Shown here: positions 1 through 33,333 of the stretch, piece by piece
Layout: every line of letters begins with the position of its first letter
Numbering within the stretch: the first letter of the stretch is position 1
Source: an uncultured Pseudomonadota bacterium
Lineage (GTDB): Bacteria > Pseudomonadota > Gammaproteobacteria > Steroidobacterales > Steroidobacteraceae
Length of the DNA stretch: 33,333 bases
Direction: 5' to 3'
Assembly: GCA_903908825.1 (NCBI GenBank)
Contig: CAIVTJ010000030.1
Coordinates: forward strand, 1 to 33,333
The notes under the pieces: generated by a model
Seen by the model: the letters and a program-made list of their open reading frames with translations, nothing else
Databases searched by the model: none
What the model was told of the DNA's origin: nothing
Made by a program: the position numbers and the translations under genes

Positions 1-399
1 CACCTTGACCAGACGCCAGTTGCGCAGCACGTACTCATGGATCTCGGCGCGTACCCAGTGCACGGCAAACGACACCATGCGCACGTTAACCGACGGGTCA
101 AAGCGCTTCACGGCCTTCATCAGGCCCACGTTGCCTTCCTGCACCAGGTCGCCCAGCGGCAGGCCATAGCCCACATAGCCGCGGGCGATATGCAGTACAA
201 AGCGCAGGTGTGAGAGCACCAGTTCGCGCGCGGCGGTCAGGTCGTTGTGCTGCTGCAGGCGGGAAAACAGCGCCACTTCCTGTTCACGTGTGAGCACGGG
301 AATGCGGCTGATGCGCTCGGCATAAGCCTCGAAACTGCCCAGCGGGCCGGCCAGCAACTGGTCGTTCGGGCGGGCGGCAAGCAATGCGGCGGTGGTCAT
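1..399 (-). CDS. rpoH: RNA polymerase heat-shock sigma factor RpoH (sigma-32), 5' part
   Basis: The N-terminal 133 codons of sigma-32, which directs core RNA polymerase to heat-shock promoters in the cytoplasm. The gene runs off the left edge, so region 4 and the RpoH box are not visible. Seen: an N-terminal region 1.2-like stretch ([20 protein letters not shown]), then the region 2 core with [36 protein letters not shown] and RNWRLVKV. The last two strings are close to the E. coli protein and separate RpoH from RpoD and RpoS. The ATG at 399 has a GGAG eight bases upstream. It follows ftsX on the same strand after 71 bp, the standard ftsYEX-rpoH order. The gap carries its own promoter and a CIRCE operator, so transcription is probably HrcA-controlled. 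Confidence 0.96.
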
Positions 400-432
400 G
401 CGGAATCTCCGTAAGAGTTACCCATGGACCGC

Positions 433-462
433 ATATTAGCACTCACCGACCTAGAGTGCTAA
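433..462 (-). promoter_or_regulatory. Predicted rpoH promoter embedded in the CIRCE element
   Basis: On the minus strand a -35-like TTAGCA (457-462) is separated by 18 bases from a -10-like TAATAT (433-438), which is preceded by TGC as in extended -10 promoters. Both -35 and the upstream edge of -10 fall inside the CIRCE repeat, so bound HrcA would occlude RNA polymerase. The hexamers match consensus at four of six positions each, so the exact start is tentative. Confidence 0.5.
436..462. promoter_or_regulatory. CIRCE operator (HrcA-binding inverted repeat) upstream of rpoH
   Basis: A perfect 9-bp inverted repeat with a 9-bp spacer: TTAGCACTC at 436-444 and GAGTGCTAA at 454-462. This is identical to the canonical CIRCE half-sites and spacer length bound by the heat-shock repressor HrcA. 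It lies wholly in the 71-bp gap between ftsX and rpoH, 37 bases upstream of the rpoH start, and overlaps the predicted promoter. hrcA itself is not in the window. The site is read directly; HrcA repression of rpoH is inferred from the family. Confidence 0.95.
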
Positions 463-470
463 CAACCGTG

Positions 471-1394
471 TCACGATTCGAATCGGGGGTGTAGGGCGGC
501 CAGCTGCCGGGAGGCGGCGATCCAGGCGCCGGTGAGGCCCAGCAGCACGCCAGCGGCCAGCAGGGCGGCGAACTCCCGCCAACCCGGGGCGGCCAGCGCA
601 AAGTGGCTGCCGTAGCTGACGGCCAGCTGGCTGACAGGCGTGGCCAGCAGCAAAGAGCCGAAGGTCAGCAACAGCATGGCCAATACGGCCCCCAGGCCGC
701 CGTAGAGCGCGCCCGTATAGAGAAAAGGCCTGCGGATGAACGCGGGGCTGCCGCCGACCAGCTGCGTGATGTCGATCTCGGCGCGCCGGCTGTGGATCTC
801 GAGGCGGATGATATTGCCCACGACCGCGACCACACCCAGCGCGAGCAGGCCGCCCACGGTCAGTGCCAGCCGGCGTAGCAAAGCCAGAATGGCCGTCAGG
901 CGCCGCGTCCAGTCGCCATCGACCTGTACAACTTCTACTTGTGGCCAGGCTGCCAGTTCGCGCCGCAGCGCGTCGATGGCGGCGGGACCGCTGGCGCTGG
1001 CTGAAGGCCTCAGACTGATGACCTGCGGCAGCGGGTTATCGCCCAGTGCAGCCAGTGCAGCCGCCAGCCCGCTGTCTTGCTGCAGTTGCCGCAAAGCCTG
1101 CTCAGCGGTGATGACCTGCACGGTCGAGACCTCGGGGCGGGTGCGCAGTTGCGCGGCCCGTTGCTGCACTTCGGGCAGCGGGGTCTCGAGCTTGAAATAG
1201 ACGCTGAGGTCGATGGCGGTGGCGGCCTGGTCACTGACGCGGCTCGCGCTCTCGACCAGCAGCGCAAAGCCCGCCGGCAGTGTCAGCGCGATGGCGATCA
1301 CCGCGACCGTAAAGCCGGTGGCCCAGGGCGCGCGTACCAGCCGCCCGAGCGCAAACAGCAGCGCCTGCAGGTGCCGGGCTAACCAACCGCTCAT
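471..1394 (-). CDS. ftsX: Cell-division ABC transporter-like permease FtsX
   Basis: Inner-membrane partner of the FtsE ATPase. FtsEX sits at the divisome and transmits ATPase state to septal peptidoglycan hydrolases through a periplasmic loop. The 307-residue protein has the expected plan: a short cytoplasmic N-terminus, TM1 at about residues 25-47, a periplasmic domain to about 170, then three C-terminal TM segments (about 173-195, 222-250, 270-293). The motif IDITQLVGGSPAFIRRPF after the second TM matches the FtsX cytoplasmic loop. Its ATG overlaps the ftsE stop by 4 bp (ATGA), indicating coupled translation. It is the third gene of ftsY-ftsE-ftsX. Confidence 0.95.
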   Translation of the reverse strand: MSGWLARHLQALLFALGRLVRAPWATGFTVAVIAIALTLPAGFALLVESASRVSDQAATAIDLSVYFKLETPLPEVQQRAAQLRTRPEVSTVQVITAEQALRQLQQDSGLAAALAALGDNPLPQVISLRPSASASGPAAIDALRRELAAWPQVEVVQVDGDWTRRLTAILALLRRLALTVGGLLALGVVAVVGNIIRLEIHSRRAEIDITQLVGGSPAFIRRPFLYTGALYGGLGAVLAMLLLTFGSLLLATPVSQLAVSYGSHFALAAPGWREFAALLAAGVLLGLTGAWIAASRQLAALHPRFES

Positions 1395-2059
1395 GGTGCC
1401 ACCCCGCCATCGGCCAGCCGGCCATCGACCAGTTGGATCTGCCGCAGCCCCGATTCGCGCACCAGCGCCATGTCGTGGCTGGCCACGACCACGGTGGCGC
1501 CGGCGTCACGCAGTCGCCCGAACAACGCCATGATCTCGCGCGAGAGCTGCGGGTCGAGGTTGCCGGTGGGCTCGTCGGCGACCAGCAGCGGCGGCCGGCC
1601 GACGATGGCGCGTGCGATGCCCACACGTTGTTGTTCGCCTACCGACAGTTCCAGCGGTCGGGCTTGGATGCGGTCTAGCAAACCCACCTGATCGAGTGCA
1701 GCACGCACCCGCTTGTCGAGGTCGGCCAGCGGCGTGTGCGCAACCACCAGCGGCAGGGCCACGTTGTCGAACACGCTGCGGTCGATCAGTAGACGGTGAT
1801 CTTGAAACACCATGCCCAATTGCCGCCGGAAGGCTGGAATATGGCTCTGGGGCAGCTTGCTGAGGTCTTTACCCAGCACCTGCACCTGACCGCGCGAGGG
1901 GTGTTGCAGCAGTGCGATGAGCCGCAGCACGCTGCTCTTGCCGGCACCGGAGCGACCGGTCAGAAACACCATCTCGCCTGCGGCGATCTCGAAACTGACG
2001 CCGGAAAGGGCCTCGCGCCCGCTGGCGTAACGTTTGGAGACGCGATCAAAGCGGATCAC
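1391..2059 (-). CDS. ftsE: Cell-division ATP-binding protein FtsE
   Basis: Cytoplasmic ATPase of the FtsEX complex, 222 residues, the usual size. Visible motifs: Walker A GRSGAGKS at 35-42, Q-loop VFQDHRLL at 84-91, ABC signature LSVGEQQ at 138-144, Walker B LLVADEP at 158-164, D-loop NLD at 167-169 and switch His in ASHD at 193-196. The signature is unusual: FtsE and most ABC ATPases have LSGGQ/LSGGE, and here the first Gly is Val. All other catalytic residues are intact, so I expect an active ATPase. The gene overlaps ftsY upstream and ftsX downstream by 4 bp each, so all three are probably made stoichiometrically from one message. Confidence 0.96.
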   Translation of the reverse strand: MIRFDRVSKRYASGREALSGVSFEIAAGEMVFLTGRSGAGKSSVLRLIALLQHPSRGQVQVLGKDLSKLPQSHIPAFRRQLGMVFQDHRLLIDRSVFDNVALPLVVAHTPLADLDKRVRAALDQVGLLDRIQARPLELSVGEQQRVGIARAIVGRPPLLVADEPTGNLDPQLSREIMALFGRLRDAGATVVVASHDMALVRESGLRQIQLVDGRLADGGVAP

Positions 2060-3024
2060 GGCGCCTCACCGCCGGTGTGGCTGTCGCCGACCAGCGCGCT
2101 GGCGAACTGCGCGGCATGAAAGGGGCCGAAGTCGCCGGACTGCTCGCCGATGCCGATAAAACGGATGGGCAGGCCTAAGCGCCGGGCAATGGCCACGGCG
2201 ATGCCACCGCGTGCCGTGCCGTCGAGCTTGGTCAGCACCAGTCCGGTGACACCCACGGCCTCTTTAAAGGCCACGGCTTGAGCCAGCGCGTTCTGCCCCT
2301 GGTTGGCGTCGAGTATCAGCAGCACCTCATGCGGCGCGGTCGGATCGACACGCTGGATCACGCGTTTGATCTTTTTCAGCTCTTCCATCAGATGCGATTG
2401 GCTGTGCAGACGGCCGGCGGTGTCGGCCAGCACCACATCGATGCCGCGCGCCTTGGCCTGTTGCAGCGCATCGAAGACCACCGAGCCCGGATCGCTGCCT
2501 GCGGCTTGCTGATGGATGTGCGCGCCGCTGCGCTCGGCCCAGATCTGCAGCTGTTCGGCTGCGGCCGCACGGAAAGTGTCGCCGGCGGCCAGCATCACGC
2601 TGCGACCCTCGCCGGCCAGACGCGTGGCGAGTTTGCCGATAGAGGTGGTCTTACCCGAGCCGTTGACGCCCACGACCATCACCACATAGGGCTTGTGCGC
2701 AGCGTCGATGTGCAGCGGCTGCTGACAGGGCGCAAGGATGGCGGTCAGGTCGTCGCGCAGCGCGTCGAGCAATGCATCGACATTGGCCAGTTCCTGCCGC
2801 GCCAGACGGCCGCGCAGGTCTTTGAGCAGGGTTTGCGCCAATTCAGCGCCGACATCGGCGCCGATCAGTCGGGCCTCGAGGTCTTCGAGCAGCTGGGCAT
2901 CGATCTGCCGGCCGCGGAACAGGCCGCGCAGGCCCTCAGACACGCGCGCGGTGCCGCGCCCGAGGCGCTCGCGGAGGCGGGAAAAGAATCCGCGGCTTTC
3001 AGTGGTGCCTGACATGGTCTGCAT
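2056..3024 (-). CDS. ftsY: Signal recognition particle receptor FtsY
   Basis: SRP receptor GTPase that docks Ffh-ribosome complexes at the inner membrane for co-translational insertion. The 322 residues hold a helical N domain (about 15-100) and a G domain with G1 GVNGSGKTT at 119-127, GDTFRAAAAEQL at 148-159, G3 DTAGR at 201-205, G4 TKLDG at 265-269 and the closing GIGEQSGDFGPF. The acidic A domain typical of E. coli FtsY (497 residues) is essentially absent; short FtsY proteins are common elsewhere. Two in-frame starts, Met1 and Met4, both lack a strong ribosome-binding site; Met1 is used here. The gene diverges from rsmD across 41 bp and overlaps ftsE by 4 bp. Confidence 0.96.
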   Translation of the reverse strand: MQTMSGTTESRGFFSRLRERLGRGTARVSEGLRGLFRGRQIDAQLLEDLEARLIGADVGAELAQTLLKDLRGRLARQELANVDALLDALRDDLTAILAPCQQPLHIDAAHKPYVVMVVGVNGSGKTTSIGKLATRLAGEGRSVMLAAGDTFRAAAAEQLQIWAERSGAHIHQQAAGSDPGSVVFDALQQAKARGIDVVLADTAGRLHSQSHLMEELKKIKRVIQRVDPTAPHEVLLILDANQGQNALAQAVAFKEAVGVTGLVLTKLDGTARGGIAVAIARRLGLPIRFIGIGEQSGDFGPFHAAQFASALVGDSHTGGEAP

Positions 3025-3039
3025 AGGGGTCGGTGATCC

Positions 3040-3065
3040 GGCCCATAGTGTAATAGGCTTGGGCC
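3040..3065. promoter_or_regulatory. Inverted repeat in the ftsY/rsmD divergent promoter gap
   Basis: GGCCCA at 3040-3045 and TGGGCC at 3060-3065 form a perfect 6-bp dyad around an AT-richer 14-bp core. It lies in the 41-bp gap between divergent ftsY and rsmD, and its right arm abuts the rsmD ATG. It could be an operator or a hairpin masking rsmD initiation. No regulator is recognised, and a 6-bp dyad in GC-rich DNA could be chance. Confidence 0.3.
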
Positions 3066-3635
3066 ATGAAACGTGGCGAGCGCGAACTGCGCATCATCGG
3101 CGGCAGCCTGCGCGGCCGCAAAATCCGCTTTGCGGCCGATCCGGCTATCCGTCCGACACCTGACCGGGTGCGCGAGACGCTGTTTAACTGGTTGCAGCAA
3201 TACCTGTCCGGTGCGCGCTGCCTGGACTTGTTTGCCGGCAGCGGTGCGCTGGGTCTCGAGGCACTGTCGCGCGGGGCCTCGCGCGTGGTGTTCGTCGATA
3301 CCAGTTCCGATGCCATCATCGCGCTGCGCGACAACGTCACCCGCTTTGGCGTCGCGGGCGCGGAGTTCGTGGTCAATGATGCACAGCGGCAGGTGCGCTC
3401 ACCCGGCGGTCCCTTCGATGTGGTGTTCCTCGATCCGCCCTTTGATTCGGGTCTGGCCGGTTCGCTGCTGGCCTCGCTGGCAGCCAGTCACAGCCTGGCA
3501 CGCGGCGCGCTGGTCTATGTCGAACTGCCGCGTCGCACGGCCTTGCCTGCCTTACCCGATGGTTGGTCTGTGCATCGTCAGGGTCAGGCCGGCGAGGTGG
3601 GCTATTATTTGCTGTCGACCACAGCACAGGGTTAG
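3066..3635 (+). CDS. rsmD: 16S rRNA (guanine(966)-N(2))-methyltransferase RsmD
   Basis: SAM-dependent enzyme that methylates N2 of G966 in 16S rRNA within the assembled 30S subunit. 189 residues, the normal length. Seen: N-terminal [14 protein letters not shown], the family lead-in; [13 protein letters not shown] at 31-43; SAM motif [19 protein letters not shown] at 54-71; the amino-MTase catalytic DPPF at 123-126. The ATG at 3066 aligns with known starts; there is no clear ribosome-binding site, so the message may have a very short leader. It is followed after 2 bp by coaD, a widely conserved rsmD-coaD pairing. Confidence 0.95.
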
Positions 3636-3637
3636 TC

Positions 3638-4120
3638 ATGACGCGCAATGCCGTTTATCCGGGTACGTTTGACCCGATCACCAACGGTCATGCCGACTTG
3701 GTGCGCAGAGCTGCGCGCTTGTTCAGCCGCGTGGTGGTGGCCATCGCTGCTAATCCGGGCAAAACGCCGATGTTCACGCTCGATGAGCGTATCGAAATGG
3801 CCAGCCGGGTGCTGGCCGATGTGCCAAACGTCGTGGTTATGGGTTATTCCGGGCTGACGGTCGATTTTGCCCGCGCGAATGACGTCAGTATCATCGTGCG
3901 CGGCCTGCGTGCCGTCTCGGATTTCGAGAATGAGTTTCAGTTGGCCAACATGACCCGCCATCTGGCCAGCGAGCTCGAGACGGTGTTTCTGACGCCGCAA
4001 GAGCAGTTTATTTTTATCTCTTCGTCGCTCATCCGCGAGATCGCTGTTTATGGCGGACCGGTTGATGAGTTCGTACACCCTTCCGTTGCTATCGAATTGC
4101 GCAAGAAGAAACGCCCATGA
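3638..4120 (+). CDS. coaD: Pantetheine-phosphate adenylyltransferase CoaD
   Basis: Catalyses the penultimate step of coenzyme A synthesis, 4'-phosphopantetheine + ATP to dephospho-CoA + PPi. 160 residues from the ATG at 3638, which aligns with the family N-terminus [17 protein letters not shown]. Nucleotidyltransferase motifs: [10 protein letters not shown] at 9-18, the [14 protein letters not shown] block in the middle, and the C-terminal ISSSLIRE. An upstream in-frame extension to 3563 lies inside rsmD and is not used. It starts 2 bp after rsmD, and its stop overlaps the next gene's ATG as ATGA. The other two CoA steps (coaBC) lie at 11698-12897 in this window. Confidence 0.97.
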
Positions 4121-5808
4121 CCATCCGCCCTACCTTTGTCAGGACCTTTGTTGCTTCGCTGTTGCTGCTGGGCAGCGGGTCTTTGCTGTGCGCCGCGCAG
4201 CTGCCGCCGGCCAAGGCCGCTATTGCCAGTGCGCACCCCTTGGCCACGGCGGCCGGTATGGAAGTGCTGCGTCAGGGTGGCAATGCCTTTGATGCCGCGG
4301 TGGCAGTCAGTGCAGCGCTAGCCGTAGTCGAGCCCAGCGGCTCGGGCCTGACCGGCGGCGGCCTGTTTCTGTTGCATCGCGCGGCCGATGGCCGTGATGT
4401 GATCATCGACGCGCGTGAAGTGGCGCCGCTGGCCGCCACGCGTGACATGTATCTGGATAAAGACGGCAACCCGATCCGCGGTGCCTCCACCAACACGGCG
4501 CTGGCTGCCGGCATTTCGGGTGAACCGGCCGGCTTGGCCGCCTTGCAATCGCGCTACGGGCGCTTGCCCCTGGCCACCAGTCTGGCACCGGCCATCAAGC
4601 TGGCACGCGACGGCTTTGACATGTACCCGCGCCTCAACGCCGGGCTGAAGCAGAAGGCCGCGCAGTTCGCCAAGACCGAGGACGGACTCAAGACGTTCTA
4701 CGGCAAGGACGGACTGCCTGTGCCGGTGGGCACGCGCCTCAAGCAGCCGCTGCTGGCGCGCACGCTGCAGACTCTGGCCAACGAGGGCATGCAGTCGTTT
4801 TACACCGGCACCGTCGCCAAGCAGATGCTGGCCGGTATGCGCCAGCTGGGCGGCATCTGGACCGAGGCCGATCTGGCCGCATACAAGACGCTGGAGCGCG
4901 AGCCCATCGTCGGCAGCTATCGCGGCGTCAAACTGATCTCGGCACCGCCACCGTCCTCCGGTGGCATCGCGCTGGTCGAGGCGCTGAACGTGCTCTCCGG
5001 CTATGACCTGCAACAGGTCGATAGCGTCACCCGCAAACACCTGATCATCGAAGCCGAGCGGCGGGTGCATCGCGACCGTGCGATCTATCTGGGTGATCCG
5101 GCCTTCACCAACGTGCCGGTCAAGCTGTTGCTAGATCCGGCTTATGCCGCGGGACTGCGCACTTCCATACGCATGGATCGCGCCACGCCCAGCAACACCT
5201 TGGCCGATGCACCCGAAGCGGCTGCGGCCGGCACCAACACCACGCATTTCTCGATACTCGATCAGGATGGCAACCGCGTCGCCGGCACCATCACCCTGAA
5301 TGCCGGCTTTGGCACGGGCTTGCTGGTGCCCGGCACCGGACTGCTGCTCAACAACCAGATGGATGACTTTTCGATCAAGCCGGGCGTGCCCAACATCTAT
5401 GGCCTGATCGGCGCCTCGGCCAACGCTATCGAGCCCGGCAAGCGCATGTTGTCTTCGGTGACGCCGACCTTCGTCGAAGGCCCGCGCGGCTACATGATCG
5501 TGGGTTCGCCGGGCGGCAGCCTGATCACCGGCATGGTGCTGCTAGCCACACTCGACTGGATCGATGGCAAGAGCGCCGAACAGATCGTCGCCGCACCGCG
5601 CATCCATCATCAGTATCAGCCTGACGTGCTGGCCTATGAGGCCGCGGCACTCAGCGATGCCGATGTGGCCGCACTGGAAAAGCTCGGCCACAAGCTGCGT
5701 CGTCAGGAGACCTGGGGCAACCTGCAGGTGGTGACTTACGACAGCGCCACCGGCGAGGTCCACGCCGCCAGTGACCCGCGCGGCGTGGGTACGGCCGGCT
5801 TGTACTAG
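4117..5808 (+). CDS. ggt: Periplasmic gamma-glutamyltransferase (gamma-glutamyltranspeptidase)
   Basis: N-terminal nucleophile hydrolase that cleaves gamma-glutamyl bonds of glutathione and transfers the glutamyl group to water or amino acids in the periplasm. 563 residues, family length. A signal peptide covers about 1-27 (hydrophobic [17 protein letters not shown]; no lipobox, since Leu precedes the Cys). The large subunit shows [19 protein letters not shown] and SGLTGGG. The self-processing site is TTHFS with nucleophile Thr375, giving subunits of about 348 and 189 residues. The small subunit has GSPGGS at 463-468. Its ATG overlaps the coaD stop (ATGA), so translation is coupled. The substrate is not proven; some homologues are cephalosporin acylases, but the TTHFS context favours a transpeptidase/hydrolase. 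Confidence 0.94.
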
Positions 5809-5818
5809 CGCCTGCTGC

Positions 5819-6880
5819 TTAAGGCGCCGGCTTGGCGACGATCACCGTGAAGCTGTCGGGCAGCGGTTGCGCCCGCGGCCTGGGTTGCTCTGCGGTGGGC
5901 GCCGGCACCGGTCCGAAACTGGCGGTCACGGTGTACAGCTGGTGAGTCGTCGGATCCAGCGTCATGGTGCGCGCGCCGCTCTGTGTGGTCAGCGTCGCAG
6001 CCACCGCATAGCGATCGGCCGGCAGCACCTTGACCACCGTGATGCTGCCTTCGCCGTTTGACGCAAACACCAGCCCCAGACCCGCATCGTAAGACACCGC
6101 ATCGGTGCCCTTGCCTATGGCCACACGCGCCACGGCCTTGCCGCTGCGCGCATCGGTGACCGCCATGACCTTGTCGTCGCAGACCGAGTACAGGCGATCC
6201 TGAGCGACATTGATGGCCAGGCCAGTGGGTTCATCGCAGCCCTTGAGTTCCCAGTTGGCCACGACGGCCAGCTTGAAGGCGTCGATCTTCAGCAAGCGGC
6301 CCGGCGCGCTTTCGATGTTCACGAACACCATGCCCTTACCGTCCGCAGCCGCAAACTCGGGCTTGTCGGGCATGGGCAGTGTGGCCAAGGGCTTGAGTGT
6401 TACCGCATCCAATACGCTGGCATCTTTGCTGCGGCCGTTAAACGTAAACAGCCGCTTGCTGGCGCTGTCGTACAGGATGGCGTCCGGGTTGTTGCCCGCC
6501 ACCGGTACTTCACGCAGCACGGCCAGCGTCTCGTAATCAAACTCTGTGATGGTGTTGGCGCGGCCGTTGCTCGTGTAGCCGCGATGCAGCTCGGGCGCCA
6601 GAGCCACGCCATGCACACCGGGCAGATTGGCGATGCGACCCAGCAGCGCGCCGGTCTGCGTGTTCACCACCTCGACCCGGTCGCCGCGCGTGATGAACAG
6701 CCGGTGCAGCGGCGCGTCCATCGTCAGGTAGTCCCAGCTGCCGGTGCCGGGCAGCGCCCAGCGGTCGCTGATCTGGTAGCTCGTACCGGCCGGTGCGTCT
6801 GCGGCAGTGGCGGTGGCGCACAGCGCGCTCATCACCACCAGTCCGGTGATCCAGGCAGAAAAACGAGGTGAGGCTGGCAT
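5819..6880 (-). CDS. Exported YVTN-type beta-propeller repeat protein (YncE-like)
   Basis: A 353-residue periplasmic protein with a signal peptide (hydrophobic WITGLVVMSALCATATAA) and repeated blades of the YVTN/YncE class, for example HRLFITRGDRVEVVNTQTGALLG, KRLFTFNGRSKDASVLDAVT and LVFASNGEGSITVVKVL (blades at roughly 40-residue spacing). Such propellers bind ligands or scaffold proteins; no catalytic residues are apparent. A start at 6880 is chosen because GGAG lies six bases upstream; an alternative start at 6895 has none. It converges on ggt across 10 bp and diverges from the cyclophilin-like gene across 17 bp. Function beyond the fold is unknown. Confidence 0.85.
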   Translation of the reverse strand: MPASPRFSAWITGLVVMSALCATATAADAPAGTSYQISDRWALPGTGSWDYLTMDAPLHRLFITRGDRVEVVNTQTGALLGRIANLPGVHGVALAPELHRGYTSNGRANTITEFDYETLAVLREVPVAGNNPDAILYDSASKRLFTFNGRSKDASVLDAVTLKPLATLPMPDKPEFAAADGKGMVFVNIESAPGRLLKIDAFKLAVVANWELKGCDEPTGLAINVAQDRLYSVCDDKVMAVTDARSGKAVARVAIGKGTDAVSYDAGLGLVFASNGEGSITVVKVLPADRYAVAATLTTQSGARTMTLDPTTHQLYTVTASFGPVPAPTAEQPRPRAQPLPDSFTVIVAKPAP

Positions 6881-6897
6881 GAGCGGCTCCAACATTT

Positions 6898-7839
6898 ATG
6901 ATGAACGCCATGATCAACCTCTCTCGTCGCTCTGTCACGGTGCTTTGCGGGTTGTTGGCCAGCCTCTCTTTGGTGCCTGGCACCGCCCACACGGCTGCTG
7001 CGCTGACGGTCGCCCAAGCCTTGGCCGATGCGCCGGCGGCCGACTGGCGCAGCCCGGCACCGGAACAGACTGTCGTGATGACGCTGCCTGGCGGGCGGCA
7101 GGTCCTCATCGAGTTGGCGCCGGGCTTCGCGCCGCGCCACACCCGTCAAATCGCACAGCTGGTCCATGCCGGCTGGTACGACGGGCTGGCCATCGCGCGG
7201 GTTAACGACAACTACGTGACCCAGTGGGGTGATGCTGACGCCACGCGGGCGCTGCCCGAGGGCCAAGCGCGGACTCAGCCCGCGGAGTTTTTCCTGCCGG
7301 CTTTACCGGCCGGCGCACACTGGCTGGAGCTGCCCGGCCCCGACAGTTTCGCCCGCCACACGGGTCTGGTGGACGGATGGCCGGCGGCACGCAACCGGCC
7401 GGGCGGGCCGGTCTGGCTGGCGCACTGCTATGGCATGGTGGGCGCCGGCCGCGACAACGCGGCCGACAGCGGCAGCGTCACCGAGCTGTATGCCGTCATC
7501 GGCCACAGCCCCCGGCAACTCGATCGCAACGTCACGCTGGTCGGGCGGGTGCTGCAGGGCATCGAGCATCTGGCTGCCTTGCCGCGCGGTACCGCCGCCA
7601 TGGGTTTTTATGCGACGCCGGCCGAACGCACACCCCTGCTGACGGTGCGCCTGCTGGCCGATCTGCCGGCGCAACAGCGCCCGGACCTGCAGGTGCTGCG
7701 CACCGACAGCCCCGGTTATGCCCGCTGGCTGGCGGCCAAACGCGAGCGGCGTGAAGACTGGTTTGTGGAGCCCGGTGGACACATCGACCTGTGTAACGCT
7801 CTGCCGCCAGTGCGGCAGCGCCCGGCAGTCTTACCCTAG
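6898..7839 (+). CDS. Exported cyclophilin-type peptidylprolyl isomerase, divergent
   Basis: 313 residues with a signal peptide (about 8-35) and a cyclophilin-like core (about 57-235). The core strings [53 protein letters not shown] and [11 protein letters not shown] line up with beta1-helix1, the FHR/QGG loop, the GxxxMAR strand and the closing VxxGMD segment of PpiA. The FHR motif reads IAR (catalytic-type Arg101 kept), and QGG reads QWG. The substrate-binding QFF is replaced by TELY. Activity is therefore plausible but altered; a large divergent exported subfamily with this WYDG...QWGD pattern exists. Three Met codons (6898, 6901, 6910) compete as start, none with a clear ribosome-binding site. 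The 3' end overlaps convergent azlD by 9 bp. Confidence 0.8.
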
Positions 7840-8136
7840 CGCCCACACCAGCCACACTGCGGCGGTGCCGGTGAAAATCGGCCAGATCACCGAGCCGGTC
7901 AGCCGAACGGTGATCAGCGCCACGGCCGTGCCTAGCCATTCTTTGGGGCCCCCGGCCAGCACCGCAGGCACGACGTAGCTGACGAACAGGCAGCCCGGCA
8001 CATACGACAGCAGCGTGCTGACCCACGGCGCCGGGCGCACGCGGCTGAACAGCCAATAGCCGCCGGCACGCGTGGCAAAGGTGCCGGCAGCCATGCCCAG
8101 GATGGCCAGAACCGTAGGGCCGTGCAGCTGTGCCAT
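7831..8136 (-). CDS. azlD: AzlD-type branched-chain amino-acid exporter small subunit
   Basis: 101-residue membrane protein with about four TM segments and the AzlD hallmark FATRAGGYWLFSR near residue 20, followed by a TM rich in small residues (VSYVVPAVLAGG). AzlD pairs with AzlC to form a two-protein exporter of branched-chain amino acids, by analogy with YgaZH. The start is the ATG at 8136, sharing one base with the azlC stop (TGATG). A longer in-frame reading extending to 8409 lies inside azlC and has no membrane character, so it is excluded. Substrate is family inference. Confidence 0.9.
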   Translation of the reverse strand: MAQLHGPTVLAILGMAAGTFATRAGGYWLFSRVRPAPWVSTLLSYVPGCLFVSYVVPAVLAGGPKEWLGTAVALITVRLTGSVIWPIFTGTAAVWLVWALG

Positions 8137-8861
8137 CAGCGCCCCGCCTTGGCGCGTTCGCACAGCAGGCCGGTGAGCCCGCCGGCCAGTGCGCCGGCCA
8201 CGATGTGCCAAGCCGTGCCGGGCAGCAGCCGTGAAACAGCCAGTGCCACGGCTGCGGCTGCCAGCCAGGGCAGCAGGTCGCCGCGCCCCCGCCACATCGG
8301 TGCCAGCAGCGCGATGAAGGTGGCCAGCGCCGCAAAAAACAGCGGATGTCCCGGCCCGGCCGCCACCAGGCTGCCGGACAGGTGGCCGATCAGCGTGGTG
8401 AGTATCCACACCCCCCAGACCGGCATGCCGCTGCCCAGCAGAAAGGCCGCGTCACGACGCCCGGCTTCGATCTCTTTGAGCGCCATGGCCCAGTTGTGAT
8501 CGATCATGAAAAACAGCGTCAGCCAGCGCCGCCAGCCGCGCAGTGCATCGAACCAGGTGGCCAGCAGCGGTCCCATCAGCATGAAGCGCAAGTTGCCGGT
8601 CAGCGAGGCCAGGCTGACGGTGGTCACCGGCACCGGCGCCGTCCACACGCCCAGCGCGATCAGCTGTGCGGAGCCTGCGAACACCAGCGCACTCATCAGG
8701 CCCGCTTCCAGCAGCGACAGCCCGTGCGCCCCGGCCGTCAGTCCCGTCACCAGGCCAAAGGGCAGGCCACCGATCAGCAGCGGCGGTGAGGCGCGCAGGC
8801 CGCGCATAAACCCGTCGCGGGTGAACAGTACCGGTGTAGTCGCGGGTGAGCTGTGCGCCAT
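8136..8861 (-). CDS. azlC: AzlC-type branched-chain amino-acid exporter large subunit
   Basis: 241-residue inner-membrane protein with five or more TM segments. Family motifs are visible: GLRASPPLLIGGLPFGLVTG near the start, FAGSAQLIAL around 61-70, the NLRFMLMG segment around 89-96, and MIDHNWAMAL around 118-127, corresponding to the DExxA-type loop of AzlC proteins. It works with AzlD encoded immediately downstream (1-bp overlap). It lies 3 bp after the AlkA-like glycosylase gene, in one run mutM, glycosylase, azlC, azlD. The exported substrate, probably leucine, isoleucine, valine or methionine, is inferred. Confidence 0.92.
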   Translation of the reverse strand: MAHSSPATTPVLFTRDGFMRGLRASPPLLIGGLPFGLVTGLTAGAHGLSLLEAGLMSALVFAGSAQLIALGVWTAPVPVTTVSLASLTGNLRFMLMGPLLATWFDALRGWRRWLTLFFMIDHNWAMALKEIEAGRRDAAFLLGSGMPVWGVWILTTLIGHLSGSLVAAGPGHPLFFAALATFIALLAPMWRGRGDLLPWLAAAAVALAVSRLLPGTAWHIVAGALAGGLTGLLCERAKAGR

Positions 8862-8864
8862 GGG

Positions 8865-9560
8865 TCAGGGCGCCTGAGTCTTGGCTTTGACGAGAGCCAC
8901 ACGCGGTGCCCGGCTCGTGCGCACCGGCAGGGTGCCGGCACGGTGCAGGTCGACAGCCCGCCACAAGGTCCACGCGGCGGTGGAGCGCCACGGACCCCAA
9001 CGTTCGCCGTAGCGGGCCAGCGCCGCCGGCTGCGGCATGCCTTTAAGGCCATAGGCCAGCCGGAAGCCGTTGCAGACGCCGAAGTCACCCACCGGCAGCA
9101 CGTCGGGCCGGCCCAGATGAAACATCAGCAGCATCTGCGCGCTCCAGCGGCCGATGCCGCGCACGCTGCAACATTGGGTGATGACGGCTTCATCGTCCTG
9201 TGCGGCCAGCACCGCATCGGCGGCCAGCCGGCCGTCGAGTGTGTGCGCAGCCAGATCGTGCAAGGCCGCCACCTTAGCAAACGAAAAACCCACGCCGCGC
9301 AGCGTGGCCACGTCGGCGGCAGCCAGTTCTGCGGCAGTCGGAAAGTGCCCGTCATGCAGGGCGATCAAGCGCTCGAGAATCCGCGCGGCGACCGCCCCCG
9401 ACAACTGCTGGCCGGCAATGGAGCGGGCCAGCGCTTCGAATACCGAGCCGCGCGAACTGTGACCCAGCGGGCAGGGGCCGGCTGCAGCGGCGATGGCGGC
9501 CAGCACCGGATCGACCGCCGCGAAATGCGCTTGCGGCGTGTGGCCCGCAGCCGTGGTCAT
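8865..9560 (-). CDS. AlkA-like DNA-3-methyladenine glycosylase (HhH-GPD family)
   Basis: Monofunctional base-excision glycosylase of the HhH-GPD superfamily that removes alkylated purines. 231 residues without the N-terminal AlkA regulatory or TBP-like domain, hence the short AlkA/MagIII-like class. Seen: FEALARSIAGQQLSGAVA at 41-58, the helix-hairpin-helix VRGIGRWSAQM at 133-143, and the catalytic Asp159 in LPVGDFGV. The four-cysteine FeS cluster of EndoIII/MutY is absent. The ATG at 9560 overlaps the mutM stop as ATGA; a GTG at 9569 is the alternative. Coupling with mutM pairs oxidised-base and alkylated-base repair. Confidence 0.9.
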   Translation of the reverse strand: MTTAAGHTPQAHFAAVDPVLAAIAAAAGPCPLGHSSRGSVFEALARSIAGQQLSGAVAARILERLIALHDGHFPTAAELAAADVATLRGVGFSFAKVAALHDLAAHTLDGRLAADAVLAAQDDEAVITQCCSVRGIGRWSAQMLLMFHLGRPDVLPVGDFGVCNGFRLAYGLKGMPQPAALARYGERWGPWRSTAAWTLWRAVDLHRAGTLPVRTSRAPRVALVKAKTQAP

Positions 9561-10375
9561 TGCTGACACTGCGGACAGTAATAGGTGGCCCGGGCGCCTT
9601 GCACCCGGTGGCGGATGGGCGTGGCGCAGCGGCGGCAGGGTTCATCGGCCCGCTCGTACACATACAGCTGCTGCCGGAAATAGCCTGGCGCGCCATCGGC
9701 ATTGACGTAATCGCGCAGCGTCGTGCCGCCGGCCCGCAGCGCATTGCCCAGCACCTCGCGTATGGCGTCCACCAGCTGCCCGCACTCGGCACGTGACAGC
9801 GACCGGGCGGCGCGACCGGGGCGTATGCCGGCGCAGAACAGCGCTTCACTGGCGTAGATGTTGCCGACGCCGACCACGATGTGGCTGTTCATGATCAAAA
9901 GCTTGATCGCCACCCGCCTGCCCCGGCTGCTGCGGTGCAGATAGGCGGCATCGAAGTCATCGCCCAGCGGTTCCGGTCCCAGCGCGTGCAGCAGCGGATG
10001 CTCGTCGATCGCGCCGGTCAGGTAGTGCAGGCTGCCGAAGCGTCGCGGATCGTTGTAGCGCAGCGTCAGTCCGGCAGGCGCCAGCAGCAGGTCAAAGTGA
10101 TCATGGCTGCGACGCGGCTCGCTGGCCGGCAACACGCGCAGGCTGCCGGACATGCCCAGGTGCACCAGCAAGCTGCCGAGTTCCAGATCGATGAGCAGGT
10201 ATTTGGCGCGGCGACGGACGCCGCGGATGGTCTGTCCGGCTACGTCAGAGGCCATGCCGGGGGCGACCGGCCAACGCAGTCGCGGCTCGTGCACCAGCAA
10301 CTGCGCGACGCTCTGGTCTTGCAGATGCGGCGCTATACCGCGGCGTGTGGTTTCAACTTCAGGCAGTTCGGGCAT
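9557..10375 (-). CDS. mutM: Formamidopyrimidine-DNA glycosylase MutM (Fpg)
   Basis: Bifunctional glycosylase/AP lyase that excises 8-oxoguanine and formamidopyrimidines. 272 residues, family length. The mature N-terminus PELPEVETTRRG supplies the catalytic Pro and Glu after Met removal; Lys58 in RRAKYLL is the conserved minor-groove Lys. LVHLGMSGSLRV lies at about 70-81, and the C-terminal zinc finger uses Cys247, Cys250, Cys267 and Cys270 (CRRC...CPQC). The start at 10375 is fixed by this N-terminus. It follows the rpmG terminator and leads the mutM-glycosylase-azlC-azlD run. Confidence 0.97.
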   Translation of the reverse strand: MPELPEVETTRRGIAPHLQDQSVAQLLVHEPRLRWPVAPGMASDVAGQTIRGVRRRAKYLLIDLELGSLLVHLGMSGSLRVLPASEPRRSHDHFDLLLAPAGLTLRYNDPRRFGSLHYLTGAIDEHPLLHALGPEPLGDDFDAAYLHRSSRGRRVAIKLLIMNSHIVVGVGNIYASEALFCAGIRPGRAARSLSRAECGQLVDAIREVLGNALRAGGTTLRDYVNADGAPGYFRQQLYVYERADEPCRRCATPIRHRVQGARATYYCPQCQQ

Positions 10376-10403
10376 GGCGCAAGAATGCCAGACCCCGGAT
10401 GCG

Positions 10404-10429
10404 AAAAGCCCGCTGCGGGAGCGGGCTTT
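10404..10429 (-). terminator. Rho-independent terminator of rpmB-rpmG
   Basis: GCCCGC (408-413) pairs with GCGGGC (421-426) around a 7-base loop, and flanking A and T runs extend the stem. On the minus strand the hairpin ends in TTTT. It starts 4 bp after the rpmG stop and separates the ribosomal genes from mutM. Confidence 0.85.
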
Positions 10430-10432
10430 GCG

Positions 10433-10588
10433 TTACTTGATCTTCGTTTCTTTGTACGGGACGTGCTTGCGCACGACCGGATCGTACTTTTTGGTTTCGA
10501 GCTTCTCGGGATGCAGACGCTTGTTCTTCATGGCCACGTAGAAATGGCCAGTGCCTGCGGTCGACAGCAACTTGACTTTTTCGCGCAT
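10433..10588 (-). CDS. rpmG: 50S ribosomal protein L33 (zinc-free form)
   Basis: 51-residue basic protein of the large ribosomal subunit. The sequence [17 protein letters not shown], then [19 protein letters not shown] at the end, matches the gammaproteobacterial L33 family. It has no cysteines, so it is the C-minus form that does not bind zinc. The start at 10588 follows the rpmB stop by 10 bp. Paired with rpmB as in E. coli; expression should track rpmB from the shared promoter and end at the hairpin just downstream. Confidence 0.97.
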
Positions 10589-10598
10589 GATTTAGCCC

Positions 10599-10835
10599 TT
10601 AGACCTTTTTGCCCTGGCTGCGCAGCTGCGCAACCACGACGTCGATGCCGTTCTTTTCGATGGTGCGCATGGCGTTGGCCGAAACGCGCAGTTTGACCCA
10701 GCGCTTTTCGTCTTCCATCCAGAAGCGCTGCACATGCAGATTGGGCAGGAAGCGACGGCGCTTCTTGTTGTTGGCGTGCGAGACGCGGTTGCCAACTGCC
10801 GGACGCTTGCCGGTAACGATGCAGACGCGGGACAT
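10599..10835 (-). CDS. rpmB: 50S ribosomal protein L28
   Basis: 78-residue ribosomal protein. [20 protein letters not shown], then [13 protein letters not shown] and a basic C-terminus, match L28 of gammaproteobacteria. The start is the ATG at 10835, with GAGG eight to nine bases upstream; an in-frame extension to 10907 covers the promoter and is excluded. First gene of rpmB-rpmG, with a convincing sigma-70-type promoter upstream. Confidence 0.97.
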
Positions 10836-10877
10836 GACGAAATCCTCTGGAGGCGCCGGGCGCAGAAAAGGGCGAGC

Positions 10878-10907
10878 TTTATACCAGTATGCCGGGGTAG
10901 AGAGCAA
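10878..10907 (-). promoter_or_regulatory. Extended -10 promoter of rpmB-rpmG
   Basis: On the minus strand, -35-like TTGCTC (902-907), an 18-bp spacer, and -10 TATAAA (878-883) preceded by TGG, the extended -10 pattern. It lies just past the radC stop and about 43 bases upstream of the rpmB ATG, so rpmB-rpmG can be transcribed independently of radC. Confidence 0.7.
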
Positions 10908-10909
10908 GG

Positions 10910-11584
10910 CTAGAGCAAGCCTCTTTCTGCAAAGGACTCACAGCGGGTGTCCCCGACCACCAGATGGTCGAGCACGCGGATGTCCACCAGCGCCAACGCA
11001 TCGCGCAGCCGGGCCGTGATCAGCTCGTCGGCATGGCTGGGTTCGGCGATGCCCGAGGGGTGGTTGTGGGCCAGGATGACGGCCGCTGCATTGCGCGCCA
11101 GGGCTTGTTTGACGACTTCGCGCGGGTGAACGCTGGCCCCGTCGATGGTGCCGCGGAACAGCTCGTCAAAGGCGATGAGCCGGTGACGGTTGTCCAGGTG
11201 CAGGCAGCAGAACACCTCGTAGGGTCGGTCGCGCAGCTGCGCGATCAGAAACTGCCGCGCCGCTTGCGGGGCCTCTAGCGCCGGGCCGGCCTTCATGGCT
11301 TCGCTGTAATGCCGGCGCGAGAGTTCCAGGGCGGCTTGCAGCACGCCGTAGCGGCGCAGCCCCAAGGGCGCCTGACCGCCCGTTTCGCTGCGCGCGGCGC
11401 TGAGCAACTCGCGCAGCGAACGGTATTGCTGCAGCAGTTCGCGGCCTTGGTCCAGCGCGGCGCTGCGTCCACCGCCGCCGCCCAGCAACACCGCCAGCAG
11501 TTCGGCATCCGACAGGCTGTGCACGCCCATCGCCAAAAGTTTGTTTTGAGGCCGCTCGCTGGCCGGCCAGTCCCGTATGCCCAT
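10910..11584 (-). CDS. radC: RadC family JAB1/MPN-domain protein
   Basis: 224 residues. The N-terminal part has [16 protein letters not shown] and a helix-hairpin-helix-like region ([13 protein letters not shown]), and the C-terminal part is a JAMM/MPN+ metalloprotease-like fold. The metal motif is complete: HNHPSG followed by Asp in EPSHADE, with [11 protein letters not shown] upstream. The cellular role of RadC is unsettled; the name reflects a historical misassignment to a repair phenotype. The ATG at 11584 is chosen because a near-perfect AAGGAGG lies six bases upstream; a longer reading from 11665 has none. It diverges from coaBC, and radC-coaBC adjacency is common in gammaproteobacteria. 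Confidence 0.93.
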
Positions 11585-11664
11585 AATCGCCTCCTTGCGC
11601 TTGATGGGCTGCAGTGTCGCGCTGAGCATGGCCGTGATGCGATCAGCAAATGCTGTGCGGATCA

Positions 11665-11694
11665 TGGAAAACGCGTGTGCACTGACACCATAAT
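11665..11694 (+). promoter_or_regulatory. Candidate coaBC promoter
   Basis: -35-like TGGAAA (665-670), 18-bp spacer, -10-like CATAAT (689-694). Transcription would start at about 11700, on top of the coaBC start codons, implying a leaderless or near-leaderless message. Each hexamer differs from consensus, so this is tentative. Confidence 0.35.
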
Positions 11695-11697
11695 GAA

Positions 11698-12897
11698 ATG
11701 ATGAACGGTAAACGCATCGTGTTGGGCGTGACGGGTGGCATTGCCGCCTACAAAAGCCCTGATCTGGTCCGGCGGCTGGTAGAACAGGGCGCCGAGGTCC
11801 AGGTCGTCATGACGGCCGGGGCCCGCCAGTTCGTCACGCCGATGACGTTTCAGGCGGTGTCGGGCCGGCCGGTGCGCAGTGACCTGTGGGACTCTGCAGC
11901 CGAGGCTGCCATGGGTCACATCGAGCTGGCCCGCTGGGCTGACCTCATCCTCATCGCGCCGGCCACAGCCGATTTTATGGCGCATCTGGCACACGGGCTG
12001 GCTGACGATCTGCTGGCGACCGTGTGCCTGGCTTCGGCCGCGCCGGTGGCGGTGGCACCGGCCATGAACCGGCAGATGTGGGCCAATGAGGCCACGCAGG
12101 CCAATGTCGCGCTGCTGCGCAGCCGCGGTGTGCACGTGCTGGGCCCTGACTCAGGCAGTCAGGCCTGCGGCGAAACCGGCGAGGGTCGCATGGTCGAGCC
12201 GCTGGCGCTGGCCGCAGCGGCCATGGCGCTGTTCCCGGTGCAGGGGCCGCTGTCGGGCAAGCGCGTGTTGCTGACGGCCGGACCCACGCGTGAATGCATA
12301 GACCCGGTGCGTTTCATCACCAACCGCAGCTCCGGCAAGATGGGTTATGCCGTCGCTCAGGCCGCGCGCGAGTTGGGCGCCGAGGTGGTGCTGGTCAGTG
12401 GCCCGGTCAATTTGTGTACCCCACCGGGCATCCGTCGCGTCGATGTCGAAACCGCTGCGCAGATGCACGCCGCCGTGCAGGCCGAGGTCGCCACCGCCGA
12501 TATATTTATTGCCACCGCCGCAGTCGCCGATTACCGGCCAGCCAACCCGGCCGGGCTCAAGATCAAAAAAGTCAGCGACAGTCTCGAAGTGCACATGGAG
12601 CGCACGGTCGACATCCTGCTGGCGGTGGCGCAGCGCTCGCCACGCCCCTTCGTGGTGGGGTTTGCCGCCGAGACCAATGATGTCGAGATGCATGCGCGCG
12701 CCAAGCTGGAGCGCAAAAACCTCGACCTCATCGCCGCCAACGAGGTGGGCGATTGCAAAGTGTTCGATCAGGACGATAACGCGCTGGTGCTGTTGTGGCG
12801 CGATGGTGGCCGCTTAGAGCTGGGCGCAGGCAGCAAAGCGCTGCTGGCGCGCCGCCTGATGGCGTTCATCGTCGGGCGCTATCAGGCGCAGCGCTGA
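11698..12897 (+). CDS. coaBC: Bifunctional phosphopantothenoylcysteine decarboxylase / phosphopantothenate-cysteine ligase CoaBC
   Basis: Two consecutive CoA-biosynthesis steps in one 399-residue flavoprotein: CTP-dependent ligation of cysteine to phosphopantothenate (CoaB, C-terminal half) and FMN-dependent decarboxylation (CoaC, N-terminal half). CoaC motifs: TGGIAAYKS at 12-20, catalytic His74 in MGHIELA, PAMN at 121-124, and Cys157 in [10 protein letters not shown]. CoaB motifs: TAGPTRE at 193-199, [11 protein letters not shown] at 206-216, the AAVADYRP block, and the KIKK lysines. Two adjacent ATGs (11698, 11701) compete; neither has a ribosome-binding site. The stop overlaps the dut start (TGATG). 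coaBC-dut linkage is conserved in many gammaproteobacteria. Confidence 0.97.
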
Positions 12898-13364
12898 TGA
12901 GCGCCGCGCGTCAGCTGCTGCGTGTGCGCGTGCTTGATGCGCGCCTGGGCAGCGTTTATCCGCTGCCAGCCTATGCCACAGACGGTTCCGCCGGACTCGA
13001 TCTGCGCGCCCTGCTCGATGCCCCGGTAGAGCTGGCAGCCGGTGCGACGCTGCTCATACCTACTGGGCTCGCCATCCATCTGGACGATCCGGGTCTGGCG
13101 GCGATGATCCTGCCGCGTTCGGGTTTGGGCCACAAACACGGCATCGTGCTGGGGAACTTGGTCGGCCTCATCGACTCTGACTATCAGGGTCAGTTGATGG
13201 TGTCGTGCTGGAACCGCAGCGACGCCGCCTTTACCGTGCAACCCGGTGAGCGCATTGCGCAGCTGCTGGTGGTGCCGGTGGTGCAGGTCGAGTTGCAAGT
13301 GGTCGATGACTTTGCCGCGAGCGGGCGTGGCGAAGGTGGCTTTGGCCACACCGGTCGCGGTTAA
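12897..13364 (+). CDS. dut: Deoxyuridine 5'-triphosphate nucleotidohydrolase (dUTPase)
   Basis: Hydrolyses dUTP to dUMP and PPi, keeping uracil out of DNA and feeding thymidylate synthesis. 155 residues, homotrimeric family. All five motifs are present: [42 protein letters not shown] and the C-terminal [13 protein letters not shown], which closes over the active site. The last usually reads GGFGSTG, and His here replaces Ser. The ATG at 12897 shares its A with the coaBC TGA stop. Reading frames extending further upstream lie inside coaBC. Confidence 0.96.
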
Positions 13365-13391
13365 ACACACGCCATCCTGACCGTCGTTCAG

Positions 13392-13419
13392 GTGGCATTA
13401 AGCCTGCAGCACCTATAAC
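13392..13419 (+). promoter_or_regulatory. Candidate promoter (sigma-70 or sigma-54 type) of the envelope-protein pair
   Basis: Two readings of the same stretch are possible. A sigma-54-like element TGGCAT-N5-CTGCA (13393-13408) has the invariant GG and GC separated by exactly 10 bases. A sigma-70-like reading uses GTGGCA (13392-13397), 16 bases, then TATAAC (13414-13419). The leader to the ATG at 13451 would be about 25-35 bases, with AGAGGA just before the start. Neither reading is proven. Confidence 0.4.
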
Positions 13420-13450
13420 GGGCTACAGGATCATCTTCCGCAGAGGACCT

Positions 13451-13972
13451 ATGAACAGCAAACTTTTTGTCTTAGCTCCCGTCGCGCTGGCGCTGAGCGG
13501 TTGTGTGGTCGAGCCCGGGGCCGACTACGCCTATCAGTCTGCGGCACCGGCGCCACGCGTCTATTTTTTCCCGACTCAGGGGCAGACGGCGGAGCAGCAG
13601 GATCGTGACCGCTATGACTGCCACACCTGGGCTGTCGGTCAAACCGGTTTTGACCCCAGCCGCCGCGCGGTGGCGCCCGCCGAACGCACCGTGGTCATGC
13701 CGGCGCGCAACAGTGGTGATACTGCGATCAGCACAGCCATCTCCGGTGCCATCATCGGCGCCTTGGTGTCCGACTCACGCAACGCCGGAACCGGCGCCTT
13801 GGTCGGCGCGGCTGCCGGCGGACTGCTGGGTGCGGCGGCTGAAGATGCGCGGGCCGAACAATCGCGCCGCGTGGCAGTGGCAGGTGCCGATGCCGGCAAC
13901 CGCCGTTCGTCTGCTGACTATCAACGTGCCATGTCTGCGTGCCTTGAGGCACGTGGCTATACGGTCAAGTGA
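13451..13972 (+). CDS. Glycine-zipper outer-membrane-type lipoprotein with split Cys domain
   Basis: 173 residues. A lipoprotein signal peptide ends in the lipobox LSGC (Cys18). Then come PTQGQTAEQQDRDRYDCHTW (41-60), AVGQTGFDP, a glycine-zipper segment at about 88-130 (ISGAIIGALVSD, GTGALVGAAAGGLLGAAA) that may insert in or pack on a membrane, and a terminal YQRAMSACLEARGYTVK. Cys57 and Cys164 are the only mature cysteines besides the lipid-bearing one and may form a disulfide. The flanking strings recur, uninterrupted, at the C-terminus of the next gene. No enzymatic motif is visible; a role in envelope organisation or stress is inference. The next gene starts 8 bp downstream. Confidence 0.82.
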   Translation: MNSKLFVLAPVALALSGCVVEPGADYAYQSAAPAPRVYFFPTQGQTAEQQDRDRYDCHTWAVGQTGFDPSRRAVAPAERTVVMPARNSGDTAISTAISGAIIGALVSDSRNAGTGALVGAAAGGLLGAAAEDARAEQSRRVAVAGADAGNRRSSADYQRAMSACLEARGYTVK

Positions 13973-13979
13973 GGTTGCT

Positions 13980-14861
13980 ATGAACACTTCCAATCGTTCG
14001 ATCCCTTGGGCCGGTCTGTTGTGTGCCGCGCTGGTGCTGGCACTGCCTGCGCAGGCCGGCGGTGTCAACGCAGCGATGGTCGAGGCGCTCAAGGCACGCC
14101 AAGCCGCAGAGGCGGCAGCGGCTGCTGCCGGCGGTGCGGCAGCGCCAGCTGGGGCTGCGCCGCAAGTTCAGCCGCAACGGCGCGATGAGCCGCGCCGTGA
14201 GCAGGCCCGTCCGGACACGCGTGATAACCGCGCCGAGCAGCGCGTCCCTGAAACCCGTGACAACCGTCGCGACGGTGATCGCGGTAGTTTCAGTATCGAG
14301 ACGCGGCCATCACGACCGGTGTTCACCCCCGATTTCGGGCGTTCACGGGAACGCCCGGTGCAGCGTTTGCCGCCCGGCTATCGCTCGTACTACTGGGGTG
14401 GCTCGCCTTACTACAACTATCGTGGTTCGTGGTACCGGCCTTACGGTGGCAGCTACCTGTCCATCGGTGCGCCTTACGGCCTGTTTGTTTCGAGCCTGCC
14501 GCCGTTTTATTCGACGGTGTGGGTCGGCGGTAACCGCTACTTTGTGGCCGATGACAGCTACTACCTGTATGACAGCAGCCGCAGTGGCTATGTGCTGACC
14601 CGTTCGCCTTACGAGGCTGATCGCGTCACTACCGTCAGCACCGCAGAGCCTGAGCCGGTCCGCGATCCGGTGCTATTTGTTTATCCGACCAAGGGCCAGA
14701 GCGAAAAGCAGCAGGCTGACGACAGGTATGAGTGCCATCGGTGGGCGGTCACGCAGACCGGTTACGACCCGGTCGATGCCGAATATCGTCCTGAGCAACA
14801 CGCTCAATACGATCGCGCCATCACGGCTTGTTTGACGGGCAAGGGCTACAGCGTCAAGTAG
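13980..14861 (+). CDS. Exported Tyr/Gly-rich envelope protein (DUF6515-like) with C-terminal Cys domain
   Basis: 293 residues. A signal peptide (about 1-27, cleaved after AQA) is followed by an Ala-rich stretch (41-60), a charged Arg/Asp/Glu/Gln-rich linker (61-125), an aromatic region with YYWGGSPYYNYRGSWYRPYG (138-156) and GNRYFVADDSYYLYD, then a compact C-terminal domain (229-293) with YPTKGQSEKQQADDRYECH, WAVTQTGYDP and ACLTGKGYSVK. Cys252 and Cys284 correspond to Cys57 and Cys164 of the upstream lipoprotein. The middle resembles proteins annotated as DUF6515; I am moderately sure of that name. GAGG lies before the ATG at 13980. Probably the second gene of a two-gene operon. Function unknown. 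Confidence 0.8.
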   Translation: MNTSNRSIPWAGLLCAALVLALPAQAGGVNAAMVEALKARQAAEAAAAAAGGAAAPAGAAPQVQPQRRDEPRREQARPDTRDNRAEQRVPETRDNRRDGDRGSFSIETRPSRPVFTPDFGRSRERPVQRLPPGYRSYYWGGSPYYNYRGSWYRPYGGSYLSIGAPYGLFVSSLPPFYSTVWVGGNRYFVADDSYYLYDSSRSGYVLTRSPYEADRVTTVSTAEPEPVRDPVLFVYPTKGQSEKQQADDRYECHRWAVTQTGYDPVDAEYRPEQHAQYDRAITACLTGKGYSVK

Positions 14862-14890
14862 CCCCAATAGCTCTTCAGGACTGCGGCAGT

Positions 14891-14909
14891 GGCCGGCTCA
14901 GCGCCGGCC
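14891..14909. terminator. GC-rich hairpin at the convergent gene junction
   Basis: GGCCGGC (891-897) pairs perfectly with GCCGGCC (903-909) around a 5-base loop that contains the stop codon of the DUF4124 gene. It lies between two convergent genes. There is no T run on either strand, so intrinsic termination is uncertain; it may block readthrough or protect 3' ends. Confidence 0.35.
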
Positions 14910-15557
14910 CTGTTGCACCATCAGTTCGCGATAGCGGTCGATGTCCGCCTGAAAACTATCGCGCAGTGCTTGCTGTTCTTTTTGTCGTGTCAGCAGCGAA
15001 GTGCTCTGGGTCTGCACTTCGTTAAGGGTTTGCACCAGTTCAGCCGCCAGCGTGTCGGGTAGACGGCGCGCATTCGGGTTGGACGAATAGGGATGAAAGT
15101 TGCGCAAGCGCGTTTTCAAGCCCTCCAGGCGCGTCGCCACAGCCTCGACGTAGCTCTTGCCGGCACTGATCTGGGTTTCCAACTGGGACAGGCGTTCATC
15201 ACGCAGGTCTTCAATGTCGTGTATCGAGGTGTAAGTCGTCAGCAGCAAGTGATCGCGCTGGCGATCGCGTGCGCCGACAACAGTGCGCTGTGTTTCAGCG
15301 GCCTGTTCAATGACAGACGGCTGCGGGCCAAACTCCCGCACCACGTTGCCGCTGCTGTCGAGCTCGGTAACAGTGCCCTGGGCAAACTCGGGGGGCACCG
15401 AGTCGCCGAAGTGAATAACGCCTTTGGCGTCGGACCAGCGATAGCTGTGACCGGCTTCTGTGGCCGCAGCCCTGCGCGGCGTAGCGGCCTGCACGGTCAC
15501 GCAAGTGACGTTGCACAGCACTACCAGCATCGCGGTCCGTAGGATCATGCGCGCCAT
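14898..15557 (-). CDS. Exported DUF4124 domain protein with coiled-coil C-terminus
   Basis: 219 residues from the Met at 15557. A signal peptide (hydrophobic LRTAMLVVLCNVTCVTVQA) is followed by a DUF4124-like module (GHSYRWSDAKGVIHFGDSVP), a small beta domain of the type YxWxDxxGxxHFxD found in many proteobacterial periplasmic proteins. The rest is helical and charged (about 85-215) with heptad-like runs such as RDERLSQLETQISAGKSYVE, suggesting a coiled coil. Alternative start: 15548. An in-frame reading to 15626 adds a non-signal basic N-terminus and is less likely. It lies 70 bp downstream of pyrE on the same strand. Specific function is unknown. Confidence 0.78.
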   Translation of the reverse strand: MARMILRTAMLVVLCNVTCVTVQAATPRRAAATEAGHSYRWSDAKGVIHFGDSVPPEFAQGTVTELDSSGNVVREFGPQPSVIEQAAETQRTVVGARDRQRDHLLLTTYTSIHDIEDLRDERLSQLETQISAGKSYVEAVATRLEGLKTRLRNFHPYSSNPNARRLPDTLAAELVQTLNEVQTQSTSLLTRQKEQQALRDSFQADIDRYRELMVQQGRR

Positions 15558-15627
15558 TTTCCACGGTTTGGCGGCAGATGCCAGCCGACTGCGCCGTAAT
15601 TGCCCTGCAAAGCTTGCAAAACACACG

Positions 15628-16299
15628 TCAGTCGATTCCGTATTGGCTCCTATAAGCTTCCATCGCGGCTAAGTGACCGGCCGATTCGGGCGCAGCGCCC
15701 TGACGCAAAGCCTCGATCAGCGCGCCGAGTGTGAGGATGCTGACGCAATCTATGCCATAGAGCCGGCTGACTTCCTGCACAGCGGACTCAGTCAGTAGGG
15801 CGCCGCTGGTGACATCACGTCCGCGCTCCTGCCGGTCCAAGGCCAAGGCCACGCCGGCCGGTTCGGCGCCTGCGGCACGGATGATGTCTATCGACTCGCG
15901 GATGGCCGTGCCGGCCGTGATGACGTCGTCAATGATCAGCACGCGCCCGCTCAGTGCCCTGCCGACGATGCTGCCGCCTTCACCGTGTGCCTTGGCTTCT
16001 TTGCGATTGAACGCGAACGGCACATTACGACCGTGACGCTGATAGAGCGCTGCCGCGGTGACAGCGGCCAGCGGAATGCCTTTGTAGGCCGGTCCGAAGA
16101 TCATGTCGAAGCCGAGGCCTGAGGCCACGATGGCATCGGCATAGCACTGCCCCAGTGTGGCCAGCGAGGCGCCATCGTCGAACGCACCGGCATTAAAAAA
16201 ATAAGGGCTGATGCGGCCCGACTTGAGCGTGAACTGACCGAAGCGCAGCGCGCTGCGGGCCAGGGCCAGTTCAAGACAGGCCAGTTGATGTGCTTGCAT
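15628..16299 (-). CDS. pyrE: Orotate phosphoribosyltransferase PyrE
   Basis: Converts orotate and PRPP to OMP in de novo pyrimidine synthesis. 223 residues; E. coli PyrE has 213. Seen: [20 protein letters not shown] at 18-37, the orotate/PRPP contact [11 protein letters not shown] at 68-78, [13 protein letters not shown] with catalytic-loop Lys residues at 97-109, and the PRPP-binding [13 protein letters not shown] at 120-132. The start at 16299 aligns with the family; upstream in-frame sequence lies inside xth on the other strand. It diverges from xth across 30 bp, and pyrE-xth adjacency is seen in related bacteria. Confidence 0.96.
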
Positions 16300-16329
16300 G
16301 GGTTGGAGTCCGTAGAGGAGGCAGCGGTT

Positions 16330-17109
16330 ATGATGTTGCCTATGAAAGTCATCTCGCTCAATGCCAACGGCATACGTTCTGCGGCCCGTAAAGGCGCTTT
16401 TGCCTGGTTGGCCGCGCAACAGGCCGATGTTGTGTGTCTGCAGGAGACCAAGGCGCAGCTGCATCAGCTCGATGGGCCCGACTGCCACTTGCCCGGGTAT
16501 CACCGGCATTTGTTCGACGCGCAAAAGCCCGGCTATTCGGGTGTGGCGATCTTCAGCCGGCAACAGCCTGACAGCGTGCTCTGCGGCTTCGGCGCAGCGG
16601 AGTTTGATGCCGAGGGCCGTTACATCGAAGCGCGCTTCGGCGATCTGTCGGTGGTATCGGTGTATCTGCCTTCAGGCTCATCGGGCCCCGAACGTCAGGC
16701 AGCCAAGTTTCGCTGCCTTGAGGCCTTTTATGCGCATCTGCAGGCGCTGGCTGCCGATGGCCGCCGCTACATTTTGTGTGGTGACTGGAATATCGCGCAC
16801 CGGCAGATCGACTTGAAGAACTGGCGCGGCAACCAGAAGAACTCGGGCTTTTTGCCGGAGGAGCGCGCCTGGCTGGATCGCGTGTTTGGCGAACTGGGCT
16901 ATGTCGATGCGTTTCGCGAAGTCGAACCCGACACCGAGCACTACACCTGGTGGTCCAACCGCGGTCAGGCCTGGACCAAGAATGTCGGTTGGCGTATCGA
17001 TTATCAGATCGTCAGCCGCACGCTGGCCGGTACGGCAAAGGCAGCCTCTATCTACAAAGAAGAGCGCTATTCCGACCATGCCCCGTTGACCTTGGAATAC
17101 AGCTGGTGA
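16330..17109 (+). CDS. xth: Exodeoxyribonuclease III (AP endonuclease, Xth family)
   Basis: Mg2+-dependent AP endonuclease and 3' repair exonuclease. 259 residues. Active-site motifs in order: [10 protein letters not shown] (Asn at 11), LQETK with Glu39, [10 protein letters not shown], the CGDWNIAH catalytic Asp/Asn block, DYQIVS and the terminal SDHAPL with the catalytic Asp-His. The start at 16330 is chosen because AGGAGG lies eight bases upstream; Met at 16342 is the alternative and matches the usual family N-terminus MKVISLN. Its stop overlaps the GTG of the next gene (GTGA), starting a four-gene plus-strand run. It complements the mutM and AlkA-like glycosylases, whose AP sites it would process. 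Confidence 0.95.
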
Positions 17110-18419
17110 GCGCAGCAGAGGCCAAAGCGGGCTGGACCGCGGTCATGCCGGCCGGGCTGCGCGCTTACCTTGAGCCGGCAGCGCTGGCGGCTTTTTTTCT
17201 GGGGATATCGTCCGGTGCGCCCTATGCTCTGATCGCCGCGACCTTGACCACGCGTCTGGCACAGGATGGCATACGCAAGAGTACGGTCACGGCATTCACG
17301 CTGACCTTCTTGGTCTACAACCTCAAATTCTTATGGGCTTGGGTGGTGGACGGCGTGAAGCTGCCCTTGCTGGCCCGTTTAGGGCAGCGCGTGTCCTGGC
17401 TGCTGCTCGCAGGTGTGCTGGTCATGGCGGCCATCGTTAATCTGGCACTGGTCGACCCGCGTACCGATCTGACGGCCACAGTGTATGCCGCCATCGGTGT
17501 GGCGATGGCCGGTGCCACCTATGACATCGTCATCGACGCCTACCGTATCGAATCGTTACTACCTCGCCAGTTGGGCGTCGGGGCGGGGATGTCGCAGTAC
17601 GGTTGGCGTATAGGCTCGGTGCTGGCTGCCGCGCTGGCGCTGGTCATCGCCGGCCGTTGGGGCTGGCAGGTGGGCTATATCGTCTGCGCTGTGCTGGCCT
17701 TGCCGGCCATGCTGGTGGGTCTGTTGCTGGGTGAGCCGCCGCGCCGCGTTGTGGTGCAGCAGCGCCAGAGTCTGGGCACAGTGCTGCAGTCCATCATCGA
17801 TCCGCTGGCCGAATTTCTGCGCCGCCGCGGTGCCTTGCTGGTGTTGCTGTTCGTGCTGTTACACAAAGTCGGCGACACCATTGCCAATCTCACCTTCCGC
17901 TTGCTGTTTGACCAACTGCACTACAGCAACGATGAGATCGCCGTGTATGACGTGGGCTTCGGCTTTTGGGCCTATCTGGCTGGCATTTTTATCGGCGGCT
18001 GGCTGTATACGCGCCTGGGCCTTAAGCGCGCCGTGTTCTGCAGTCTGGTGTTGATGGCCGTCTCGAATCTCAGCTTCGCGGCTCTGGCCGCTGCGGGCCA
18101 TTCCAACTGGGCCTTGGCCGGTGCCATCGGTTTTGAGAACCTGGCCAGCGGTATCGGCGGCGTTACCGTGGTGGCCTATCTGTCGGCCCTGTGTGACCTG
18201 CGCTATACGGCGGCACAGTTTGCGTTGCTGTCTGCCGCCTCCAGTGTGGTCGGCCGGTTCCTCAGTGGCACCACAGCCGGTTGGCTCATCGAGTGGCTGG
18301 GCTTTGTGGACTTCTATGTATTGTCTACGGTGGTGGCCCTGCCCGGCGTGCTGATCTTCTGGCTGATGATGCGCAAGGGTCTGGTCGATGTGCCAGACGA
18401 CAGCAGGGCTACCTTATGA
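17106..18419 (+). CDS. AmpG-like MFS permease (muropeptide transporter family)
   Basis: 437-residue inner-membrane protein with about 12 TM segments. The N-terminus AFFLGISSGAPYALIAATL followed by LVYNLKFLWAWVVDGVKLP is the AmpG hallmark (AmpG: FFLGFSSGLP, then TLKFLWAPLLDR). Later segments include ATYDIVIDAYRIESL, equivalent to the AmpG QDIVIDAYR block. AmpG imports GlcNAc-anhydroMurNAc peptides during cell-wall recycling. Close relatives in this clade may carry other substrates, so I leave the symbol blank. The GTG at 17106 overlaps the xth stop (GTGA); an ATG at 17145 is possible. The stop overlaps the Rieske gene (ATGA). Confidence 0.85.
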   Translation: MSAAEAKAGWTAVMPAGLRAYLEPAALAAFFLGISSGAPYALIAATLTTRLAQDGIRKSTVTAFTLTFLVYNLKFLWAWVVDGVKLPLLARLGQRVSWLLLAGVLVMAAIVNLALVDPRTDLTATVYAAIGVAMAGATYDIVIDAYRIESLLPRQLGVGAGMSQYGWRIGSVLAAALALVIAGRWGWQVGYIVCAVLALPAMLVGLLLGEPPRRVVVQQRQSLGTVLQSIIDPLAEFLRRRGALLVLLFVLLHKVGDTIANLTFRLLFDQLHYSNDEIAVYDVGFGFWAYLAGIFIGGWLYTRLGLKRAVFCSLVLMAVSNLSFAALAAAGHSNWALAGAIGFENLASGIGGVTVVAYLSALCDLRYTAAQFALLSAASSVVGRFLSGTTAGWLIEWLGFVDFYVLSTVVALPGVLIFWLMMRKGLVDVPDDSRATL

Positions 18420-18799
18420 CGATGCTGGCAGCAGGCACCGTGGTGTGCCGCAGCGATGAATTGCAGGACGGCATTCCCTTGGGCTTTACGCTGGGTGAGG
18501 GTGATTGGCCCTTGCGGGGTCTGGTGCTGCAGCAGGGCGGTGAAGTGCGTGCCTTTGTGAACCAGTGCCCGCACGCAGGGCATCGTCTCGATTTTCCGCC
18601 GGGCCGGTTTTTGACGCCCGATGGCAGCTTGTTGCTGTGCCGCTCGCATGGCGCGATCTTTGATAAAGCCAATGGCGAATGCGTGGCCGGCCCGTGCATG
18701 GGTGAACGGCTGCGATCGATAGCGGTACAGGTCAGCCAAGGCAGCGTCTGTCTGGCCGGCGATGTCGATCTTGATGCGCTAGTCACGCGCTACTGGTAG
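18416..18799 (+). CDS. Small Rieske [2Fe-2S] protein
   Basis: 127-residue soluble Rieske domain. Cluster ligands: Cys51 and His53 in CPHAGH, Cys75 and His78 in CRSHGAIFD. The pattern CxH...CxxH and the trailing GxCVAGPC are those of Rieske ferredoxins and the small subunits linked to nitrite reductase or dioxygenases. There is no TM anchor or signal peptide, so a cytoplasmic electron carrier is likely; the partner is unknown and no oxygenase lies nearby. The ATG overlaps the stop of the AmpG-like gene (ATGA) and marC follows after 9 bp. Confidence 0.9.
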   Translation: MTMLAAGTVVCRSDELQDGIPLGFTLGEGDWPLRGLVLQQGGEVRAFVNQCPHAGHRLDFPPGRFLTPDGSLLLCRSHGAIFDKANGECVAGPCMGERLRSIAVQVSQGSVCLAGDVDLDALVTRYW

Positions 18800-18808
18800 C
18801 GTCGCATC

Positions 18809-19441
18809 ATGCTCGAACAACTGCTCACGTTCTTTGTGGTCTTTCTGGTGGTGGTCGAACCGGTCGGCGTCATCCCTATTTTCGTTGCGCTGACTCAGGG
18901 CTCCAGCGAAGCTGAACGACGCCGCATGGCGCGCAAAGGCGTGTTCATCGCTGCGCTGATCCTGTTGGTGTTCGCACTGGTCGGCGGCCCGTTTTTAGAA
19001 TTGATGGGCATCAGCATCGACAGTTTCCGCATCTTCGGCGGTGTGTTGTTGTTCCTGATCGCGCTTGAGATGGTGTTTGCGCGGACGTCGGGTTCACGCA
19101 CCTCCGGCCCCGAAGAAGAAGAAGGCCGGCAGCGCAGCGATATCTCGGTGTTCCCGTTGGCTTTCCCATTCATTGCCGGCCCCGGTGCGCTGGCCACCAT
19201 CTTGTTGTCGTTTGGGCCGGCCAGTCACGACCCGGTGTTGTTTCTCGGCCTGTTGGCCTGCGTTGCCGTCGTGCTGGTCATCGCGTTGCTGACGCTGTAC
19301 CTGGCGTCCCCCATCATGCGTCTGATGGGTGTCACCGGCGCCAATGTGCTCAACAGATTGTTCGGTGTGGTGCTGGGTGCGCTGGCGGTGCAGTTCGTCA
19401 TCGATGGCTTGCGCGGCAGCTTTCCCAGCATCGGCCATTAG
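18809..19441 (+). CDS. MarC family integral membrane protein
   Basis: 210 residues with six predicted TM helices. Family features: N-terminal FVVFLVVVEPVGVIPIFVAL, RRRMARKGVFIAALIL after the first pair of helices, FRIFGGVLLFLIALEMVF, PLAFPFIAGPGALATILL, and a closing LFGVVLGALAVQFVIDGL. MarC/YhgN proteins have no firmly assigned substrate; the early link to multiple antibiotic resistance was not upheld. Last gene of the xth-permease-Rieske-marC run, converging on trmB with 6 bp between stops. Confidence 0.92.
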   Translation: MLEQLLTFFVVFLVVVEPVGVIPIFVALTQGSSEAERRRMARKGVFIAALILLVFALVGGPFLELMGISIDSFRIFGGVLLFLIALEMVFARTSGSRTSGPEEEEGRQRSDISVFPLAFPFIAGPGALATILLSFGPASHDPVLFLGLLACVAVVLVIALLTLYLASPIMRLMGVTGANVLNRLFGVVLGALAVQFVIDGLRGSFPSIGH

Positions 19442-19447
19442 TCGCAG

Positions 19448-20164
19448 TCAGTCGCCGGCCACGCGAGAGAAGGCCAGATCGCGCACTTCATGACCCAGAC
19501 GTTCGCCGCGCCGCTCAAAACGAGTGGGTGCGCGGCCGGCATCGCGCGGCACATAGCCACTGTCAGCTGCCAGATTGGCAAAGGCGGCACTGGCGGTGAC
19601 ACATTCCAGCATCTGCTCGGCATAAGGCACCCAGTCGGTTGCAAGGCGCAGCACGCCACCGGGCTTTAAGCGCGTTGCCAACAGTTGCACGAACGCCGGC
19701 TGTATCAAGCGCCGCTTGTTATGCCGCGCCTTGTGCCACGGGTCCGGAAACAACACCAGCACTTCATCCAGCCCCGCCGGCGGGATCTGTTCGCGCAGTA
19801 CTTCGACGGCATCATGGCAGCTGACGCGCACATTGCTTAACTGGTGACGGTCTATCAGGTGCAACAGGTGGCCGACGCCGGGCGGATGAACTTCGATGCC
19901 GATGAAGTCACGGTCCGGCTGTGCGTGGGCCAGTGCCGCCAGATGTTCACCATTGCCAAAGCCGATTTCCAGCACCCGTGGGGCCTGCCGGTTGAACAGC
20001 GCATCAAGGTCTAGCGGTTGCGTGTCAAAGCCCAGGCCGAAGCGCGGCCAGTGCTCGGCCATGGCGTGCTGCTGGCCCGCGGTCATGCGGCCTGTACGCA
20101 CCACAAAGCTGCGTATGGTGCGATGCCCCGCAGTCGGGGATAGCGGTGTGTCATCTGCCGCCAT
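19448..20164 (-). CDS. trmB: tRNA (guanine-N(7)-)-methyltransferase TrmB
   Basis: SAM-dependent methylation of G46 in the variable loop of tRNAs. 238 residues, family length. Motifs: RSFVVRTGRMTAGQ near 18-31, SAM-binding VLEIGFGNGEHL around 64-75, FIGIEVHPPGVG around 87-98, and the catalytic/tRNA-binding FPDPWHKARHNKRRLI around 139-154. The C-terminal APTRFERRGERLGHEVRDL is characteristic. It starts 4 bp after uup on the same strand and is probably co-transcribed. There is no strong ribosome-binding site before the ATG at 20164, consistent with coupling. Confidence 0.96.
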   Translation of the reverse strand: MAADDTPLSPTAGHRTIRSFVVRTGRMTAGQQHAMAEHWPRFGLGFDTQPLDLDALFNRQAPRVLEIGFGNGEHLAALAHAQPDRDFIGIEVHPPGVGHLLHLIDRHQLSNVRVSCHDAVEVLREQIPPAGLDEVLVLFPDPWHKARHNKRRLIQPAFVQLLATRLKPGGVLRLATDWVPYAEQMLECVTASAAFANLAADSGYVPRDAGRAPTRFERRGERLGHEVRDLAFSRVAGD

Positions 20165-20168
20165 CGGC

Positions 20169-22064
20169 TTAAGCCTCCAGTTCTACCCAGCGCGTGAACG
20201 CGGCATCGATCTGCGCCTCCAGCGCTGCCATGCGGGCGATCTCTGCCTTTTGCAGCAGCACGTCCTGTTGGTAGAACGCTGGCTCCGCCAGTTGCGCAGT
20301 CAGCGCAGCCTTTTGCGCTTCGAGTGCCTCGAGTTGCACGGTCAGGGCATCGAGTTCACGTTGCTCGCTGTGTGAGCGGCGTTTGCGCTGCGGTGGCAGC
20401 TTGGGCGGCGGTGGCGCCAGCTTAGGCGCAGGCGGTGCTTTGGCCCGCAGCGCGGCCTGACGCCGCGATTCGCGATAGGTCACCCAGTCGCTGTAGCCAC
20501 CGACAAAGTCCTGCACCAAGCCGTTGCCTTCGAGCACGAACAGGTTGGTGACCACGCTATCCAGAAAGGCGCGGTCATGGCTGACCAGCAGCAGCGTGCC
20601 GGAAAAGTCTGTGACCAGTTCCTGCAGCAGTTCGAGCGTATCGATATCCAGGTCGTTGGTGGGCTCATCCATGACCAGCAGATTGGCCGGCTGCGCAAAC
20701 AGCTTGGCTAGCAACAGCCGGTTACGCTCGCCACCCGACAGCGCACTGGCGGGGGTCTTGAGCTGGTCCGGGCGGAACAAAAAGTCGCGCAGATAGCCCG
20801 ACACGTGGCGGCTTTGACCGTTGATGACCACAAAGTCGCTGCGGTCGACCACGTTCTGCATCACCGAGGCTTCAAGGTCCAGGGTGGCGCGCTGCTGATC
20901 GTAATAAGCAACCTCTAAACGCGTGCCGCGGAAGACCTTGCCGGCGCTGGGTTCCAGTTCGCCCAGCAGCAGCTTGAGCAGCGTGCTTTTGCCAGCGCCG
21001 TTGGGGCCGACAATTCCGATACGGTCGCCACGCATCACGCGGCCCGTGAAGTCGCGGATGATGGTGCGCTCGCCGAAGCTGACGCTGACGTCTTCGGCCT
21101 CAAAGATCAATTTGCCGGACTCGCCCGACTCTTGCACCTGAGCACCAAGTTGACCCTGCCGGTCGCGCCGCGAACGGCGTTCTTCGCGCAGCGCCATCAA
21201 TGCCCGGACCCGGCCCTCATTGCGGGTACGGCGGGCCTCGACGCCCTTGCGGATCCAGACCTCTTCCTGCGCCAGTTTCTTATCGAAGAGCGCGTTCTCC
21301 TTGCCTTCGTTAACCAGCTGCTCGGCTTTGCGCTGCGCATAATCGTCGTAGTTTCCAGGCCAGCTGCTCAGGTGGCCGCGATCCAGGTCGATGATGCGTG
21401 TGGCCAGCGTATTGACGAAACGCCGGTCATGGCTGACGAACAGCAGCGCGCCCTGAAACGACTTCAGAAACTCTTCCAGCCATTCGATGGCTTCGATGTC
21501 CAAGTGGTTGGTGGGCTCGTCCAGCAGCAGCAGTTCCGGGTCGCAGACCAAGGCCCGTCCCAGCAGCGCCCGGCGGCGCCAGCCGCCCGACAGCGCGTCA
21601 AAGCCTACCGTGCCGTCCAGCCCCAGATGCGACAGCACCGTATCGATACGCTGTTCGATCTGCCAACCCTGTGCGGCATCGATCTGCTCTTGCAGCTTGC
21701 CCAAGCGGTCGCCGTCGGCATCGGTAAAGGTCTGCGCATAACGGTCTGAGGTGGCGTGATAGTCGGCCAGCAGGCGCGCGACTTCGGGCAGGCCGCCGGC
21801 CACCACCTCGCGTACGGTCTCACCAGTGACGGTGGCGATGTCCTGTGGCAGGTGAGCGCGGCGCGCACCCGGTCGCAGCCACACGGTACCCGCATCGGGC
21901 AGGGCGTCCCCGTTAACGAGGCGCATCAATGAAGATTTGCCCTCGCCGTTGCGGCCGACGATGCAGACGCGCTCGCCGGGTTCAACCTGCAGGCTGGCCT
22001 GCTCTAAAAGGGGGCGTGAGCCATAGGCCAAGTGAACATTATCGAGTCGTAAAACAGGTGCCAT
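20169..22064 (-). CDS. uup: ABC-F family ATPase, Uup-like
   Basis: 631-residue cytoplasmic protein with two ABC ATPase domains and no TM segments, the ABC-F plan of ribosome-associated factors. NBD1: Walker A GRNGEGKSS at 37-45, signature LSGGWRRRALLGRAL, Walker B LLLLDEPTNHLD. The linker is basic (RRTRNEGRVRALMALREERR). NBD2: GPNGAGKST, LSGGERNRLLLAKLF, MDEPTNDLD. A Pro-rich stretch leads to a C-terminal coiled coil (about 560-630), the mark of Uup within ABC-F. Uup is implicated in ribosome function and transposon excision phenotypes. It diverges from motA across 166 bp, in which I find no confident promoter, and precedes trmB by 4 bp. Confidence 0.93.
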   Translation of the reverse strand: MAPVLRLDNVHLAYGSRPLLEQASLQVEPGERVCIVGRNGEGKSSLMRLVNGDALPDAGTVWLRPGARRAHLPQDIATVTGETVREVVAGGLPEVARLLADYHATSDRYAQTFTDADGDRLGKLQEQIDAAQGWQIEQRIDTVLSHLGLDGTVGFDALSGGWRRRALLGRALVCDPELLLLDEPTNHLDIEAIEWLEEFLKSFQGALLFVSHDRRFVNTLATRIIDLDRGHLSSWPGNYDDYAQRKAEQLVNEGKENALFDKKLAQEEVWIRKGVEARRTRNEGRVRALMALREERRSRRDRQGQLGAQVQESGESGKLIFEAEDVSVSFGERTIIRDFTGRVMRGDRIGIVGPNGAGKSTLLKLLLGELEPSAGKVFRGTRLEVAYYDQQRATLDLEASVMQNVVDRSDFVVINGQSRHVSGYLRDFLFRPDQLKTPASALSGGERNRLLLAKLFAQPANLLVMDEPTNDLDIDTLELLQELVTDFSGTLLLVSHDRAFLDSVVTNLFVLEGNGLVQDFVGGYSDWVTYRESRRQAALRAKAPPAPKLAPPPPKLPPQRKRRSHSEQRELDALTVQLEALEAQKAALTAQLAEPAFYQQDVLLQKAEIARMAALEAQIDAAFTRWVELEA

Positions 22065-22230
22065 GTCTTGTTAGGTTCCGTGCGCTGCGACGAGCACATC
22101 ATTTTTCAAAGTGACAAATTCGGTAATCGTGACGTCAGTCAGCTTATCGCGGGGAGTGCTCACCCATACTCGCCTTCGATAGCAGCGGCCTGACCGGTCC
22201 GCCGGCTGCTCAAGTTTCAGAGGGTGTTTC

Positions 22231-23094
22231 GTGCTCGCAATCATTGGTACGGTCGTCGTCTTCGCTAGTGTGCTCGGGCCCTTCGTCATGGAAGGCAGCA
22301 GCCTGCTGTTGCTGTGGCATCCGTTCGAGGTGGTGACCATTTGCGGCGCCGCCTTGGGCGCATTCCTGATCAGCAACCCCATCAAGGTCGTCAAAGACGG
22401 CTTCACCGGCGCACTGGGCTTGCTCAAGGGCCCCCGTTACGGGCGCCAAGAATACATCCAGTTGCTCAAGCTCATTTACGACATTCTGGTTATGGCGCGA
22501 AAAGATGGCGTGCTGGCACTGGAAAAGCACGTTGAGGAGCCGGAAAAGAGCGAGATTTTCCAGAAGTACCCGGTTGTGATGGGTGACCATCACATGCTGG
22601 AGTTCATCACCGACTGCTTGCGCTTGATCTCCGGTGGCAATCTCGACCCGCATGAACTCGAAAGCTTGCTCGAATATGAGCTGGAGACTCATCACCACGA
22701 GGCGGCCGAGCCGGCTCATGCGGTGCAAAAGGTCGCCGATGCGCTACCCGGTTTCGGCATCGTGGCGGCAGTGTTGGGTATCGTGTCCACCATGGCGCAC
22801 ATCGACGGCGCCAGCACCGTAGAGATCGGTCACCGCGTGGGTGCCGCGCTGGTGGGTACCTTCCTGGGCATTCTGGTGGCCTATGGCGTTGTGGGCCCGA
22901 TCGCTGCGGCGATGGAAGGCAAGGCCAACGATGAAGGTAAAGCCTTTGAAGTGGTGAAGATGGCGCTGGTGGCTAGCGTGCGCGGCTATCCGCCGCCGGT
23001 CGCCGTGGAGTTTGCCCGCAAGTTGTTGTTCAGCAGCGTGCGCCCGAACTTCAAGGATCTTGAGGCCGTGCTGCGCAACAAGCCGGCAGCCTAA
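22231..23094 (+). CDS. motA: Flagellar motor stator protein MotA (proton type)
   Basis: 287 residues with four TM segments. With MotB it forms the ion-conducting stator. The E. coli-type functional residues sit at the same positions: Arg90 and Glu98 in the cytoplasmic loop (FliG contact) and Pro173 in ALPGFGIVAAVLGIV. The closing GYPPPVAVEFARKLLFSS is characteristic. The start is a GTG at 22231 preceded by AGAGGG. The 166-bp upstream gap (22065-22230) has no convincing FliA (sigma-28) promoter by eye. motB follows after 4 bp. No other flagellar gene is in the window, as is often the case for motAB. Confidence 0.95.
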   Translation: MLAIIGTVVVFASVLGPFVMEGSSLLLLWHPFEVVTICGAALGAFLISNPIKVVKDGFTGALGLLKGPRYGRQEYIQLLKLIYDILVMARKDGVLALEKHVEEPEKSEIFQKYPVVMGDHHMLEFITDCLRLISGGNLDPHELESLLEYELETHHHEAAEPAHAVQKVADALPGFGIVAAVLGIVSTMAHIDGASTVEIGHRVGAALVGTFLGILVAYGVVGPIAAAMEGKANDEGKAFEVVKMALVASVRGYPPPVAVEFARKLLFSSVRPNFKDLEAVLRNKPAA

Positions 23095-23098
23095 GCTC

Positions 23099-24259
23099 AT
23101 GGCTGACGAAGAGGCCGTACGGCCGATAATCATCAAGAAGCGCAAGGTGATGGCCGGCGGCCATCACGGTGGTGCTTGGAAGGTGGCCTACGCTGACTTT
23201 GTGACTGCGATGATGGCCTTTTTTATGGTCATGTGGCTGGTCGCATCGGTGAATAAAGAGCAGCGCGCGGCGCTGTTCGAGTACTTCAACAACCCCAGCA
23301 TGGAAGAGGGCAAGAGCACCAAAGCCGCGCCCGGCCAGAATGGCCCCGGTGGTGCCAGTACCAGTGCCATCAATTTGGGCGGTGGCCTCGATGCCCCCCG
23401 TTCGTCCAATGGCAAAGAAAATGGTCTGGGTGAACCGACCAACGCTGAAGAAGCCAAAAAGATTGCCGACGACGAAGAAAAAAAGAAGCTCGAAGAGCTG
23501 ATGAAGCAGTTGGAAGAGGCCATCGAGAAGAGTCAGGCCTTGGCGCCGTTTAAAGACCAGTTGCTGCTCGACATCTCACCCGACGGCCTGCGTTTGCAGA
23601 TCGTCGATAAGCAAAACCGCGCGATGTTTGACAGCGGCAAGGCCGAGCTCAAGGACTACACAGTCAAGATTTTGCGTGAGCTGGCACCGTTTCTGACGCG
23701 TGTGCCCAACATGATCAGCATCAGCGGTCACACCGACGCCAAGCCGTTTGGCAATATCGCCGGTGGCTATTCAAACTGGGAACTGTCTACTGACCGCGCC
23801 AATGCGGCGCGCCGCGAGCTGGTCCGCGGGGGTTATCCCGAAGAGAAGATGTCGCGTGTGGTGGGCTTGGCCTCGTCGGCTTTGTTTGTGAAGGACGACC
23901 CCTTGAGCCCCATCAACCGGCGCATCAGCATCGTTGCCATGACGCGTAAGGCCGCTGAAACGGTGATGGCAACCGACGTACCGGCGGCGGTCGCACCGCC
24001 GGCCGAAGCAGCATCCTTGATCGCTCCGCCGATTGTGCTGCCACCGGTGGGGACCGCTACGGTTGCTACGCCTCCGGCGGCCTCACCGTCTGCCGCGTCG
24101 TCTGCTGCAAATCCGGCGGCTAACCGTCCGGTCAGTCCGGGCGAGTCGGTCATCGCTGCGGCGCGTGCTGCAGCCCGGGAACAGGCTGCTGCGCGCGCAG
24201 CACCTGGCGCGCAGAGCCCTGCACCCAAGCCGGCGGCTGCTGCTACGGCTGCGCCTTAG
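23099..24259 (+). CDS. motB: Flagellar motor stator protein MotB with long Ala/Pro-rich tail
   Basis: 386 residues. A basic N-terminus (IIIKKRKVMAGGHHGG) precedes one TM helix with the proton-binding Asp33 in VAYADFVTAMMAFFMVMWL. Then follows a plug/linker with a strongly charged helix (EEAKKIADDEEKKKLEEL, about 117-134) and an OmpA-like peptidoglycan-binding domain (about 170-300: ISGHTDAKP, NWELSTDRANAARREL, NRRISI). After residue about 305 there is an unusual low-complexity tail of about 80 residues rich in Ala, Pro and Val, longer than the C-terminus of E. coli MotB (308 residues in all). The final 17 bp overlap the convergent adaptor gene. Start at 23099 is set by the N-terminus; the longer reading overlaps motA. 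Confidence 0.94.
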   Translation: MADEEAVRPIIIKKRKVMAGGHHGGAWKVAYADFVTAMMAFFMVMWLVASVNKEQRAALFEYFNNPSMEEGKSTKAAPGQNGPGGASTSAINLGGGLDAPRSSNGKENGLGEPTNAEEAKKIADDEEKKKLEELMKQLEEAIEKSQALAPFKDQLLLDISPDGLRLQIVDKQNRAMFDSGKAELKDYTVKILRELAPFLTRVPNMISISGHTDAKPFGNIAGGYSNWELSTDRANAARRELVRGGYPEEKMSRVVGLASSALFVKDDPLSPINRRISIVAMTRKAAETVMATDVPAAVAPPAEAASLIAPPIVLPPVGTATVATPPAASPSAASSAANPAANRPVSPGESVIAAARAAAREQAAARAAPGAQSPAPKPAAAATAAP

Positions 24260-25418
24260 GCACCGGCTGCACAGCCTGCCCGTCCAGCAAAGAGTCCGGC
24301 GGGTTAAGCACGACGTTTTCGCCGACGGCTACACCGGAGACGATTTCATACTCAGTGCCGAAGTCGCGGCCCATCGTCACTTTACGCAGCGCGATGTGGT
24401 TGTCTGTGGTGAGCACCGCAACCTGCGCGCCCTGACCACGGAAGATCAAGGTGCTCACCGGCAGCCGGTAGGTGCCGTCAGCTGCCGGGATGTCGAAGGC
24501 GGCTTGCACATAGGTGCCGGGCAGCAACTTGCCCGCCGGATCGTTAACCAGCAGTTCTACTCGCAAGGCACGGGTTTGCGCATCGAGCGCACCCGAGTCG
24601 CGAACGATCTTGCCGGTGTACTGAGCACCGGGTTGTTCCGGCACTTGTATGCGCGCCATCGCGCCAATATGCACAGCCCAAGCCTGGGCCTGCGGCACAG
24701 CCAGATGCAACTGCAAAGGCCCCTTGGAAGCCAGACGGAACAGCGGGGCAGTGGTCGCCGCAGCGCCAGGCACCACGCTGCCTGCTGCGCTCACCAACAG
24801 ACCCGGCTCGGCATTGCGCGCCGTGACCGTGCCGTCGAAGGGCGCCACCACCCGCTTGAAGCCTTGCAGCTGCTGCAGCCGTGCGACGTTGGCGTCTTGC
24901 GAGTCCAGCGCTGCGCGCCGGGCGCGCGCATCGGCAAACTTTTCTTCGGCAGTCTGCTGCGAGACCAGTTTTTGATCTAACAAAGATTGATAACGCGCAG
25001 CCGTGCTGCGGGCCAACTCTTCGCTGGCGCGACTGTTAGCCCGGTCGGCTTGTGCCGATAAGATTTGCTGATCAAGTTCCGGGGCGTCGATCTCGGCCAG
25101 CAACTGTCCTTGCGCCACATGCTGGCCTATGTCGGCATGCAGCCGTTTGACGAAGCCTTGCACGCGCGCATAGAGGTTGGTCTCGTTGACGGCCTCCAAG
25201 GTGCCGGGCAACAGCAACTCGCCGCTGCTGCCGGGTGCCGGACGGGTGGTGGCGACATGCAGGACAGCAGCGTTGCTGCTGCTTGCTTGCAAGGCGGCAA
25301 AGGCGCTATGGCGTGCCGATAGTCCATAAGCGACCAGCGCCAGAGCGATCACGGCGGCCAGCACTAACCCCATGCGCAATCCACGCCCGCCCGGTGATGT
25401 TGGTTCAAGTTCAGTCAT
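24243..25418 (-). CDS. RND efflux periplasmic adaptor subunit (HlyD/MFP family)
   Basis: 391 residues. One N-terminal TM (about 16-36) anchors it. Beyond are the lipoyl half-motifs (LLPGTLEAVNETNLYARVQG; APFDGTVTARNAEPGLLVS), an alpha-hairpin (about 110-165), beta-barrel (RIQVPEQPGAQYTGKIVRD) and membrane-proximal domains. It bridges the RND pump encoded immediately upstream to an outer-membrane channel. The ATG at 25418 overlaps the pump's stop by 8 bp, so translation is coupled. The order pump-then-adaptor is the reverse of acrAB. No outer-membrane factor is encoded here, so a TolC-like protein elsewhere is implied. The 3' end overlaps motB by 17 bp. Confidence 0.92.
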   Translation of the reverse strand: MTELEPTSPGGRGLRMGLVLAAVIALALVAYGLSARHSAFAALQASSSNAAVLHVATTRPAPGSSGELLLPGTLEAVNETNLYARVQGFVKRLHADIGQHVAQGQLLAEIDAPELDQQILSAQADRANSRASEELARSTAARYQSLLDQKLVSQQTAEEKFADARARRAALDSQDANVARLQQLQGFKRVVAPFDGTVTARNAEPGLLVSAAGSVVPGAAATTAPLFRLASKGPLQLHLAVPQAQAWAVHIGAMARIQVPEQPGAQYTGKIVRDSGALDAQTRALRVELLVNDPAGKLLPGTYVQAAFDIPAADGTYRLPVSTLIFRGQGAQVAVLTTDNHIALRKVTMGRDFGTEYEIVSGVAVGENVVLNPPDSLLDGQAVQPVPKAQP

Positions 25419-28400
25419 GAGCAAGTTCCTGTGACGCGACTGCGGGCGATGAACGTCCGCGCAGCAGAGTGAAGATGGCCGGAACAAAGAACAGTGTGGC
25501 GACAGTGGCAAACAACAGACCGCCGATCACAGCACGGCCCAGCGGCGCGTTCTGTTCGCTGCCTTCGCCCAAGCCCAGTGCCATCGGTGCCATGCCGACG
25601 ATCATGGCCAAAGCGGTCATCAGCACCGGCCGTAAGCGCGCATAGCCGGCCGCACACATGGCTGCGGCAGGCAAATCACCTGCGGCCAGTCGCTCACGCG
25701 CGAAGCTGACCACCAGCACACTGTTGGCTGTGGCCACGCCCATACACAAAATAGCACCGGTCAGCGCAGGCACGGACAAGGTGGTGAAGCTGAGGAACAA
25801 GCACCACAGGATGCCGGCCAAAGCGGCCGGTAGTGCCGCGATGATGATCAGCGCGTCGAGCCAGGACTGGAAGAACACCACCAGCAGCAGATAGACCAGC
25901 AGGATGGCCAGCGCTAAGCCGGCGTACAAACCGGCAAAAGAACTGCGCATGGTTTCGATCTGCCCGCGCAGTTCAATGCGTGAACCACGGGGCAGATCTT
26001 TGCGGGCCTCTGCAACAATCGCCCGCAACTCACTGGCCGCCGCACCGAAATCGCGTCCGGCCACATCCCCATAAATGTCGATCACCGGTTGTACGTTGTG
26101 CTTGGAGACCACCGATGCGGTGGTGCCGAAGTTCAGTTGCGCCAGTTGCCCCAGTGTTTGATCGGCGCCGTTGGCCTGGCCCATAGGCAGGGCCAGCAGT
26201 TGGGCTGTGGTTTGCAGACGGTATTGCGGCGTCTGAGTGGAGACTGCGTACTGCACACCGTTGGCAGGGTTGAGCCAGAACGTGGGCGCAGTCTGGAAGC
26301 TGCCCGACAGGTTGATCAGCAAGTCCTGGGCGATATCGCGCTGTGTCAGATTGACCTCGCGCGCCCGGCTGCGATCGACGGTGAGTTGCAACTGGGGCCG
26401 GTCAAAGGTCTGTTGCAAGCGTAGATCGACCAGACCCGGAACCGTGTGCAAACGTTGCAGCAGCTTGCGTGCGACTTCGCGGTTGGCCGTCACGTTGTTG
26501 CCGAGCACTTGTACGTCGATGGGCGAGGGCAGGCCGAGGTTTAAGATCTGACTGACGATATCGGCCGGTAGGAAGGCGAAGTCCACGCCCGCCAACCGCT
26601 GCGGAAGGATTTCCCGCAGACGATGGACATAGCCGGCAGTGGGTTGGTGACCCTTGCGCAAGGACAGCAGCACATCGGCATCGCCCGTGCCCACCGGTGC
26701 CGAGGTGCTATAGGTCAGTCCCAGTCCGTTGGTGGGCAGCCCGATGTTGTCGACCAGCGAGTTGATTTCACTTGCGGCGATGGTCTCGCGGATCACGGCC
26801 TCGACTGCATCGCACAGCGCAGCGGTTTCTTCGACGCGCAAACCGCTGGGTGCGCGTAGGTGCAGTTTAATCTGGCCTGCATCAACCGCCGGGAAGAAGT
26901 CGGTGCCCAAGGTCAGCACCAAAGGCAGCGATAGCACAGTAAACGCGCTGAAGGCCAAGGCAAACCGCTGCGGGCGCTGCAGTATTTGGTTGAGCAGCGC
27001 GACATAGTTGCGACGCAGCGCGCGCAGTTGGCGATCTACTGCGGCATGTAAACCGCGTGCAGTCTGTGCTGCAGCATCGGTGACTGCCGGATGTGCCTTG
27101 AGCCAATACGAGGCCAGTGTGGGCACCAGCGTGCGCGACAGCACAAACGAGGCCAGCAACGCGAAGATCACGGCCATGGCCATGGGCGCAAACAGGAATT
27201 GCGCTACGCCGCTTAAGAAGAACATCGGCAGGAACACCACGCAGATACACAGCACCGACACCAGTGCCGGCAGCACGATCTGTTGGGCACCGTCGCGGAT
27301 CGCGGTGTCCAGGTCCTTGCCCATTTCAAGGTGCGAGTTGATGTTCTCGATGGTGACGGTCGCGTCGTCTACCAGAATGCCGATGGCCAGTGCAAAGCCA
27401 CTCAGCGTCATGATGTTGATGGTCTGACCCAGCGCGGACAGGGCGATGATGGCGGCCAATATCGACAGTGGTATCGAGATGCAGATGATCAGCGTGCTAC
27501 GCCAGCTGCCCAGAAACAGCAGTATGAGTAGGCCGGTCAGGGTGGCTGCGATCAATCCTTCAAAGACCACGCCATCGATGGCGGCCTTTACGAACACCGA
27601 CTGATCGCCGAACAAGCCGATATCCAAGTCTTCGGGCAGGGTGCTGGCGATGCGCGGCAGAGATTCTTTGACGCGCTCGATGATATCCAGCGTCGAGGCA
27701 CCCGCAGCGCGTTGTACGGTCAGCAGCGCAGCGCGCTGGCCATTGACACGGACAATGTTCGTCTGCGGCGTAAAGCCGTCACGCACATGAGCGACATCAC
27801 GCAGATAGAGCAAGCCGCCACCGGTCTTGAGCGGCAGGTCATTGAGTTCTTCGGCATTGGGCACGCTGGCGTTGAGCTTGACGTCATATTCGATGGCGCC
27901 GATTTTTTGTGAACCGGCCGGCAAGGTCAGGTTTTGCGCGGCGATGGCATCGGTGACATCACTGGCCGTCAGGCCGCGTGCGGCCAGTGCGGCCGGGTCC
28001 AGGTCGACCAGAATCTGCCGGCTCTTGCCGCCGTACGGCCCGGGTATCGAGGCGCCTTGTACCGTAGCCAACTGCTGTCGTATCGAGTTGTTGGCCAGGT
28101 CGTTGAGTTCGTGTTCGGCCAGCCGCTTGCTGGTAACAGCCAGTTGCAGCACAGGCACGTTGGACGCGTCATAACTGATCAGCACCGGCGGACTGATACC
28201 CGGCGGCATAGAGCGCGAGGTCGACTGACCGGACGACACCATCTGGCTCTGGGCCTTCTCGACGCTGGCGCCCGGATACAAGAACACCTTGACCATGCCG
28301 GTGCCGGGCAGCGACTGGGACTCCATGTGCTCAACATCATTGAGCGTGGTTGACAGGCCACGCTCATAAAGCGTGGTGATGCGCGCCGACATCTCTTCGG

Positions 28401-28566
28401 CCGACAGCCCGTTATAGGTCCACACCGCTGACAAGATCGGGATGGGAATGCGCGGGAAGATGTCCACCGGCATACGCAGCAGGGACAACACGCCGAACAA
28501 GGGCAGCAGCAGGGCCATCACGATAAACGTGTACGGCCGGCGCAGAGCTATATCGACTATCCACAC
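25411..28566 (-). CDS. RND superfamily efflux transporter permease (HAE1/AcrB-like)
   Basis: 1051 residues, the usual size for proton-driven tripartite efflux pumps. TM1 at about 13-31 is followed by MPVDIFPRIPIPILSA, a large periplasmic loop, then TM2-6. The TM4 proton-relay pair Asp400-Asp401 is in GILVDDATVTIEN. A second, homologous half has its own large loop and C-terminal TM cluster (LALAILLVYLLLVVFFQS, GILWCLFLSFTTLSVPALTG, PVLMTALAMIVGMAPMALGLGEG). Asp-Asp and GSEQNAPLGRAVIGGL fit multidrug/solvent-type rather than heavy-metal pumps; the substrate is not deducible. The 121-bp upstream gap to the rhomboid gene holds a possible -10 but no clear promoter. The adaptor gene overlaps its 3' end. 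Confidence 0.94.
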   Translation of the reverse strand: MWIVDIALRRPYTFIVMALLLPLFGVLSLLRMPVDIFPRIPIPILSAVWTYNGLSAEEMSARITTLYERGLSTTLNDVEHMESQSLPGTGMVKVFLYPGASVEKAQSQMVSSGQSTSRSMPPGISPPVLISYDASNVPVLQLAVTSKRLAEHELNDLANNSIRQQLATVQGASIPGPYGGKSRQILVDLDPAALAARGLTASDVTDAIAAQNLTLPAGSQKIGAIEYDVKLNASVPNAEELNDLPLKTGGGLLYLRDVAHVRDGFTPQTNIVRVNGQRAALLTVQRAAGASTLDIIERVKESLPRIASTLPEDLDIGLFGDQSVFVKAAIDGVVFEGLIAATLTGLLILLFLGSWRSTLIICISIPLSILAAIIALSALGQTINIMTLSGFALAIGILVDDATVTIENINSHLEMGKDLDTAIRDGAQQIVLPALVSVLCICVVFLPMFFLSGVAQFLFAPMAMAVIFALLASFVLSRTLVPTLASYWLKAHPAVTDAAAQTARGLHAAVDRQLRALRRNYVALLNQILQRPQRFALAFSAFTVLSLPLVLTLGTDFFPAVDAGQIKLHLRAPSGLRVEETAALCDAVEAVIRETIAASEINSLVDNIGLPTNGLGLTYSTSAPVGTGDADVLLSLRKGHQPTAGYVHRLREILPQRLAGVDFAFLPADIVSQILNLGLPSPIDVQVLGNNVTANREVARKLLQRLHTVPGLVDLRLQQTFDRPQLQLTVDRSRAREVNLTQRDIAQDLLINLSGSFQTAPTFWLNPANGVQYAVSTQTPQYRLQTTAQLLALPMGQANGADQTLGQLAQLNFGTTASVVSKHNVQPVIDIYGDVAGRDFGAAASELRAIVAEARKDLPRGSRIELRGQIETMRSSFAGLYAGLALAILLVYLLLVVFFQSWLDALIIIAALPAALAGILWCLFLSFTTLSVPALTGAILCMGVATANSVLVVSFARERLAAGDLPAAAMCAAGYARLRPVLMTALAMIVGMAPMALGLGEGSEQNAPLGRAVIGGLLFATVATLFFVPAIFTLLRGRSSPAVASQELAHD

Positions 28567-28687
28567 GGGCGTTGTGTCATCCGTCAGAGCGTTAAAGGTC
28601 TACTGTACCGAACTTGCCAGTCTTTGCGCTCCAATGGCTGTGCGCGCGCTCTGTTGCTGCGCGCAACCGTTCGTGGGCGGGTTGGAG

Positions 28688-29296
28688 TTAGCGCAGCAGC
28701 CAGTCCAGTGCCTGCAGATACGCGCGCGGGGCGGTCAGCGCGACAAACAGCAGTCCGGTGATCGCACCATCTAAATGCGCATCGTGGTTGATGTTGTCGC
28801 GCCCCTGCCGCGACGACCACCAGCTATAGGCCAGATAGCCCACAGCAAACAGCGGCGCCGGTATGGGGAAGGGGATGGGCAGGATGAACAGGCTCTGCTG
28901 CGGATGGTGGACGATGCAGGCGAACACCACGGCGCTGATCGCCCCGGAAGCGCCCAGCGTGGCATAGCCGGGGTCATCCCGGTGTTTGGCATAGCTGCGC
29001 CATTGGCTCAGCACCAGCCCGGTCAGGTACAGCAAGCCGAATAAAAACGTGCCGATGGTCTGCTCTAGCAGCGGCCCGAAGAACCACAGGCTCATGCCAT
29101 TGAGCAGCAGGTGCATGAAGTCAGCGTGAACAAAGCCGCTGGTCAGCAGCGTCCAGCGTCGTACACCGCGTGCGGCACTGTAAGGCCGAAGCAGCAGGCG
29201 CTGGTTGATGCCGGGTAGCACCGTCAATTGCAGTGCGCCCAGCAGCCCCATGGCGGCCAGCAGCAGCAGCGTCAGCGGTGCATCGGTTATAGGCAT
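28688..29296 (-). CDS. Rhomboid family intramembrane serine protease
   Basis: 202 residues with about six TM helices. Catalytic dyad: Ser117 in GASGAISAV and His174 in NHDAHLDGAITG. The conserved HADFMHLLLNGMSLWFFG (57-74) is the L1/TM2 signature that places the oxyanion-side His and Asn. It would cleave TM substrates within the inner membrane. The start at 29296 excludes an in-frame N-terminal extension that reads through the upstream terminator and is not membrane-like. It sits just downstream of a VPLPA-CTERM gene on the same strand, separated by a strong terminator, so it probably has its own promoter. Confidence 0.92.
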   Translation of the reverse strand: MPITDAPLTLLLLAAMGLLGALQLTVLPGINQRLLLRPYSAARGVRRWTLLTSGFVHADFMHLLLNGMSLWFFGPLLEQTIGTFLFGLLYLTGLVLSQWRSYAKHRDDPGYATLGASGAISAVVFACIVHHPQQSLFILPIPFPIPAPLFAVGYLAYSWWSSRQGRDNINHDAHLDGAITGLLFVALTAPRAYLQALDWLLR

Positions 29297-29312
29297 GGGT
29301 ACTCGCCAGACC

Positions 29313-29345
29313 AAAAAAAGGGCGCCGCTCTTGCGAACGGCGCCC
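29313..29345 (-). terminator. Strong rho-independent terminator after the CTERM gene pair
   Basis: GGGCGCCG (320-327) pairs perfectly with CGGCGCCC (338-345) around a 10-base loop. On the minus strand the stem is followed by seven Ts (complement of 313-319). It lies 37 bp past the stop of the lamin-tail protein gene and ends that operon before the rhomboid gene. Confidence 0.92.
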
Positions 29346-29382
29346 TGCAGTCTAGCGGACGATGGGGTCGGGCAGTTCGGGC

Positions 29383-30087
29383 TTAGGCCTGGCGGCGGCG
29401 ACGGGCCATGGCACCCAGCGCACCCAGGCCGCTGACCATCAGCCAAGCGGCGGCGGGGACCGGCACGGGTGAGGTGCCGTTAGCCGAGTAATAAAAGCCG
29501 GGGTTGGCAATTTCACCAACACCGGTGGTGTTCTTGATCGAGCCGTAGCTATCGGAAACAGCCGCAGCTACGGTCGACGCCGTCAGGTTTAACCCCAGGT
29601 TGGCAAACAGCACGGTGGCGCTGACGCCCGACGTGCGTGTACCGCCAAGCAGCTGGTCGTCATAGGTCATGCGATCGACCAGCACGTTGCTCGCGTTGTA
29701 CAGGTTGACCTCATCGGCACGGCCCAGATTGTTGGTGTTGCCGCCGATGACTTTGACCGTGCCTGCCAAGCTCCAGCGGGTGCGGAAGCTCGTGGCGGTG
29801 TCATCTGTGAGGATGACCGACTCGCCGGCAGCCACAACGCCAAACGCGCTGAGGCTCTGTGAACCGGCAGTCCGGGTGTTGTCGTCGAATGACCAACCGG
29901 TCATATCGATGGCGCTGCCGCTGAGGTTGGTGAACTCGACGAACTCACCGATGCTGCTGGTGCCCAGTCCGTTGTACATGTATTCGGTGATCTGAATGGA
30001 CAGCGTATCCGCATGGGCCGAAACGCTGCCCAAGCCAGCTGAGGCAACCGAGGCCAGCACCAATGCGCGTGCGATAAGACGATTCAT
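29383..30087 (-). CDS. Exported lamin-tail-domain protein with VPLPA-CTERM sorting signal
   Basis: 234 residues. Signal peptide about 1-26 (RALVLASVASAGLGSVSAHA). A lamin-tail-like beta domain follows: IQITEYMYNGLGTSSIGEFV, then LSGSAIDMTGWSFDDN and DEVNLYNASNVLVDRM, the usual EY...EFVEL...DLSGW...D layout. The C-terminus has the tripartite sorting signal: VPVPAA (about 208-213), a TM stretch WLMVSGLGALGAMA, and RRRR (229-232). Such tails are processed by an exosortase (XrtD for the VPLPA type), which is not in this window. It is presumably released to or anchored on the cell surface/EPS. It lies 26 bp after the phytase-like gene with AGGGG before the ATG; probably co-transcribed. Confidence 0.87.
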   Translation of the reverse strand: MNRLIARALVLASVASAGLGSVSAHADTLSIQITEYMYNGLGTSSIGEFVEFTNLSGSAIDMTGWSFDDNTRTAGSQSLSAFGVVAAGESVILTDDTATSFRTRWSLAGTVKVIGGNTNNLGRADEVNLYNASNVLVDRMTYDDQLLGGTRTSGVSATVLFANLGLNLTASTVAAAVSDSYGSIKNTTGVGEIANPGFYYSANGTSPVPVPAAAWLMVSGLGALGAMARRRRQA

Positions 30088-30113
30088 GATCTAAGTGCCC
30101 CTGATAAGAAAAA

Positions 30114-31631
30114 TTAACGGGTGATGCCCTTGCGACGAGCCGCAGCGGCCAATGCGCCGACGCCGCTGATCAGCAGCCAGCCGGCAGCCGGCACGGGCAC
30201 GGCAGGCAATTCCTGCGCGGCAAAAGCAGGCGCCTCGGCACTGGTGAACGCGAACACATAGAACTTGTTCGGGCCGGCGGGGTTCGCGGTGGTGTTCGGA
30301 ATGAAGTCATTGTCGTTGGACACCCACAGCGTGTGTTCGGTCACGCCGTTGATGACCACATCGGCGCCGAAGGCCAAGCCTTCCAGCTTGGAGGGGATGT
30401 TGGTCACGCTGATGCCAAAGCTGGTCAGTGCTGCCTTGAGGTCGAGGAATTGCGTCTTGCTGACTGCATAAGTGGCTAGACCGGCAGCGCCGGACACCGT
30501 GCTGTTGCCGTCGCTGCCCTGCGGCAGGGCCGTCGCACCGGAGAGATCAATCTTGAAGACCTTCTTGACCACGGCCGAACTGCCGTCGCCCAAGCCCTTG
30601 CCGTCACGCTCGAGCACCAGGAACTCATGGTCGTTAATGGCCACGATTTCGCTGCTGTTATAGGTCTTATTCAGCGTGGCGCCGCCGGTCGGGTCGGTGG
30701 TGATGTAGTTGTCGTATACGTACTGCTGGGTTGCACCGGTGGCCACATTGATGGTCACGATGCGGTTATAGCGGCCGCCATCGCCGCCATCCTGTGCCAG
30801 CGGGCTCTGCATAAAGCCGATCAGCGTGCTGCCATCGGGCGAGATGGCCAAGCCTTCCATGCCCTTGTTGGTCACACGGCCGCTGATGTTGCCCGAGATT
30901 TCTGTGGCGCCCACCGGGCTGAGGTTGCTGATGCCGAACTGCGAGGGCAGCGTATAGGTGTTGATGCGCTCGCCGGTGGCGCGGTTGAACTGATAAACAT
31001 AAGGGCCGTATTCATCGCTGATGAACACGCTGCGACCGTCACGTGATACGCGCACGCCTTCCGGGTCCAGGCGTGCATCGCTGGAGTTCAGCGAAGAGCC
31101 GCTGGTGTAATTGTCTGAGCGACCGGTGAAGTAATAGTGCGTGCTGTCGTTGATGGACGGTGCACCGCTGCCCAGGTTGACGGCGCCACTGTTGAAGCTG
31201 CCGGTGCCGTAGGCCAAGGGCGTGGCGCTGTATAGCAGCGTGGTTGCCGCCAGGGTGGGCGTCAGTGTGTAGGGCAGGCCGCCCGACGGCGTGGCCGACA
31301 GGTTCATCTCCACTTCATGAAAGCGGGCGATGTACGACGTTGTGTCGTTGACATAGCTGCTGTTGGTATAGGTCACCGCATTGGGGCCGCGGTCCGGGAT
31401 GGCTACAAAGGTGTTGCCACCGGCGTAGGCCAAGCCTGAACCCATGCCGCCCAAGATGTTTGCGGCGTTGCCGTTTTCCAGCGTGTAGGTCAGGCCAGAC
31501 AGGTCGGTGGTGTTGCTCAGCGTGCCGATGGCGATGAGGTCTATGGCCTGGGCGCTGGAGGCGCCGACCAGCAGGGCGGCAAGAGCACACAGGGCCGGGA
31601 CGCGGTTGCGTCCAGCAGAAAATTTGTACAT
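30114..31631 (-). CDS. Exported phytase-like/esterase-like beta-propeller with VPLPA-CTERM signal
   Basis: 505 residues. A signal peptide (about 1-29, ending SSAQA) leads into a propeller of the phytase-like esterase family: LSGLTYTLENGN, GLAYAGGNTFVAIPDRGPNA, RLDPEGVRVSRDGRSVFIS, DEYGPYVYQFN, MEGLAISPDGSTLIGFMQSP, then DHEFLVLERDGKGLG. Acidic residues in DEYGP and ERDGKG are positioned as in metal-dependent members. The C-terminal sorting signal is VPVPAAGWLLISGVGALAAAARRK (about 478-501). The likely role is hydrolysis of phosphate esters at the cell surface or in EPS, inferred from family only. GGAG precedes the ATG at 31631. First gene of a two-gene unit, downstream of a tRNA terminator. 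Confidence 0.88.
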   Translation of the reverse strand: MYKFSAGRNRVPALCALAALLVGASSAQAIDLIAIGTLSNTTDLSGLTYTLENGNAANILGGMGSGLAYAGGNTFVAIPDRGPNAVTYTNSSYVNDTTSYIARFHEVEMNLSATPSGGLPYTLTPTLAATTLLYSATPLAYGTGSFNSGAVNLGSGAPSINDSTHYYFTGRSDNYTSGSSLNSSDARLDPEGVRVSRDGRSVFISDEYGPYVYQFNRATGERINTYTLPSQFGISNLSPVGATEISGNISGRVTNKGMEGLAISPDGSTLIGFMQSPLAQDGGDGGRYNRIVTINVATGATQQYVYDNYITTDPTGGATLNKTYNSSEIVAINDHEFLVLERDGKGLGDGSSAVVKKVFKIDLSGATALPQGSDGNSTVSGAAGLATYAVSKTQFLDLKAALTSFGISVTNIPSKLEGLAFGADVVINGVTEHTLWVSNDNDFIPNTTANPAGPNKFYVFAFTSAEAPAFAAQELPAVPVPAAGWLLISGVGALAAAARRKGITR

Positions 31632-31672
31632 GACGACTCCAAGCAGGCTTAAACGGCAGGAGCGTTATGTTG

Positions 31673-31705
31673 AAAAGCCCCCATGACGGTTGCATGACCG
31701 TGGGG
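31673..31705 (-). terminator. Rho-independent terminator of tRNA-Gly
   Basis: CCCCA (679-683) pairs with TGGGG (701-705), and CGGT (687-690) with ACCG (697-700), leaving a 3-base TGA bulge and a TGCATG loop. On the minus strand the stem is followed by GCTTTT. It starts 7 bp after the tRNA 3' end. The next CDS begins only 41 bp later, leaving little room for that gene's promoter. Confidence 0.75.
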
Positions 31706-31711
31706 TGACTT

Positions 31712-31785
31712 TGGAGCGGGTGATGGGAATCGAACCCACGTTAGTAGCTTGGGAAGCTACAGTTCTACCATTGAACTACACCCGC
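31712..31785 (-). tRNA. tRNA-Gly (anticodon CCC)
   Basis: A complete 74-base cloverleaf with encoded CCA. Acceptor arm GCGGGTG pairs with CACCCGC; the D arm is GTTC/GAAC; the anticodon stem GTAGC/GCTAC encloses loop TTCCCAA, giving anticodon CCC (reads GGG); the T arm GTGGG/CCCAT carries TTCGATT. The discriminator base is U, as usual for bacterial tRNA-Gly. Upstream on the minus strand there is a TTGACG -35-like hexamer but no clear -10. No direct repeat suggesting integration at its 3' end is visible. Confidence 0.97.
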
Positions 31786-31904
31786 TGAGGCGGTCGTAAA
31801 ACACACCACTAATTTACTACGTCAATCGCCATTTGTGACGGCGGTCTGACAGCCGGGTGTGTAAAGGCGTAATTTGCCTCCACTACTCGTTCACTTTAGC
31901 AGTC

Positions 31905-33170
31905 ATGGCCAAACAACTTCGGCAGATCTCCGTCGCGCAACTGCAGTTGGGCATGTATGTGCATACCTTGGACCGCGACTGGATGGGCACGCCCTTCCTG
32001 TTTCAGGGCTTTGAGATCACCACCGACGAAGAGCTCGCGCAACTGCGGTCGCTGTGCAAACACGTGCAGATCGAGATGGACGCCGCAGAGGTTTTGCCGC
32101 TAGCCCCGGAGCGATTGCGTGCGGCTGATGCCGGTGGCGCCAAAGCAGTCGATACGCTGGCGCTGGCGGCCGCTGACCCTAAAGCGCTCGCGGCCACGGT
32201 GCCCGTTGCCGACAAAATTGAGCTGCGGACCGAGCTGAGTCAGGCAACCGAGGTCATGGGCACTGCCCGCACGGTCGTGTTGTCGGTGTTCGACCAGCTG
32301 CGTGATGGCGGCGGCCTGGAGGCCGCGGCGATCGAGTCGGTGGTCGAATCGATGGTCCAAAGCGTGTTCCGCAACCGTGATGCCATGGGCTGGCTGGCAC
32401 GCATGCGCAGCAAAGACGACTACCTCTATACCCATTCGCTTTCCACTTCAGTGTGGGCGCTGACTTTCGGGCGCCATCTGGGCTTGGATCGCGAGGCCAT
32501 GAAGGTGCTCGGTACCGGCGCGATGCTGCTGGACGTGGGCAAAACCCGTATGCCGGCGCACCTGCTGCGCAAATCCGAGGCGCTGACTCCCACCGAATGG
32601 AAGCTGCTGCGCCTGCATGCCCGTTATGGCGCGCAATTGCTGCGCGCCGATGAGGCGCTGGATAAGCGCGTCATCGAAATGGTCGAGTCACATCACGAGC
32701 GCTTTGACGGCAGCGGCTATGGCAATGGCTTAAAGGGTGAGGACATCCCCTTTCTGGCTCGTGTCGCCGGCATCGTCGATGCTTACGACGCGATGATTTC
32801 CGAGCGTGCCTACGCCAAGCCCAAGACGGCGTATCAGGCGGTCCGCGAATTGTCAGCGCTGGCCGGCACAGCCTTTCAGCCTGAATTGGTTGAGCTGTTC
32901 ATCCAGTCTGTGGGTGTGTTTCCGACCGGAACGCTTGTTGAGTTAAATACCGGCGAAGTCGGCGTAGTGACCGCGCAAAATCGCTACCGCCGTCTGAAGC
33001 CAAAGATCATGTTGATACTCGATGCCAACAAGCAGGTGCGCGAGGACTTTGCGCAGATCGACCTCTATTCCTGCGAGGCCAATGCCGATCCGGCCAACCC
33101 GGGCTTATGGATCACCACCGGCCTGGACCAGAACGCCTATGGCATCGATCCGGCCGAGTATTTCCTATGA
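31905..33170 (+). CDS. DUF3391/HD-GYP domain protein with substituted HD motif
   Basis: 421 residues. N-terminal DUF3391-like region (QISVAQLQLGMYVHTLDRDW), a helical linker (105-170), then an HD-GYP domain (about 170-335), the c-di-GMP phosphodiesterase fold. His177, His238, His263-His264 and Asp292 (VDAYDAM) are present. The central HD dyad, usually LLHDIGK, reads LLDVGK: Leu209 replaces the metal-ligand His, Asp210 and Lys213 remain. GYP reads GYG (271-273). Catalysis may be weakened or lost, leaving a c-di-GMP receptor, or this may be a subfamily feature. A C-terminal extension (335-421) follows. The ATG at 31905 matches the DUF3391 start; a GTG at 31857 is possible. Its stop overlaps a GGDEF-type gene (ATGA). 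Confidence 0.88.
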   Translation: MAKQLRQISVAQLQLGMYVHTLDRDWMGTPFLFQGFEITTDEELAQLRSLCKHVQIEMDAAEVLPLAPERLRAADAGGAKAVDTLALAAADPKALAATVPVADKIELRTELSQATEVMGTARTVVLSVFDQLRDGGGLEAAAIESVVESMVQSVFRNRDAMGWLARMRSKDDYLYTHSLSTSVWALTFGRHLGLDREAMKVLGTGAMLLDVGKTRMPAHLLRKSEALTPTEWKLLRLHARYGAQLLRADEALDKRVIEMVESHHERFDGSGYGNGLKGEDIPFLARVAGIVDAYDAMISERAYAKPKTAYQAVRELSALAGTAFQPELVELFIQSVGVFPTGTLVELNTGEVGVVTAQNRYRRLKPKIMLILDANKQVREDFAQIDLYSCEANADPANPGLWITTGLDQNAYGIDPAEYFL

Positions 33171-33333
33171 ACAGTTTGCACACAGCTTTCGGCCACGATC
33201 AGTTGCTGAAGCTGGCGGAAGATCACGCGGCGGCCTATCCCGGCAGCATGGCTGCGGTGCTGGTCGATGTGGCCGATGTGTCGCGACTGCAAGCTCGCCT
33301 CGGGTTCATTCAAGGCGAGGCGCGTCTGGCAGC
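33167..33333 (+). CDS. Probable GGDEF (diguanylate cyclase) protein, 5' fragment
   Basis: Only the first 55 codons are in the window, and the gene continues past the right edge. After a short N-terminus, AAVLVDVADVSRLQARLGF followed by GEARL matches the opening strand and helix of GGDEF domains (pattern LLxIDLDxFKxINDxxGHxxGDxLL), with the acidic metal-binding position present as Asp in VDVAD. The GGDEF motif itself lies outside, as does any EAL domain. The ATG at 33167 overlaps the HD-GYP stop, so a cyclase and the HD-GYP protein would be made together. Confidence 0.6.
   Translation, partial: MNSLHTAFGHDQLLKLAEDHAAAYPGSMAAVLVDVADVSRLQARLGFIQGEARLA

Follow-up and report, generated by a model that had tools for sequence, protein, structure and literature searches.

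In HrcA systems of the Bacillus type, GroEL keeps the repressor HrcA active and is titrated away by stress. Control of E. coli rpoH through RNA structure and protein stability is well established, and the textbook view derived from that organism is of an rpoH regulated mostly after transcription, with HrcA absent. The sigma-E consensus, as in E. coli, reads GAACTT-N16-TCNNA. One of the E. coli rpoH promoters, P3, is sigma-E-dependent (PMC8103513). A CIRCE element upstream of rpoH, at position -51, has been predicted in Geobacter sulfurreducens, where it is listed in Table 8 of Rodionov et al. 2004 (PMC545781).

The window analysed here (the whole stretch of DNA, 33,333 nucleotides) has its first edge within rpoH, and the features relevant to its control are as follows.

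1..399, minus strand: rpoH (sigma-32), N-terminal 133 aa, truncated by the edge of the window; top-matching profiles NF005143/TIGR02392 RpoH
433..441 (read 441-433), minus strand: putative sigma70-type extended -10, TGCTAATAT, with the hexamer TAATAT at 438-433, its TAA common to the CIRCE right arm
436..462, minus strand: CIRCE operator, TTAGCACTC-TAGGTCGGT-GAGTGCTAA in the rpoH sense, perfect 9-bp arms, 0 mismatches
445..480, minus strand: position of the sigma-E promoter of relatives, GAAC 15-16 nt before CIRCE and the -10 (TC-NNA) where the left arm meets the spacer
457..462, minus strand: candidate -35, TTAGCA, weak, inside the CIRCE left arm; 4/6 to TTGACA, 18-nt spacer
471..1394, minus strand: ftsX, directly upstream of rpoH on the same strand; TIGR00439 above cut-off

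A motif scan recovered the palindrome TTAGCACTC-ACCGACCTA-GAGTGCTAA at 436-462 with 0 mismatches to TTAGCACTC-N9-GAGTGCTAA, both arms and the spacer of 9 agreeing with the CIRCE consensus, and thereby confirmed a first-pass annotation that had proposed an exact canonical HrcA operator between ftsX and rpoH. The operator itself occupies 436-462; the span given there, 433-462, takes in a further TAT, with which the minus strand reads a -10-like TAATAT. No second site turned up in the window when as many as 3 mismatches were permitted, and none is expected by chance (0/100 shuffles yielded a CIRCE). Both ftsX and rpoH are encoded on the minus strand, and the operator falls in the 71 bp that separate them, 36 nt from the rpoH ATG; on the rpoH strand the surroundings read GGTTG-TTAGCACTC-TAGGTCGGT-GAGTGCTAA-TATGCGG, and the ribosome site is GGAG. 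A search for a terminator between ftsX and rpoH found none, so that read-through into rpoH is possible.

The repeat thus sits in the 5' region of a heat-shock gene, at a position where comparative evidence points to a -10 box. Its right arm and flank yield TGC-TAA-TAT, an extended -10 whose hexamer TAATAT scores 4/6 to consensus. Overlaps with TTAGCA and TGCTAA prove little by themselves because any CIRCE contains both. The base at +3 after CIRCE is informative, since CIRCE itself does not dictate it: in an alignment of relatives this base was T in 89/92 rpoH sites, creating TAANNT -10 boxes, compared with 1/34 groES sites. A generic promoter scan of the window called no promoter at CIRCE/rpoH, and the predicted promoter rests on the comparative evidence of T at +3. 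Of the earlier proposal that CIRCE covers the predicted rpoH -35 and -10, the overlap with a conserved promoter position therefore stands, but the -35 is weak and the scan made no call. An HrcA-repressed rpoH transcript would start 6-8 nt after TGCTAANNT.

Consistent with a cognate repressor for this operator, a profile search of the genome, as the first-pass annotation had recommended, identified one hrcA (TIGR00331, 330.7 bits vs a cut-off of 197.2), followed by grpE and dnaK. Upstream of this hrcA-grpE-dnaK cluster no CIRCE was present in this genome with up to 5 mismatches allowed, and among the relatives only G031 carried one there. The recommended search for further CIRCE sites, run over the whole assembly, returned the rpoH site as the sole one in a draft without groESL; groEL and groES were both sought in the assembly (G000) and neither was found, so the CIRCE count is incomplete. 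The draft was scored 98.8% complete yet lacks both genes, which makes an assembly gap at groESL the likely explanation. An HrcA dedicated to rpoH alone, as the lone CIRCE might imply, was rejected, given that the draft contains neither groEL nor groES and that relatives carry both sites.

To place the operator in context, 40 genomes from genus to order, the window's own included, were compared. CIRCE was present in 39/40, mostly as exactly two sites per genome, and the flanks place one of the pair 5' of rpoH and the other 5' of groES. The 27-bp element, whose alignment upstream of rpoH had also been suggested, was found there in 38/40 genomes, own included, and is conserved across the class; in the family to which the window belongs, most rpoH sites are perfect. 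CIRCE covers the promoter at rpoH, and at groES comes after a sigma-32-like promoter (CTTGAAA...CTATTA). At groES in the window's family, the promoter-distal arm is usually changed to TTAGCAGCC, with a perfect gene-proximal arm in L125, L127-L134, L136-L139, L141, L145, L147 and L149 (family f1); this altered arm may allow groESL to be derepressed earlier than rpoH. Variant rpoH sites occurred in Xanthomonadaceae-type genomes and one of the Competibacteraceae (L066, L069, L070, L073, L075, L084, L102, L111), and were often symmetric (TTAGCAGTC-N9-GACTGCTAA), which suggests that the preference of HrcA has shifted or that the site has been weakened. The rpoH location had been expected to inform on heat-shock wiring in this lineage; the site is real, but it is not peculiar to the lineage, being conserved to class and predicted earlier in Geobacter. 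On comparative sequence evidence, the HrcA operator at rpoH is an old, conserved link rather than a lineage-specific one.

The presence of the rpoH operator followed that of its repressor. Among 50 named genomes, 31 had both rpoH-CIRCE and hrcA, 13 had neither and 6 were discordant (44/50 agree; Fisher p=6e-7, phylogeny ignored), and the site was absent from most genomes lacking hrcA. The order-level relative G035, the only such CIRCE-free relative, also had no detected hrcA. Exceptions ran in both directions: L067, L068, L095 and L107 have hrcA without rpoH-CIRCE, and rpoH-CIRCE without a detected hrcA occurs in L084, L096 and G036 and in a small number of further relatives, for the most part drafts. 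G036, of the same order, has CIRCE at both rpoH and groES and no HrcA match in a 1.4-Mb genome that is 92% complete; its hrcA may be divergent or unassembled.

Alignment of the 92 non-redundant rpoH sites revealed a further layer. GAAC starts 15 or 16 nt before CIRCE in 71/92 sites, with one more at 14, and NAA stands at the spacer start in 58 of the 72 GAAC-bearing sites, a lower bound because this criterion for the sigma-E -10 is too strict and misses TCTGA and TCTTA. The two boxes co-occur (p=1e-7 over the 92 sites, relatedness ignored) and together read GAACTT-N16-TCNNA, with the -10 overlapping the CIRCE left arm; groES CIRCE sites have neither the GAAC nor the sigma-E -10 box. The composite GAAC-N11-CIRCE-NNT occurred within 1 mismatch in about 56/184 class genomes, compared with 0 for a reversed control pattern in the same 184, and 20/20 of the composite loci checked lay immediately 5' of rpoH. 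In CIRCE-free genomes a sigma-E match is frequently still present ahead of rpoH (13/20), where chance would give 0.014 per upstream region (mononucleotide shuffles). As read from these alignments, CIRCE is threaded through a sigma-E promoter in most HrcA-bearing relatives. RpoE is encoded in the window's genome, and in the genus rpoE has a similar promoter-like sequence ahead of its own gene; in the window's organism this is a candidate sigma-E autoregulatory promoter, GAACTT-N16-TCAAT (L166:526-552). Among the open-literature papers on CIRCE and rpoH, neither the titles and the part of the abstracts covered nor the passages of PMC545781 covered describe a nested sigma-E/CIRCE layout.

The window's copy departs from this arrangement. 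ATCG replaces GAAC and TCTAG replaces TCNNA, so that both sigma-E boxes are lost and no GAACTT and TCNNA pair 15-17 nt apart is present at this position. A sigma-E promoter elsewhere was likewise rejected, no other match occurring within 1.1 kb before rpoH. A degenerate GAATCG two bases farther out may be a remnant. Sigma-E input to rpoH thus appears to have been lost at this position in the window's species. The genus is represented by nine genomes: G001, G004, G006, G007 and G008 retain the sigma-E boxes, and the window's species, G002, G003 and G005 lack them; CIRCE is perfect in 4/4 of the latter, so HrcA control seems to be under stronger constraint here than sigma-E input. The wiring of rpoH proposed in the first-pass annotation is supported for HrcA, but it overlooked the nested sigma-E promoter of the relatives and its loss here.

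Two other readings of the repeat were weighed against HrcA repression. The operator could be a relic, with HrcA control of rpoH minor and regulation exerted mainly through RNA structure and protein stability. Control of the E. coli type needs no operator, and some species of the genus have already lost the sigma-E part; CIRCE nevertheless stays perfect in the species without sigma-E boxes though its flanks have diverged, and no structured 5' leader was seen here, where the first 88 nt, which correspond to no more than a portion of the region folded in E. coli, gave z 0.56 and an Rfam search of the rpoH 5' region gave no match. Over that portion the fold and the search showed neither an RNA thermosensor nor an Rfam element at rpoH. 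We consider a relic operator improbable. The inverted repeat might instead act mainly as RNA, its hairpin altering rpoH mRNA stability or processing in transcripts reading through from ftsX. In read-through RNA the two arms of the repeat would pair in a stem of 11 bp (z -2.28; -27 kcal/mol for 76 nt) and the ftsX-rpoH interval has no detected terminator, but conservation across the class extends to primary sequence beyond pairing, presence of the repeat follows hrcA, and the predicted rpoH start lies downstream of the repeat, such that most rpoH mRNA would lack it. A mainly RNA-based role is accordingly very improbable.

The element at 436-462 is, with high probability, an HrcA operator that represses rpoH transcription, because a perfect CIRCE occupies a conserved promoter position, hrcA is in the genome, and the site is conserved in relatives and absent from most genomes in which hrcA is lacking. 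In unstressed cells, HrcA kept active by GroEL would occupy 436-462 and keep RNA polymerase off the TGCTAATAT promoter. Once GroEL is taken up with misfolded protein, HrcA would leave the operator, rpoH would be transcribed and sigma-32 would turn on its regulon; GroEL titration and rpoH derepression are here inferred by analogy with Bacillus-type systems. Very probably groESL belongs to the sigma-32 regulon; in relatives it is preceded by a sigma-32 promoter with the second CIRCE immediately after. HrcA would therefore act on two levels, the sigma factor and one main target, with sigma-32 raising groESL, GroEL restoring HrcA activity and negative feedback being closed on both. In most relatives the operator also lies on the sigma-E promoter, so that the input from envelope stress to rpoH would be gated by HrcA as well.

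More broadly, we think it somewhat probable that HrcA-bearing Gammaproteobacteria (GTDB) ancestrally possessed, as their rpoH promoter, a 45-bp module in which an HrcA operator, its arms feeding both -10s, is combined with a sigma-E promoter and a sigma70 promoter of the extended -10 kind. Through this module GroEL/HrcA would gate access to the sigma-32 regulon from housekeeping and envelope-stress inputs alike, and some lineages, including this species, would have dropped the sigma-E input and kept HrcA control. Genomes without hrcA often retain the sigma-E promoter alone. In much of the class HrcA appears to control rpoH at the level of transcription, the two heat-shock systems being stacked and not parallel, and the nested sigma-E/HrcA promoter of the relatives allows a direct test of how signals of envelope stress and of cytoplasmic stress are integrated.

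Compared with described HrcA/CIRCE regulons (the groESL and dnaK operons of Bacillus subtilis and proteobacterial groESL), the locus has the same exact consensus operator and shares both the hrcA-grpE-dnaK cluster and an operator overlapping the promoter. Unlike Bacillus subtilis-type regulons, its target is the sigma-32 gene and its own hrcA-dnaK operon carries no CIRCE. The predicted Geobacter sulfurreducens site is also a perfect CIRCE before the same gene at a similar distance from the start codon (PMC545781); that bacterium belongs to another class, its hrcA-grpE-dnaKJ also has CIRCE, unlike here, and the passages of PMC545781 on its rpoH mention no sigma-E element alongside CIRCE. As at E. 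coli P3, a sigma-E promoter precedes rpoH in the window's relatives (GAACTT-N16-TCNNA), its boxes having been lost in the window's species. In contrast to E. coli, which has neither HrcA nor CIRCE, the HrcA-bearing relatives have CIRCE threaded through that sigma-E promoter.
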